Assembly: GCA_022824865.1 (NCBI GenBank)
Contig: JAJDZD010000053.1
Location: 1 to 64,000, forward strand
DNA length: 64,000 nt
From: Chloroflexota bacterium
GTDB taxonomy: Bacteria; Chloroflexota; UBA11872
Direction: 5' to 3'
Both the position numbers and the translations under genes were made by a program. A model generated the notes under the pieces. That model worked only from the letters and a program-made list of their open reading frames with translations. It did no database searches and was not told the DNA's origin. Shown one piece after another: positions 1 to 64,000 of the stretch; position 1 is the first letter of the stretch; every line of letters starts with the position of its first letter.

Positions 1-63
1 GTCCTGGCCGCGGCAGCGGTGGCCACCAGCGTCGTAATCGTCGTCGATCGCCTGGCCGGCTAA
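1..63 (+). CDS. 3' end of a truncated (window edge) small membrane protein, paralogue of 171..410
   Basis: Frame 1 reads VLAAAAVATSVVIVVDRLAG*; near-identical to the C-terminus of the 171..410 ORF (VLAAAAAAAGVVIAVDRLAG*). Confidence 0.6.
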   Translation, partial: VLAAAAVATSVVIVVDRLAG

Positions 64-170
64 CGGCGCAGCACGATCCGTCGTTCGCCGACTGCGCTGG
101 CCTTGCCCAACGTCACCTTGCCGGAGTTGTGTCGTCGTGCAACGATCAATTCAGGTAGTAGGATCGATTC

Positions 171-410
171 ATGGGCGGTGGAGGCACAAGCCTGATGGCA
201 ATTGACGAAGCCCCGCTCACCCGCTCTGAATTGCGCGAGGAATTGGACCGCACCCTGCGTCACTACGCGACCAAGGCCGACCTCGCCGCCCTCGAAACCC
301 GCATCACCGCCGCCATGGCCTCGCAAACCCGCTGGCTGGCCGGACTTGTCCTGGCAGCGGCAGCCGCGGCCGCCGGTGTCGTGATTGCCGTCGATCGCCT
401 GGCCGGCTAA
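171..410 (+). CDS. small coiled-coil + C-terminal TM protein (start may be internal ATG near 195)
   Basis: TRSELREELDRTLRHYATKADLAALETRI coiled-coil followed by an Ala/Val-rich TM segment. Confidence 0.6.
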   Translation: MGGGGTSLMAIDEAPLTRSELREELDRTLRHYATKADLAALETRITAAMASQTRWLAGLVLAAAAAAAGVVIAVDRLAG

Positions 411-592
411 CGGCGCAGCACGGCGAAACTCGGGCATGGGCTCTGGGCATCAAGCATCGCTAAGCATCCAGCCGTTGCAGCCACGCACGTAGCGAGTGCT
501 CTATCGAACTTGCCTGCTTTCCCGAGCCCCTCCGCGCCCTAACATCCTGAACCGCGCTACCCTGCCCTCGCCTCTGGGCACCCGGGCCGCGC

Positions 593-1843
593 ATGCAGTT
601 CTACTCGCTCCCCAACCTCATCCGTCGCGGCCTGCGCGGCCATCGCGACTGGACCCCCGCCTGGCGCAAAGCTGAGCCGAAGCCGTCCTACGATGTCGTA
701 ATCGTCGGCGCTGGCGGCCACGGCCTGGCCACCGCCTACTACCTCGCGAAACTCCACGGTGTCTCGAATGTCGCCGTGCTGGAGCGCGGCTGGCTGGGCG
801 GCGGCAACATCGGGCGCAACACCGCCATCGTTCGCTCCAACTACCTCTGGGACGCCAGCGCCCACATCTACGAGTTCTCCCTCAAGCTCTGGGAAAGCCT
901 CAGCCAGGAACTCAACTACAACGTCATGTTCAGCCAGCGCGGTCTGCTGAACATCGGCCACTCCGAACAGGAAATGCGAGACCTCGCCCGCCGCGTCGGC
1001 GCCAACCAGCTCAACGGCATCGACGCCGAACTGCTCTCCACCGATCAGGTCTCCAAGCTCGTCCCCATCCTCAACACCTCCCCCGACACCCGCTATCCCG
1101 TCCTCGGCGGAACCCTGCAACGCCGCGGCGGCGTGGCCCGCCACGACGCCGTCGCCTGGGGCTACGCCCGTGCGGCCGATGCCCTAGGCGTGGACATCGT
1201 CGAAAACTGCGAAGTCACCGGCATCCGCACCGCCAACGGCCGCGTCACCTCGCTGGAAACCACCCGCGGCGAAATCCGTGCCGGCGCCGTCGGTCTCGTC
1301 GTCGCCGGCAACGCCAGCGTGCTCGCTTCCATGGCCGGCATCCGCCTCCCCATCCTGTCGCACCCGTTGCAGGCCCTCGTCACCGAACCCCTCAAGCCCG
1401 TCTTCGACCCCGTCGTCATGTCATCCGCCGTCCACGTCTACATACACCAGACCGACCGCGGCGAATTGGTCCTCGGTGCCGGCATCGACGCCCCCGTCAG
1501 CTACGACCTGAACGGCAACTTCCGCATCATCGAGCACGTCCTCGCCGCCGTCTGCGAGCTGTTCCCCATCTTTAGCCGCGTCCGCATGCTCCGGCAGTGG
1601 GCCGGCACCGTGGATGTCTGTCCCGACGCCAGCCCCATCATCTCCGGCACCCCCATCAAGGGCCTCTTCATGAACTGCGGCTGGGGCACCGGCGGCTTCA
1701 AAGCCACCCCCGGCTCCGGCTGGGTCTTCGCCCATACCCTCGCCCACCAGGAACCCCACCCGCTTAACGCACCCTTCTCCCTCGACCGCTTCACCACCGG
1801 CGCCCTGATCGACGAACACGGCGCCGCCGCCGTGGCCCACTGA
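593..1843 (+). CDS. soxB: sarcosine oxidase beta subunit (heterotetrameric)
   Basis: FAD-binding motif [36 protein letters not shown]; followed by SoxD-, SoxA- and SoxG-like ORFs. Confidence 0.93.
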
Positions 1844-1849
1844 TCCGCC

Positions 1850-2116
1850 ATGCTTCTCATCCCCTGCCCCTGGTGCGGACCCCGCGAGGACGACGAGTTC
1901 ACCTTCGGCGGCGAGGCCGACATCCCCCGCCCCGCCGATCCCGCGGCGCTCACCGACGAGCAGTGGGCCGACTACCTCTTCATGCGCGACAACCGTCGTG
2001 GCCACCACCGCGAACAGTGGTACCACACCGCCGGCTGCCGCCGCTGGTTCATCGTCGAGCGCGACACCGTCACCAACGAGATTCTCGGCGCAAGCACCTA
2101 CGGCGACTCGCAATGA
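1850..2116 (+). CDS. soxD: sarcosine oxidase delta subunit
   Basis: LIPCPWCGPREDDEFTFGGEA...HTAGCRRWFIVERDTVTNEI, Zn-binding SoxD pattern; between soxB and soxA. Confidence 0.92.
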   Translation: MLLIPCPWCGPREDDEFTFGGEADIPRPADPAALTDEQWADYLFMRDNRRGHHREQWYHTAGCRRWFIVERDTVTNEILGASTYGDSQ

Positions 2117-5097
2117 GCCAGCCCTTCCGCCTCGACCACGGCGGCCGCATCCACCGCGACGCGCCCCTCCAATTCACCTTTGACGGACGGCCCATCGATG
2201 CATTCCGCGGCGACACCGTGGCCTCCGCCCTCCTCGCCAACGGCGTCTCCCTCGTCGGCCGCAGCTTAAAGTACCACCGTCCACGCGGCATCGTCTCCGC
2301 CGGCGCCGAAGACCCCAACGCCTTCGTCCAACTCGGCCACGGCGCCCGCACCCTGCCCAATCGGCTGGCCACCGTTACCCCCGCCACGCCCGGGCTCGAA
2401 GTCCGCCACGTCAACGCCTGGCCCAGCCTGGACTTCGACCTCATGTCGGCCTTCGGTCTCGCCGCCCCGTTCATCCCCGCCGGCTTCTACTACAAGACCC
2501 TCATGTGGCCCCGTCGCCTCTGGCCGCTCTACGAACACTTCCTGCGCCACGCCGCCGGCCTCGGCCACGCGCCCAACGCTCCTGACCCCGATCGCTACGA
2601 CCACGTCCACGCCCATTGCGACGTTCTGGTAGTCGGCGCCGGCCCGGCCGGCCTCGCCGCCGCCCGCGCCGCCGCTCAGACTGGTGCCCGCGTGATCGTC
2701 GCCGACGAACAGGCCGAATTCGGCGGCGGCCTGCTCGCCACCGCCGAGCGCGTCGACGCTCTCCCCGCACCGCAATGGGCCGACGTTGCCGCCGCCCAAC
2801 TCTCCTCGGCTCCCGGCGTCACCGTCCTCCCCAACACCACCGCCTTCGGCCTCTACGAGAGCAACCTCGTCCTGCTCGCCGAGCGCCTGCATTCCGACCA
2901 GCCCGACAACGCCGGTTCCGAAAGCGGCGCCCGCGTCTGGCGCGTCCTCCCCAAACAGATCGTCCTCGCTTCCGGCGCCCATGAACGACCCCTGCTCTTC
3001 GCCAACAACGACCGCCCCGGCGTCCTGCTCGCCGGCGCCATCTCCACCTACCTCAACCGCTACGCCGTCGCCCCCGGCTCACGCGCAGTCGTCTTCACCA
3101 ACAACGACTCCGCCTACCGCACCGCCCTCGACCTCGCCGACGCCGGAGTCCCGGTCGCCGCCATCGCCGATGTTCGAGTTGATCCCGACGGCAACCTCCC
3201 AGCCCAGGCCCGCGCGCAAGGCATCCCGGTCCACACAGGCGCCGTCGTCGTTCAGGCCCACGGCCGCGGCCGCGTCGCCGCCGCCGAGCTTTGCTCCCTG
3301 GATGGCGCCCCCCTCGGCACCGTCGAATGCGACCTCCTCGGCGTCTCCGGCGGCTTCGCTCCCGCCCTCCACCTCCACGCCCAGGCCAGCGCTCCAATGA
3401 CCTGGAATCCCGAAGTCGCCGCCTTCGCCCCCCAGCCCTCGCACGGCATCCACCCCGCTGGAGCCGTCACCGGCCAACTGGACCTGGCCTCCGTCCTCCG
3501 CCAGGGCACGGCCGCGGGAACCGCTGCCGCCGCGGCAGCCGGCTGCTCCAACGGCCACACTCCGGCAGCCCCCCAGGCCGCCGAGACTCCCACCTCGGAT
3601 CTCAAGCCCTACTGGCTCCCCCCCGGCGAACTCGCTCGCACCAAACCCCAGTTCGTCGACCTCCACGAAGACGTCACCCTCGACGACCTCCGCCTCTCCC
3701 TCCGCGAAGGCTACGAATCCATCGAGCACGTCAAGCGCTACACCACCCTCGGCATGGGACCCGACCAGGGCAAGCTCGCCAACCCCCTTGCCACCGGCGT
3801 CATCGCAGAGCTGCTCGGCCGCGACCCGGCCACCGTGGGCACCCCCCGCCACCGCCCCGCCTACTCCCCCGTCAGCCTCGGCGCCATCGCCGGCCGCCAC
3901 ATCGGCCCGCTCGCCGACCCCGTCCGCGTCACCCCCATGCAGGAGTGGCACGAATCCGCCGGTGCCCACTTCGAGAACGTCGGCCAGTGGCGCCGCGCCT
4001 GGTACTACCCCCACCCCGGCGAATCCATGCACGAAGCCGTCGCCCGCGAGTGCCTCGCCGTCCGCAACCGCGTCGGCATCCTCGACTACTCCACCCTCGG
4101 CAAGATCGAAATCACCGGCCCCGACGCCGGCGAGTTCCTCGACCGCGTCTACACCAACGCCTGGAAACGCCTCCGCCCCGGCCGCTGCCGCTACGGGCTG
4201 ATGCTCGGTGAAGACGGCATGATCTTTGACGACGGCGTCACCGCCCGCCTCGACGACCAGCGCTACCTCATGTTCACCAGCACCTCCAACGCGGCCCCCG
4301 TGCTGGCCTGGCTCGAACAATGGCTGCAGACCGAGTGGACCGACCTCCGCGTCTACCTCACCTCCGTCTCCGAGCACTGGTCCAACATCGCCCTCGCCGG
4401 CCCCCGCAGCCGCGACGTGCTGGCCGCCGCCGGCACCGACATCCCCCTCGCTCGCGACGACTTCCCCTTCATGACCTTTCGCGAAGGCCATGTCGCCGGC
4501 GTCCCCGCGCGCGTCTTCCGTATCAGCTTCAGCGGCGAACTCTCCTACGAAATCAACGTCCCTGCCGACCGCGCCCGCCACGTCTGGGAAGCCCTGTTAG
4601 ACGCCGGCCGCTCCTTCGGCATCACCCCCTACGGCACCGAGACCATGCATGTACTGCGCGCCGAAAAGGGCTTCATCATCGTCGGCCAGGAAACCGACGG
4701 CTCCGTCACACCCGATGACGTCGGCCTCGGCCGCTTGCTCTCCCGCCGCAAGGACTTCCTCGGCAAGCGCTCCCTCAGCCGCCCCGATTCCGCTCGCCCC
4801 GACCGCAAGCAACTCGTCGGCCTGCTCACCGACGACCCCGCCCTGGTCCTGCCCGAAGGCGGCCACGTTGTGGACGCGCCAGGCCGCCGGCGCCCCCTGC
4901 CCATGCGCGGCCACGTCACCTCCAGCTACTTCAGCCCCGTCCTCGGCCGCTCCATCGCCCTGGCCATGGTCTCCGGCGGCCGCGCCGCCCTCGGCGAACG
5001 CCTCTACGTCGCTACCCTCCACGACGACCGCTGGCTCCCCGTCCGCAGCTGCCACCCCGTCTTCTACGATCCCGAAGGCGCCCGCCAGCATGTCTAG
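2113..5097 (+). CDS. soxA: sarcosine oxidase alpha subunit
   Basis: Real start ATG at 2113 overlaps the soxD stop (ATGA); the supplied ORF 1873..5097 is N-terminally over-extended. Contains FDGRPIDAFRGDTVASALLANG, SLKYHRPRGI, VVGAGPAGLAAARAA and a C-terminal GCV-T domain. Confidence 0.93.
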   Translation: MSQPFRLDHGGRIHRDAPLQFTFDGRPIDAFRGDTVASALLANGVSLVGRSLKYHRPRGIVSAGAEDPNAFVQLGHGARTLPNRLATVTPATPGLEVRHVNAWPSLDFDLMSAFGLAAPFIPAGFYYKTLMWPRRLWPLYEHFLRHAAGLGHAPNAPDPDRYDHVHAHCDVLVVGAGPAGLAAARAAAQTGARVIVADEQAEFGGGLLATAERVDALPAPQWADVAAAQLSSAPGVTVLPNTTAFGLYESNLVLLAERLHSDQPDNAGSESGARVWRVLPKQIVLASGAHERPLLFANNDRPGVLLAGAISTYLNRYAVAPGSRAVVFTNNDSAYRTALDLADAGVPVAAIADVRVDPDGNLPAQARAQGIPVHTGAVVVQAHGRGRVAAAELCSLDGAPLGTVECDLLGVSGGFAPALHLHAQASAPMTWNPEVAAFAPQPSHGIHPAGAVTGQLDLASVLRQGTAAGTAAAAAAGCSNGHTPAAPQAAETPTSDLKPYWLPPGELARTKPQFVDLHEDVTLDDLRLSLREGYESIEHVKRYTTLGMGPDQGKLANPLATGVIAELLGRDPATVGTPRHRPAYSPVSLGAIAGRHIGPLADPVRVTPMQEWHESAGAHFENVGQWRRAWYYPHPGESMHEAVARECLAVRNRVGILDYSTLGKIEITGPDAGEFLDRVYTNAWKRLRPGRCRYGLMLGEDGMIFDDGVTARLDDQRYLMFTSTSNAAPVLAWLEQWLQTEWTDLRVYLTSVSEHWSNIALAGPRSRDVLAAAGTDIPLARDDFPFMTFREGHVAGVPARVFRISFSGELSYEINVPADRARHVWEALLDAGRSFGITPYGTETMHVLRAEKGFIIVGQETDGSVTPDDVGLGRLLSRRKDFLGKRSLSRPDSARPDRKQLVGLLTDDPALVLPEGGHVVDAPGRRRPLPMRGHVTSSYFSPVLGRSIALAMVSGGRAALGERLYVATLHDDRWLPVRSCHPVFYDPEGARQHV

Positions 5098-5710
5098 TCC
5101 AACACCCCGCCGCTCACCGTTCGGCGCAATCGAATCCGCGCAGCCACCTCCTCACGAAGGCCAACTCTTCGAACGCCCCTTCCTCACTCACGTCAATCTG
5201 CGATTGGACTCCGCCGACTCGGAAGCCCTCGCTGCAATCCAACAAATGCTCGGCGTCCAACTCCCGCTCACGCCCAACACCACAGCCGCCAGCCAAGGAC
5301 TCTTGGCAATCTGGCTGGGACCCGACGAATGGCTCCTGCTCGCCGCGCAAGATTATTCCGAGGCCCTGGCCAGTGATTTGCAGGCCGCTCTGACTGGCCA
5401 CGTCGCCTCCATAGTTGACATAAGTTCCGGCCAAACGGTCATTCGCCTGTCCGGGCCCTCCGCGCTCGATGTCCTCGCCCGCGGCTGCGCCCTCGATCTC
5501 CATCCCTCCGTGTTCCCACCCGGCGCCTGTGCCCAAACCATGCTCGCCCGCGCCCAGACCCTCCTTATCGCCGTCGACCTCACGCCCACCTTCGACATCA
5601 TCGTCCGCCGCAGCTTCGCCCCCTACGTCGCCGCCTGGCTCAAAGACTCCGCCCGCCAATTCGGCCTCCACTTCCCCACGACCGCAACCCCAGGAACAAC
5701 CCTTGCATAA
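5090..5710 (+). CDS. soxG: sarcosine oxidase gamma subunit
   Basis: ATG at 5090 overlapping the soxA stop; LAIWLGPDEWLLLA...DISSGQTVIRLSGPSALDVLARGCALDLHP typical of SoxG. Confidence 0.88.
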   Translation: MSSPTPRRSPFGAIESAQPPPHEGQLFERPFLTHVNLRLDSADSEALAAIQQMLGVQLPLTPNTTAASQGLLAIWLGPDEWLLLAAQDYSEALASDLQAALTGHVASIVDISSGQTVIRLSGPSALDVLARGCALDLHPSVFPPGACAQTMLARAQTLLIAVDLTPTFDIIVRRSFAPYVAAWLKDSARQFGLHFPTTATPGTTLA

Positions 5711-5758
5711 CACCCCTCGCCCCCAATACCGCGCCCGCTCTTCCTCCCTCTCTCCGTG

Positions 5759-6047
5759 GAGGCCTTTGCATAACCCCCATCCTCCGGGACGTGGCCTCTT
5801 GGCTCGCTTGGGGAAGAGGCCAGCGACGTCTTTGCCGGAGGGTGCGCGGGGTCAATCCCTTCCAGGAGAAGCCGTCTTATTCCCTCTCCCTGGCAGGGAG
5901 AGGGCTAGGGTGAGGGTCGAAAGCCCGGAATCCCTCCCAAGCCCTGAGCCAACCACGCTGCCCCCTCGCCGCCGCCGCTCTTCCCCTCTCCTGGGGAATA
6001 GACAAGGGGTCTTCGGGGCACTCGCGCTAGAGTTACGCAAAGGTCTC
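5759..6047. mobile_element. MITE-like element, TIR-bounded, 289 bp
   Basis: Left end GAGGCCTTTGCATAACCC (5759), right end GAGTTACGCAAAGGTCTC (to 6047), imperfect inverted repeats; internal CCCTCTCCCtggcaGGGAGAGGG palindrome; related elements at 23178 and 45662. Confidence 0.65.
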
Positions 6048-6049
6048 CC

Positions 6050-6928
6050 ATGACCGCCGACCTCCGCCTCGTCCTCATCGGCACCGGCAATCCAACCCCC
6101 CGCGCCCACCGCGCCGGCCAGTCCATTGCCGTCCTGACCGACAACGCCGGCGCAATCTTCGACCTCGGCCCCGGCTCCGCCATGAACCTCTTCGCCTCCT
6201 CCGTTGATCCGCTGGCCATCGATCAACTCTTCTTCACCCACCACCACTTCGACCACATGGCCGACTTCGGCCACTTCGTCATGGCCCGCTGGGACCAGGG
6301 CGCCGGCGCCGGTGACGCCCTCACCGTCTACGGCCCCCCGCCGCTTCGCCGCATCGCCGATCTGCTCTTCGGCCCCGAAGGCGTCTACGGTCCCGATCTG
6401 CATGCCCGCACCCGCCACCCCCTCAGCCAGCGCATCCACCGGCTGCGCGGAGGCCCCATGCCCCGCACCCTCCCCGTTCTGGACATCCACGAACTCGAGG
6501 AAGGCGACACCGTGGCAACCCAGAGCTGGAAAGTGACCACCGGCCCCGCCCGCCACGTCCAGCCCTACCTCACCTCGCTGTCGTATCGCCTTGAGACTCC
6601 TTCCGCTTCCGTGGTCATCTCAGGCGACACCCGCCCCCTTCCGGCGCTCGTCGATTTCGCTCGCGACGCCGACGTCCTTGTTCACATGGCCATGGACCTC
6701 CAGAACGAAATCGACCGCTGGCCCGAAATCGCCACCAGCTGCACCGGCGCCGCCGGCGCCGCCCGCATCGCCGCCCAGGCCAACGCCAAGCACCTCGTCC
6801 TCGTCCACCTGGACACCACCGCCGATCACCCCGACCGTCAGGACGCCATGCTCGCCGAAGCCCACGCCGAGTTCTCCGGCAACATCACCCTCGGCGAGGA
6901 CTTCCTCGAAATCCCCGTCACCGCCTGA
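6050..6928 (+). CDS. MBL-fold metallo-hydrolase (RNase Z / arylsulfatase-like)
   Basis: LFFTHHHFDHMADF (HxHxDH-like), VVISGDTRP, LVLVHLD. Confidence 0.9.
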   Translation: MTADLRLVLIGTGNPTPRAHRAGQSIAVLTDNAGAIFDLGPGSAMNLFASSVDPLAIDQLFFTHHHFDHMADFGHFVMARWDQGAGAGDALTVYGPPPLRRIADLLFGPEGVYGPDLHARTRHPLSQRIHRLRGGPMPRTLPVLDIHELEEGDTVATQSWKVTTGPARHVQPYLTSLSYRLETPSASVVISGDTRPLPALVDFARDADVLVHMAMDLQNEIDRWPEIATSCTGAAGAARIAAQANAKHLVLVHLDTTADHPDRQDAMLAEAHAEFSGNITLGEDFLEIPVTA

Positions 6929-7014
6929 CCACCTCGTCTCAACCCGCAGGCGAGGCCGACGTCTTCTTCCGGCGAACCGGGAGAGCAACCGTGTGCGGTG
7001 TCAAACTCTTCGAG

Positions 7015-7110
7015 GCGAAGCCGATCTTTTCCCTCTCCCTGGCAGGGAGAGGGCTAGGGTGAGGGTGGAGAGCCCGGAGTCCCTCCCAAGCCCCAGGTCA
7101 GGCACACGGT
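7015..7110. repeat. CCCTCTCCC...GGGAGAGGG palindromic repeat, near-identical to 5865..5960
   Basis: tccctctccctggcagggagagggctagggtgagggt...gagcccggagtccctcccaagcc shared with the 5759 element. Confidence 0.8.
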
Positions 7111-7316
7111 CAACATTGCGGACGATCCCGCTCTCCCACGGTCTCGCTGTACCCAGGGCTGGTCGGTCTGTCTCGGCCCAGCAGCTCAAGCCTTGGACAG
7201 TGCAAAGCCCTGGGAACATACAAGGGTTGGGGTGAGGCTCTTCCGGTCAACGCCATCCGGGCAAGCACCCCACACCGCCCACCTACCTCCTACCCGGCTC
7301 GATACCTGCAACCAAC

Positions 7317-7350
7317 GGGGCCGCGCGACCCAAACAGTCCACGCGGCCCC
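7317..7350 (-). terminator. GC-rich hairpin downstream of small ORF 7372..7470
   Basis: GGGGCCGCG (7317-7325) / CGCGGCCCC (7342-7350), perfect 9-bp arms; no U-tract. Confidence 0.4.
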
Positions 7351-7371
7351 GCGCTGCTTCTGTCTACTGCC

Positions 7372-7470
7372 TCAGGCCGCCGCGTCCCGCTCCATGCGGT
7401 ACCACCACAGCGCCAACGGAACCATCGCCACCGCCAGACCCAGCAGCCCAATCCAAGCTTTCCGCTTCAT
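7372..7470 (-). CDS. 32-aa single-pass membrane microprotein candidate (below ORF-track cutoff)
   Basis: MKRKAWIGLLGLAVAMVPLALWWYRMERDAAA*; positive N-terminus, ~20-aa hydrophobic segment, GGAG ribosome-binding-like motif just upstream, hairpin after the stop. Confidence 0.5.
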   Translation of the reverse strand: MKRKAWIGLLGLAVAMVPLALWWYRMERDAAA

Positions 7471-7587
7471 GCCGCACTCCTAACCGTATAGATCCCGTCC
7501 GGGCCAGGCCCACGCCCAACCCTCTACCTTCACCATCGTCCTGCCACCCACCCCCCGTCAGTCACCTTCACAACCATCCGCCCCCAA

Positions 7588-7753
7588 CCGTTCGCGGCGA
7601 GCCGGGCCGGTGTACCCACCGGACCGAGTCGAACCACACAGCCAAGCGCACCCAACTCTCCCAGCCACTCCGCCGCCGTCCGCATCCCGTTCGGGTGTAG
7701 GGGCCGGTCTCTAACCGGCCGCTTCCGCGCAACCACCCCGCCGGCATCCCGGC
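7588..7753 (+). repeat. direct repeat copy 1 flanking 7808..9547
   Basis: Shared blocks: gagccgggccgg; cagccaagcgcacccaa-ctcccagcca; cgggtgtaggggccggtctctaaccggccgcttccgcgcaaccaccc. Confidence 0.75.
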
Positions 7754-7807
7754 GGCTGGTCGGCACACGGCGGATAGGATGGCGGCGGGGGAGACGGCAA
7801 TCCGCGC

Positions 7808-9547
7808 ATGACCCACAGCAACGAAGAGATCACCCGGCGGCTGCAACTGGGCGAGGACAGCGCCTGGGAATTCAAGCAGGTCCAGTTCGCCGGCAACCGA
7901 CCGGTAAGCCCGCAACGCGCCGACCTGGCGGACGAGATCGTGGCCTTCGCCAACGCTGACGGCGGCGTCCTGCTTTGCGGTGTCACCGATGAAGGCGAAG
8001 TGCAGGACATGACGCGCGAGCGCCTCAGTTCGCTGGACGACTACGTCGTCGAGATCAGCACCGACGCCATTGAGCCGCCAGTTCGCATTCGCACCCAGCA
8101 CATGGAACTCCCCGATCGCAGGCGATTGCTGCTCGTGGATGTACCGGCGGGCGATTCCGCGCACGAGCGTTCCGGCCAGCGATACATCCGCGTCGGCGGC
8201 TCCAAGCGAAGGATGACCGGCGATGAGTGGCTGCGCTTGGCGCAGCGTCGCGCGCAAGCCCGGTACCGGTCCTTTGATGAACAAACGGTTCCGGACACCG
8301 GAATCAACACCCTGGACGAGTCCCTCTGGAAACCACTGCTAAGCGCCGAAGGCGCCGCCGAACCCGAGGTGGCGCTCGGCAGATTGGCTCTTCTCGCAAA
8401 CGATGAGGCTGGCATCCCGCGCGCCACGGTCGCCGGCGTCTTGCTATGCACGCCGGATCCCCGGCAGTGGCTGCAAAACGCCGGGATCACCGCCACCCGC
8501 TATCGGGGCAACGACCGTGCGTCCGGCCAGATCGACGCGCAAGAAATCACCGGCCCGTTGAACCGGCAGGTCGCCCAGGCCGTCGCCTTCGCCCTGCGCA
8601 ACATGCAGGTCGCCGCCCGCAAGGATCCGGGGCGCGTTGACCTCCCCCAATACAGCCACCGGGCCATATTCGAAGCCCTCGTCAACGCCGTCGTGCATCG
8701 CGACTACTCGATAGGCGGCAGCAAGATTCGGCTCTCGATATTCGCTGACCGCTTGGAAATTCAATCGCCAGGCTCGCTGCCCAACAACCTCACCGTGGAG
8801 AGCATGGAAACGCGCCAGGTCACACGCAATGAAGCGTTGACCTCCGTTCTGGCGCGTTTGCCGGTTGGCGGCATTCAGGGCTCGGAGGAGCGGCAGTACT
8901 TCATGGAACGCCGCGGCGACGGCGTGCCCATCATCCGGCGCGAGACTCAGGAACTCTGCGGACAGCTTCCGGAGTACCGGGTCATCGACGACTCCGAAGT
9001 CCGCCTCACAATCCCCGCGGCCACCCAGGAACACAGCCCCGCAAGCGCTGTGATCACCGTTCGGTCCGCCGGTCAGCCCCTGTCTGGCGCCGATGTCCTT
9101 GCGCTGTTTCCGAACAAGACCTGGAAACGCTCTACCACCAATAGCGATGGCGAGGCGTCGGTCGAGCTATACACGTCCCACCTCCCCATGACCGTATTCG
9201 CCGCCGCCCCCGGACACGCTGCGCACCTCGTACGCCAATGGACGCCCAGCCGGGGCGCGCTGACGCTCGACCTTCAGACGTTGTCGCATGGCGGCAGCGT
9301 CATCTTCCCTGAGGCGGTCGGTCACCTGCCCACCCTCAAAGGCCGCCTCAACCCCATCCGCGACACGTTGGACAGGACGTACGTCTACGCCTCCAACATC
9401 GCCATCAACCAGGGCCAACCCCAACCCGTCCGCTTCACCCCAGGCGAACAGCTGCGCCTCACCGACGCCGACGGGCAAGAGGCCCAGATCCGAATCCTGG
9501 ACGTCATAGGCCGTTCAGCCCTCCTCGAATACCAACCCATCGCCTGA
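7808..9547 (+). CDS. AlbA_2/Schlafen-type putative DNA-binding protein with RecG-like/HATPase_c_4 region
   Basis: N-term EDSAWEFKQVQF...LADEIVAFANADGGVLLCGVTDEGEV; PQYSHRAIFEALVNAVVHRDYSIGGSKIRLSIFADRLEIQSPGSLPNNLT. Confidence 0.88.
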   Translation: MTHSNEEITRRLQLGEDSAWEFKQVQFAGNRPVSPQRADLADEIVAFANADGGVLLCGVTDEGEVQDMTRERLSSLDDYVVEISTDAIEPPVRIRTQHMELPDRRRLLLVDVPAGDSAHERSGQRYIRVGGSKRRMTGDEWLRLAQRRAQARYRSFDEQTVPDTGINTLDESLWKPLLSAEGAAEPEVALGRLALLANDEAGIPRATVAGVLLCTPDPRQWLQNAGITATRYRGNDRASGQIDAQEITGPLNRQVAQAVAFALRNMQVAARKDPGRVDLPQYSHRAIFEALVNAVVHRDYSIGGSKIRLSIFADRLEIQSPGSLPNNLTVESMETRQVTRNEALTSVLARLPVGGIQGSEERQYFMERRGDGVPIIRRETQELCGQLPEYRVIDDSEVRLTIPAATQEHSPASAVITVRSAGQPLSGADVLALFPNKTWKRSTTNSDGEASVELYTSHLPMTVFAAAPGHAAHLVRQWTPSRGALTLDLQTLSHGGSVIFPEAVGHLPTLKGRLNPIRDTLDRTYVYASNIAINQGQPQPVRFTPGEQLRLTDADGQEAQIRILDVIGRSALLEYQPIA

Positions 9548-9560
9548 ACAAGTCACCCCC

Positions 9561-9747
9561 TCCGTTCGAGGTGAGCCGGGCCGGAGTCCATCGGAGGCCC
9601 GTAGAGCCTGCCCTGAGCCTGTCGAAGGGAACCACCCAGCCAAGCGCACCCAACCCTCCCAGCCAATCCTCCGCCGCCCGCCCCCTTCCGGGTGTAGGGG
9701 CCGGTTTCTAACCGGCCGCTTCCGCGCAACCACCCCTCAGCCATCCT
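9561..9747 (+). repeat. direct repeat copy 2 flanking 7808..9547, interrupted by a GCCTGCCCTGAGCCTGTCGAAGGG repeat
   Basis: Matches 7588..7753 except for a short insertion at ~9601-9630. Confidence 0.75.
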
Positions 9748-9800
9748 TGCGTCAAGCCTGCCCTGACCCTGTCCAAGAGCCTGCCCTGAGCTTGTCGAAT
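9606..9800 (+). repeat. three copies of the GCCTGCCCTGAGCYTGTCGAA short repeat (9606, 9756, 9779)
   Basis: gcctgccctgagcctgtcgaaggg; gcctgccctgaccctgtccaa; gcctgccctgagcttgtcgaat. Confidence 0.85.
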
Positions 9801-10031
9801 GGTGAATCTCGCCCTTTCCGCTCCTATGTCCGTTATCCCGCCTCCACCTCCCCACCCGCCGCATCACCCTCGAGCAAGTCGTCTGGCACCTCATCCGCGA
9901 CCACGGCGTCCAACCCCGCCGACGACATCCTCTGGCGCCACGAAACCCACTTCCGCGACACCCAACGCATCCAACCCCTGGCCCTACGCCCCACCCTTCG
10001 ACCTGCCGCCAGCGGGCCAAGGCCACTTGGA

Positions 10032-10268
10032 GTGACGATCACCGATGAAACGCGACCCGAGTGGCTGCCCGACGAATACGAACACGTCGTCGTCACTCAT
10101 GAAGATCCACAGGCGGAAGTGGCCCGCGAGGCGCGGCGGCACTTCCGCCTGACCGCCGGCGAGTTTCTGCGTATCTACCAAGCCTCGCCCGAGCGACACC
10201 GAGGCGCCTCCGTCTGCAATTCCCTCTGCTGCCTCCCCGACTTCATTGCCCAATCCATAGAGGCCTAG
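10032..10268 (+). CDS. small uncharacterised protein (GTG start proposed)
   Basis: VTITDETRPEWLPDEYEHVVVTHEDPQAEVAREARRHFRLTAGEFLRIYQA; upstream part of ORF 9747..10268 is repeat-derived (ALSLSNG). Confidence 0.4.
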   Translation: MTITDETRPEWLPDEYEHVVVTHEDPQAEVAREARRHFRLTAGEFLRIYQASPERHRGASVCNSLCCLPDFIAQSIEA

Positions 10269-10573
10269 CAGCCGCCGAGTGCCAGACACTCACTGCGCTG
10301 CATCGAGAAATCTGAAGGCTTCCGTCTGTCACAGCAACTACCTAACCGTAGATGGATGGGTTCGTGCCAACCCTGATTGCCTGGCACAGATCAGTGGCAG
10401 ACTCCTATGCGTAAGACAGACGGAAATCAAACAAGTCGATTCCGCTGTAAGACATAGTTGCCTGTCGCCTTGGCAACGACTTCACTAAGAATCCCTTGCT
10501 CTCCCAAGCTCAACAGCGAAATCTGATTCTTCACTTAATGGTCACGATCTACTTTGAGAGAAACAGAAAGGAA

Positions 10574-11068
10574 CTATCGTCGCCTGCGTCGGCGTGCTCG
10601 ACGGCTGAGGGGAAGAGGCGCATGAGCTCTAATTCTTTGTTCTTGCAAACGCTCAAGTGTAACTCGCTTCCCACTCATACCAAGTGCAAAGTGCCGAGGA
10701 CCATCTGCCTCACTTACCTTAGTAGCTATATCATCGATTCGAACCGTGATCACCCGGTGCAGACCACGAGTTGAGAGCCGCGTGCCTGCCGACGACTTTC
10801 GGTTCATCCCGCGAACCCATACAACACTTAATTGGTTCTGCACCATAAGATGGGCATGCTGTTTTCTTGCAGCTTCGTCCGCCGTTATCCAAACATATCC
10901 GCGTTGCGACAACCAAGGTATTATGAATTCGTCTCTGCGGCCAATTAGCCCTAAACTGTCGTGATCTTCAACATGATATCCGACTAGGCTAAGCGCTCGT
11001 GCCACGATGTACGGCAGGCACTCGTCCAAGCAGAAGGCGACTTCCTCATCTTCCGCTTCAGTGAGCAT
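10574..11068 (-). CDS. DUF5615/PIN-like toxin (VapC45-like)
   Basis: FCLDECLPYIVARALSLVGYHVEDHDSLGLIGRRDEFIIPWLSQRGYVWITADE; start overlaps the upstream DUF433-like ORF. Confidence 0.7.
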   Translation of the reverse strand: MLTEAEDEEVAFCLDECLPYIVARALSLVGYHVEDHDSLGLIGRRDEFIIPWLSQRGYVWITADEAARKQHAHLMVQNQLSVVWVRGMNRKSSAGTRLSTRGLHRVITVRIDDIATKVSEADGPRHFALGMSGKRVTLERLQEQRIRAHAPLPLSRRARRRRRR

Positions 11069-11786
11069 TCGCTAGCAGTCTCTCCCAAGTTAGGGCATCT
11101 TTGACCTTTGCGGAATGTATCCCGTATGCCTTGGAGAGGTACTCAGCCGAGTCGCCGCTCCTATGCAGCGACCACAACGACTCCGTCTTGATTCTGGTCG
11201 ACTCGACACATGGCGCACCAAAGGAAATCTTGGGATCCATCTTGATGGACTGATAAGGGTGCCACGAATCTGCGTAATGGTCTGGTCCAAACTGCAACCC
11301 ATGGTGAACAGGAACAAGATAGTCATATAGAATACTCAAGGCGTATTGGCCTTGCGGATGTATCGCAAGTAGTCTTTCATGAAACTCCAAGAACGCCTCA
11401 GACCCTGAAGTCCAGAGGGATTCGGTTACGAAAGGACTGCGACTTCCTGTGATTTTCCGCGCGAACTCCTCAGCTTCAAGAATCTCATGGAGCGGTAGAC
11501 CGCGAGTTCGCAACAAGGCGACCATCCGCATGCGGACCAAATCTTGAAAGCCGACTGTTCGCTTGTGCCTGGCTACGGTTACAGTGTCGACTTCTAGGCC
11601 CTCACGAATCCAAGCAGAGATAGATTTCGTCGAAGTTCGTACGTATCTGCGGCTCCGCTGGCGCTGCCAGATATTCAATGGCACATCAAAGGCTGGTGTG
11701 GTCGCGCGCAAATAAAGTGCGACGTCCTGAATGGTGTAGGCACCCTGCGTGAAGCCACGCTCGATACTATTCGCAGGCAGAGCCAT
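11058..11786 (-). CDS. DUF433-type antitoxin with MerR-like N-terminal region (VapB45-like)
   Basis: ERGFTQGAYTIQDVALYLRAT...ISAWIREGL...; C-term IKMDPKISFGAPCVESTRIKTESLWSLHRSGDSAEYLSKAYGIHSAKVKDALTWE. Confidence 0.72.
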   Translation of the reverse strand: MALPANSIERGFTQGAYTIQDVALYLRATTPAFDVPLNIWQRQRSRRYVRTSTKSISAWIREGLEVDTVTVARHKRTVGFQDLVRMRMVALLRTRGLPLHEILEAEEFARKITGSRSPFVTESLWTSGSEAFLEFHERLLAIHPQGQYALSILYDYLVPVHHGLQFGPDHYADSWHPYQSIKMDPKISFGAPCVESTRIKTESLWSLHRSGDSAEYLSKAYGIHSAKVKDALTWERLLANAH

Positions 11787-12998
11787 CAGAACTCCGGTCG
11801 CGTAGTGACGGAAGAAGTCCGTCTCTGTTGTAGTTGCGTCGTGAGATGTGCAGGTTCGGCACTCGCTTCACGTTCGGTATTCGTTCGCTCAACCATAGCA
11901 TGGCGTGTTTAGTCTCGCCACACTGGTGGCTGAGGCTTTCTCGGTCGGTGATGATGTGAAGCACGATGACCGAAAGACGTTGGAGAGCTTCGAAGGCAGA
12001 GCGGAGCGGGACGGATTTTGAGACTCGAAGATCTCCAGGCAACGTGATGGTAGTGACTTGGATCACTCGGCTCGTGCGGTTCGATGCCGTATTCCGACGA
12101 GAACTGGTTCTAGGCCCAATCCAATCGGCCCTACAGTCGCACTCTTGGCGCGTTCGGCTTCAACACCTCCGTCACCAGAGAATGCTGCAGGATTGTCATC
12201 GTACAGGCATTGGCCGCTTCCGGCAGCTTCGCAAGCGCTGCCAGCCGATCTTACCCTCGCTCCTGACCGAATTGCACACCGATCTGACCCGCGTACAAGG
12301 AAAGTCCAGAACCTGACCGGGCGTGTGGCGGACTGTCGTGGGGCTCCTCGCAGGATTCTTGGCCGCACGCATTGGTCGTTACCTTAACGACGACCCTGCC
12401 TGATCAACGCGGTACCGGCGCCCAACGCGAAGGCCCAGCGCAGCAGCGTCCCGCCGGTCACTCGAAGTCATTGAATTCTTCGCCTGTGCTAGCTGTCGGA
12501 ATGAGCGGCCATGACGCTGGAGAGAGACCCTCGGAGGCGCCCAATGGCCCCGAACTCGTCGGCATCTTGGCCAAAGGCCTCGACTTGACTGGACTCATGT
12601 TGGCGCTCGGGCGCGACTCCGGTGCCGACATCCACTAACTGCGTGCGGAGCCCCTCGCCGACCATAACGCCCTCCGCACTGGAGTCCACACTGGCGACCA
12701 GCGTCTACGCGAGGACTTCCATTCTGCAATCTAGAACCTACGCACCGATGTCCATGCGCGCACCGAGTGCATCGCCCACCTTCAAAGGCGTCATCCAGGA
12801 ACTGGTGGCCGTCCGAGATGACCGGGATCGCCACACCGCTGCCTGACCGATCCGCTGAGATTCGGTGCCAACGGCCTCGCGCATCCCGCTCTCCGAGACA
12901 CAGGCTCAACTAGAACGTTCTGCTTCGAGGCCGCCTCCCCGCTAAACACCCGCCAACGAACCGTCAACCACTCTGAGTTTTAGTGGACCCTCGGCTAC

Positions 12999-13217
12999 AT
13001 GCGCACCAACAGCATCGAGAGCCTCTGGGTGCTATTCAAGCTCAGCATCAGAGGTGCGTTCTACCATGTCTCAGCCAAATATCTCGACCGCAATCTCAAA
13101 GACTTGGTGTGGCGCTTCTCGAACCGCAAGAACCAGTATCTCTTCATGGGCTCCCTGCAACGTCTTCTGGGCACGCCGCTCATGACTTACCAGCAGTTGA
13201 TGGGCAAGGCTGCCTAA
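12999..13217 (+). pseudogene. C-terminal remnant of an IS1595-family (ISXO2-like) transposase
   Basis: MRTNSIESLWVLFKLSIRGAFYHVSAKYLDRNLKDLVWRFSNRKN matches the [HR]TNSIESFWSLLKRG..YGTYHHVS.KHL.RY..EF.FRFN.R pattern of ISXO2 domains; N-terminus missing. Confidence 0.8.
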
Positions 13218-13222
13218 GGAGA

Positions 13223-14503
13223 TCAGCGCGAGCAGTGTTCAGCGTAGCGGCGTTCGTTCTCCAGATAGGAGATGAGGACGGGCAAGTCCGAAAGATCTTT
13301 GTCCCAATTCAAGTCGCCCAGCCCGTGGCGCTGCGAGTACTCGGCCTGAGCCACCCATACAAGGGTCATGGTCAAAAGGTCCCGGAAGTAGCCTCGGATG
13401 GGGGTCGGGCGCTCCCCATACCGCTCCGCAAGCGCGCCCCCGATCATGAGTTCGGTCCCGAATGCCAGCACTTCGTTCCATAAGCAATCGTTATAACTGC
13501 CGCTAAGGTTCCACTGCGGGATTGAGGCGTGCGAAAGTTCGTGTGCAAGCAGCGCCGCCAAGATCCACGGCTTGGCGGACTGAAACCTTCCGCGGTCAAT
13601 AACGATGTGGTGGGAATCAGGGAAATAGACCCCATAAGCTCCGTCAAGATCACCCCAGGTAATTCGCGTGCGGTTGACCGCGTCCCAATTCCAATGTGTC
13701 AGCCCAACCGGTTCGAGAATGCTCGGGATATCCAAGGAGGCGAGCAAGTTCCACGCCTCAACCAGCCCAGCATCAATCTGCGGACGGGCGGGAGCCGGGC
13801 CAGCCTGCCGAGGTCGCTCAGCAGCGAGAGGGCAAGCTGCACTGCGCCACAGACAGCTGTGCTCGCCGTACGCCACGCCTTGATGTGTCCCCTGCAGGTA
13901 AGCATTCACATTGCCTAATGTGAGCACGTACCTGGCAATGTCTGAAGCCAGCGTTGCATCGGCCCCGCGGGCGAGTGCCACCAGGCGGATGCGCTCAAAG
14001 TCGGGGTGATCCTGTAGCGTCGTCTCTGCCGGATTCTGCGCTGGTGGTATGGCCCAAGCAAATGTAGTGCGGACGTCAAGCCGATGGTCTTTTCGACACG
14101 CAGATTCGGCTGCAAAATCGTGAACGAAAATCCGCTGGTATATATCAACGTTATGGTGATTTCCCACTGCAGCCTCAACTATGTCGTTGAGTTCGATGCA
14201 GCTGGTCGGCCATGCCGTATTGATAGTCGCCGTTGACGATCCACCCAGCGCCCAGGGGAAAGCCAACCTCACGTCTTCAATGTGATCGGCTTGACAATGT
14301 TCCTCAGCATCGTGGTCATAGGCACGCTGGTAAATGCCGACGTTGCCATCATTGCCGAGATGCGCCTCAACGATGTCATTGAGATCAACGCAGGTTGTCG
14401 GCCATTGCGCCAGCGCCGGCGTCGCCAGTCCAAGCGCCGCCACGATCGCGATAAGCGCCGCCACAATGCAGCGAACGCAGCGCATCAACCCACGGTTTTC
14501 CAA
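13223..14503 (-). CDS. secreted protein with two ~52-aa Cys-containing repeats and a HELSH putative metallopeptidase motif
   Basis: Signal peptide ALIAIVAALGLATPALA; repeats WPTTCVDLNDIVEA.../WPTSCIELNDIVEA...; LLAHELSHASIP. Confidence 0.75.
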   Translation of the reverse strand: MENRGLMRCVRCIVAALIAIVAALGLATPALAQWPTTCVDLNDIVEAHLGNDGNVGIYQRAYDHDAEEHCQADHIEDVRLAFPWALGGSSTATINTAWPTSCIELNDIVEAAVGNHHNVDIYQRIFVHDFAAESACRKDHRLDVRTTFAWAIPPAQNPAETTLQDHPDFERIRLVALARGADATLASDIARYVLTLGNVNAYLQGTHQGVAYGEHSCLWRSAACPLAAERPRQAGPAPARPQIDAGLVEAWNLLASLDIPSILEPVGLTHWNWDAVNRTRITWGDLDGAYGVYFPDSHHIVIDRGRFQSAKPWILAALLAHELSHASIPQWNLSGSYNDCLWNEVLAFGTELMIGGALAERYGERPTPIRGYFRDLLTMTLVWVAQAEYSQRHGLGDLNWDKDLSDLPVLISYLENERRYAEHCSR

Positions 14504-14637
14504 GGACCGTTCCGCCCAGAACCGGATCCGGCGCGAAGTCTAGCAACGTCCCCCAGTGCACAGGCGCATACCTACCCCTTGCTAGACTCTCCCCGGGCGG
14601 TCCGTGACCTTGCAGACCTACTCCTCGGAGTCGCCCC

Positions 14638-15003
14638 ATGACCCCCGAACTCATCGCCATCCTCGCCTTGGGCATAACCCTGATCGGTCTGCTCATCACG
14701 TCCCGACGTGACGCCCGCGCCGACAACCAGGCCCTAAGAGCCGAATTTCGCGCCGACAATCAGCGCCTGCGTGAGGAAGTCCGCGCCGAAAACCACGCTC
14801 TCCGTGCCGAAGTTCAGGCCGGATTCCAGAATCTCCGAGAAGAGGTCCACGCCGGCAATCGCGCCCTCCGCGCCGAGGTCCACGCCGACAACCAGCGCCT
14901 GCGCCAGGACGTCCAGGCGCTTACCGAGCGCACGGCCCGCCTCGAAGGCGTCGTCCAGGGCCTCGCCGCCACCAGCCCCGACCGCCGCGACGACGACGCC
15001 TGA
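14638..15003 (+). CDS. N-anchored coiled-coil protein with internal heptad-like repeats
   Basis: TM LIAILALGITLIGLLI then repeated (R/H)ADNQxLRxEVxA units. Confidence 0.75.
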   Translation: MTPELIAILALGITLIGLLITSRRDARADNQALRAEFRADNQRLREEVRAENHALRAEVQAGFQNLREEVHAGNRALRAEVHADNQRLRQDVQALTERTARLEGVVQGLAATSPDRRDDDA

Positions 15004-15114
15004 CCAACCCGACCAACGTCGCGCTCGGCCAACGCATCCCCGCAGGCCCCTGCTAGCCCCTCGGCCGCGGGCCGAACCAGTCGTTTCGAAGCCGAGAACC
15101 TAGACTCCGGCAGG

Positions 15115-15837
15115 ATGGCCGCACGCCAACGATCCAGAGCCGCTGGGAGGCAACGAATCTCCGATTTCCCCGCCCAAACACACACCCGGTCGTCGTACCG
15201 CGGTCGGTACTTCGACTGGCCGCTTTGGCTCGCCTGGATCGCGGCCACCACCGGCGGTTGGGCCCTGGCCGAGATCGTCTTCCTGGTCCTTTTCGACACG
15301 TTCGCCATCGTCGCGTGGCTAAGGGGCGACCCGGGAATCGGAGTCTTTGTGGCGGTACTGCAGGCCTTCGTGTTACGTCGGCGCCTCACCCAGCCCGGCT
15401 GGTGGATCGTGGCCGGCGGTGTCGGCGGTGTTCTGGGTTCGTTGGCCAGCACCTACGTGAATGCGACCGTCTTTGCGGCATTTGGGGTCCACGGAGTATT
15501 CGTAGCCACGCTTCTTCTGACCGCGCTCGGAGTCGGAATCCTGCTCGGAACGCTTCAGTGGCTGGTCCTGCGACGGCAGGTATCCCGGGCAGCCTGGTGG
15601 GTGCCGGCTACCTGTCTCGGCATGGTCGCCGGCACCGTCCTGGGTGGATTCGTAGCCGGCGTGGCGCTCTCGGTCGTCAGTGACGGCCTCGGCCAAGAAC
15701 CCGGTCTGACAACCATCAACATCGCAACCGGCTTTGTGGGCGCCACGCTTCACGCCGCCATCACCGGCTCCGCCTTGATCCGCCTCCTGCAATCCCCGGC
15801 GCCCATTGCCGACGACGCCCTGCCCACCCTGCGCTGA
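15115..15837 (+). CDS. multi-pass membrane protein of unknown function
   Basis: Several hydrophobic segments; no stop codons for 240 aa; codon usage as in neighbours. Confidence 0.65.
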   Translation: MAARQRSRAAGRQRISDFPAQTHTRSSYRGRYFDWPLWLAWIAATTGGWALAEIVFLVLFDTFAIVAWLRGDPGIGVFVAVLQAFVLRRRLTQPGWWIVAGGVGGVLGSLASTYVNATVFAAFGVHGVFVATLLLTALGVGILLGTLQWLVLRRQVSRAAWWVPATCLGMVAGTVLGGFVAGVALSVVSDGLGQEPGLTTINIATGFVGATLHAAITGSALIRLLQSPAPIADDALPTLR

Positions 15838-16298
15838 CTCCCCCCGCCTGCGTCGGCTCCACCGGGTCGCCGATACCCCGACTTCGCCCTGAAACTTGCC
15901 CCTCGTATGCAGCAAGTGTACACTAGCGGGAGACCGCACACAACCCTCACCCGGAGGTCCCCCTGCTCCCTCCCCCAATCCCCATTCCGCGATCACCGGC
16001 GCCTGATTCGACTGTCCCTGCCAAGTCGTCCAGTCCCCTGGTCCCAATCCGTCTCCTCCTCTGCCTGCTTCAATCCCTGCTCAACCTCAACCTCATCCCG
16101 TTCTCGCTCCCTTTGCCCCCGCCCGTGCCACGCCCCGCACCCCACACCATCACCCTCATCCCGTCCGCATTGAGTTCCTCAGCCACCCCCACACCCCCAC
16201 CAGCCGCCCCGTCCCGCGCCCGGCCCGGCCCAAAATCCCCAAATTCCTCCCGCCCCACCACGCCCCAAACCCCGCCAAAATGCACCCCGCCGCACCTC

Positions 16299-16322
16299 AA
16301 GAGTTTTTTGGAAAAAACTCTT
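16299..16322. other. AT-rich perfect inverted repeat in a C-rich intergenic tract
   Basis: AAGAGTTTTTT-GG-AAAAAACTCTT, 11-bp perfect arms. Confidence 0.7.
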
Positions 16323-16515
16323 AATGCGCGCGAGACCGCCCATTCCGCCCCCCTCCCCGGTCCGGTCCCGCCGCCGTCTGCGCTCTCCCCGCCTCCCTTC
16401 TTCCCTCTCACTGCTCACTCCTGTGCCCTCGCTCCTCGCCATCCCCCTACACTGCCTCCCGAGTCCGGGCGGTCTCAGGCATTGCCACCACGCAATGCCT
16501 CGCTAGGCTGAACGC

Positions 16516-17499
16516 ATGCCCCCCGATGTCTCCGTCCGCCAGCTCGTCAAGCACTACGTCGTCCCCGAACGCGCCGGCGGCCTCCGCGCCTCCTTCCGCA
16601 GCGTCCTCCGCCGCAAGCACCGCCTCGTCCGCGCCGTCGACGGCATCTCGTTCGAGGTCGACCGCGGCGAAGTCGTCGGCTTCCTCGGCCCCAACGGCGC
16701 CGGCAAAACCACCGCCCTCAAAGTCCTCAGCGGCCTGCTCCACCCCACCGACGGCCAGGTCGACGTCCTCGGCTACACCCCCTGGGACCGCCGCGCCGAA
16801 TACCTCTCCCGCATCACCCTCATCATGGGCCAGCGCCAGCAGCTCTTCTGGGACCTCCCCGCCGCCGATTCCTTCCTCGTCAACAAGGCCGTCTTCGGCA
16901 TCAACGACGCCGTCTACAAGCGCACCGTCGACCTTCTGACCGATCTGCTCGACCTTGGCGACCTCCTCACCAAGCCCGTCCGCCAGCTATCCCTCGGCGA
17001 ACGCATGAAGGTCGAACTCGCCGCCGGCCTGCTGCACACGCCCCGCGTGCTCTTCCTGGACGAGCCCACCATCGGCCTCGACGTCACCATGCAGCAGCGC
17101 ATCCGCGAGTTCGTCACCGCCTACAACGCCGAAACCGGCGCTACCGTCCTCCTCACCAGCCACTACATGGCCGACGTCAAGGCCCTGGCCCGCCGCGTCA
17201 TCGTCATCGATCAAGGCCAGTTGCTCTACGACGGCGCCCTCGCGGGCCTCGTACAACGCTACGCCCCCCACAAGACCATCACCGTCCACCTCGAGCGCGA
17301 GGCCGACCTCCCCGACCTCAACGGCCAGGCCGAACTCCTAAGCGTCGACGGCCTCCAGGTCACCGTCCGCGCCGGCAAGGACGACGCCCCCGAAGTCACC
17401 GGCCGCCTGCTCACCCAACTCCCCATCGCCGACCTCAGCGTCGAGGACCCGCCCCTCGAGGAGGTCATCGACCAGGTCTTCCGCGGAGAAGGCCCGTGA
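16516..17499 (+). CDS. ABC-2 type transporter ATP-binding protein
   Basis: Walker A GPNGAGKTT; LSLGERMKVELAAGLLHTPRVLFLDEPTIGLD; followed by two permeases. Confidence 0.93.
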   Translation: MPPDVSVRQLVKHYVVPERAGGLRASFRSVLRRKHRLVRAVDGISFEVDRGEVVGFLGPNGAGKTTALKVLSGLLHPTDGQVDVLGYTPWDRRAEYLSRITLIMGQRQQLFWDLPAADSFLVNKAVFGINDAVYKRTVDLLTDLLDLGDLLTKPVRQLSLGERMKVELAAGLLHTPRVLFLDEPTIGLDVTMQQRIREFVTAYNAETGATVLLTSHYMADVKALARRVIVIDQGQLLYDGALAGLVQRYAPHKTITVHLEREADLPDLNGQAELLSVDGLQVTVRAGKDDAPEVTGRLLTQLPIADLSVEDPPLEEVIDQVFRGEGP

Positions 17500-18302
17500 C
17501 CATCCGCCGCGCCACCCTGGCCGGCGCGCTCGCCCTAACCCGCGCCGAAGTCGCCGACATGTTCCAGTACCGGGTGGTGCTCTTCTTGTACTCCCTCTGG
17601 GAAGTCGTCCACCCCATCGTCTACCTGGCCGTCTGGGGCGCCATTGCCGGCGAAGGCGATGTCGGCGGCCTGCGCCTCAGCGACTTCGCCGCCTATTACC
17701 TCACCTTCATGCTCGTGTCTCATGTCACGGCGGCCATCGAGATCTACACCTTCGGCCCGATGATCCAGCAGGGCGAACTCTCGCCCCACCTGCTCCGCCC
17801 CATGAACCCCGTCTGGGTCGCCGCCGCCCGCAACATCTCTTACAAGAGCGTCAGCATGCTGCTGCTCATCCCCGTCTGGATCGGCCTCGTCATCATCCTG
17901 CGCCCCTCATTCACCGTCACAGCCGGCAGCACGGCCCTGTTCGTCGTATCGCTGGTCGTGGCCGCGCTTCTCTCATTCCTCGTGGGAACCACCTTCGCTC
18001 TCCTGGCCTTCTGGACCACCCGTTCGTTCTCCTTCTGGGAGATCTGGATCGGCCTCACTTTCCTTCTCGGCGGCCAGGTCGCGCCGGTCGAACTTCTCCC
18101 CGGCTTCGTCCAGAACCTCGCCACCGCCCTCCCAATGCGCTACACCCTCGGCTTCCCCATCGAGGTCCTGCTCAACCGCCTCGACGCCGGCGAGCTGGCC
18201 CTCGGTTTCGCCCTTCAGTTCGCCTGGCTCATCGCCGCCGCCCTGATCGTCCGCACCGTCTGGCGCGCCGGCATCCGCCAGTACTCCGCCGTGGGCGCCT
18301 GA
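17496..18302 (+). CDS. ABC-2 type permease
   Basis: Start overlaps the upstream stop (ATGA-type); six-TM-like hydrophobic profile. Confidence 0.88.
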   Translation: MTIRRATLAGALALTRAEVADMFQYRVVLFLYSLWEVVHPIVYLAVWGAIAGEGDVGGLRLSDFAAYYLTFMLVSHVTAAIEIYTFGPMIQQGELSPHLLRPMNPVWVAAARNISYKSVSMLLLIPVWIGLVIILRPSFTVTAGSTALFVVSLVVAALLSFLVGTTFALLAFWTTRSFSFWEIWIGLTFLLGGQVAPVELLPGFVQNLATALPMRYTLGFPIEVLLNRLDAGELALGFALQFAWLIAAALIVRTVWRAGIRQYSAVGA

Positions 18303-18304
18303 CC

Positions 18305-19090
18305 ATGCGCATCCTCCGCATCGTCTCCGCCTTCCTGCGGGCGGCGATCCTCAAGGAAACCGCCTACCGCGCCGAACTCGTCGGCAACCTCTTCCGCAGC
18401 GTTATCGGCATCGCCGTGGCCGTCGGCGGCCTGGCCGTCGTGTTTTCCCACACCAGCGAACTCAGCGGCTGGCGCCTCGAGCAGGCCATGGTCCTGCTCG
18501 GTGTCTACTACCTGGTTCAGGGGATCGTCCAGACCGCCCTCAGCCCCAGCCTCAACGAGGTCGTCAGCGAAGTCCGCAAGGGCACCTTCGACTATGTCTT
18601 GCTGAAGCCCGTCCCCTCGCTGCTGCTCTCCAGCACCCGTCGTTTCGTCGTCTGGCACGTCGCCGACGTGATGCTGGGCGGAGCAATCATCGCCATCGGA
18701 CTGATCCGCCTGGAAGCCCAGATCACTTTCGGCGTCGCCGCCGTCTTCGTCGGTGTCATGGTGGGCGGCGTCGCCATCGTGTTCTCGATCTGGCTGGCGC
18801 TCACCACGCTGGTCTTCTGGTTCGTGCGCGTCGAGAACATCACCATGATCTTCCAGCTCTTCTTCGACACCGGCCGCTACCCCGTCGAGATTTACCCCTT
18901 CTGGCTCCGCCAGTTGCTGACCTTCGTCTTCCCTGTCGCATTCATCACCACCGTCCCCGCCCAGACCATCACCGGCCGCGAACCGCTGGTCGCCATCTGG
19001 CTGGCGCCCCTTATCGGCGTCCTCGCGCTGCTGGCCGCCGCCCGCTTCTGGCGCATCGGCCTCAGCCGCTACACCAGCGCCTCAAGCTGA
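18305..19090 (+). CDS. ABC-2 type permease
   Basis: Hydrophobic; FFDTGRYPVEIYPFWLRQLLTFVFPVAFITTVPAQTITGR pattern typical of this permease family. Confidence 0.88.
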   Translation: MRILRIVSAFLRAAILKETAYRAELVGNLFRSVIGIAVAVGGLAVVFSHTSELSGWRLEQAMVLLGVYYLVQGIVQTALSPSLNEVVSEVRKGTFDYVLLKPVPSLLLSSTRRFVVWHVADVMLGGAIIAIGLIRLEAQITFGVAAVFVGVMVGGVAIVFSIWLALTTLVFWFVRVENITMIFQLFFDTGRYPVEIYPFWLRQLLTFVFPVAFITTVPAQTITGREPLVAIWLAPLIGVLALLAAARFWRIGLSRYTSASS

Positions 19091-19768
19091 ACTCGCGGCC
19101 AACTCGCGAGCCCGAACCAGCACCGCGTCCAACATCGGCGGCGTCAGCCGCCCCGTAAACGTGTTCTGCTGGCTCGGGTGGTACGCCCCCAGCAACGTCC
19201 ACTCCTCAACCGCCGCTTCCACCCCGTGCCCAAACCTCGGCGCCGGCCGAGGCACTGTCAGTCCCCGCTCTCTGAACACCCGCAGCAACTGCCGCCACGC
19301 CTCCCCACCCAGCGCCACCGCCACCCGAGCATTCGCCAACAGATCCAACTCGGCCTCCAGCCACCGCTGGCACTCCGCGCGCTCCTCGGCCGTCGGCCGG
19401 TTCGCCGGCGGCGCGCACCGCACGATCGCCGTCACAAACGCATCGCGCAGTTCCATTCCGTCGCCCCGGCGCCGGCTCTCCGCTTGGCTCGCAAATCCCG
19501 CGCGATGCAGCGCCCCAAACAGGAAATCCCCCGACCTATCCCCCGTAAACACCCGTCCGGTCCGGTTCCCCCCGTGCGCCGCCGGCGCCAGCCCGACCAG
19601 CAGCACCCGAGCTTCCGGATCGCCAAACCCCGCAACCGGCCGACCCCAGTATGTTTGGTCGCGATAGGCTGCCCGCTTCGTCCGCGCCACCTCCTCCCGC
19701 CAGGCCACAAGCCGCGCACACCGGCGACAGCCATGTATCTGCCCCTCCAGCGCCGCCAGTTCGCTCAC
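19082..19768 (-). CDS. uracil-DNA glycosylase family 5 (UdgB-like)
   Basis: CRRCARLVAWREEVA...YWGRPVAGFGDPEARVLLVGLAPAAHGGNRTGRVFTGDRSG; YHPSQQNTFTGRLT. Confidence 0.92.
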   Translation of the reverse strand: MSELAALEGQIHGCRRCARLVAWREEVARTKRAAYRDQTYWGRPVAGFGDPEARVLLVGLAPAAHGGNRTGRVFTGDRSGDFLFGALHRAGFASQAESRRRGDGMELRDAFVTAIVRCAPPANRPTAEERAECQRWLEAELDLLANARVAVALGGEAWRQLLRVFRERGLTVPRPAPRFGHGVEAAVEEWTLLGAYHPSQQNTFTGRLTPPMLDAVLVRARELAASSA

Positions 19769-20694
19769 GCCGCCGCGGCCGCCCTCGTCACTCGCTCCAG
19801 GAACGGCCGCGCCAGCGCCAGCAATTCACCCGGTCGCTCCTCCTGCACCAGGTGTCCTGCCATCTCGACGATCCGGATTTCCGCATCGCGAAACTGCTCC
19901 GCCAGCGCCTCCGCCTGCGACGAAGCCGCGGTTCGGTCTGCCTCCCCCCAAACCAGCAGCACCGGACACCGCGTCGCGGCAATGGCGTCTTCATAGTCCG
20001 ATGGATCCACCCCCCGCAGCATCGCCGGCAGCGCCTCAAAGAACCCGGGACTTCCGTACGGCAGGTACTGCCGGTCCACGTCAGCCTCCGTTGTTGCCCA
20101 GGCGTCGTACCGTCCCAGCATCTGCCCCACGCGCACGTACCAGCGTTGCGCATACAGCCGCCGCGCCATCGCCGCCGAAGCCCCTGGCATCAGCTTCCCG
20201 AGCTTGATCGACCAGCGGATGTACCGACCGGCAACCAGGAACGGATCGACAAGCAACAGGCCAAGCACGCGCTCCGGGTGCAATGCGGCCAGGGACACCG
20301 CCGCCTGCGCGCCGGCGGAGCTTGCCACCAGGACAACTCGCGACAGCTGGTGCTCGTCCAGCCACTCCCCCAGTCGGTCCGCCTGCGCCTCGCCGTCATA
20401 CCGCGCATCCGCCGGCTTGTCGGACAGGCCGTGTCCCAGCGGATCCAGCCAGTGCACCCGGTACTCACGCGCCAGCGCCGGCGTAACAAACTCCCAGGTC
20501 TGTGAATTTCCGGCGAACCCTGGCAGCAGAACCAGGTCGGGTCCGGCGCCGAAACTGCGGCTATACACGCGGCCCTCACGCAGCGGCGTGCGGTGCCCGT
20601 CCTCCAGGTGGTCCGTGATGTCATACGGTTCCGGACGGCCGCGAAAGGCAAACCACGCCGCCGCCACTGCCGCGGCCAGCGCCAGCTTTCTCAC
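19765..20694 (-). CDS. alpha/beta hydrolase (GTG start proposed at 20694)
   Basis: LLPGFAGNSQTWEFV, HWLDPLGHGLSDKP, VVLVASSAGAQAAVSLA, AGHLVQEERP. Confidence 0.88.
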   Translation of the reverse strand: MRKLALAAAVAAAWFAFRGRPEPYDITDHLEDGHRTPLREGRVYSRSFGAGPDLVLLPGFAGNSQTWEFVTPALAREYRVHWLDPLGHGLSDKPADARYDGEAQADRLGEWLDEHQLSRVVLVASSAGAQAAVSLAALHPERVLGLLLVDPFLVAGRYIRWSIKLGKLMPGASAAMARRLYAQRWYVRVGQMLGRYDAWATTEADVDRQYLPYGSPGFFEALPAMLRGVDPSDYEDAIAATRCPVLLVWGEADRTAASSQAEALAEQFRDAEIRIVEMAGHLVQEERPGELLALARPFLERVTRAAAAA

Positions 20695-20809
20695 GCAGAA
20701 TCTCCCTGGGTCGCCACTACCTCTCCCTATGCTAGGCTGCGACTTCGCAGCCCGTCGCGCCGGGCCCGCCGTTGCGCGACGCAAACCACCTACTGAGAAC
20801 AGCCCGCCT

Positions 20810-21142
20810 GTGCGCACTTACGAGCTTGTGGTGATCTACGGGGTCGAGCAAGTCCCCGAACTCACTGCCGCCCACATTGACGCCGTAACCGAACGCATCA
20901 GCGCGCACGGTGGCGAAGTCGATACCGCCAACACCTGGGGCCGCCGCAAATTCGCCTACCCCATCAAGAAGCAGCGTGAGGGGCATTACGTCCTCCTCAA
21001 GTTCACCATCGACCCCGCCAACATCGGCGAGCTTGAGGCCTCCCTGCGCCTTGTCGAAGACGTCACCCGCTTCCTTATCGTCGCCGAAGATCCCGAAGTG
21101 GCCGCCTACGAAGCCAAGCAACTGGCCGAGCTTCATCGGTGA
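20810..21142 (+). CDS. rpsF: 30S ribosomal protein S6
   Basis: RTYELVVIYGVEQVPE...NTWGRRKFAYPIKKQREGHYVLLKF; followed by ssb and rpsR. GTG start. Confidence 0.95.
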   Translation: MRTYELVVIYGVEQVPELTAAHIDAVTERISAHGGEVDTANTWGRRKFAYPIKKQREGHYVLLKFTIDPANIGELEASLRLVEDVTRFLIVAEDPEVAAYEAKQLAELHR

Positions 21143-21621
21143 CCGACCAAAGCGGCCAGCGCCGCGGTCGCTCGCGAGGACTCAATCGCGTGCAGATCAT
21201 CGGCAACCTGGGGCGCGATCCGGAGATGCGCTTCACCCAGGGTGGCACGCCCGTCACCAACTTTTCCGTCGCTGTCAGCCGCAGTTGGCAATCGCGTGAC
21301 GGCGAGATGCGCGAAGAAACGGAATGGTTCCGTGTTGTCGCCTGGACTCGTCTGGCCGAGATTGCCAACGAATACCTGCGCCGTGGTTCCAAGGTCTATG
21401 TCGAAGGCCGCTTGGCCACCCGCACGTGGCAGGACCGCGAAGGCAACGAGCGCACAACGACGGAACTCGTTGCCCAGGAGATGATCATGTTGGGTGGGCG
21501 TGAAGAAGGCCCACGGCGCGACGACTACGATGGCCAGCGCGGCGGCTATGCTGGTGGCCAGCCTGCCGGACGCTCGGCGGATCAGGACGACGAAATCAGC
21601 CCCGACGACCTGCCGTTCTGA
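21139..21621 (+). CDS. ssb: single-stranded DNA-binding protein
   Basis: [36 protein letters not shown]; acidic C-terminal tip [11 protein letters not shown]. Confidence 0.97.
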
Positions 21622-21647
21622 CGGCGTGTGAAACAGGAACAGGTTTG

Positions 21648-22037
21648 ATGACCCAGGACGGCCAGACAACGCAGGAAACGACCACAGAGGAACCACGTGG
21701 CGGCGCGTCGGGAGACGGCCCGCGCGGAGGCGGCCCCCGTGGTGGAGGCGGCCCTCGCGGCGGCGGTGGCCCCCGAGGCGGCGGCGGACGTGGTCGCGGC
21801 CGCGGGCGTGGGCGCGGCTTCCGGCGTCGCGGCGACTACTTCAAGCAGACCGGCGAGCCCATCGACTACAAGAACTCCCAACTGCTGCGTCGCTTCATCG
21901 CCGACAGCGGCCGCATTGAGTCACGCCGCAAGACCGGGATAACAGCCAAGAACCAGCGCAAGCTGGCGATTGCCATCAAGCGCGCCCGCTACCTGGGGCT
22001 CCTGCCCTACATCGTGCGGCGCCGCCTCCGCGGCTAG
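21648..22037 (+). CDS. rpsR: 30S ribosomal protein S18 with Gly/Arg-rich N-terminal extension
   Basis: C-term [51 protein letters not shown]-term [30 protein letters not shown]. Confidence 0.95.
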
Positions 22038-22055
22038 CCTCAGGCCGCCGCGCGG

Positions 22056-23162
22056 ATGTCCCCGCGCACCAGGGCCCAGCGCCGTCGTGCCCAACGCGAC
22101 CGCCGGCGTGCCGCGCGCAAACCCGTCCAGGCCCACGTCCGCTGGCGGGACGTCCCAAACTCGGTCCGCGACTGGAGCGAACTGACCCGCGCCCAACGTA
22201 CCGCCGCGACAGCCAAGATCGTGGCCGTTGCCGCCACCCTCATCCTCTCGGTCGTAAGTGCCCTGATCGGCGTCGCACTCTACGGCGAACTCGTCGTGCG
22301 GCCCGCGGAGCCGGTCTCCACGGTCAACGGCGAACCGATTCCCGCATCGCGCTACGCCGACTTTATGGCCCTGCGCCGGTTCGAACTAAGTCGCGAGCTT
22401 GCTGACGCACCAACCTCCACCGATCCCCGCGACCCCAGTCACCCCCAGGCCCAACTCTCCACCCTCACCATCAGCGCCGTAACCGAACTCACGAACGCGC
22501 AACTCATGCGTGCCGAAGCGGCGGCCCTGGGCGTGCGGATCGATGAGCATGCGGTCAATGTGGCGCTATACGACTTCGTCAGCGGTCCTGGCGAGATCGC
22601 CGACGACTTCGACTACAGCACCGCGTTTGCCGAAATCCGCGATCAAACCCAGCTTGACTCCCGCACCATTCGCAGCGTCATCGCCGACCGCGCGCTGGCA
22701 GACGCCGTGGCCGACCATCTGGCCGCCGGTCTGGACCCCGCGCCCGAGCAGATTCGCGCCTCGCAGATTGTCGTCCCCACTGAGGAAGCCGCCGAGACCG
22801 TGATCGCGCGGTTGGACGCATATCAGCCGTTCGAGCTTGTCGCTGAACAGGTATCCACCGACGCTAACAGCGCCCCCGACGGCGGCGAACTTGGCTGGCT
22901 GCCCCGCGGCCTGATGCCGGACGCCTGGGACGAGGCCGCCTTCGCCCTTCGACCGGGGGGGCGCAGCCAACCCATCTCCACCCCACAGGGCTGGCATGTG
23001 ATTCTCGTCCACGAGCAGTCCGAATCGCGCCAACTCGATCCCGAAGCCGCCGAGAGCCGCCGCCAGATCACCTACGACAACTGGCTCCAAACCCTGCGCA
23101 CCGCCGCCGATGTCGAATTCCTCCTGACGCCCGAAATCATCGACTGGGCCACTCGGCGCTAG
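22056..23162 (+). CDS. membrane-anchored SurA/PpiC-like peptidyl-prolyl isomerase
   Basis: N-term TM; VNGEPIPASRYADF; IVVPTEEAAETVIARLDAYQPFELVAEQVSTDANSAPDGGELGWLPRG. Confidence 0.87.
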   Translation: MSPRTRAQRRRAQRDRRRAARKPVQAHVRWRDVPNSVRDWSELTRAQRTAATAKIVAVAATLILSVVSALIGVALYGELVVRPAEPVSTVNGEPIPASRYADFMALRRFELSRELADAPTSTDPRDPSHPQAQLSTLTISAVTELTNAQLMRAEAAALGVRIDEHAVNVALYDFVSGPGEIADDFDYSTAFAEIRDQTQLDSRTIRSVIADRALADAVADHLAAGLDPAPEQIRASQIVVPTEEAAETVIARLDAYQPFELVAEQVSTDANSAPDGGELGWLPRGLMPDAWDEAAFALRPGGRSQPISTPQGWHVILVHEQSESRQLDPEAAESRRQITYDNWLQTLRTAADVEFLLTPEIIDWATRR

Positions 23163-23177
23163 GCGTCTGGCTCAGTA

Positions 23178-23338
23178 GAGACCTTTGCGCAACCCGAGAA
23201 GCGGGTGTGCGATGTCAATCTCCTCAAGCGGGCGCTGTTCTTTCCCCTCTCCCACGGGAGAGGAGACTTCTGGCGCCCGCGCCAGAAGGAAGGTGAGGGG
23301 TCTTCCGGGCACCCAGGCCCGGGTTACGCAAAGCTCTC
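23178..23338. mobile_element. MITE-like element, 161 bp, with putative target-site duplication
   Basis: TIRs GAGACCTTTGCGCAACCCG / CGGGTTACGCAAAGCTCTC; flanked by direct TCAGTA (23172-23177 and 23339-23344). Confidence 0.75.
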
Positions 23339-23363
23339 TCAGTAGCCTCCACGTCCTGCGCGC

Positions 23364-24557
23364 CTACGAGCCCGCCGCAGCCGCCGGCGCGTCGACCGGC
23401 ACGTCCCCCTTGCGGCGCACCAACGTGCTCAGAATCAGCGCCAGTACCGCCAGCCCGGCGCCGCCGATAAACGGCACCTGGTGCCCAAAGGCCTCCCACA
23501 GGATTCCGCCGGTCACTGGCAACGCCACCGCCGCCACGTGATTCATCGTTTGCCCCGCCACCAGGCTCGGACGCAAATCGTCCGGCGTCACCAGGATTCG
23601 TCGCAGATACGTCGTAATGCCCACCTCCGCGCTGAAGAACAGGTGGTCAAGGATGTACAGCACAAACAGCACGCCCAGCCACGGCACCACGGCGTAACCG
23701 ACAAATATCGCCGCCAAAGCGCCAAACGCAATCACCAGGATCGGCCGCTCGCCCACCCGGTCGATCAATCGTCCGAACACATAGGCGCCGCCGATTGACA
23801 CCATGCTGTTGATCAGCGCCAGGATCGTGATCGTCCGCACCGACACGCCGTAACTGTCAACCAGCAGAAAGATCGCAAATGTCATGAAGATATGGCGCCG
23901 ACCGCCATCCAGAAACGTCAACGCGTAGTACAGCCAGTAGCTCCGCCGCAAGACGATCCTGGGTGGCCGCCCGATCTTTCCCATCGAGCGCAGCTGCCAC
24001 ACCGCCAGCGCCGCCAGCGCCGCCACGCCGCCCGACAGCAGAAACAGCGGCCGGATGCCGGTCGCCAGCACCGTCACGGCCAGCAGTACCACCAGGATGC
24101 CAATCAGCTGCGCCCCCGCCATCAGCGACCGCAACTGCCCAAGCCGTCGCCCCTGCGTATCGACAGTACTCAGCCGCAACGCAATTGTGTTGGCCACCGG
24201 CCACCACAGGTGAAACCCGATGCTTTGCGTCAGCGAAAAGATGATCAACACCTCCATCGAATCCACGTGAAAGTAGTTGACATAACCAATGCACAGCAGC
24301 AACAGCGCAGCGGCGCCCACCACCGGCTCGGCGATCGTCATCAACGCCGCGCCCATCACGATCGTCAGCAAGCCGGGAACCTCGCGAATGGTCTCCAGCA
24401 GACCCAGCTCGCTGGGCCGGATCCCGATCTCCTCCACCAGGAAATTGGTGGACACGGTGATGAAGATCGAAAAAGCCAAGCCGAATCCGAACGCGGCCGC
24501 GGCCAGCCAGGCGAACGGCGGAATGTCGCGCCCGCCGAAAACGTTCAGATGGCGCAC
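23364..24557 (-). CDS. MFS transporter
   Basis: 12-TM-like; FGRLIDRVGERPILVIAFG. Confidence 0.85.
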   Translation of the reverse strand: MRHLNVFGGRDIPPFAWLAAAAFGFGLAFSIFITVSTNFLVEEIGIRPSELGLLETIREVPGLLTIVMGAALMTIAEPVVGAAALLLLCIGYVNYFHVDSMEVLIIFSLTQSIGFHLWWPVANTIALRLSTVDTQGRRLGQLRSLMAGAQLIGILVVLLAVTVLATGIRPLFLLSGGVAALAALAVWQLRSMGKIGRPPRIVLRRSYWLYYALTFLDGGRRHIFMTFAIFLLVDSYGVSVRTITILALINSMVSIGGAYVFGRLIDRVGERPILVIAFGALAAIFVGYAVVPWLGVLFVLYILDHLFFSAEVGITTYLRRILVTPDDLRPSLVAGQTMNHVAAVALPVTGGILWEAFGHQVPFIGGAGLAVLALILSTLVRRKGDVPVDAPAAAAGS

Positions 24558-24622
24558 GTCAGTGGTTGGGCGCTGCCAGTGGCATTCGTGCCGAAGCCGA
24601 AACGGGGCCTGGCGTCAGCGCC

Positions 24623-24838
24623 TCAGCGACGCAGCCGCCCTTTGCCGTCGCACTTCGGGCACTTCCCGCTCAACTCGTGCCAACCGCCGGGCTTGGACGG
24701 ATCCGGCCAGCGCTCATTGACCGCTCCGGTTCCCTCGCAGCGCGTGCAGATAGGTCCGGTCGGCGGCAGGATGCGCGGCAACAGCAACACCGCCGCCACC
24801 ACCAGCGCCGTGAAGATGATCCACACTTCAAGTGGCAT
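24623..24838 (-). CDS. small membrane protein with DnaJ-like CxxCxG zinc motifs
   Basis: MPLEVWIIFTALVVAAVLLL...CTRCEGTGAVNE...CPKCDGKGRLRR; ATG at 24838 (supplied ORF to 25453 is over-extended antisense). Confidence 0.75.
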   Translation of the reverse strand: MPLEVWIIFTALVVAAVLLLPRILPPTGPICTRCEGTGAVNERWPDPSKPGGWHELSGKCPKCDGKGRLRR

Positions 24839-24967
24839 ACCGACCTCTGCGCTTCGGCGCCCCTCGCTCGCCCCGCCAGTATAGGCAGCCGCCCCTCGCG
24901 GCCACCGGTCGGTTGTCCGAATCTCCGGCCGAATCCTAGAATCGGCCATCACTTGAGGAGCGCACGT

Positions 24968-27900
24968 TTGGCCGGATTCGCCCACCTCCACGTCCACAGC
25001 GAATTCAGCCTGCTCGACGGCTTCTGCCGAATCCCGGACCTCATCGAGCGCACTGCCGCGCTCGGCATGGACTCGGTCGCGATCACCGACCACGGCGCCA
25101 TGTACGCCGCCGCCGACTTCTACCTGGCGGCCCGCGAGAAGGGCGTCCGCCCCATCATCGGCTGCGAGGTATACGTCGCTCCGCGCTCCCACACCGACCG
25201 CGACCCCGCGCTGGACCGCCGCTCCTTCCACCTCACCCTGCTTGCTCGCAACCTCACCGGCTATCGCAACCTGGTGCGCCTGGTCTCGCGTGCCAGCCTG
25301 CACGGCTTCTACTACAAGCCGCGCGTGGACCGTGAACTCCTGGCGGCCCACGCCGAGGGCCTGATCTGCCTCTCCGGCTGCCCGTCGAGCGAACTGTCGC
25401 GTGCGGTCTCCTCCGGCAACCTGGCCCGCGCCGAAGAGGTGGCCCGCTGGCACGCCGACACGTTCGGTCCGGAGAACTACTACCTCGAGATCCAGCGCCC
25501 GGGACTGCCCGACCAGGAACCCTTGGCGCAGGGGATCATCGAGTTGGCTGGCGGCCTGGGCCTACCGCTGGTCGCCTCCAACGACGTCCACTACCTCACG
25601 CCCGACGACAAGGACGCCCACGACATCCTGCTCTGCATTCAGACGGGCAGCTTGGTGGCCGACACCGACCGCATGCGCATGGAAGGCGAGTGGCACCTCA
25701 AGTCACCCGAGGAGATGGCCCAGGCTTTCGACGATCAACCTGACGCCCTGGCCAATACCGTGACCATTGCCGAGCGCTGCGATCTCGACCTCCCCTTCGG
25801 TCGGATCGCCATGCCCTCGGTCGAAGTCCCGAATGGACACACGGTCAAATCACACCTCGCCGAACTGGCCACCCAGGGCTTGGCCCGTCGCATCCCGAAT
25901 GCCGACGCCAGGTACCACGAACGCCTGGCCTACGAACTCGACGTCATCGACCAGACCGACTTTGGCGAGTACCTGCTGCTGGTGCGCGAAATCTTCGCCT
26001 TCGCACGAGACCAGGGCATGTTGACCGCTCCGCGCGGCTCCGTGAATGGCAGCCTGGTCGCCTTCGCCACCGATATGTCGGATATCGACCCGGTCAAGCA
26101 CGACATCATCTTCGAGCGGTTCCTCACCATCGGCCGCAAGGGCTCCATGCCCGACGTGGACATGGACTTCCCAAGCGACCGGCGCGACGAAGTCATCGAA
26201 TACATGATCCGGCGCTTCGGCTCGGACCACGTGGCCCAGATCGTCACCTTCGGAACACTGGCCGCCCGCGCCGCCGTACGCGATGTGGGCCGCGTCCTCG
26301 GCATGGAATACGGCCTGACCGACCGCGTGGCCAAGCTCATTCCGGTCAATCCCGTCGACCCCTACACCATCGGCCGTTCGCTGGACGAGGTCGAAGAGCT
26401 CAAGAGCCTCTACCAGCAGGACGACGCCGTCCGCCGGCTGCTGGACTCGGCGCGCCGGATCGAAGGCGTGGCCCGTCACGCGTCCACCCACGCGGCCGGG
26501 CTTGTGGTGTCGCGGGATCCCCTGCAGGAACACGTGCCGCTCACGCGCTCCGCCGAAGGCCGGCCGGTCGCGCAGTTCACCTTCCAGACCATAGAGAAAA
26601 TCGGCCTGCTGCAACTGGACGTGCTGGGTCTTTCGAACTTCCGCACCATCCAGCACGCCCTGCGGCTGGTGGAGCAGGCCACCGGCCGGGCGCTGGCGCC
26701 CCAGGACATCCCGTTGGACGACGACAAGGCCTTCGCCCTGCTGCGGCGCGGCCGCACGATTGGCGTCTTCCAGATGGAGGGCGCCGGAATGACGCGCACG
26801 CTGCGCGAACTTGCGCCCACCAGCATCGGCGAAGTAGCCGCCATCATCGCGCTCTACCGCCCGGGGCCGATGGCCAACATCCCCACCTACATCGACCGCA
26901 AGCACGGCCGCTCCGCCCCCGAATACCTCCACGAACGACTCGAGCCGATCCTCCGCGAAACCTACGGTGTGCTCGTCTACGCCGACCAGGTGCTCATGAT
27001 CGCCCGTCACCTGGCCGGCTATTCCTGGGACGAAGCCGACAACTTCCGCCGGGCCGTCGGCAAGAAGATCCGTGAAGCCTTGCAAAGCGAACACGAGAAA
27101 TTCGTGGCGCGGAGCGTGCAGGAAGGGATTCCGAACAAAGTCGCCGAGGAGATCTTCGCGCTGATCGAGCCGTTCGCCGGCTACGGATTCAACAAGGCCC
27201 ACGCCGTCTCGTACGCCGTCATCGCCTACTGGACCGCCTGGCTCAAGGCTCACTACCCGGTGCAGTTCCTCACGGCGCTGCTGGACACCGACGCCGGCGA
27301 CGTTGGCAAGGTCGCCAGCACGCGCCTGGAGGCCGAACTGCTCGGCGTCAACGTCCTGCCGCCCAACATCAACCAGAGCGGCGTGACGTTCGAGCCAAGC
27401 GGCGACTCGATCGTGTTTGGGCTGGCGGCCGTCAAGAACGTGGGTGAAGCCGCCGTCGAAGCCATCGCGGCGGCGCGGCAGGAGGAGGGCCCATTCAGTT
27501 CACTGGCCGACGCCTGCGAGCGCGTCGATCTGCGCCGAGCCCCCAAACGCGCCTGGGAGTCGCTGATCAAGGTCGGCGCCCTGGATGAACTTGGTGAACG
27601 CCAGGCCATGCTGGAAGCGCTTGAACCCGCCATGAAGCGTGGTCAACGCACTCAGACGGACCGGGCCGCAGGGCAGACGACCATGTTTGGCATCGGGCTG
27701 CTGCCGGAATCGACTGAGCCGGCGCTGGAACTTCCCGACGTGCCGGCGGCCGCCGAGGCCGAGCGCCGCCGCTGGGAGAAGGAACTGCTGGGTCTGTACG
27801 TAACGCCCAGCCCCCTCTCCGACCCGGCCATCGGCGAGCAACTCGCCGCCAACGTCGACGCCCGCATCTACGAGTTGGAGGACACCCATCACGGCCAGAC

Positions 27901-28852
27901 GATGACGATCGGCGGGATCGTCTCCAATCTGCGCTCCTTCATGACCCGCAAGGGTCAGATGATGGGCGCGGTCACCCTGGAGGATCTGCCGGGCGCCATC
28001 GAGGTGATCTGCTTCCCCCGCATCTGGCAGCGCATTTCGCCAGAACTCAGTAACGACAGCGTGGTTCTGGCTACTGGACGTATTGAGGGCGACGATGCCT
28101 CCCCCAGGATGCTGGCTGACAACTTGTTCCCGTTGTCGGCCGCCTCATCGAATGGCGAGGCGGCGGCACCGATGCCCGGCGACACCCAGGCCTTGACCGG
28201 ACAGCCCAATAACGAAGACGGCCCGCCGATGCCCGGCGAAGACGAATCGTCAACCGATTTCTATATCCCGGAACCTGTACCTGAACCCGAGGACGTTCTC
28301 GCGGCCGACGATGACGCGCCGTCTCCCACGACCGGCGCGTCTGAAGTTTCCGCTGAATACGAGCCGGAAGCGCCGCCCGACCAGAACGGCGTCGAGCCCG
28401 CGACCACAGCCGCTAACGGGTCCAGTTCACCTGCCCCAGCCGACCCACCGGAACAGCCCACGCCCAGCGGCACCGCGAACGGAACGGATAGCGTCGTCGC
28501 GCCCAGCGCACCCGGCGACGGTCCGCGCGGCCCATCCAACGGAACAGCGAACGGCGCGCCACCGGAGCAAGAAGCTGACGAGCCTGTTCCTGCGGCGCCC
28601 GCCGCCCCGCCCCCCTCGCTCGTGATCGTCACGCTCCGCCGCAGCCCCGACCCCAGCTTCGATCTCGACCTGCTCAAGCGCCTGAACGCCGCCGTCACCT
28701 CAAACGAAGGCCCAACGCCCCTGCAGCTCAACATCGTCAAAACCGACGGCTCCACGGCCCGCCTCCGCTGGCCCAATACCGTCCAGCCCGACGAATCACT
28801 CCTCGGCGAACTCGGCGCCCAATTCGGCAAGGACAGCGTCGCCGTTACGTAA
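24968..28852 (+). CDS. dnaE: DNA polymerase III alpha subunit (TTG start proposed)
   Basis: FAHLHVHSEFSLLDG...MDSVAITDHGAMY (PHP); DVDMDFPSDRRDEVIEYM; ARHASTHAAGLVVS; C-terminal OB fold. Confidence 0.96.
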   Translation: MAGFAHLHVHSEFSLLDGFCRIPDLIERTAALGMDSVAITDHGAMYAAADFYLAAREKGVRPIIGCEVYVAPRSHTDRDPALDRRSFHLTLLARNLTGYRNLVRLVSRASLHGFYYKPRVDRELLAAHAEGLICLSGCPSSELSRAVSSGNLARAEEVARWHADTFGPENYYLEIQRPGLPDQEPLAQGIIELAGGLGLPLVASNDVHYLTPDDKDAHDILLCIQTGSLVADTDRMRMEGEWHLKSPEEMAQAFDDQPDALANTVTIAERCDLDLPFGRIAMPSVEVPNGHTVKSHLAELATQGLARRIPNADARYHERLAYELDVIDQTDFGEYLLLVREIFAFARDQGMLTAPRGSVNGSLVAFATDMSDIDPVKHDIIFERFLTIGRKGSMPDVDMDFPSDRRDEVIEYMIRRFGSDHVAQIVTFGTLAARAAVRDVGRVLGMEYGLTDRVAKLIPVNPVDPYTIGRSLDEVEELKSLYQQDDAVRRLLDSARRIEGVARHASTHAAGLVVSRDPLQEHVPLTRSAEGRPVAQFTFQTIEKIGLLQLDVLGLSNFRTIQHALRLVEQATGRALAPQDIPLDDDKAFALLRRGRTIGVFQMEGAGMTRTLRELAPTSIGEVAAIIALYRPGPMANIPTYIDRKHGRSAPEYLHERLEPILRETYGVLVYADQVLMIARHLAGYSWDEADNFRRAVGKKIREALQSEHEKFVARSVQEGIPNKVAEEIFALIEPFAGYGFNKAHAVSYAVIAYWTAWLKAHYPVQFLTALLDTDAGDVGKVASTRLEAELLGVNVLPPNINQSGVTFEPSGDSIVFGLAAVKNVGEAAVEAIAAARQEEGPFSSLADACERVDLRRAPKRAWESLIKVGALDELGERQAMLEALEPAMKRGQRTQTDRAAGQTTMFGIGLLPESTEPALELPDVPAAAEAERRRWEKELLGLYVTPSPLSDPAIGEQLAANVDARIYELEDTHHGQTMTIGGIVSNLRSFMTRKGQMMGAVTLEDLPGAIEVICFPRIWQRISPELSNDSVVLATGRIEGDDASPRMLADNLFPLSAASSNGEAAAPMPGDTQALTGQPNNEDGPPMPGEDESSTDFYIPEPVPEPEDVLAADDDAPSPTTGASEVSAEYEPEAPPDQNGVEPATTAANGSSSPAPADPPEQPTPSGTANGTDSVVAPSAPGDGPRGPSNGTANGAPPEQEADEPVPAAPAAPPPSLVIVTLRRSPDPSFDLDLLKRLNAAVTSNEGPTPLQLNIVKTDGSTARLRWPNTVQPDESLLGELGAQFGKDSVAVT

Positions 28853-28905
28853 TAGAGGGCGCTGCAGCAAGGAGCGACGGAAGGTTGGCTATCGGGGACT
28901 AGCGG

Positions 28906-29726
28906 TCAGTTGCGTGTACTCCACAGAGCGCGACACCCCTCGGTAAATCCCTTGCGTGCCCGCCGCACGGCGTCATCGCTTGGTGGATTCCATTTCGAGG
29001 CCATGGCTTCGACACGCCTCACAAGTTCAGCGTCGAGTGCTCGCGGCGTCCACCTGAAGCGGATGACCGATCGCAAAACCACCTGTCGCTCGAATCCCGG
29101 AAGGACAGCGACATACCTAAGCGCAAACTGCCGGCCATACTCATAGGGGTCGTCGGCTGAGATTTCTATGGTGGCGAGGGGCGGCTTTGAGAATGGCGTC
29201 CAGAAGTGAGGGCGCAATACCTCTTGGTCAATTAACAGAAGCTGATCCGCCTCCATGACGAGCAGATCTGACAAATTAGAGCCCATCACCGGTTCAAACC
29301 CCAGCAAGACGACCTCAATCCCAAGATCCTGAGCCTCCCGGACCCCTTCGCGCAGGTCCTCGTCGCCACCTAGCAGAAACGCGGTCGAGATCGCTCCGCG
29401 TCCTGCCAGGACCATAAGGTCGCGAACGATCAGCGAATCGACTCCCTTCTGCTGCCCCGCGACCAGCCGCCCCATTCGAAGCTTTACGCGAGGAAGAAAG
29501 CCGATGGCCTCGTGGTCCGCTGTGTTTCGCTCAGCGCCGTCGTACCAGTACGTCCGTAGCCAGGATCCGTGACCGCCCAATACGCGCTCATTGCAGAACC
29601 GCGACAGCGCTGGAACTAAGGCCTCGGCATCAAGAAACTGCGATGTTCGGTCGCCGACGCCGAGACAGGTGAGGCCGCCCTGTAGAGATATCCCGCATCC
29701 ACGAACACGCAGTAGCGGCCGACCAT
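28906..29726 (-). pseudogene. NYN (PIN-like RNase) domain gene, probably frameshifted near 29680
   Basis: N-term MVGRYCVFVDAGYLYRA in one frame; GLTCLGVGDRTSQFLDAEAL...RTYWYDGAERNT...GVDSLIVRDLMVLAGRGAISTAFLLGGDEDLREGVREAQDLGIEVVLLG in another. Confidence 0.72.
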
Positions 29727-29736
29727 GAACCCCAAG

Positions 29737-29761
29737 AAAAAGGGGCTCCAGCAGGAGCCCC
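29737..29761 (-). terminator. intrinsic terminator hairpin (minus orientation)
   Basis: Minus strand GGGGCTCC-TGCT-GGAGCCCC-TTTTT; 10 nt upstream of the NYN ATG and ~130 nt after the AKR stop. Confidence 0.85.
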
Positions 29762-29891
29762 AAATCTGCCCCTCGATCGGGACTGAACCAACAACCCCTC
29801 AACCGGGGTGGATATATTGTCTGACGCGAATCAACTCGCGGCAAAGACCTGCAAAGTGAGACTGAGCGCCTAGCGGCTATGCCTGCGGCTG

Positions 29892-30836
29892 CTAGAACCA
29901 GTCGTTCGGAAACTCCACCGGCGACACGATGTCTCGGAAGTTGCTGAACTCCTCCGCCACGCGCAGCGCTGCCACGTCAGCGTGCAGTTCCTCAATCGTC
30001 GTCGGCCCAATCACGTTGACGTCGATGTCCGGACAGGCCAGCGAATAGGCCAGGGCTGCCGTCTGCAGGGTCAGACTATGAGCTTGGGCCCGCTCTTCCA
30101 TGTCGCGAACTTCGTTCAGCACCTCGGGCGAGGCCTCGCGGTAGCTGTAACGTGCGCCCTGCACCGCGCCGGTGCCGAGGATGTTCCCTCCAAACGGGCT
30201 GATGTTGATGACGCCCAGGTTGTACTGCCGCGCGTGCGGGTGAATACGCCGCGCCGCGTCCTGGTTGAGCAGGGTGTAATGGTGGTACGAGCCGATGATG
30301 TCGAATTCGCCGCTCTCGGCCGCCATGGCGGCGAAGTCCGCGTTCCCCACCGCCGTGCCGATCGCGCCCACCAATCCCTCGGCCTGCAGGCGCCGCAACG
30401 CGGCCAGCATGCCGTTCGGGGCCATGATTTGGTCCCAGTGATCGGGCCGGGCGTCATGCACCTTGAGCACCGGCAGATGCTCCAGCCCCAACTCCTCCAG
30501 GCTGTCATGCACGCTCCGCACCGCGCGGTCGGGACCGAAGTCGTACTCAATCCCGTCGTCACCCATGTACCGCCCGATCTTGGTGACGATCAGCAAATCG
30601 TCCGGCGGATCGGACTCCTTGAGCCGTTCCACCAGCCATCCCTGTGCATACGAAGGTGCGGTATCCACGTGCCGGATGCCCAGTCGGAAGGCTTCGCGCA
30701 ACAACTCGACGTACGCCTCGTCGCCCACCCTGCCGATCCAGTTGGCCGAACCGAGCGCCAACTTCGTGGACCGCACGCCTGAGCGCCCCAGTGTCACGGG
30801 CGGAACCTGCGGAAGGTCGGATGCCATAGCAGTCAT
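29892..30836 (-). CDS. aldo/keto reductase
   Basis: LALGSANWIGRV...AFRLGIRHVDTAPSYAQGWLVERLKE; LLIVTKIGRY; PFGGNILGTG. Confidence 0.93.
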   Translation of the reverse strand: MTAMASDLPQVPPVTLGRSGVRSTKLALGSANWIGRVGDEAYVELLREAFRLGIRHVDTAPSYAQGWLVERLKESDPPDDLLIVTKIGRYMGDDGIEYDFGPDRAVRSVHDSLEELGLEHLPVLKVHDARPDHWDQIMAPNGMLAALRRLQAEGLVGAIGTAVGNADFAAMAAESGEFDIIGSYHHYTLLNQDAARRIHPHARQYNLGVINISPFGGNILGTGAVQGARYSYREASPEVLNEVRDMEERAQAHSLTLQTAALAYSLACPDIDVNVIGPTTIEELHADVAALRVAEEFSNFRDIVSPVEFPNDWF

Positions 30837-30975
30837 CCTCCAGCGCTAGCGCCGGTCTCATCGTGCGCCTGCGCCAGATTTGCCGCAACCCGCGACCCTC
30901 CCGAAGGGCCGGCAGCCGACCTGCGAATCGGGCAATATCAGTTCCAGCTACACCCCGACCCTTGGAGCCCGCGCC

Positions 30976-31893
30976 GTGGCCGAACCGATTCCGCACTTCG
31001 ACGTCGAGCTTGAGGACGTATCCGGACGCCTCTCTGAACTGGTCGAACCCGGCGCCAACCTGGAACGCATCGCCGGCGGCCTCGGCTTTACCGAAGGCCC
31101 GGTCTGGCGCGGCGACCACCTGCTCTTCAGCGATATCCCCAACGACCGCATCTGCCGCTGGCGCCAATTGCCAGAAGGTCCCGAACTCACCACCTTCCGC
31201 GCCTTCAACGGCTCCACCAACGGTCTCACCCTGGACCGCGAGGGACGCCTCCTCGGCTGCACCCACGGCGCGCGCGCCGTGCTGCGGTTCGACCAGAACA
31301 ACCAGCCCACACCCATCGCCACCCACTTCAACGGCGGACGCCTCAACAGCCCCAACGACATCGTCGTAAAGCGCAACGGCGACATCTACTTCACCGACCC
31401 GCCCTACGGGATCGTCGACCTGCCGCCCGAAGTCCAGGAACAGCCGCTCTGCGGCGTCTACCGCTTGGACGCGGGTGGCCAACTCACCCTCGCCACCGAC
31501 CGCTTCATCCGGCCCAATGGCCTCGCCTTCTCACCGGACGAACAGACGCTGTACATCGGCGACTCCGGCGGCCCGCGCGATATCTGGGCCTTTGACGTAA
31601 CCGACGACGGCACGCTGGCCAACCCGCGCCAGTTCGTCGACATGGACTCCTATCCCCAACCCAACAACCCCGACGGCATGAAGTGCGACACGAACGGCCG
31701 CCTCTGGTCCACCGGACCCGGCAACGCCGTGTGGGTGATCGAGCCCGACGGAACCGTGGTGGGCCTGATCAAGTTCCCCGAACAACCCGCAAACCTCGCC
31801 TGGGGCGGCCCCAGCTGGTCCACCCTCTTCGTCACCGCCCGCGGCAGCGTCTACCGCGTGGAAACGAACTGCACCGGCGTCCGGGTGCCCTAG
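30976..31893 (+). CDS. SMP-30/gluconolactonase/LRE family protein
   Basis: GLGFTEGPVWRGDHLLFSDIPNDRICRW; FNGGRLNSPNDIVVKRNGDIYFTDPPYG; RPNGLAFSPDEQTLYIGD. GTG start. Confidence 0.93.
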   Translation: MAEPIPHFDVELEDVSGRLSELVEPGANLERIAGGLGFTEGPVWRGDHLLFSDIPNDRICRWRQLPEGPELTTFRAFNGSTNGLTLDREGRLLGCTHGARAVLRFDQNNQPTPIATHFNGGRLNSPNDIVVKRNGDIYFTDPPYGIVDLPPEVQEQPLCGVYRLDAGGQLTLATDRFIRPNGLAFSPDEQTLYIGDSGGPRDIWAFDVTDDGTLANPRQFVDMDSYPQPNNPDGMKCDTNGRLWSTGPGNAVWVIEPDGTVVGLIKFPEQPANLAWGGPSWSTLFVTARGSVYRVETNCTGVRVP

Positions 31894-31907
31894 CGCGTCC
31901 GGTTGTT

Positions 31908-32318
31908 CTACGCCTGTCCGTTCGCAAACGTCGACAAGGGTGCGGCTACGTCCGGAGCACTTCGCAAGATCGCGCGATCTGCAGTCGCCAGGGACACTCC
32001 AAGCAGACGGGCCACAACGACAAACTCGGCGTCGTAGGCGGTCAGCCCGCAGTTCAGTGCTACCTCGATCACGTCGGAGTGCGGCGCGTCGATCACACGG
32101 TCACCCAGCACATGCGACGCCTCATCAAACAGCGCGACAGCCTGTTCTCTTGATATGTCGCCTCGGCGCACGTATCCAATAAGCACATTTCGCAGTTCAC
32201 TCTTGAGAATCGGGGGTGCCGTCCACTCCGAATCTCGCTCGTAGAGGCGATCTGCTGCAGCCTCATACGGCCCGCCAACGACCAGTGCGACCACGACATT
32301 GGTGTCGACAACGATCAT
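31908..32318 (-). CDS. PIN-domain toxin (VapC/FitB-like)
   Basis: MIVVDTNVVVALVVGG; LTAYDAEFVVVARLLGVSLATADRAIL. Confidence 0.92.
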   Translation of the reverse strand: MIVVDTNVVVALVVGGPYEAAADRLYERDSEWTAPPILKSELRNVLIGYVRRGDISREQAVALFDEASHVLGDRVIDAPHSDVIEVALNCGLTAYDAEFVVVARLLGVSLATADRAILRSAPDVAAPLSTFANGQA

Positions 32319-32563
32319 CGTCGACCGGCGTCTCGCAACTCCTTTATGAGGTCGTCATTGAGGTCGATGGGACCGAGAGATTCGCGCTGTCTCCGAATTC
32401 GCTCGAGCAGCGCTTGAGCGTCGACCTGGTTCGAGTGCACCGAGGCCGTTAACCTCGCTACGATCTCGCGATTGAGGCTTCTGTGGTTTCGACGAGCGGA
32501 TTCTTTGAGTTTCAGATGCACGTCCTCAGGGAGTCCACGAACTGCCACCTGCGGCACGGTCAA
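32315..32563 (-). CDS. FitA-like ribbon-helix-helix antitoxin
   Basis: VAVRGLPEDVHLKLKESARRNHRSLNREIVARL; overlaps the toxin start. Confidence 0.92.
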   Translation of the reverse strand: MTVPQVAVRGLPEDVHLKLKESARRNHRSLNREIVARLTASVHSNQVDAQALLERIRRQRESLGPIDLNDDLIKELRDAGRR

Positions 32564-32595
32564 GCTCCAAGCTGTGCTATCAGTTCACAACCAAA

Positions 32596-32976
32596 ATGAT
32601 ATCAGGAGACCTGCCACCTCGTCGTTCTTCGCACCGTAGAGTTAGACCCGATGGCCATTCTCGAGTTGACTGCCAGGCAATGCCCCCACAGAAACGACCG
32701 AGAGATGTTGGAGTCCGGCCAGAGTGTTCAATCCGCATCCGCGTCCGTCCGTACGCCGACCTCGCCCGCTTCTTCCCCGGCGAAGGCCGTATCCGCGTCA
32801 TCGAAGCCTCGGCCGGCTCAACGGTTGGCGATCTCCTTGATGCCCACGGCCTCGATGAATCGCGCCGCTTGACCCTCGGCGTCAACGACGTCCTGGCCTC
32901 GCGCGAGACGCAATTGTGCGATGGCGATACGCTGGAGGTCCTGGTCCCGATGTCCGGCGGAATGGGAGCGACCTGA
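32596..32976 (+). CDS. MoaD/ThiS-like ubiquitin-fold sulfur carrier (start uncertain, likely internal)
   Basis: IRVRPYADLARFFPGEGRIRVIEASAGSTVGDLLDAHGLDE...DGDTLEVLVPMSGG; immediately precedes AOR. Confidence 0.8.
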   Translation: MISGDLPPRRSSHRRVRPDGHSRVDCQAMPPQKRPRDVGVRPECSIRIRVRPYADLARFFPGEGRIRVIEASAGSTVGDLLDAHGLDESRRLTLGVNDVLASRETQLCDGDTLEVLVPMSGGMGAT

Positions 32977-34829
32977 TGGCGCCAACCGCGATTCAGAACC
33001 GAATCCTGCGCGTGGACCTGACCGAGCGCCGCTGCTGGACCGAGCGGCCCGGTGACGCCTTCTTCCGCAAGCACCTTGGCGGCCGCAACTTCATCGCCCA
33101 CTACCTGCTTACGGAGACGCCCCGCGGGGCCGACGCCTTCGATCCCGTCAACCGCCTGGTCTTCGCAATGGGCCCAACCACTGGCGTGGCTCTGCCGGGT
33201 GCCGGCCGCCACAGCGTGGGCGCAAAGTCGCCCCTCACCGGCCTCTTCGGCGAGTCCGAGGCGGGCGGCTACTGGGGCTCAGAGCTCAAGCAAGCTGGCT
33301 GGGACGGCATCGTCATCCAGGGGCGCGCGTCGGAGCCCGTCTACCTCTGGATCAAGGACGACCAGGTCGAGTTCCGCGACGCCGCCCACCTCTGGGGAAA
33401 GATCACCGGCCCTGTCGAAACCGCGATCCGTGAGGAACTCGGCGACCAGCAGATCCGCGTCACCCAGATTGGTCCCGCCGGCGAGAACCTCGTCCGCTAC
33501 GCCTGCATAGTCAACGACCTTAACGAGGTCGCCGGCCGCACCGGCCTGGGCGCGGTCATGGGCTCCAAGAACCTCAAGGCCATCGCCGTCCGCGGGAGCA
33601 CCCGGGTGCAGGTGGCCGACCGCGATCCGGTCAGGGACACGGCCCGCTGGGTTGCGCGGGAGACCCTCGCCGAGGGTGGCACGCACCACCGCCTGCACAC
33701 CTGGGGTACCGGCGCGATGGTGCAGTCAAAGCAACTCGAAGGCCACCTCATCGTCCACAACTTTCGCGATGGGCAACTGGACGGCGCCACCAACATCGAC
33801 GCCATCGCCATGCGCGACCAGGTCATCGACCACATGGATCGCTGCTTCGCCTGCTCCGTGCGCTGCAAGAAGCGGGTCAAGATCGAGACGCCCAAGGTCA
33901 AGGTTCGTCCAAAGTACGGCGGGCCCGAGTACGAAACCCTGGCCGCCATCGGTACCAACACCGGCGTCACCGACATCATGGCCGTCTGCAAGGGCAACGA
34001 GATGCTCAACTTCCTGGGCATGGACAGCATCTCCGCCGGCGCCACCATTGCCTGGGCCATGGAAATGGAGGAGATGGGCCGCCTGCGCGACCACAACGAG
34101 GACGGACAACCGCTCCGCTTCGGCTCGGCGCAGGACCTGCTGGACCTGATCGAGAAGATCGCCTACCGCGACGGCATCGGCGATCTCCTTGCCGAGGGCG
34201 CCCTGCGCGCCGCCCGTGCCATCGGCGGCGACGCCGAGGACTACGTCGTCCACGTCAAGGGCCTGGAAGTTGCCATGCACGACCCCCGCGCCATGAAGGA
34301 CATGCGCGATAACTACCCCATCACCCCTACCGGCGGCGACCACACCGGCGCCGGCCTCAAGCGCACCTCCGTCCGCAACACCGTCGGCCTCTGCCAGTTC
34401 CTGGACTACGACGACACCAAGGCGCTGGAACTGCTCAACGCCGCCACCGGCTGGGATATGTCGCCCGAGGAACTGCACGAGACCTTCGAGCGCGGCCTCA
34501 CGATGGCGCGCCTTTTCAACCTGCGTGAAGGCATGACCGCCCAGGACGACCGCCTGCCCGAGCGCCTGCACCAACCCATCCGCCAGGGACCGCTCAGCGA
34601 CTACCGCCTGCCGCGCGACGAAGTCCGCACCTACGTCCAGGGCTACTACAGCGAACGCGGCTGGGACCCTGACCGGGGCCTGCCATACGCCGACACGTTG
34701 GAGCACCTCGGTGTCGATCCGTCGGAGACCGATCTCGAAGACCTCGTCACCGAGCGCCCCGAGCCCCTCCCGATCGGCGCGTTGCCCTACACCCTCGAAC
34801 TCGAATCAACCGCCGGCCACGAGGAGTAG
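32976..34829 (+). CDS. aldehyde ferredoxin oxidoreductase (tungsten/molybdopterin)
   Basis: LGGRNFIAHYLL; AGRTGLGAVMGSKNLKAIAVRG; CFACSVRC; LEVAMHDPRAM. Confidence 0.95.
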   Translation: MAPTAIQNRILRVDLTERRCWTERPGDAFFRKHLGGRNFIAHYLLTETPRGADAFDPVNRLVFAMGPTTGVALPGAGRHSVGAKSPLTGLFGESEAGGYWGSELKQAGWDGIVIQGRASEPVYLWIKDDQVEFRDAAHLWGKITGPVETAIREELGDQQIRVTQIGPAGENLVRYACIVNDLNEVAGRTGLGAVMGSKNLKAIAVRGSTRVQVADRDPVRDTARWVARETLAEGGTHHRLHTWGTGAMVQSKQLEGHLIVHNFRDGQLDGATNIDAIAMRDQVIDHMDRCFACSVRCKKRVKIETPKVKVRPKYGGPEYETLAAIGTNTGVTDIMAVCKGNEMLNFLGMDSISAGATIAWAMEMEEMGRLRDHNEDGQPLRFGSAQDLLDLIEKIAYRDGIGDLLAEGALRAARAIGGDAEDYVVHVKGLEVAMHDPRAMKDMRDNYPITPTGGDHTGAGLKRTSVRNTVGLCQFLDYDDTKALELLNAATGWDMSPEELHETFERGLTMARLFNLREGMTAQDDRLPERLHQPIRQGPLSDYRLPRDEVRTYVQGYYSERGWDPDRGLPYADTLEHLGVDPSETDLEDLVTERPEPLPIGALPYTLELESTAGHEE

Positions 34830-34908
34830 CCGGCGCGGCCGGCCAAGGCCCCGCTGGCCAGGCCTTCCTGTTAGCCACGAGCTGCGCATTCGGGCTAGAT
34901 TCAGCGCT

Positions 34909-35907
34909 ATGCAGCACCATCACCGCCATCACGGGGACGACGAGAAGCACAGCCACACTCATGGCGCAGTCGACCCGACCATTGCGACGACCAGTCGCGG
35001 CATCTGGGCCATAAAGTGGTCGTTCGTGGGGCTGGCGATTACCGCAGTGCTCCAGGCAGCCGTCTTCGTAGTGTCCGGAAGCGTGGCGTTGCTGGCCGAC
35101 ACCATCCACAACGTAGGCGATGCGCTGACTGCGGTCCCCTTGTGGATAGCCTTCCTGTTTGCTCGCCGCGTAGCAACGAGGCGGTTCAGCTATGGCTTTG
35201 GCAGGGTCGAGGATCTGGCCGGAGCAATCATCGTCCTCGTAATCTTGTCCAGCGCCATAGTGGCCGCCTACCAGTCCATCGACAGGCTGCTCAACCCGCG
35301 TGACGTTGAACTGATATGGGCGGTCGCCGCAGCCGGGGCGTTAGGCTTCATTGGTAACGAGGCTGTCGCGCTGTTCCGCATCCGCGTCGGGCGCGAAATC
35401 AACAGCGCCGCGCTGGTGGCCGACGGTTACCACGCCCGGACGGATGGGCTCGCGAGCCTCGCCGTCGTCGCCGGCGCAATCGCTATCTGGGCGGGCTTCC
35501 CGATAGCCGACCCCATTGCGGGGCTGGGCATCAGCGTACTCATTGCAAAGATTGTGTACGACTCCGCCAAAACGGTATTTGGCCGCATGCTCGACGGAAT
35601 CGACCCTGAAACACTCGACAACTTGGAGCACGAAGCCCTGCACGTAAAAGGCGTGCAAGCCATCACCCGGTCACGTGCGCGATGGATTGGCCACCGCCTG
35701 CACGCGGAGGTGCATCTCACGGCCAGCAAAGACCTCTCGCTGAAGCAGGCGCACGAACTCCAGAAGCGCGTCTCCCATGAGCTCGCTCACGCCATTCCGT
35801 ACCTGGGCGAGGCGGTCATTCATGTCGACCCCGCTGATCAAGCAGGCACCGCGAACGATCGAACATCCGCCCATGAACATGATGGGCTGCCACTCCACAG
35901 CCACTAA
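34909..35907 (+). CDS. cation diffusion facilitator family transporter
   Basis: His-rich N-term; SGSVALLADTIHNVGDALTAVPLW; ALVADGYHARTDGLASLAVVAG. Confidence 0.94.
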   Translation: MQHHHRHHGDDEKHSHTHGAVDPTIATTSRGIWAIKWSFVGLAITAVLQAAVFVVSGSVALLADTIHNVGDALTAVPLWIAFLFARRVATRRFSYGFGRVEDLAGAIIVLVILSSAIVAAYQSIDRLLNPRDVELIWAVAAAGALGFIGNEAVALFRIRVGREINSAALVADGYHARTDGLASLAVVAGAIAIWAGFPIADPIAGLGISVLIAKIVYDSAKTVFGRMLDGIDPETLDNLEHEALHVKGVQAITRSRARWIGHRLHAEVHLTASKDLSLKQAHELQKRVSHELAHAIPYLGEAVIHVDPADQAGTANDRTSAHEHDGLPLHSH

Positions 35908-36244
35908 CGCCCGCGCCGTAGGGCAACACTCGTTTCGACGGCGTGCAACGTTCCCAAAGTCACTTGCTGCACCGGGGCAAGAGGTGAGGCGCATGGTCTG
36001 CCGGCATGAGCATGATCAGGACGGCGGAGCCTATGACGCCGACTGAGACCGGCAAGCCGACAGTCTCGGCGCCTTCCGTTTAGGCCCGTCAGTAGGCCTC
36101 GAAGTAGATTCAGCCGGCTCTGGGGCACACAACGAGAGCGCTCACCAGCGCGGCCGGTATCCACCTGCGGTGGTGGTCGACAGCACGTTCCCTTTGGCGT
36201 GACCTTCGCGGCCCATAGCGGCGCACCGCAGATCGGCCTGGCCG

Positions 36245-36712
36245 CTATTCCCCGCGTCCCTCGCCCTCGGCGAACGTCTTGAAGTCGTTCAGCGTCTTCT
36301 TGGTCTGCCCGGTGAACGCGAAACGCATGACGATCGACATCAGCAGCATCTTCCAGTCGGAGAAGCGGAACTCCGTCTCCGCAATCCAGCGCGTGCGGTT
36401 CGGTCCCTCTTCCACGAATCGGTTGTTGATGTAGTTCCACACGCCTTCGGTCTCGTAGGTGCCCGCCAGCTCATCCGGCAGGCTTTGCGCCGTCACCGTT
36501 TCGATCATCTCGACGTCCTGGCCACGGTGCTCGTACACAAGCCGGGAGGTCTCCCCCGGTTGCCCGGGCTCGCCGCTGACGTGTTCGAAGCTCTTCAGGC
36601 CCGTCTGCCACTTCGGCATGTTGTCCCGGTTCATGAAGAGCTCAATCACGCGGTCGCGCGGCAAGTCGATCACAACGTCACGGGTGTACTTCACGGAGAG
36701 CCTCCAATCCAA
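36245..36712 (-). CDS. SRPBCC family protein, copy 1
   Basis: VKYTRDVVIDLPRDRVIELFMNRDNMPKWQTGLKSFEHVSGEPGQPG. Confidence 0.9.
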   Translation of the reverse strand: MDWRLSVKYTRDVVIDLPRDRVIELFMNRDNMPKWQTGLKSFEHVSGEPGQPGETSRLVYEHRGQDVEMIETVTAQSLPDELAGTYETEGVWNYINNRFVEEGPNRTRWIAETEFRFSDWKMLLMSIVMRFAFTGQTKKTLNDFKTFAEGEGRGE

Positions 36713-36733
36713 CCAGGTGGCCGCCGACGGCCG

Positions 36734-37201
36734 CTAGTCCCCACGACCCTCGCCTTCGGCGAATGCCTTGAAGTCGCGCAGGGTCTTCAGCGTCCTCGAA
36801 GTGAATAGCGGCCGCAGCAGGATCGCCATCAGCTTCATCTTGATCCCCTGGGGGCGAAACTCCGACTCGGCGATCCAGCGCGTGCGGTCCGGTCCTTCTT
36901 CCTCAAACCGGTTCTTCATCAGATTCCAGACACCGTCGGTCTCGTAGATGCCTGAGAACTCGTCGGGCAGATTGCGCTCGGTGATCGTCTCGGTCATCTC
37001 GAAGCGGCGCCCCCGGTAGTCGTACACCAGGCGCGACTTGGCGCCGGGCTGTCCCGGCTCGCCGCTGACGTGCTCGAATCTCTGCAGGCCCTCCTGCCAC
37101 TTCGTCAGGTTGTCGGCGTCGTCGAACAGCTCGATCACTCGATCGCGCGGCAGGTCGATCACGACCTCGCGGGTGTACTTCACAGTGAGTCTCCAATCCA
37201 A
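36734..37201 (-). CDS. SRPBCC family protein, copy 2
   Basis: VKYTREVVIDLPRDRVIELFDDADNLTKWQEGLQRFEHVSGEPGQPG; tandem paralogue of copy 1. Confidence 0.9.
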   Translation of the reverse strand: MDWRLTVKYTREVVIDLPRDRVIELFDDADNLTKWQEGLQRFEHVSGEPGQPGAKSRLVYDYRGRRFEMTETITERNLPDEFSGIYETDGVWNLMKNRFEEEGPDRTRWIAESEFRPQGIKMKLMAILLRPLFTSRTLKTLRDFKAFAEGEGRGD

Positions 37202-37312
37202 CCTCGTGGGTCGTGAGGCGGCGCGACTCTCCGCCCTCGGGACGCGCTGCGAACTTCTGCAGGCTCGGCCGAGTGGTTGTCGGCAGCCTCGGACTTAAGG
37301 TACACGCCCGCT

Positions 37313-37642
37313 CTACTTCGGCGGCAGTGAGCGCGCATAGTCGGCGCCTCGCCGAACCCAATCGCCCAGCGCCCCGTCGTCCGCGATGCCCTCGGCGGCC
37401 ACCACCACCCAACCCCGCATCACCCGCCCGGTCATGTCAAAGACTCGCGCGTGCGGCTGCGCCAGCGCATCGTCATAAGCCTCCGGCCCCACCCGCACCA
37501 TCAACTCATCGCCCGAAATGCCCACGGCCATGTTCCCGTGCAGCATGAAGGCAATCCCGCCGAACATCCGCCGCTCGCTCAGACCGTCGGCGTCCGCCAG
37601 CGCCTCGCGAATCCGCTGCGCCAGTCCCTCGTCGTAGGCCAT
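37313..37642 (-). CDS. TfoX N-terminal domain protein
   Basis: LSERRMFGGIAFMLHGNMAVGISGDELMVRVGPEAYDDAL. Confidence 0.92.
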   Translation of the reverse strand: MAYDEGLAQRIREALADADGLSERRMFGGIAFMLHGNMAVGISGDELMVRVGPEAYDDALAQPHARVFDMTGRVMRGWVVVAAEGIADDGALGDWVRRGADYARSLPPK

Positions 37643-37789
37643 GCGTTTCCCGGTAGCTCCAGATTCGACACTTGGCATTCTCGCGTATCGGGACCGTCGC
37701 CCGCGGTCAGCGGCGCTGCTCTGGATGCCTGGCGCAAGTGGCCGACGCACACTGGAATCCGGTACGCCCGACACTCCGGAGGAAACACG

Positions 37790-38155
37790 ATGATCGAGCA
37801 GATCGCAACCGTCGGGATTTACGTCGATGACCAGGAGGCGGCCCTGCGCTTCTGGGTGGACCGGGTGGGATTCGAGCTGCGGCGGCGCGAATCGATGGGC
37901 CGCATGGGCGATTGGCTGGAGGTCGCACCGCCCGGTGCCGGCTCACGCCTGGTGATCTACCCAAAGGCGATGATGCCGGACTGGGCCGAGCGCAAGCCCT
38001 CCATCGTCTTCGAGTGCGCCGACTGCCAGGCCACCCACGCGCGGCTGCGTGACGCCGGGGTGGAATTCTCCAGCGAGCCCCAATCCATGGCCTGGGGCAC
38101 CTTCGCGATCTTTCGCGATCCCGACGGGAACGAGTTCGGGCTGAAGGGCTCTTGA
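37790..38155 (+). CDS. VOC/glyoxalase family protein
   Basis: IEQIATVGIYVDDQEAALRFWVDRVGFELRRRE...FRDPDGNEFGL. Confidence 0.94.
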   Translation: MIEQIATVGIYVDDQEAALRFWVDRVGFELRRRESMGRMGDWLEVAPPGAGSRLVIYPKAMMPDWAERKPSIVFECADCQATHARLRDAGVEFSSEPQSMAWGTFAIFRDPDGNEFGLKGS

Positions 38156-38217
38156 CCGGGACTCGCGGACCGCTACCCCCACTGGCCTCTCGAACCCCAC
38201 CTCGCTAGGCTTCGGGC

Positions 38218-39984
38218 GTGAGATTTCTCCGGCAGCTGTCACGCTTCACCCGCCCCGAGCGCGGCATGCTCATCGGCACGGTCGCGGCTGGCTTGCTCTT
38301 CACGGCCAGCGGGCTGGTGCCACCGTTGTTCGTCCGCCAGATCTTGATCTGGCACGCCGAAGGCACCACCGCCGAGAACGCCATGCTGGTCGTGGTGGCG
38401 GCCCTGGTGGGCGCCTACCTGGTGCGCGCCGCCGCTCGGTACACCTACGGCCTGCTCTCCCACTGGGCGGCCTACAACGTGCAGCAGGCCATGATGGTCA
38501 ACCTCTACCGCCACATCCAGACGCTGCCCCACCGCTTCTTCACCGACCGGCGCGTGGGCTCGTTGGTGTCGCGTTCCGTGGGCGACGTGGAAACGGTCGA
38601 GGATTTCGTCGCCCACGGCATCCCCGAAACCGTCATTGCCATTGCCTTGCCGGCCACCATGCTGATTGCGCTGTTCATCATCAACTGGCAATTGGCCCTG
38701 CTGGCGCTCTTGCCGATTCCCATCATTCTCGTGGCCGGTCGGTTCCTGTTTCCGCACATCCGTAGCTCCTGGCGTGTGGTGCGCGAATCCGTGGCCAAGG
38801 TCACCGCCACGGTCACCGAGGGAATAGCCGGCTACGCCGTCATCAAGGCCTTCGGCCGCGAGCGGGAGCAGCTGCGAATCGTCCAGCGCGACTGGCAGCG
38901 CTACCGCGACGACATCCAGAAGGCACAGTTCTTCTCCCTGGTTCCCGCCGGCATGATCGAACTCCTCGCGGGCCTCGGCCTCATCCTCGTCGTGGCCGTC
39001 GGCGGCGACCTCACCCTGCGCGGCATCGTGCCGGTGGCCGACCTGTTCGTCTTCGTCGTCTACCTGGGCTTGATCTACCAACCCGTCATCCAACTGGCCG
39101 CCATCAGCGAGAACATCCAGAAGGCCATGGCCAGCACCGAGCGGGTATTCGAGCTGCTGGCCATCCAAACCGACCTGCGCGACAAGCCGAACGCCGCGGC
39201 CCCGTCGGCGCCCGAGTGGTCGGTCGAGTTCGACCAGGTCGACTTCCGCTACGAACCGGAGGAACCAGTGCTGCAAGGCGTGTCCTTCAACGCCGCGCCC
39301 GGCGAACTCATCGCCCTGGTCGGCCCCACCGGCGTCGGCAAATCCACCTGCGCACACCTGGTCCCGCGGTTTTACGACGTCGATAGCGGCGCGGTGCGGG
39401 TCGCCGGCATTGACGTCCGAGACCTGCCCATGGAATGGCTCCGCTCCAACATCTCGTTGGTCCTACAGGAGGTCTTCCTGTTTGCCGGCACCATCCGCGA
39501 CAACATCGCCTTCGGCCGCCCCGGCGCCACCGAGGAGGAAATCCTAGAAGCCGCCCGCGCCGCCAACGTCGACGAGTTCGCTGAACGCCTGCCCAACGGC
39601 TACGACTCCCGCGTCGGCGAGCGTGGCGTGCGGCTCTCCGGCGGCCAGCAGCAGCGCATCTCCATCGCCCGCGCCGTCCTTAAGGACGCGCCAATCCTCA
39701 TCCTCGACGAAGCCACCTCAGCGGTCGACGCCGAAACCGAAGCCCTGATCCAGGAAGCCCTCGACCGCCTGACCCTCCGCCGCACCACCCTCGTCATCGC
39801 CCACCGCCTCGCCACCGTTCGCCGCGCCGACCGCATCATCGTGTTGCGCGACGGCCGGGTAGCCGCCGCCGGTTCCCACGACGACCTCGTGGCCGCGGGC
39901 GGCTGGTACGCCGACATGGTCCGCCGCCAGCAACTCAGCGCCCGCTGGCGCCTCGAAAGCGCCGCCGAAGTCCAGCTGACTTAG
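38218..39984 (+). CDS. ABC transporter permease/ATP-binding protein (exporter half-transporter)
   Basis: TM domain + VGPTGVGKST, LSGGQQQRISIARAVLKDAPILILDEATSAVD. Confidence 0.96.
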   Translation: MRFLRQLSRFTRPERGMLIGTVAAGLLFTASGLVPPLFVRQILIWHAEGTTAENAMLVVVAALVGAYLVRAAARYTYGLLSHWAAYNVQQAMMVNLYRHIQTLPHRFFTDRRVGSLVSRSVGDVETVEDFVAHGIPETVIAIALPATMLIALFIINWQLALLALLPIPIILVAGRFLFPHIRSSWRVVRESVAKVTATVTEGIAGYAVIKAFGREREQLRIVQRDWQRYRDDIQKAQFFSLVPAGMIELLAGLGLILVVAVGGDLTLRGIVPVADLFVFVVYLGLIYQPVIQLAAISENIQKAMASTERVFELLAIQTDLRDKPNAAAPSAPEWSVEFDQVDFRYEPEEPVLQGVSFNAAPGELIALVGPTGVGKSTCAHLVPRFYDVDSGAVRVAGIDVRDLPMEWLRSNISLVLQEVFLFAGTIRDNIAFGRPGATEEEILEAARAANVDEFAERLPNGYDSRVGERGVRLSGGQQQRISIARAVLKDAPILILDEATSAVDAETEALIQEALDRLTLRRTTLVIAHRLATVRRADRIIVLRDGRVAAAGSHDDLVAAGGWYADMVRRQQLSARWRLESAAEVQLT

Positions 39985-39988
39985 TGCC

Positions 39989-40327
39989 TTAGGGGCGACC
40001 GGCGACAAGCCCATGCCCGCCAGCCGGCCTCTTGTAGATCACGATCCCAACGCTCTCAATGTGTCGCTGAAGCGGCGCGTAGGTGATCTTCTCGTAGGCC
40101 TGCAGATCGCACTCCTGCGGGATTGGAAGATCGTCGAGGTCCAGGGCGAGACGTCCCAAGCGATGGTCGTCTGCAATACCTCGCGTGGCGAGGTCGATGT
40201 CGGACCGAGCATTGGCCGCCCCGGTGGCTCGTGAGCCGAAAAGCACGACTTCCGTTAGTTCCGGATACGCAACAAACACTCGCGTCAATGCAGCCAGCGT
40301 TCGGTCCGACAGTTCCGGGGCGTTCAC
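39989..40327 (-). CDS. MNT-type nucleotidyltransferase
   Basis: LTEVVLFGSRATGAANARSDIDLATRG (GSRARG...SDIDL motif). Confidence 0.94.
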   Translation of the reverse strand: MNAPELSDRTLAALTRVFVAYPELTEVVLFGSRATGAANARSDIDLATRGIADDHRLGRLALDLDDLPIPQECDLQAYEKITYAPLQRHIESVGIVIYKRPAGGHGLVAGRP

Positions 40328-40740
40328 GACCCGAGCGCCTCTTTGGCCAGCCGGTCGTACAAGTCGCCCAAAATCGAAAGGTAGCGGCGTCGCACATTGC
40401 CGGCGACGGCCTCGAACCTGGCAGCGTCGTAGGTGTGAGCCATCAGATTTCGATCGGTCAGCATGTCAATCCACGCATCACCGTCCTCGATGAGCTTGGC
40501 TCTGAACGCTGCCCGGATCACATGGCGCGGGCTGACGGTGTCGAGCATCAAACCGTCGTACTCCATCCGGTCCTTGAGCGTGTTCCAGGCCAACTCGAAC
40601 GTGTACTCAAAGCGCTGGATCACTCCTTCACGCTCCAACTGGCTCAAGTCCTTGACTTCCACCTCCAGCGCCTCCCGCAAGAGGGCGTAAGCCCGCGAGA
40701 AGTTCCTAAACCGGTACTTCCAGCGAACTTCCTCGCTCAC
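40324..40740 (-). CDS. HEPN / nucleotidyltransferase substrate-binding protein (HI0074-like)
   Basis: RFRNFSRAYALLREALE...EREGVIQRFEYTFELAWNTLKDRMEYDG...SPRHVIRAAF; overlaps MNT. Confidence 0.92.
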   Translation of the reverse strand: MSEEVRWKYRFRNFSRAYALLREALEVEVKDLSQLEREGVIQRFEYTFELAWNTLKDRMEYDGLMLDTVSPRHVIRAAFRAKLIEDGDAWIDMLTDRNLMAHTYDAARFEAVAGNVRRRYLSILGDLYDRLAKEALGS

Positions 40741-41882
40741 CGCACCGCCACCCACGCCCGCTCCCGCTCCGACTCCCGTGCCGCGTCTACCGCCCGCGCC
40801 ACCGCCAGCCCGTCGTGAAAGCTCGCCAGTTGGGTGGGCGTACCGGCGGCATGCGCCCGCAGACCCGGAATCACAATCTCCCGGAACATCGCCGTATTCT
40901 GCGCCCGCGGCGACTCGTGGACCCGTACCGGCACGTCGATCACCTCGGTGTCGACCCCGCGCACCAGGCTCACCTGGCCGGCCCGCCGGTTGCCCCCCGA
41001 GTAGCTCACAAACGCCGACGCCTTGGACCCGTGCACCTGCACGTCGGGTGTCGGCCCGGGCCGCGTAAACGTGGTTTGGCCCGCGGTGAATGTGAACAGC
41101 GCCCCCGAGGCCATCTCACCGTGAATCGTCCCAAAGTCGCTCGCGGTCACCTGTGCCATTGGGGTTCCTGGCGCCGCCCCCTGCGGGTTCTCGGCCGACC
41201 AGCGGTTGGCGTCGACTCGCGAAATGTCACCCATATCCGGCCGCTCCGGCACCACGATAGGCAGGTGGCCCAACACCGCGGTGATCTCGCTGCCGGTCAG
41301 GTAGCACGCCAGGTCCAGCAGGTGCACACCCAGCAGGCCGATCGACCCGGCCGGGCACTCCTCCTCGGTCATCCACCACTGCACCGGCTCGTGCAGCGCG
41401 CGCGGCTGCCAGATGCGGCCGAACATCGCCTGCACCTCGCCGATCTCGCCCTCATCGATCAGCCGGCGGACGGTCTGCATCGGTTCCGCGAACCGCATGT
41501 AGTGCCCCAGGCCGTGGCCCAGCCCCGTGCGCTCCGCCGCCGCCACCATCTCGGCGCACTGCTCCGCCGTATTGGCCAGCGGCTTCTCGCACAGCACGTG
41601 CTTGCCCGACTCCAGCGCGGCAACGGCCACCGGGTGGTGCATCGCGTTGCTCGTCACAATCGCTACCACGTCCACGTCGTCCCGCGCCACCAACTCGCGC
41701 CAATCCGTATGGGTGTCGGGATTCCCATAGGCCGCCGCGGTCTCCGCCAGCGGCCCGGGCCTGCGGGCGGCTATCGCACGCAGCTCCAGGTCGGGCAGGT
41801 CAATGGCCGGGTTCAGATAGGTCGGCGCAAAAAGCCCGGTCGCCCCAACCACGCCCATTCGCAAGGCGGTTCCTTCATTCAT
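40737..41882 (-). CDS. Gfo/Idh/MocA family oxidoreductase
   Basis: GVVGATGLFAPTYLNPAI...HPVAVAALESGKHVLCEKPLANTAEQCAEMV. Confidence 0.93.
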   Translation of the reverse strand: MNEGTALRMGVVGATGLFAPTYLNPAIDLPDLELRAIAARRPGPLAETAAAYGNPDTHTDWRELVARDDVDVVAIVTSNAMHHPVAVAALESGKHVLCEKPLANTAEQCAEMVAAAERTGLGHGLGHYMRFAEPMQTVRRLIDEGEIGEVQAMFGRIWQPRALHEPVQWWMTEEECPAGSIGLLGVHLLDLACYLTGSEITAVLGHLPIVVPERPDMGDISRVDANRWSAENPQGAAPGTPMAQVTASDFGTIHGEMASGALFTFTAGQTTFTRPGPTPDVQVHGSKASAFVSYSGGNRRAGQVSLVRGVDTEVIDVPVRVHESPRAQNTAMFREIVIPGLRAHAAGTPTQLASFHDGLAVARAVDAARESERERAWVAVR

Positions 41883-41894
41883 GTTGATGCCACC

Positions 41895-42506
41895 TCAAAG
41901 CGGGTCTGGAACGTCCGGTGCGGGCCGGCCGCGCAGTTCACGCGAAACGCTGACGAGATAGTAAAGGCCTGAAGCAAGCGTCATGACCAACGCGAACATC
42001 ACCAGAGCCCAGGTCAGCGGCACCCGGTCCCAGATCAGCGCGGCCAGACCGATGTATTGCCACATCATTTTCATCTTGCCCAACTGCCCCGCGCTTACCG
42101 TAACGCCCTGCGCCCCGGCGTAGGCCCGCATTCCCATCACGAAGATCTCGCGTCCGATGAATCCAACCGCAATCCACCCCGGAATCCAGCCCAGCTCCAC
42201 CATCGTGATCACCAGTGCGGCCACCACCAGCTTGTCGCCCACCAGGTCGAAGAAGATCCCCAGCTGCGAGCCGGACCCATAGCGACGCGCGATCAGCCCG
42301 TCCAGCACATCCGTGATGCCCGCCACAATGAACAGGCAGGCGGCCGCCTGGTTCGAGGCTTGGCCGTCCCACAGCAGCAGCCCGATCACCAGCGGGATCA
42401 CCAGCACTCGGAACCCGGTCAACAGGTTGGGCAGACTGGCAATCCACCCGGTTGCATCCCGGTCCGCGGACCGCGGGCCGATACCGTTCGCTTGCGGGGA
42501 CGTCAT
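41895..42506 (-). CDS. pgsA: CDP-diacylglycerol--glycerol-3-phosphate 3-phosphatidyltransferase
   Basis: LPNLLTGFRVLVIPLVIGLL...DVLDGLIARRYGSGSQLGIFFDLVGDKLVV (CDP-alcohol transferase motif). Confidence 0.93.
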   Translation of the reverse strand: MTSPQANGIGPRSADRDATGWIASLPNLLTGFRVLVIPLVIGLLLWDGQASNQAAACLFIVAGITDVLDGLIARRYGSGSQLGIFFDLVGDKLVVAALVITMVELGWIPGWIAVGFIGREIFVMGMRAYAGAQGVTVSAGQLGKMKMMWQYIGLAALIWDRVPLTWALVMFALVMTLASGLYYLVSVSRELRGRPAPDVPDPL

Positions 42507-42510
42507 TGGC

Positions 42511-43185
42511 TCAGCCACCGGCGTCAACCTGCCAGGTCCGCTGATACGATCCGCCGGGCGGACCCAGCAATCCCATCGCGGCGCCGTCGATTCGCACCTC
42601 GATCGCGTCGGGCGCTTCGGCCCGCACCACGATTTCCCGCTGCGGCGACCACGTCTGGCTCGACCCGGCCGAGATCTGTCCATCAAAGACCGACCGGCCG
42701 TCCACCACCACCGCAATCTCGGTAGGGCGCACGGCTACCAGTTCCAGCACGCTGCCTGGCCGCAGCCCGATGCCGGTCGGCGTCGCGACGGGCGTCGACG
42801 ACCCGGAAGCCGCCGGTAGGGGCAGTCCGCCGGATCGGACCACGAGCAGCACCGCCACCACGATCACGGCCACTCCGGCAAAGACCCCGGCTATCAGGCG
42901 CCCCTGGCGACGCCGCAGCGCCCGGTTGGGCGCGCTGGCGGCAAGGCGTCGCGTGTTCAGGGCCGTGGCGTAGGCGTTCAACACGGGCTCTTCCGGCACC
43001 GCCAGCGCCCGGGTATACACGCGGATCAGCCCCCGCGTGAACGGCTCCGCCGGCAACACATCCAGGTTGTCGGTTTCCAGCGCAATCAGATTGTGGCGTG
43101 GAATCCTCGTGGCGCTCGAAACCGCCTCAAGGCTCATCCCGGCCTGGTCCCGCGCCGCGCGCAGCATTTCACCCATCGTCGCCAT
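42511..43185 (-). CDS. RodZ-like helix-turn-helix membrane protein (HTH_25 + DUF4115-like)
   Basis: MGEMLRAARDQAGMSLEAVSSATRIPRHNLIALETDNLDVLPAEPFTRGLIRVYTRALAV; TM; C-term VVVDGRSVFDGQISAGSSQTW. Confidence 0.88.
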   Translation of the reverse strand: MATMGEMLRAARDQAGMSLEAVSSATRIPRHNLIALETDNLDVLPAEPFTRGLIRVYTRALAVPEEPVLNAYATALNTRRLAASAPNRALRRRQGRLIAGVFAGVAVIVVAVLLVVRSGGLPLPAASGSSTPVATPTGIGLRPGSVLELVAVRPTEIAVVVDGRSVFDGQISAGSSQTWSPQREIVVRAEAPDAIEVRIDGAAMGLLGPPGGSYQRTWQVDAGG

Positions 43186-43226
43186 AGGGGATTATCGCGC
43201 GGCGGATAGACGGTATGCCCGGACCC

Positions 43227-44702
43227 TCAGGTTCGCTGAATGCTGAAGTCCGGCCGCGGCTTCAGGATGATCCCAAGTCCCGTCAGCCGTTCGTTGGCGT
43301 TAGCGATGTCCACGAACCGGTTAAGGAAGTCGTCCATGCCCGACCGCAACTCCTCGTTCACCGCTGCGCTATTGCCCTCGTGCTCGGTGACCAGCGAGTC
43401 GCGCCACGAAGCCAGCAACTGCGTCAGGCCCTCCTGCAGGATGGCGGCTACGAACTGATCCGCGAACTCGGGCACCCCCAGCCGGATATACGCGGTCAGG
43501 TCGGTCACGTCGTACTGGAACTGCACCACCAGATCTTCAGGCTCCGCCTCCGTCGGAAATATCAGCGTCACCGGCGCCGCTCGATCCGTCAGGTTGATCA
43601 GCCGTCGATCCGTCACCGGTTGCGGCCAGCTCCAGAAGAGTCCCGGGCCCTGCACGACGCTGAGCGTGCCCACGCCGGATTCCTCCGGCTGGTCGAATCC
43701 CTTACCCAGCGACAACACGCCGGCGCTGCCTGGAAACACCACCGCCTCGTTCTGAAGCAGGATCAGCGCGTCGTCGGCGCTCAACCGAAAGACCCCGGCG
43801 GCCAGGAACGTCACGACCGCCGCCAGGGCGCCCAGCAGCAGAATCGCCGGAACGGTCACGAACGTGGGCACGCGCGACCGTGAGGCCGGGTCGTAAGGCG
43901 ACGTAATCGTGGCAATGTGCGCCGAGTTCCGCCGCGCGTATAGCCCTGGAATCAGGCGCCGCGGCGGGCGGCCGGCCCGGCGAAATTGGGCGGCCATGTC
44001 GGCTGCGAAGGCCTGCACCGCGTCCTGGTTGTAGTGGGCCGCCAATTGCTTCAGCCGGTCGAACCTCGTCGCCAGGCGCAGCGCCCGCTGGCCGTCGACC
44101 CGTGCCCGTCCGCCCATCAGGCTCCCGATGTCTGCCAGCAGCCCATCGGCGGCGGCCAGGAACGGCCCTGCGCCCTCGCGCACCTGCAGGTCGGCGACCC
44201 GCAGCGCGCCCTCGGCGCCGCGAGCCAGCGGGTGTGCCGCAACCCGTCCGCGGGCGCGGCGGATCAACCAACCGGACGGCAGCAGGGAGATGAGGACGGC
44301 CAGCGGCAGTCCGCCCAGGGAACCGCCGGCGCTGCCCAGGAAGTCGGCAACACTCGCTCCCACGGCCGGGACATTGCGAATCGGCACCGACATCAGCCCC
44401 AGCAGCGCCGCGACCAGGAACGGCAATCCCACCGCCGCGATCACGTGCACCCAGAGCCGCGCCCGGACATGGCGCCCTGAACGTCGCAGTTCCCGCACGG
44501 CCTTGGCTTCGATCCGATCCACGGCTGAGGTGTCGTCGGGACGCGCATCGACCCATAGGGTGCGAGCCGGAATCAGCACTCGCCCCGCCACTTGCCTGAG
44601 CCGGTGCCGGTCGTGCGCGATCAGCACCGAACCGTGCGGGCCCGCGGGAATCGGCACGTAGTCCAGCGGAATCGCCGCGGGATCGTCCCGTTCGGCCGTC
44701 AT
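43227..44702 (-). CDS. membrane protein with SPFH/HflK-like C-terminal domain
   Basis: NEAVVFPGSAGVLSLGKGFDQPEESGVGTLSVVQGPGLFWSWPQPVTDRRLINLTDRA...LVVQFQYDVTDLTAYIRLG. Confidence 0.75.
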   Translation of the reverse strand: MTAERDDPAAIPLDYVPIPAGPHGSVLIAHDRHRLRQVAGRVLIPARTLWVDARPDDTSAVDRIEAKAVRELRRSGRHVRARLWVHVIAAVGLPFLVAALLGLMSVPIRNVPAVGASVADFLGSAGGSLGGLPLAVLISLLPSGWLIRRARGRVAAHPLARGAEGALRVADLQVREGAGPFLAAADGLLADIGSLMGGRARVDGQRALRLATRFDRLKQLAAHYNQDAVQAFAADMAAQFRRAGRPPRRLIPGLYARRNSAHIATITSPYDPASRSRVPTFVTVPAILLLGALAAVVTFLAAGVFRLSADDALILLQNEAVVFPGSAGVLSLGKGFDQPEESGVGTLSVVQGPGLFWSWPQPVTDRRLINLTDRAAPVTLIFPTEAEPEDLVVQFQYDVTDLTAYIRLGVPEFADQFVAAILQEGLTQLLASWRDSLVTEHEGNSAAVNEELRSGMDDFLNRFVDIANANERLTGLGIILKPRPDFSIQRT

Positions 44703-44732
44703 GCTCGCCATGGACGACGGTTCGGTCCGCAT

Positions 44733-45641
44733 CTACAGCGTCTCCGGCGCCACGGCGGCCGGCCCGGCGATGAAGACGGCGCCGGCCGCTGCGGCCAGGG
44801 CCGCTGCGCGTTGGCTCGCCATCCGACCCACCGCCACGGCCGAAGCGCCAATCGCCCCGGTCCCGTGCGCCGCCCACGAAGCCAGCGTGCGGTCGGGCGG
44901 CTGCCCCGGGGTGGTCGCCAGCACCCCTGGCGCAAGCGAAAGAACGCCAGCCATGTGCAGGTCGTCGTTTTGCGGCGTCAGCAGGTTGATGCCGCGCCGG
45001 CGAATCTCATCCGCGGTGCGCTGCCCTTCGTCCTCGCCGATTCGCGCGCGCCGGTCGTCATGCCACCGTGCCTCGGACTGCTGGCCGTGCGCATGGAGGA
45101 TCAAGGCGAGTTCCTGGGCCTCAATTGCCGCGCCCCCGTCGCGCAGGTCCAGCACAAACGACGGCTCAAAGGCGTTCAGCGATGCGCGCAAGGCGGCCCA
45201 CGCCCGGGGCCGCAGCGGCGAGGCCAGCAACCGCAGGGCGGCGGGCAGGCCGAACGCCGGCTGCTCCGGCTGGGGAATGTCCCCAAACGCAGCGGGCTCC
45301 ACCAGGTACAGCAGCAGCGCAACACGCGAGAGCAGCGACTGTCGGTCGCTGGCGGGCGTCCCGAACGCGCGCGCCACGGCCCGTCCGGCCGCCAGCACTG
45401 GCATCGTGAGTGTGTTGGGCGCCGCGTCGATCGCGATTCGGACCTCGGCCGCGGAGTCGCCGGCTGTCAACTCCAACAGGCGACCTTCCTGCAGGCCCCC
45501 GATGGGCCCTTCGTAGATCGTGCGCTGGGCATAGACGCCGGCCAGCTTCGAGGTCTCGTCCCGCCAGTCCGTCGGGCGCAGCAACCGGCGATAGCGCGAC
45601 TCGTCAATCGGAATGTCAACGCGCACGCCCTCGGCAATCAC
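44733..45641 (-). CDS. uncharacterised protein of the 43-47 kb cluster
   Basis: Intact 303-codon frame, same strand and close spacing; no recognised family. Confidence 0.65.
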   Translation of the reverse strand: MIAEGVRVDIPIDESRYRRLLRPTDWRDETSKLAGVYAQRTIYEGPIGGLQEGRLLELTAGDSAAEVRIAIDAAPNTLTMPVLAAGRAVARAFGTPASDRQSLLSRVALLLYLVEPAAFGDIPQPEQPAFGLPAALRLLASPLRPRAWAALRASLNAFEPSFVLDLRDGGAAIEAQELALILHAHGQQSEARWHDDRRARIGEDEGQRTADEIRRRGINLLTPQNDDLHMAGVLSLAPGVLATTPGQPPDRTLASWAAHGTGAIGASAVAVGRMASQRAAALAAAAGAVFIAGPAAVAPETL

Positions 45642-45661
45642 GGCTCAACGCCCCCGCTATT

Positions 45662-45793
45662 TGAGACCTTTGCATAACCCTTCTTCCTCGGAGCCGCAGC
45701 CTCTTGCCTCTCCGGGGGGAGAGGCCGGCGCCGTCTTCGGCGGCGGGTGAGGGGTCTTCCGCGCAACCAACCTCGGGTTACGCAAAGGTCTCT
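45662..45793. mobile_element. MITE-like element, 132 bp
   Basis: GAGACCTTTGCATAACCC ... GGGTTACGCAAAGGTCTC, 17/18 inverted match. Confidence 0.82.
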
Positions 45794-45801
45794 ACTTGGG
45801 A

Positions 45802-46503
45802 TCATCCCGGTCCCCCGGTTGCCGCGGCCGGGGCTGGCAGCGCCAGCCGCCACGGGTTGTGCAGGGTCTCGTCCGCGACCCAGAAGCCGATGTGCGGCGG
45901 CAGTGTGGACGGGTGCATGCCCCCCGCCAGGGCCTCGTATACCTCGGCAACCTCGTCCAGCCCGTCCGCCCGCGCCAGCACCGCGCCCAGGGCGTAGGCC
46001 GCCGTGTCGTCGTCGACCTCCCGCATCGCGCGCTCGATACGCCCAAGTCCGGCGTGAGCGTCCGAGCTGACCAGCGGCGACTGCGCCGGCGCGGCCGGCG
46101 ACTGGGCCACCGGCGTAGCCAGGCCAAGCAGCCATCGCAACCAGCGCCGGCCGGCCAGCAACCAGGCGCCCGCCAGCGCCGGAACCCAGTGCCCTCCGGA
46201 GGCGATGATGAGCGCCAGCCCCAACGCCACTTCCATCCAGATCATCATGCGTCCGCGGCGTCGCGACCCATCTCGCGGCGCGGCGTCTCCGGCCATGCGC
46301 GCATAGTCCACGGCCATCGTGGCGGCCCGCGCGGCCAGGGGCGCCGAAAACTGCTGGCTTTGCGGCTGGATCAGCGCAATGCGCCAGCCCCAGAACTGCG
46401 GGCTCCGGGATGGCGCCGCCTGCAGAATCGCGGCCGTCGAACGATCGGCTCGCAGCACATAGCCGTCACGAATCGGTACCGCCCAGCAGGCTAGGTTCAT
46501 CAT
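45802..46503 (-). CDS. uncharacterised membrane protein of the 43-47 kb cluster
   Basis: ATG overlaps the stop of the upstream gene; TM pair MEVALGLALIIASGGHWVPALAGAWLLAG. Confidence 0.7.
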   Translation of the reverse strand: MMNLACWAVPIRDGYVLRADRSTAAILQAAPSRSPQFWGWRIALIQPQSQQFSAPLAARAATMAVDYARMAGDAAPRDGSRRRGRMMIWMEVALGLALIIASGGHWVPALAGAWLLAGRRWLRWLLGLATPVAQSPAAPAQSPLVSSDAHAGLGRIERAMREVDDDTAAYALGAVLARADGLDEVAEVYEALAGGMHPSTLPPHIGFWVADETLHNPWRLALPAPAAATGGPG

Positions 46504-47306
46504 TGCGAGCGAGCTTCCAGGTACGTCAGCGGATGAGGCGCCGCCCATTGGCCGCGCGCTCGGGCCCGCAGCCGTGCCAGTCGGCCTTGTGGTGTGGAGA
46601 CCTTGGGCGCGGCCGCCAGGGCTCGATAGAACCGTGCCGCCGCCGGCCAGCGCACACGGACTCGCGCCGCGCGCTCCAGGCGCATCAGGTCGCGCGGCTC
46701 GTTGGGCTGGTCGATAAACCGCCAGAGATCGCGCAGCCGCGCCAGCGAGTCCCCGTCGCGCCCAATGGCCGTTGTCGGCAGCAATTCGCCAACCTCCAGC
46801 GTTGCCCGTGCGCGTGCGCCGACCCGCCGCCGCGCCACCGCGCGCCAGGCCAAAAACAGGCCCGGAACGAATCCCAGCGGTACTGCCCAGGCCACCACCG
46901 CATGCACCGGCTCACGGTTCAGGAATAGAAACGCCAGCAGGACACCGACCACGCCCAGTTCAAGCAACCCCGTCAGCAGCGCCAGCAGCCACCGCCGGCC
47001 CTCCCCAGCCGTACGCACCGCGTGCGTAAACAGATCCGCCTCGACCCGCGCCCGGATTACCGCCAGTTCCCCCATCGAGAGCGGCAACCGGCTATACAGC
47101 GCGATCTGAAACGGTCCGGCCACGGCGTCCAACTGCCCGTAGTCGGCGTCGATCAGCACCACGCTCCCCGTGTCCGTGGGAACCACGAATGCGTCAATCA
47201 GTTGGGCGTTTGGATCGGAGTCCTGCACGGCGATAGAAGGCTCCAGCGGCGCCACGGCGCGCCACGACGACGGCGGCGCAAGTATCCGAGTGTATATCGC
47301 CGTCAA
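46500..47306 (-). CDS. uncharacterised membrane protein of the 43-47 kb cluster (TTG start proposed)
   Basis: [24 protein letters not shown] + TM hairpin; resembles the N-terminus of the 43227..44702 product. Track ORF to 47672 is over-extended into mnmG. Confidence 0.7.
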
Positions 47307-47352
47307 ACCTGAAATTGGACCTAAACACACTGGCGCGTGGGAAGATGAAGCC

Positions 47353-49338
47353 ATGCGTTTGCGACGACCCCGCACTCCCGCCGCCAGCTTCGACGTTTTG
47401 ATCGTGGGTGCCGGCCACGCCGGTTGCGAGGCGGCCCTGGCCGCCGCGCGCATGGGCTGCCGCACCGCCCTGCTGAGCACCAGCCTCGGCACCGTCGCCC
47501 AGATGCCCTGCAACCCCTCCATCGGCGGCCCGGCCAAGGGCAACCTCGTCCGCGAGATTGACGCCCTCGGCGGCGAGATGGGCCGCAATACCGACCGCAC
47601 CCAGATCCAGATCCGCGAGCTCAACACCAGCAAGGGCCCGGCCGTCCGCGCCCTCCGTGCCCAGTGCGACAAGCATGCCTACGGTCGGCTCATGCGGCGA
47701 GTGCTGGAGAGACAGCCCAACCTGACGCTCCTCGAAGCCCACGTAGCGGGCCTCATCTGGGATGCCGAACCCTCGGAAGGAGCGCCCGCTTGGCGCGTAC
47801 GCGGCGTCCGAACGAGTGAGGGCGAGGAAATCCGCGCCCGTGCCACCGTCGTCACCACCGGGACATTCCTGCAGGGCCGGATCATCCTGGGCGACTCCGA
47901 ATCCCCGGGCGGACGCCGCGGCGAACCGCCCGCCACGGCCCTATCCGAAGACCTGCGTCGGGCCGGCCTGGAACTCGGCCGCCTCAAGACCGGCACCCCG
48001 CCGCGTCTTGCCGCCGCCAGCATCGACTACAGCCGCACCCGCGTGCAGCACGGCAGCGAGCAGCCCCTCTGGTTCAGCTTCGATCCGCCGCCCCGCTCCG
48101 AGTGGCACGAGGCCGCGCCGGACCCCGTCTATCCCCACGTCCCGCCCCCCGGCTGGCGCACCCAGATGGCCTGCTACCAGGTCCACACCACGCCGCAAAC
48201 CCACGATCTCATCCGCGACAACCTGCACCGCGCGCCCATGTACAACGGTTCGATCACCGCCTCCGGCCCGCGCTACTGCCCCTCCATCGAAGACAAGATC
48301 GTCCGATTCGCGCACAAGGACTCCCACTCCCTCTTCCTCGAACCCGAGGGGTTCCGGACCCATGAGGTCTACGTCCAGGGCGCCAACACCAGCCTGCCCG
48401 CCGAAGTGCAGCTCGCCATGATTCGCACTGTTCCTGGCCTGGAATCTGCAGAGATGCTTCGTCCCGGCTACGCCGTGGAGTACGACTTCGTCCACCCCCG
48501 CCAGCTTCGGCGCTCCCTCGAAGTCCGCAACGCCCGCGGCCTCTTTCTGGCCGGCCAGGTCAACGGCACCACCGGCTACGAAGAAGCCGCCGCCCAGGGC
48601 CTCATGGCCGGCATCAACGCCGCGCGCCAGTCACGCGGCGAGCCTGCCGTCGAGCTCGACCGTGCCCAGGCCTACATCGGCGTGATGATCGACGACCTCG
48701 TCACCAGTGAGCTCACCGAGCCCTACCGCCTCCACACCTCGCGTGCCGAGTACCGTCTGCTCCTCCGCCACGACAGCGCCGACCGCCGCCTCACCGAACT
48801 TGGACACGAAATCGGCCTCGCCTCGGATCGCCGTCTCGCCCGCCTCCGCCGCCAGCGCGACCGGTCCGACGCCACTCTGGCCTGGCTGGAGCGCCTCCGC
48901 GTGCCGGCCACGTCTGCGGTCAACGGACGCCTCCGCGACCTAGAACTGGCCCCGCTCCGCCAGACCACCCGCGGCCTCGAACTCCTGGCCCGCACCGGCA
49001 TCACCTGCGACCTCATCGCCGAACTCGCGGGCGATCCCCCGCCTCCACCCGAGGCCGCCGCCCACGTCGAATTTGAGATCAAGTACGCCGGCTACATCCG
49101 CCAGCAGGAAGCCCAGGTCCGCCGTGCCGCCGCGATGGAAGATCACCGGATTCCGTCCGACCTGGCCTACCTCGACCTCCGCGCCTTGCGCACCGAGGCC
49201 CGCCACCGCCTCGAACGCTTCCGTCCCGCCACCGTTGGGCAGGCCGCCCGCCTCGAAGGCGTCACCCCATCCGACATCGCCGGCCTCCTCGTCTACCTCA
49301 AGCGCCACACCGAAACGGCTGACGCCGAGCGGCGCTAG
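47353..49338 (+). CDS. mnmG: tRNA uridine-5-carboxymethylaminomethyl synthesis enzyme MnmG/GidA
   Basis: [83 protein letters not shown] at 47353 (track ORF over-extended). Confidence 0.97.
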
Positions 49339-49351
49339 TCGCGGGAAAGGC

Positions 49352-49391
49352 TCCGACCCTCGCCCGTTCACGAAAACGAGCGAGGGTCGGA
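49352..49391. terminator. hairpin between convergent mnmG and 49411..51189
   Basis: TCCGACCCTCGC / GCGAGGGTCGGA perfect 12-bp stem. Confidence 0.85.
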
Positions 49392-49410
49392 AAGAAACGT
49401 GACCGGCGAC

Positions 49411-51189
49411 CTACGGCATACGCCGCCTGATCCGCCGGATCACCGTGCGATGCACGCCCAGCGCGCCAAGCCCCAGCGCGCCAAGGACTGCCGCGATTGG
49501 GGCAACGATGATCCCTACGACAATGGCCGCGTTGGCCGCCCACTGCCCGATCCGCGTCAAGACCTCAACCGAATTGTCAACCGTCTCGCCGGGATCCCAG
49601 TCGTCGCTCTCACTCACGACGAACTCTCCGTCTTCGCCCTTGGGAATCGCGGTGATAAACGTCACGCGTCGGTTATCCACGCGCGCGCGGTCGCTCTCCG
49701 TGGACTCGATGGACGTTGCGAGCCATTGTCGTCCGGTATCGGCATCGAGCCGGACGACGTAGCTCACGCTGCCGCTGGCGCCGGGCGAAAGCTCGGGAAA
49801 CTCCCAAACGATCTCATTCCGGTCGGTATCAAATCGCCCGCCCCGATTCGCTCGCATGAACGTCATGCCGGTGGGAAGCCGCTCGACCAGGCGCACGTCC
49901 CGCGCGTCCCCGTTACCTCGATTCGAGTAATTCAGCACCATCGTCAACTCTTGATCGATTTCAATCTCGAGGTCGGGGTCCTGCTGGAGGCTCAGGTCCA
50001 CGAAGAACGGCAAGGTGACGCCGGCCTGGTCCTGTTCCGTGTTGCGAACATCGCTGTCCGTGCTCGCCTCGGCGCTCAGTCGCATCGCCTGGCCGTCACC
50101 CTCAAGGCGAACGCGCGTGCGAAGTTCGAGCGACTGACCCGGCGCCATTCGGTCGATCGTCCACACCACGCTATGCGTGGATTGGTCGTACTGCCCTGGC
50201 TTCGTCGCGTTCTGGAACACCAAACCCGGATCTAGCTGATCGCGCACGGTCACGTTCCGGAGTTCCACCGTCCCGTCATTGATCACGCTGATCGGAAACT
50301 CAACCGAGTCGTGCATGGAGTACTGGTCGGGCGCCCGCCGTTCCACCCGAAGGTCCGGGATCGGATGCAGATTGACCGTGACGGTCGACAGCGCCGCCTG
50401 GTCCGCCAGCACGTTCAGCTGACCCTGGAACGTCTCGATCTGTTCACGCACCTGGGCAACTTCGCGCTGCACGTCCAGCGTGTCCTTCACGGTCCTGGAC
50501 GTCGCCATGATTTCCAGCAACTGCTGCTCGGTGGCCTGCGCGTTTCGCATCCGGGACTCGATGTCCGTAAACGCAGCCGTAACGTCCTGCCCGGTCACGT
50601 CCTCAGCCACCACCTCGCGCCCGTGAGCGCGCACACGTTCGACTGTCTCGTCAAAGCGCTCGGCCGGCACCCGCAACGTGATCGAACTGATCCGGTACGG
50701 CTCGTTGCCTCCGATTTTGGTGTGCGACACGAAGGCCCCGGGAATCGAAGCCACGATGCCGCGGATCGCCTTCACGCTGGTCGGCACGTCAGCCACCACG
50801 ATGCCGATGCTGGCGGTGCGAATGACCTTGCGCGCGGAGTTCGGAACCTGCGTCTCAGCAGTCAGCAGCGAGCCGGTGGATGTCTGGCTCGGGGCGCCGT
50901 CCGCCGGCGCCGCCTCCTGGACGACCGAGCCCGTCTCCCCCGGATCCGTGGTCGCGACGGCGTCGAATTGGACCGCCTGCGTCACCACCTTTTCGACCTG
51001 TACCGACCTCTGAGCGGCCATTGGGGCGGCAGCGGCAGCTGGCATGGCAGCCGGCCGGGCCACCATCTTCTCAACGGCTGGTGGCTGTGCAGCCTGAGGG
51101 GGCTCGGCCGACGAACTTTCTCCGCATGACGCCACCAGCATCGCCGCCAACGGTATTGCCAATATCAGCGATCGTCTCGGTCCTCGCAT
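49411..51189 (-). CDS. lipoprotein with DUF4349 and DUF11-like repeats, copy 1
   Basis: Lipobox MLVASC; DUF4349 RKVIRTASIGIVVADVPTSVKAIRGIVASIPGAFVSH; LNYSNRGNGDARDVRLVERLPTGMTF. Confidence 0.88.
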   Translation of the reverse strand: MRGPRRSLILAIPLAAMLVASCGESSSAEPPQAAQPPAVEKMVARPAAMPAAAAAPMAAQRSVQVEKVVTQAVQFDAVATTDPGETGSVVQEAAPADGAPSQTSTGSLLTAETQVPNSARKVIRTASIGIVVADVPTSVKAIRGIVASIPGAFVSHTKIGGNEPYRISSITLRVPAERFDETVERVRAHGREVVAEDVTGQDVTAAFTDIESRMRNAQATEQQLLEIMATSRTVKDTLDVQREVAQVREQIETFQGQLNVLADQAALSTVTVNLHPIPDLRVERRAPDQYSMHDSVEFPISVINDGTVELRNVTVRDQLDPGLVFQNATKPGQYDQSTHSVVWTIDRMAPGQSLELRTRVRLEGDGQAMRLSAEASTDSDVRNTEQDQAGVTLPFFVDLSLQQDPDLEIEIDQELTMVLNYSNRGNGDARDVRLVERLPTGMTFMRANRGGRFDTDRNEIVWEFPELSPGASGSVSYVVRLDADTGRQWLATSIESTESDRARVDNRRVTFITAIPKGEDGEFVVSESDDWDPGETVDNSVEVLTRIGQWAANAAIVVGIIVAPIAAVLGALGLGALGVHRTVIRRIRRRMP

Positions 51190-51463
51190 CGCTAACCTCC
51201 TCGCCAGATACATGCTTCGGCGTCGCCCGACAGGTGCTGAGACTCCCTTACGTCGATGCCGGTGCATTGCACACCGTGCGCCATCGACGATGACCTCAAC
51301 TTAGGAGACGCAACCCTGTCGGCACAACGTCACCTCGGCTCTGTCAGTACGGCTCCACAGATAACTACGCTAACCCGACGAGATTCGTTCCCTGCGTTCT
51401 GGGCTTCGTCTCTCACGACTGCACCGCGCGGCCGGGCCGAGCCTCCCGACCGCTGGCCTACGC

Positions 51464-53188
51464 TTATGCCTCCGAGCGGGTCCGCCGTTTCTTGATCGCC
51501 CGTACGCCCCGCCAGACCAGTACCCCAACCACCGCAAACGGCCCCGCCACGATCACCACCACGATCGCCGCATTCGCCAGGAAGCGCAGAACGTCCAGCA
51601 GCAGCCCCACCGCGCCCCGCGCCGTAGTCCCCGGCCCAAACACGTCCCGGCCCGCCACGTCTTCCGGCAGCGCCGTCAGGAACGTCACCACCCGATTGTC
51701 CACGTCGGCCCGGTCCTCGTCGGCCGACACGATCGTCGTCTCGGTCTCGAACCGTCCCTCGCTCCGCTCCACCCGCGCCTCGTAGAACACACCCTGACCC
51801 GAGTCCGGTGCCATGCGCGGAAACTCCCACACCACCGTCCGCGTGCCCTCGTCGTAGCGCCCGCCGCCCTCCGCGCGCACGAACGTCATGCCCTCCGGCA
51901 GGCGCTCCGTCAGCCGAACCTCCCGCGCGTCCCCGTTGCCGCGATTGTGGAAGTTGATGTAGTAGCTGACGTCCTGACCCACCGGGACCGACGCCTCGCC
52001 CTCCTTGAACACGCTCAGGTCCACGAAGAACGGCAGCGTCGCCTCCGCCCGGTCCTCATCCGGTTCGCGCACGACTCCGCTGGCCGTAATCGTCGCCGTC
52101 ACCCGCATCGGCGAACCGTCGCCCTCCAGCCGCACCCGCGACCACACGTCTTGCGAGGTGTTTGCGCCCACCCGGTCGATCTCCCAGACCACGCTATGCG
52201 AGGCCGCCTCGTAGACCCCCGGCGACGACGCCCACTCAAACACCATCCCCGGCGCCAGCTGGTCCCGCACCACCACGTCGCGCAGGTCCACCGTGCCGTG
52301 ATTGGCAATCGTGATCGGCATCTCGGCACTGCCGTGCATCACGTAGCCCTCGGGTGACAGCCGCTCGATCCGCAGGTCCGGCGCCGGGTGCAGCCGCACC
52401 GTGATCGTCGCCAGGTCCGTCTGATTCGCCAGCAGGTTCAACTGCCCCTGCAACACCTCGATGCGTGAGCGCACCTCCAGCAATTCCCGCTGCACCTCCA
52501 GCGTGTCGCTCACCGTCTGCGCCGTCGCCAGGATGTCCAGCAACTGCCGCTCCGTCGCCTCCGCCGTCCGCAGCCGCGCCTCCAGGTCGGTGAACTCCGC
52601 CGTCACGTCGCGCCCGCCTACGTCCTCGAACACCACCTCGCTGCCCTGCTCGCGCACCAGCCCCCGAACCTCGTCAAACCGCTCCACCGGCGCGCGCAGC
52701 GTCACCGTGCTGATCGACCGCGGATCGTCGTCCCGCACGTCCGCCGACGCCACAAACGCCCCGGGAATCCCGTCAACCAGCGCCTGCAACCGCCGCACCG
52801 CCTCCGCAATGTCCCCCACCACGATCCCAATCGTGGCGTCGCGAATCACCCGCCGCTCAGTCGCCGCGGCTTGGACGATGGACTCCTGGCTCTCCGACTC
52901 AACCTGCACCTTGGCCGCTGCCGGCGCGGCTGGCGCCGCCGAAGTGTCGGCAACCCGAATCACCGCCCGCTCCGCCGCCATCCCCATTGCCGTCGCCGTT
53001 TCGCGCGACATGCGATCGCTCTCCTGCACAACCATCGCCGCCGGCCCCTCCGGGGCCATCGCCATCGCGGGCGCGGCCATCGACCGCTCCTCGCTCTCCC
53101 CGCCAAACGGGGATTCCCCGCACGCCGCCAAACCCAGCGCGCCTACCACCAAAGCGGCCACCAACACTCGAAGTCCCCTCGGCATCAC
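51464..53188 (-). CDS. lipoprotein with DUF4349 and DUF11-like repeats, copy 2
   Basis: Lipobox LAAC; RRVIRDATIGIVVGDIAEAVRRLQALVDGIPGAFVAS; INFHNRGNGDAREVRLTERLPEGMTF. Confidence 0.88.
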   Translation of the reverse strand: MMPRGLRVLVAALVVGALGLAACGESPFGGESEERSMAAPAMAMAPEGPAAMVVQESDRMSRETATAMGMAAERAVIRVADTSAAPAAPAAAKVQVESESQESIVQAAATERRVIRDATIGIVVGDIAEAVRRLQALVDGIPGAFVASADVRDDDPRSISTVTLRAPVERFDEVRGLVREQGSEVVFEDVGGRDVTAEFTDLEARLRTAEATERQLLDILATAQTVSDTLEVQRELLEVRSRIEVLQGQLNLLANQTDLATITVRLHPAPDLRIERLSPEGYVMHGSAEMPITIANHGTVDLRDVVVRDQLAPGMVFEWASSPGVYEAASHSVVWEIDRVGANTSQDVWSRVRLEGDGSPMRVTATITASGVVREPDEDRAEATLPFFVDLSVFKEGEASVPVGQDVSYYINFHNRGNGDAREVRLTERLPEGMTFVRAEGGGRYDEGTRTVVWEFPRMAPDSGQGVFYEARVERSEGRFETETTIVSADEDRADVDNRVVTFLTALPEDVAGRDVFGPGTTARGAVGLLLDVLRFLANAAIVVVIVAGPFAVVGVLVWRGVRAIKKRRTRSEA

Positions 53189-53368
53189 GCGCTCCTGTTG
53201 ACGTTGACGTTCGGAATGAGGCCACCGGGCGCTGCCCGTGGACCCTTCCTCGTCAAGACTAACGGCGCCACCGTGTATTCGTATCGACTCACATCAACCG
53301 CTCCAAGTGGCGCTGTACAAGTGACTACGCCGCCCAACCGCAAATCGTTCCCTCGCCCTTGGTCCGTC

Positions 53369-53920
53369 CTACCGACTGACCAATGTGGCCGCCAACCCGT
53401 ACAAGTCAGCCAAATCCCCCCGCCCAATCGCCCGAAACCGCCCCTGCGCCTCTTCCAGCGACACCGTCAGCACCTCAACCACATCCTCGCCGTCCCCAAT
53501 CGTCGGCTCGCTCACCAGTGCCACCTGCCCCACCCCCACCAGCCGCTGAAACCTCGGGTGCGGCAAATGCGGCCGGTAGGGCGCCTCCGCCGTCGAAACG
53601 CAATCCCACACCCCGAACGGCCTGAACGACAAAAGCCTCGCCCCCGCCTCTTCCATCAGCTCCCGCCGCAGCGCCGCTTCTATCGACTCCCCCGGCTCCC
53701 GCGTCCCTCCCGGCACCTCCACCCGCCCGTCCACCATCGCCAGCACCACCCAACCCGCTGACGTAAAGGGCACGACGTTCACGTTGCCGACCAATTCGTC
53801 CGAAGGCGCCTTGTCAATCCGTCGAAACTTCGCCGAAGCGAATCCCCAGTCCGCTGGCGCAAACAACCCCGGAAACCGCGTGGCCTCGCTACCCGCCGCC
53901 GTTCTCCCCGTCGCGCCCAT
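53369..53920 (-). CDS. NUDIX hydrolase
   Basis: [30 protein letters not shown] Nudix box; N-term overlaps the gyrA 3' end by 32 bp. Confidence 0.9.
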
Positions 53921-56351
53921 CCGCCAGCCGCGCCACTCGCAGCAGGTCCACGCCCTCGTCCATCCGCATGATGATTACCCCGGCCGCCGCCCGCTTGATC
54001 GGGCGGACGTTCCCCAGCCCGCAGCGCATCACCTGCCCGTCCGACGACACCAGCGCAATCTCCTCGTTCTCCGCCAGCAACCGGCGCGCGTCCGCCACCT
54101 GGCCGGTCTTCTCGCTCAGGATGATCGACTTCAGCCCCTGCCCGCCGCGGCCCTGCGGTCGGAACTCGCTCACGGCCACCTTCTTGCCGAAGCCATTGGC
54201 CGTCACCAGCAGCACGAACCCGTCGTCCTTCGTCAGGTCCATCGCCGCCACTTCGTCGTCGTCCGCGAGCCGGATAGCACGCACGCCTCCGCTGGTCCGG
54301 CCGCTGGCTCGTATCGAATCCAGCGCAAACCGGATCGACATCCCGTTCCGCGTAAAGAACATCGCGTGCGTCTCATCCGTCGCCAGCCGCACCCACACCA
54401 GCTCGTCGTCCTCGTCCAGGTCCATCGCCAGCAGCCCGGTCGTCCGGATCGACACGAACTGCGTCAGCGCGCTCCGCTTCACTTCGCCCTTGCGGGTCCC
54501 GAACACCAGGTAGTCGCCCGCCTCGAAATTAGGAATCGCCAGCACCGCCGTCGCCCGCTCGCCCTGCTCGATCGCCAGCAGGTTGATCAGGTTGTGTCCC
54601 TGCGCGTCGCGCCCCTGCTCCGGCAGTTCGTACGCCCGCAGCCGGTACACCTTCCCCCGGTTCGTAAAGAACAGCAGGTGGTCGTGCGTATTCGCCACCA
54701 GGAAATGTTCCACCACCCCGCCCGTCTTGCTGCGGAAGCCGCGGATGCCCTTGCCGCCCCGGCCCTGCCGTCGGTAGGTGTTGGCCGGCACCCGTTTCAC
54801 GTAGCCGCGCGACGACATCGTGATCAGGCAGTCCCGATCCTCCACCAGGTCTTCCTCGTTGAATTCGCCTGACGCCTCGCGCTGGATCTGCGTCAAGCGC
54901 TCGTTACCGAAGCGTTTGACTACCTCGCGCGTCTCCTCGCGAATGATCCCCAGCACCCGCGACTCGTCCGCCAGGATGTCCTGCAGGTCCCGGATCGTCG
55001 CCCGTACTTCTTCCAGTTCGGCCAGGATCTGCTCGCGCTCCAGCCGCACCAGCCGCCGCAACTGCATGTCCAGGATCGCGTTCGCCTGGATCTCGGTCAG
55101 ACCGAACTCTTGCATCAGGCCGTTGCGGGCCTCCTCGGTGTCGTCCGCCCCGCGAATGATCCTGATCACCTTGTCGATGTCCGCCAGCGCGATCACATAG
55201 CCTTCCAGCAAGTGCTCCCGCGCCTGGGCCTTCTTGAGGTCGAACTGGGTCCGTCGCCGCACCACCGTCTGCCGGTGCTGCACAAAGAGTTCGACGAACC
55301 GCCGCAACGGCAGCTGCTCCGGCTGCCCATCCACCAGCGCCAGGTTGTTGATGCTGAACGTCGACTGCAGCGCCGTGTGCTTATACAGCTGATTCAGCAC
55401 CGCCGCCGGTCGTGCGTCCCCGCGCAACTCAACGACCACCCGCATGCCATGACGGTCCGACTCGTCGCGGATGTCACGCACGCCGACAACTTTCTTGTCT
55501 CGCACTAGTGTGGCGATCTTCTCCACCAGCTTCGACTTGTTCACCAGGTAGGGAATCTCCGACACCACCAGCGCCATCGTCGTTCCGCGCACTTCCTCTA
55601 CGTTCACCACCGCCCGCACGCTGATCCGCCCCCGACCCTGCGTATACGCCTGCTCGATCCCCTCCGCCCCCACGATGATCCCGCCGGTTGGGAAATCCGG
55701 CCCTCGCACGAACCGCATCAGGTCCCGCGAGGTCGCCTCCGGGTTCTCGATGTAGTGCTCGATCGCCCGCCCCACCTCGCGCAGGTTGTGCGGCGGAATA
55801 CTCGTCGCCATCCCCACCGCGATGCCCGTGGACCCATTGATCAGCAGGTTCGGCACAACCGACGGCAGAACCTCCGGCATCTCCGCCGTGCCGTCGAAGT
55901 TGTCGACGAACTCCACGGTGTCCCGGTCCAGGTCGTCCAGCATCGCCGCCGCAATCGGCGTCAGCCGCGCTTCCGTGTAGCGCATCGCCGCCGCCGGGTC
56001 GCCGTCCACCGACCCGAAATTGCCCTGCCCGTCCACCAGCGGATACCGGATCGAAAACGGCTGCGCCATGCGCACCAGCGCGTCATACAGCGCCTGGTCG
56101 CCGTGCGGGTGGTACTTCCCCATCGTGTCGCCCACCACCCGCGCCGCCTTGCGGTACGCCGCGTTCGGCGTGGCCGAAATCTCCTCCATCGAGTACAGCA
56201 GCCGCCGGTGCACCGGCTTCAGCCCGTCGCGCACGTCCGGAATCGCCCGCGCGACGATCGTGCTCATCGCATAGTCGATATACGAGGTCTCCATCTCCTC
56301 GACAATGTCGACTTCCCGAATCCCGTCGCCCCCCACAAACTCCTCCGTCAC
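53889..56351 (-). CDS. gyrA: DNA gyrase subunit A
   Basis: [55 protein letters not shown]; GyrA-box-like [15 protein letters not shown]. Confidence 0.96.
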
Positions 56352-56384
56352 GCCCCTCCACTCCCCTCGTCAAAGACGTCTGGC

Positions 56385-57022
56385 TGCTCTACTCCCTCTC
56401 CCAGTGGACGAGGGTTGGGCTGTGCGTCTTCCGGGCAACCACCGCCGGTTAGGCAACGATCTCTCCTGCGCGAGAGGGCTGGGGTGAGGGATCGTCCGCG
56501 CAACCACCGAACCCACGCAGAGCCGCCTCTTCCTCCCTCTCCCTTGAGGGAGAGGGTGGGGGTGAGGGTGGCTGCCGGCCCGAGCAACCTCGCAACGTCA
56601 CCAGCAACCCGCGCCGGAACGCCCGCCCTTCTTCTCCTGAGACTCTTGAAAACCCCCGGCTTCCACAACGCTGCGGCCGCTCTTCCTCCCTCTCCCCGTG
56701 GGAGAGGGTTGGGGTGTGGGTCTTCCGGCCAACCACCGCCGGTTAGGCAACGATCTCTCGTGCGCGAGAGGGCTAGGGTGAGGGGGCTTCCGCGCAACCG
56801 CCGAACCCACACTGAGCCGCCTCTTCCTCCCTCTCCCTTGAGGGAGAGGGTTGGGGTGAGGGTGGCTGCCGGCCCGAGCAACCTCGCAACGTCACCAGCA
56901 ACCCGCACCGGAACGCCCGCCCTTCTTCTCCTGAGGCTCTTGTAAACCCCCGGCGTCCTCGAAGCTGCGGCCGCTCTTCCTCCCTCTCCCCGTGGGAGAG
57001 GGTTGGGGTGAGGGTCTTCCGG
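56385..57022. repeat. ~294-bp tandem repeat array, ~2.2 copies, rich in CCCTCTCCC/GGGAGAGGG palindromes
   Basis: Unit boundary motif gctcttcctccctctccccgtgggagagggttggggtg recurs near 56385 (diverged), 56679 and 56973. Confidence 0.9.
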
Positions 57023-57083
57023 TCGTGGACTGACGGACACCAAAGCGCCCATTCTTCGTCCCAAACGAACGTGCATGTCGGCC

Positions 57084-57593
57084 CTATCCCTCATCATCCG
57101 CCCGCTCAAAATCCCCACTCACCCCGCCCGTCTTCCGCACCAGCCGCACGTCCGCAATCCGCATCCCTCGATCCACCGCCTTACACATGTCATACACCGC
57201 CAGCGCCGCCACCGAAACCGCCGTCAGCGCCTCCATCTCAACCCCCGTCCGGCCCACCGTCCGCACCGTGGCTTCAATCGCCAGTGAATCCTCATCCTCC
57301 GGCGCCAAGGAAACGTCCACCGCGCTTAGAGGCAACGGGTGGCACAGCGGAATCAGGTCCGCCGTCCGTTTGGCCGCCATCAGCCCGGCCAGCCGCGCCA
57401 CCCCCAGCACGTCGCCCTTGGGAAGGTCCGATTCCTCGCCGGCCATCTGCTCGCGAATCATCGCCAGCGTCGCCGGCTGCATCACCACCCGGCCCCGCGC
57501 CACCGCGGTTCGGTCCGTCTCCGACTTAGCCGACACATCCACCATCCGAGCGGACCCATCCGCGTCGAAATGCGTGAACGAAGGCTTGGCCAA
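57084..57593 (-). CDS. moaC: cyclic pyranopterin monophosphate synthase (TTG start)
   Basis: [72 protein letters not shown]. Confidence 0.96.
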
Positions 57594-57965
57594 TCCGGTG
57601 GTTAAGTCCCTGCGCCCCAGGAGAAACGACCTGTCCCCATTCTACCGCGCGCCCCCCACCGGCACTCGGTTCCGCGCGAGCTCTAGCCGTTCGCGGCGAG
57701 TCCGCACCCGGCTTTTTTCAGGGGCCTGCCTCGGAGCAAATTCCGCACGACCCAAGCCGTCCCCTCGCTGCTCTCACTTCTTCCCTTCGTGGTCAACGCC
57801 GCCTCCGCTGTGTGGCATAAGCGCCGGCGCCAGAGTGCCCCTGCCGTCCCACGCCATCGCCCATGGGTGCATGCGCTCAGCCGCCGGAGGCTTGGCGAAA
57901 GGCGCGGGACGCCAATGCTTGAATGATATGGTTCAGCCATACCCTCGCCCCACGGCCAGCCCGCA

Positions 57966-58202
57966 ATGAAGACCACGCTGAACCTGAACGATCAAGTCCT
58001 GCGCCAGGCCAAGCGGCGGGCGGCGCGCGACGGGATCACGCTGACCCGATTCGTTGAGGACGCCCTGCGCGCACGCCTGGCGGGTCCACGCGGCCGCAAG
58101 CCGCCCTTCCGTCTGGAGCTGGAGACTGTTACTGGAACGGCACCCCCCACCGTCGACATTGCGGATCGCGACGCGCTCTACAACGTCATTGACCGCGCGT
58201 GA
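57966..58202 (+). CDS. VapB-like ribbon-helix-helix antitoxin
   Basis: MKTTLNLNDQVLRQAKRRAARDGITLTRFVEDALRARL. Confidence 0.92.
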   Translation: MKTTLNLNDQVLRQAKRRAARDGITLTRFVEDALRARLAGPRGRKPPFRLELETVTGTAPPTVDIADRDALYNVIDRA

Positions 58203-58627
58203 TCGCCATCGACACCAACGTGCTGATATATGCCCACCGGGGCGAGACCGACTGGCATCACCTGGCCGTATCGCGGCTGGTTGCGTTGGCCGAGGGCGCC
58301 GAGCGATGGGGCCTGCCCGTGTTTTGCCTTACCGAGTTCCTGCGGGTCACCACCCACGAACGCGTGTTTCGGCCGCCGTCCACGCTTGAGCAAGCCACGG
58401 CGTTTATCAGCGGACTCGCGAAGGCTCCCAGCTGCGAGGTCGTGCGGCCCGGTCCTGGGTTCCTCGAACTTCTGGCGGAAACCGCGCGCCAGGCCAACGC
58501 CCGCGGCAACCTGATCTTTGATGCGCAGATCGCCGCCCTGTGCCTGGAACACGGCATCGACACGGTGCTTACGAACGACCGCGACTTCAGTCGCTTCAAG
58601 CACTTGCGCGTCCAAACGCTCGACTAG
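58199..58627 (+). CDS. PIN-domain toxin (VapC)
   Basis: MIAIDTNVLIYAHRGETDWHHLA; LIFDAQIAALCLEHGIDTVLTNDRDFSRF; 4-bp overlap with the antitoxin. Confidence 0.94.
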   Translation: MIAIDTNVLIYAHRGETDWHHLAVSRLVALAEGAERWGLPVFCLTEFLRVTTHERVFRPPSTLEQATAFISGLAKAPSCEVVRPGPGFLELLAETARQANARGNLIFDAQIAALCLEHGIDTVLTNDRDFSRFKHLRVQTLD

Positions 58628-58766
58628 CGGCCGGCGTTCCTTCGGTACCTACGCGAGCGCCACCGCGGCGCCTCAGACGCGTCCGCCGTCCTCGCAAACC
58701 CGTCCCAGGCTCCGCCTTCTGTAAGAGTGGCCCGCCTAGCCGTTCGGCCCCACCCCGGACTCGCTT

Positions 58767-58930
58767 CACCGCGGTACGGTCCGTCTCCGACTTAGCCGAC
58801 ACGTCCACAATCCGAGCGGCCCCATCCGCGTCGAAGTGCGTAAACGAATGCCTGGCTAATCCGGTGGTTAAGTCCCTGCGCCCCAGGAGAAACGATCTGT
58901 CCCATTCTGCCGCGCCCCCCGGCATTCGGG
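58767..58930 (-). pseudogene. duplicated moaC 5' end plus upstream region
   Basis: [28 protein letters not shown] then sequence diverges; nucleotide match to 57501..57672; start codon TTG changed to TTA. Confidence 0.88.
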
Positions 58931-58948
58931 GGTGGACAAACTCAGATA

Positions 58949-58968
58949 GACTAGTCTTCAGTCTAGTC
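58949..58968. promoter_or_regulatory. inverted repeat upstream of a Phd/YefM-type TA pair, candidate operator
   Basis: GACTAG tcttcagt CTAGTC, 38 bp upstream of ATG 59006. Confidence 0.45.
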
Positions 58969-59005
58969 AGTTCAGGATCCGTCTGAAGCCGGCCCGGAGG
59001 AATGC

Positions 59006-59266
59006 ATGGACAACGTGTGGCAGGTACAGGAAGCCAAGGCGCGATTCAGCGAACTGCTGGCAACCAGCATCGCCGAAGGACCGCAGATCGTGACCAGGCG
59101 AGGCGTCGAAACCGCCGTACTCGTCCCCATTGAGCACTGGCGACGCCTTGAGCGCCTTACCCGCCCCAACCTCAAGGAACTGCTGCTCGCGCCCGAACCG
59201 CGCACCGAAACTCTCACCCCGCCGCGACGTCAACTCCCACGTCGTGCCGTCCCGCAGTTCGACTAG
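59006..59266 (+). CDS. Phd/YefM-type antitoxin
   Basis: VWQVQEAKARFSELLATSIAEGPQIVTRRGVETAVLVPIEHWRRL. Confidence 0.93.
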   Translation: MDNVWQVQEAKARFSELLATSIAEGPQIVTRRGVETAVLVPIEHWRRLERLTRPNLKELLLAPEPRTETLTPPRRQLPRRAVPQFD

Positions 59267-59267
59267 C

Positions 59268-59693
59268 GTGTACCTGCTCGACACGAACGTCGTCTCTGAA
59301 CTGCGTCGCCCGCGTCCCAACCCGGCCGTCCTCGACTGGATTCAGTCGGAGCCCGCCGATCACCTCTACCTGTCCGCCGTCACCGTCGGTGAGATCCAGG
59401 CTGGCATCGAGATCACCCGTGAGCAGGACCCCGCCAGGGCGGAGCAACTGGAAGCCTGGCTCGACCGAGTGCAATTGAGCTACGACGTACTGGCCGTAGA
59501 CGCCCCTGCCTTTCGGATCTGGGCCAGGCTCATGCACCGCCAGTCCGACACCCTCATGCAGGACGCCCTCATAGCCGCCGTCGCCACCGTCCACCGCCTC
59601 ACCGTCGTCACCCGCAACACCCGCGACTTCCACCACCTCCACGTCCCCACCCTCAACCCCTTCCAGCCACACTCGCACCAAGCTGTCCCCTGA
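59268..59693 (+). CDS. PIN-domain toxin (VapC), GTG start
   Basis: VYLLDTNVVSELRRPRPNPAVLDWIQ...YLSAVTVGEIQAGIE; MQDALIAAVATVHRLTVVTRNTRDF. Confidence 0.94.
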   Translation: MYLLDTNVVSELRRPRPNPAVLDWIQSEPADHLYLSAVTVGEIQAGIEITREQDPARAEQLEAWLDRVQLSYDVLAVDAPAFRIWARLMHRQSDTLMQDALIAAVATVHRLTVVTRNTRDFHHLHVPTLNPFQPHSHQAVP

Positions 59694-60236
59694 GTGCAAT
59701 GCGCCGTGGTGTTCCAGTAGACATCGGAGCCTCGTGTACAGCGATATGCCGCGCTCCCTAGCCCGGACGGAGCAGCAAGAGACACGAGCCTCGATTACTT
59801 CGTGCGGGGTTGTCCGTTTGCCACGCGGATAGCGAAGCGTGTCCCCGGACGCTGGCCGCGGCGAGATGTCGCCCCAGCCAAGAGCGCGCGCGACCACGCA
59901 GTTCCATCACCGACCGTCGCATTGGCCTTCGGAGAAGCTTCGCTTGAACTCGTCGAACGGCCGGACTCTCCCAAGATCCGCGAATCGAGCGACCGCTTCG
60001 CACCTCCCTGGTCGGACAACCGTCCGCCAGTCACAAGCCCGTTGCCCTGACTGGAATTCGTACACCTGCCGCTTGTACCGGACAATCGTTGCTCGGCCGC
60101 ACATATCCGGCCGTCGGTTCGAACACTCTAACTAGGTAGGGAAAATCCAGATGCGCTTTCCAGTGTTTTTCATGGCCTGCCAACATGGCCACGCTACCCA
60201 CAGGGAATCCTGATTCCGACAATCGCGCCCGCACTC

Positions 60237-63200
60237 TTGGCCCACACGCTGGTCTTGACGCTGACGTCCATCTGGAAGAATCGGCGCATTGCTGCGTGCG
60301 TGCTGCTCGCCTTTGCGACTGCAGCCACACTACTCTCTTCGTGCGGTCCGCCGGCGCCAGCGGCTTCTCCCGCTTCGCCAACACCAACCACGCCAGTCGT
60401 CGCTTCAGCGGTCGGGACTCCGTCCGCGACGACTCCTTCCGTCGAAAACTCGAGACCACCCACCACCTCGCCGGCGACCCGACCGGCGGCAACAGCCGCA
60501 CCGGCCCCAACCAGCGGCCTCGCGCCGAGCCCTCGCCCAACCGCTGGCCCCTCGCCGAGTCCGTTGCCAACCGCTTCGCCGACGCCCACGCTCGCCGTCA
60601 CAGCCAATCCACCTGAACAAGCTCACGCGCGGCAGATCGGATTCGACCTGGGCGATCGCAGCTTCTACGAAGCCACTTGGCGAGATGTATTCGAAACCCT
60701 CTCCCCGCCCGAGCAATCGTGCATACGGAATGAACTGGACGCGGGACAGCTGACCTCCGCACTCCAAGGCCCCCTACTCCGGTTCTTTACGTTTCCGGCG
60801 CCCTGGCAAGTGGCCTTCTTTCGCTGTCTCGACCACGAGACCGGTCTGTTCTTGCTGATCTATTGGCTGGGCGAAGGATCGGAAGGGAGCACCGCCAACA
60901 GCATCAGTTGCGCACAAGCCTCGCTGGATGAAGGCGACGTTGTGAACTATGTCGCTGGCACTCTTCTTGATGCCGATCCTGACGACGTTAACTTATCCAG
61001 AGCCGTGTATCGCAGCCTGCTCGAATGCAACATACGACCGCTTCGCGACCAACAGCCTCACTCCGGTGGCGGTGGAACGAAAGTTACAGATTTGTGCATC
61101 TACAGCAGGTTCAGCGAAACACTCCAAGCATTGATGCTGGGACGGACGCCTGAAGACATCTCCCAGTCGTTGCAAGAACAGGTATTTGCCTGCCTGGAAG
61201 CTGACTCCGTGGCGCGACTCTTGTTCGCGGTGCTTCCTACGGCGGCAGGTGGCGTTCTTCCGGAGCAAGAGGACTGCGTGCGAAATATGTTCGATGATGC
61301 CGCAATTGCTCGCGGCATATTGTTCCCATCCAATCCAGACCGAGCAGCAGCCACCCAGGAACTAGTCGATGGACTGCGCACCTGCATTCCAGAGCTTGAG
61401 CTATCTGGCGAAGACGCACATCCGGTGGAACGTTATATGGAGCATTGGAGTTCCAACGAAAGTTCGTGCCTGACCGTCGAAGTCGGAGAGACGTTCTTGG
61501 ATCTGGTATTGGGCAAGCCGTTTCGGCCGGACCCGGAAATCGTCATGACGGTGCAGAGTTGCTTCGTACTTCCAACGGCCGCGGCAATATCGCTGGCAAT
61601 CGTTTCCCAGGAGCTTGATGGACTAACCGGTGAACACCAGACGTGTGTCCAGTCGCTTCTCGCCGACACAGAATTTGAGATCGCGCTGCTGCCTGGCCAA
61701 AGGCTGGCAAGCTCCCCTGAATTTCAGGATTTTGCTTCGGGTTATCGCGCCTGTATTGCGGACGCGATCGCCTCAGGCGAGAAAACAACCGACGACCATC
61801 CAAGCGGTGTACTGCCACTTTGGCGATTCTCGACCGGCGGCACAATCGCATGGGCCCCATCCGTAAATGACGGTGTGGCGTACGTCGTATCCGATGACCA
61901 AATCGTCTACGCCATTGACGCTGGAACGGGCGAAGGAATGTGGACCTTTGACGCTGGCGGCGAAGTGAGATCCCCGCCGGTTATCGCCGATGGCGTGCTC
62001 TACGTCGAATCCACAAGCCACGTCAATGGGTTGAATCAAGTCCATGCGTTAAATGTGTCCACCGGCGAACTGTTCTGGCGTTTCGATGCCGGACCTGAAG
62101 CGCAGCCCATGCCAACTGTCGGAGACGGGCTTATCTATGTCAACGTGCGGGTTGGCAACGCACTTAACACGCACGCCTTGGAAGCGCGTTCGGGCAAGGT
62201 CATCTGGATCGCCGACGTACCGATTTCTATCGTAAACAGACTTCGCCCGACAGTCATCGGGTCCCGGATTTTCATTGCCGCCTTAGGGAATAAATTGCAC
62301 GCGCTGGACTCGGCCACGGGCGCAGTCGCGTGGACATTCGCTCCGGACTTTTATATAGCGGCTCCACCCGTGACTGCAGCAGGACGAGTCTTCCTCACTG
62401 CGGGAACCAGCATTTACGCGCTCGATGAAGTCACCGGGAGACTAATCTGGCAGCATGACTTCTCCTGGTCGTTTTGGCCTGACGGTCAGTTCTTGTCTCA
62501 CGACATTCGGCCGATTGTCGACGAAGACACGGTCTACTTCACAGCCGGCAAAAGCATATATCGCCTGGATGCGGCAACGGGTGAGGTCCTTTGGTCATTT
62601 CAGGTGGGTGGATCAATCGCGACCCCTCCGGCGATCGAGCAGGGAATCGTGTACATCGCTTCGACAGGGAATCAGATATTCGCCAATGATCCATCAAAAG
62701 CTCACTACAAGCCTGAAGAGATCGTCTGGGGTATCGACCTCGGCAACGAGACGCTACACAGTCCGACGGTGGCCAGTGGTGTCCTTTATGCCCAATCCAG
62801 CGACGGAACACTCAAGGCATTCGACGGGGCCACTGGATACCTGCTTTGGGAATCTAACGTCGGTGACTTTCCTGACAATCCATCCTACACCGCAGTGGAC
62901 AATACCGTGTATTCAGCAACCTCGGATGGCAGTGTATTTGCTATCGCTACGTCTCCAATTCCTGTCCCCACTGAGATGCAGGATGTGCCGGAGACGCGTG
63001 AGTCTGAACAACCTCAAGTACCGCTAACTGCACAAACATCTGATGACCTGGCAAGCCAGGACTTTGACACGTATTCGATGGCATTTAACGACGATGGCGC
63101 AAGCATCAACGCAAATCGAAGCGGATATGAGCTGACCATGGCTGCGAATTGGGAACCACCCAAGAACCTCGTGCAGTGGACGCCGGACGGATCGCGAATT

Positions 63201-64000
63201 CTCTTCGGCGTGGGTCCGAAGATATTTCAAGTGCAGGCGGATGGATCGGGACTTCGGCACCTCGTCGACGCCAGCACTCACATGCGCCAGGTCGCCGGAG
63301 CGGCATACGAAGACTGGGCGCTGCACGCCATCCAGATCTCGCCGGACGGGAAGAATCTGGCCTATTCAACGTTCGAACATCCGGATCGCCCCGCAGGTCG
63401 TTCGCTGCCAGACGCGTTTGAATACGAGATTGGAACACTGCAGATTGACGGAGAGCATCGGAAGTCGTTAACGAGAAACTACGCTTATGATGACTATCCG
63501 GCCTGGTCTCCCGATGGCTCGCGGGTTGCATTTGTTCAGTGGGATTTTGACTCGGGCTACGGCATACGGACTGTCAATACGGACGGCACAGAAGAATCTG
63601 TAGCAGTTCCGGGCTATCTGCTGCCTCGTGCCGCCACGCATAGGCAGACGCCTGTCTGGTCGCCCAATGGCCGGTATCTTGCGTTTGTGGGTGTCGAGAG
63701 AGAATTAGGACTTGGCCGGGCCATCTACACAGTCGGAGCCGACGGTTCGGACCTGCGGTTTCTGACGGAAACAGCAAGCCCCGCATCATGGTCGCCAGAT
63801 GGCAAGCGAATAGCCTTCGCTAAACCGGACGGCGACAAGCTGGCACTCTTTACGATCGCCGCGGACGGTTCTGACGTACAGCGAATCACCACCGTCGAAC
63901 TGTCCAACGATCGGTTGAAGTACATCGCTGTCAACTATGAGCGAGACCCACCGGGTTCGTCCGGTTACAACGCAAGCAATGGATGGCAACCGCCGAACTT
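60237..64000 (+). CDS. very large lipoprotein: Cys-containing helical repeat region + PQQ-type beta-propeller + TolB/WD40-like propeller; 3' truncated by the window (start uncertain, TTG 60237 or 60255)
   Basis: Single frame (positions divisible by 3) read open from ~60237 to 64000: AACVLLAFATAATLLSSCGPPAPA...(Pro/Thr/Ser linker)...; WRFSTGGTIAWAPSVNDGVAYVVSDDQIVYAIDAGTGEGMWTFDAGG; later WSPDGSRVAFVQW, WSPNGRYLAFVG, WSPDGKRIAFAKPDG. Absent from the supplied track, apparently because it has no stop in the window. Confidence 0.88.
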   Translation, partial: MAHTLVLTLTSIWKNRRIAACVLLAFATAATLLSSCGPPAPAASPASPTPTTPVVASAVGTPSATTPSVENSRPPTTSPATRPAATAAPAPTSGLAPSPRPTAGPSPSPLPTASPTPTLAVTANPPEQAHARQIGFDLGDRSFYEATWRDVFETLSPPEQSCIRNELDAGQLTSALQGPLLRFFTFPAPWQVAFFRCLDHETGLFLLIYWLGEGSEGSTANSISCAQASLDEGDVVNYVAGTLLDADPDDVNLSRAVYRSLLECNIRPLRDQQPHSGGGGTKVTDLCIYSRFSETLQALMLGRTPEDISQSLQEQVFACLEADSVARLLFAVLPTAAGGVLPEQEDCVRNMFDDAAIARGILFPSNPDRAAATQELVDGLRTCIPELELSGEDAHPVERYMEHWSSNESSCLTVEVGETFLDLVLGKPFRPDPEIVMTVQSCFVLPTAAAISLAIVSQELDGLTGEHQTCVQSLLADTEFEIALLPGQRLASSPEFQDFASGYRACIADAIASGEKTTDDHPSGVLPLWRFSTGGTIAWAPSVNDGVAYVVSDDQIVYAIDAGTGEGMWTFDAGGEVRSPPVIADGVLYVESTSHVNGLNQVHALNVSTGELFWRFDAGPEAQPMPTVGDGLIYVNVRVGNALNTHALEARSGKVIWIADVPISIVNRLRPTVIGSRIFIAALGNKLHALDSATGAVAWTFAPDFYIAAPPVTAAGRVFLTAGTSIYALDEVTGRLIWQHDFSWSFWPDGQFLSHDIRPIVDEDTVYFTAGKSIYRLDAATGEVLWSFQVGGSIATPPAIEQGIVYIASTGNQIFANDPSKAHYKPEEIVWGIDLGNETLHSPTVASGVLYAQSSDGTLKAFDGATGYLLWESNVGDFPDNPSYTAVDNTVYSATSDGSVFAIATSPIPVPTEMQDVPETRESEQPQVPLTAQTSDDLASQDFDTYSMAFNDDGASINANRSGYELTMAANWEPPKNLVQWTPDGSRILFGVGPKIFQVQADGSGLRHLVDASTHMRQVAGAAYEDWALHAIQISPDGKNLAYSTFEHPDRPAGRSLPDAFEYEIGTLQIDGEHRKSLTRNYAYDDYPAWSPDGSRVAFVQWDFDSGYGIRTVNTDGTEESVAVPGYLLPRAATHRQTPVWSPNGRYLAFVGVERELGLGRAIYTVGADGSDLRFLTETASPASWSPDGKRIAFAKPDGDKLALFTIAADGSDVQRITTVELSNDRLKYIAVNYERDPPGSSGYNASNGWQPPN

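Follow-up and report, generated by a model that had tools for sequence, protein, structure and literature searches.

A conserved four-gene block beside rodZ in one Chloroflexota class combines paralogous membrane proteins, an SPFH domain and a predicted M14-like pseudopeptidase

Introduction

SPFH proteins are universal membrane organisers, whose jobs are nevertheless poorly understood. In this regard, a group of four closely packed genes in a Chloroflexota genome, only the last of which encodes an SPFH-like domain, raises the question of what such a domain is doing among these partners, and whether the four products could work together. The window analysed here, a stretch of 64,000 nucleotides (contig JAJDZD010000053.1 of assembly GCA_022824865.1), is part of a 3.5-Mb Chloroflexota MAG. 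In the open-licence papers searched we found no description of such a set, which, together with its position next to rodZ, makes it a testable candidate for a new membrane complex. As far as searched, the SPFH domain is known, whereas its fusion to a membrane half of the type found here, the existence of paralogues lacking the SPFH domain and the pseudopeptidase partner are new.

A four-gene block between mnmG and rodZ

The quartet, which we call A, B, C and D in the order of transcription, lies entirely on the minus strand between a divergent mnmG and the pair rodZ-pgsA. A preliminary description had seen four same-strand genes at 47306-43227, divergent from mnmG, and both strand and positions hold, with corrected starts. 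When the starts of the quartet genes were refined by comparison with relatives, that of A most likely fell at the GTG at 47228 and not at 47306, since the relatives begin there and, in L033 and L035, the open frame offers no earlier start. Gene A (46500..47228, 242 aa) is followed by gene B (45802..46503, 233 aa), whose ATG at 46503 produces a 4-nt overlap with the end of A. Then come gene C (44733..45641, 302 aa), with a TAG stop abutting the ATG of the next gene, and gene D (43227..44732, 501 aa). In one relative (L038), 4-nt overlaps are found at all three junctions, A/B, B/C and C/D. Downstream of D, at a distance of 41 nt in the window, we find the cell-shape gene rodZ (42511..43185, minus strand; HTH_25 and RodZ_C domains) and then pgsA (minus strand; CDP-OH_P_transf, TIGR00560), whose open frame covers 41895..42716 with a true start probably near 42470. 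On the other side, the open frame of mnmG occupies 47170..49338 of the plus strand, the true start being near 47360. Between B and C sits a MITE-like insert of 130 nt with 18-nt inverted ends (45663..45792), which is no part of the system; it is missing from five relatives, where the gap between B and C measures 22-25 nt.

Every gene of the quartet shows a dN/dS of 0.11-0.23 against five relatives, a sign of purifying selection, and we conclude that A, B, C and D are genuine coding genes. These values and the conservation of the genes rule out artefactual or antisense frames, whereas a location within a prophage is unsupported, given the synteny with mnmG, rodZ and pgsA across the class. Neither A, B nor C matched any Pfam, NCBIfam or PADLOC family, which agrees with the initial impression of an uncharacterised system, and a sequence search of the PDB gave no credible match for any of the four proteins. 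A role in anti-phage defence was also considered and dropped, as PADLOC gave no match for A-D.

Three paralogous membrane proteins

Protein A is predicted to consist of an N-terminal module, a transmembrane hairpin (residues ~84-102 and ~108-126, from hydropathy) and a cytoplasmic helical domain, and B has the same architecture. The N-terminal half of D resembles both: its residues ~20-285 (43878..44675, minus strand) comprise the module, a hairpin at 98-116 and 139-157 and the helical domain, as delimited by hhalign of A against this half together with hydropathy and the positive-inside pattern. The preliminary description had noticed by eye an N-terminal module common to the first and last products and a similar build of the second, and both observations were borne out by profile comparison. 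With alignments drawn from four of the families that make up the class, hhalign gave P 8.3e-6 for A against B (83%, 180 columns), P 4.6e-6 for A against full-length D and P 2.5e-6 for A against D residues 1-290 (89%, 194 columns). The pair B-D(1-290) reached P 6e-4, in the helical part only. In control comparisons with RodZ, PgsA, Gfo, ABC and C as partners, P never fell below 0.009; the corresponding floor was 0.026 for reversed profiles and 0.016 for 120 profiles with block-shuffled columns. Judged by these profiles, A, B and residues 1-290 of D are homologous, and the homology goes beyond the N-terminus to span the whole of A and B, including module, hairpin and helical domain. The notion of paralogous membrane subunits is therefore kept for A, B and D but not for C, which is predicted to be soluble and was discarded as a fourth paralogue (hhalign P 0.28-0.82).

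The hairpin shows a positive-inside pattern that is consistent throughout the A/B/D family, most members having 2-6 K/R before it, 0-1 in the loop and 3-6 after it. Hydropathy and these charge flanks suggest that A, B and D have an N-in/C-in hairpin, and that the SPFH domain of D would be outside after a third transmembrane segment, where the charge-flank signal is weak.

An SPFH domain at the end of protein D

D continues beyond its A/B-like half through a hydrophobic segment located directly before the SPFH domain (297-315 in the window protein) and present in 25/25 members. The domain itself, which is HflK-like, occupies residues ~311-500 (43233..43802, minus strand), as delimited by Foldseek and profile comparison. 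An AlphaFold2 model of D built from 25 sequences (pLDDT 82, pTM 0.59) retrieved with Foldseek a prohibitin (8rrh, 1.6e-5) and an HflK/C-type complex (7vhq, 6.4e-5), and further matches comprised flotillin, stomatin and the E. coli FtsH-HflKC complex. The probability was 1.00 for the prohibitin, 7vhq, stomatin and flotillin matches. Pfam Band_7 stays below threshold in the D of the window (E 0.28) and reaches 1.6e-4 in the best other member. Compared with the pooled SPFH proteins of the same class, the domain gave an hhalign P of 8.8e-6. The early reading of an SPFH-like domain in the last product only was thus right. Among the SPFH types, the closest was HflK (P 2.5e-4), ahead of HflC (0.027) and the others (0.09 or worse).

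Classic SPFH members typically oligomerise through a coiled coil at their C-terminus (PMC2636767). None is found in D, where the SPFH domain runs to the end of the protein at residue 501, and this counts against the classic SPFH subfamilies but not against the SPFH fold. D is the sole SPFH gene of the locus, with no tandem hflK-hflC pair there, and NCBIfam gave no match for it at E values as high as 1, hence no HflK or HflC model, while family f4 of the class has a true and separate HflK and HflC pair (TIGR01933 and TIGR01932, NCBIfam). The profile and fold matches, the missing coiled coil and this separate pair identify D as an SPFH protein that is not HflK.

A predicted carboxypeptidase-like fold with no zinc ligands in protein C

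The AlphaFold2 model of C (20 sequences) has a pLDDT of 83 and a pTM of 0.88, and its top Foldseek matches are M14 metallocarboxypeptidases and related metallopeptidases (4b6z, E 4.7e-7; 2qvp; 3b2y), with a TM of about 0.5 and an rmsd of about 7 A. The zinc ligands of M14 enzymes are H69, E72 and H196 (PMC11266112). Placed by topology, the HxxE site corresponds in C to 'IDAAPNTL' and the third ligand to 'DLRDGG', and no conserved H or E occupies the ligand positions in the 20 members. Nor is there any profile similarity with three M14 groups taken from the same and related genomes (hhalign P 0.33-0.5), although two of these groups used as a positive control found each other with P 5e-19, and C is consequently ruled out as an M14 member at the sequence level. 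Altogether, the model confidently predicts for C an M14-like fold devoid of the zinc site. With no N-terminal signal and no consistent transmembrane segment, the protein is presumed to be cytosolic.

Distribution and co-occurrence in the class

Profiles of the four proteins were searched in 41 genomes of the class, which yielded A and C in 33 genomes each, D in 32 and B in 28. The genomes with A and C that escaped the B profile belong to the genera g7 and g9, in which A and C have between them an open frame whose start is comparable; in g9, the only genome with a B-profile match, a weak one, is that with the intervening frame at 6328-7416 of L083. A, C and D are jointly absent from six f4 genomes and from G021 and G040. 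In the remaining case, G039, A and C are present and D is absent, likely through a missing contig, since this genome, with a completeness of 81%, has no rodZ either. In an even sampling of 400 genomes of the phylum, C is confined to the class, and so is D save for two weak matches, one in the hairpin region (E 1.6e-5) and one in the SPFH region (9e-5). The quartet does therefore occur together in other genomes (33/41 of the class), and the possibility that its genes never co-occur elsewhere, raised at the outset, is discarded.

The order mnmG / A-B-C-D / rodZ / pgsA is kept across most of the class. The genera g7 and g9 have it in two pieces, A-B-C next to mnmG and D-rodZ elsewhere, and all parts are retained. 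D adjoins rodZ, a stable neighbour of which the preliminary description had made no use, in 31/32 D-bearing genomes, including those where A-B-C is elsewhere, and in the sole exception (G037) both D and rodZ are at contig ends. An empty site is seen in G021 (L085), where rodZ (4569-5324) lies beside a divergent mnmG (5597-7564), and the 272 nt that separate the two hold no quartet. Moreover, genomes lacking the quartet still have rodZ and mreB, which indicates that RodZ does not require it and that any coupling would be one-way.

A candidate membrane scaffold and its alternatives

How could these pieces fit together? Our preferred reading, held tentatively and at slightly less than even chances, is that A-B-C-D form one functional unit, a heteromeric membrane scaffold particular to a single Chloroflexota class. 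In such a scaffold A, B and D would be the paralogous subunits, with their N-terminal modules and helical domains in the cytoplasm and a hairpin connecting the two, and D would continue through its third transmembrane segment into an extracytoplasmic HflK-like SPFH domain that might cluster the subunits on the outer membrane face. C may be a cytosolic adaptor, or a sensor of peptide tails, binding the cytoplasmic helical domains. Most likely, the scaffold would act with RodZ, whose gene is constantly found beside the quartet, in organising envelope growth or membrane domains. A more specific picture, in which a novel A/B/D family with a grafted SPFH domain and a cytosolic pseudo-carboxypeptidase builds a hetero-oligomer with no coiled-coil cage and acts in RodZ-linked envelope growth, seems to us rather doubtful. 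Several points were counted against the scaffold: D has no classic oligomerisation coiled coil and its model has a pTM of only 0.59, rodZ and mreB also occur without the quartet, so that the adjacency of D and rodZ may only be the trace of an old operon, and the match of C to M14 enzymes is at fold level only.

HflK and HflC are SPFH3 proteins that modulate FtsH. The main rival is that the quartet substitutes for them: D would stand in for HflK, and the complex would gate a membrane protease, FtsH or a different one, from the outer face. HflK is indeed the nearest resident type to the SPFH domain of D (P 2.5e-4 versus at least 0.027), and the predicted topology, with this domain extracytoplasmic after a transmembrane segment, would agree with that of HflK. 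D differs, however, in its additional N-terminal half of 290 residues with a hairpin, in the lack of a C-terminal coiled coil or cap, and in being grouped with A, B, C and rodZ instead of an HflC partner gene. The distributions are partly complementary, as f4 has hflK-hflC and no quartet, whereas f1-f3 have the quartet and no tandem Band_7 genes listed; on the other hand, tandem genes are also seen in f5, which has the quartet as well, and G021 and G040 show neither. No FtsH is seen beside the quartet, and among the paralogues the SPFH domain is in D only, not in A or B. We consider this substitution unlikely. The protease-regulating complex, one of two options suggested in the preliminary description, likewise found no direct support, C having no catalytic residues and D no C-terminal coiled coil.

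About equally improbable is that the four genes are co-transcribed and functionally separate, held together by a common transcript with rodZ-pgsA. An old gene order and a block conserved over most of the class are what such a history would leave, but g7 and g9 keep every part of the block after splitting it, and losses take the set jointly, both of which make mere co-transcription less likely. Less probable still is that C is an active enzyme working by another chemistry, a hydrolase of M14-like fold that has no zinc or other ligands than M14 enzymes, and that A, B and D would localise to the membrane. Within the class, a small number of residues in C never vary, W26, D168 and R278 among them, and D168 is placed at the end of the strand bearing the third zinc ligand in M14; against this, in none of the 20 members do the ligand sites hold a conserved set of His, Cys or Glu, and similarity to M14 does not extend beyond the fold.

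Relation to known systems

Returning to the proposed scaffold, its SPFH domain is fused to a membrane-subunit family that also exists with no SPFH domain, and is genetically tied to a pseudopeptidase and a cell-shape gene. If the parts do form a complex, it would show the use of an SPFH domain with no coiled-coil cage and provide a way into envelope organisation in a Chloroflexota class about which little is known.

Among the closest known systems are the SPFH-NfeD operons, in which stomatin or flotillin genes are associated with NfeD (PMC2636767). There as here, an SPFH gene shares a conserved operon with partners that are membrane proteins or have a peptidase fold. However, no NfeD match was obtained with Pfam and NCBIfam on A, B and C, and the partners are SPFH-less paralogues of the N-terminal half of D and an M14-like pseudopeptidase, not a ClpP-class protease. 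Eukaryotes are known to have M14 members that are inactive and exert their effect by binding other proteins (PMC11266112). C has in common with the M14 family the fold of its model, but differs from both its enzymes and pseudoenzymes in lacking equivalents of H69, E72 and H196 and any profile similarity, and in being an apparently cytosolic protein of an SPFH-linked operon. Lastly, none of A-D is a known component of the RodZ/MreB elongasome, whose two namesakes also occur in genomes devoid of the quartet, whereas the quartet itself lies beside rodZ-pgsA and the pair D-rodZ is kept in nearly all genomes with D.

Repeated elements and SPFH genes

Three copies of a MITE-like element, bearing 18-nt inverted ends, occur in the window at positions 5759-6047, 23178-23338 and 45663-45792, the last of them between genes B and C of the quartet. 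The ends (GAGACCTTTGCATAACCC) are common to all three copies, the interiors differ, and six matches to these ends were observed in the window versus 0.02 expected. Five relatives lack the copy that separates B from C, and ends of the element were also found in the loci L035 and L072.

Searches with the profile of D, the quartet gene encoding an HflK-like SPFH domain, in an even sample of 400 phylum genomes gave weak matches outside the class in G207 (C116:9817-10197, E 1.6e-5) and, over the SPFH region, in G247 (C10:68258-68668, E 9e-5). Among class families f1-f5, tandem hflK-hflC genes were found only in f4 and f5, a distribution partly complementary to that of the quartet. Several genomes of the window's genus (G001, G005, G007, G008, G010 and others) carry another SPFH gene, convergent with a gene for a secreted-looking M14 peptidase. 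In genus g7, genes for a flagellin and for a right-handed beta-helix protein are located directly upstream of D-rodZ (L049, 4679-6972; also L074).

Other genes of the window

Between gyrA and mnmG, we find two tandem paralogues on the minus strand (49411-51267 and 51464-53188), both of which combine DUF4349 with two DUF11 repeats. Overlapping minus-strand genes for a Polbeta-type nucleotidyltransferase (39989-40327, E 4e-12) and an NTase_sub_bind protein (40324-40755, E 4e-39) resemble MNT/HEPN-like two-gene modules.
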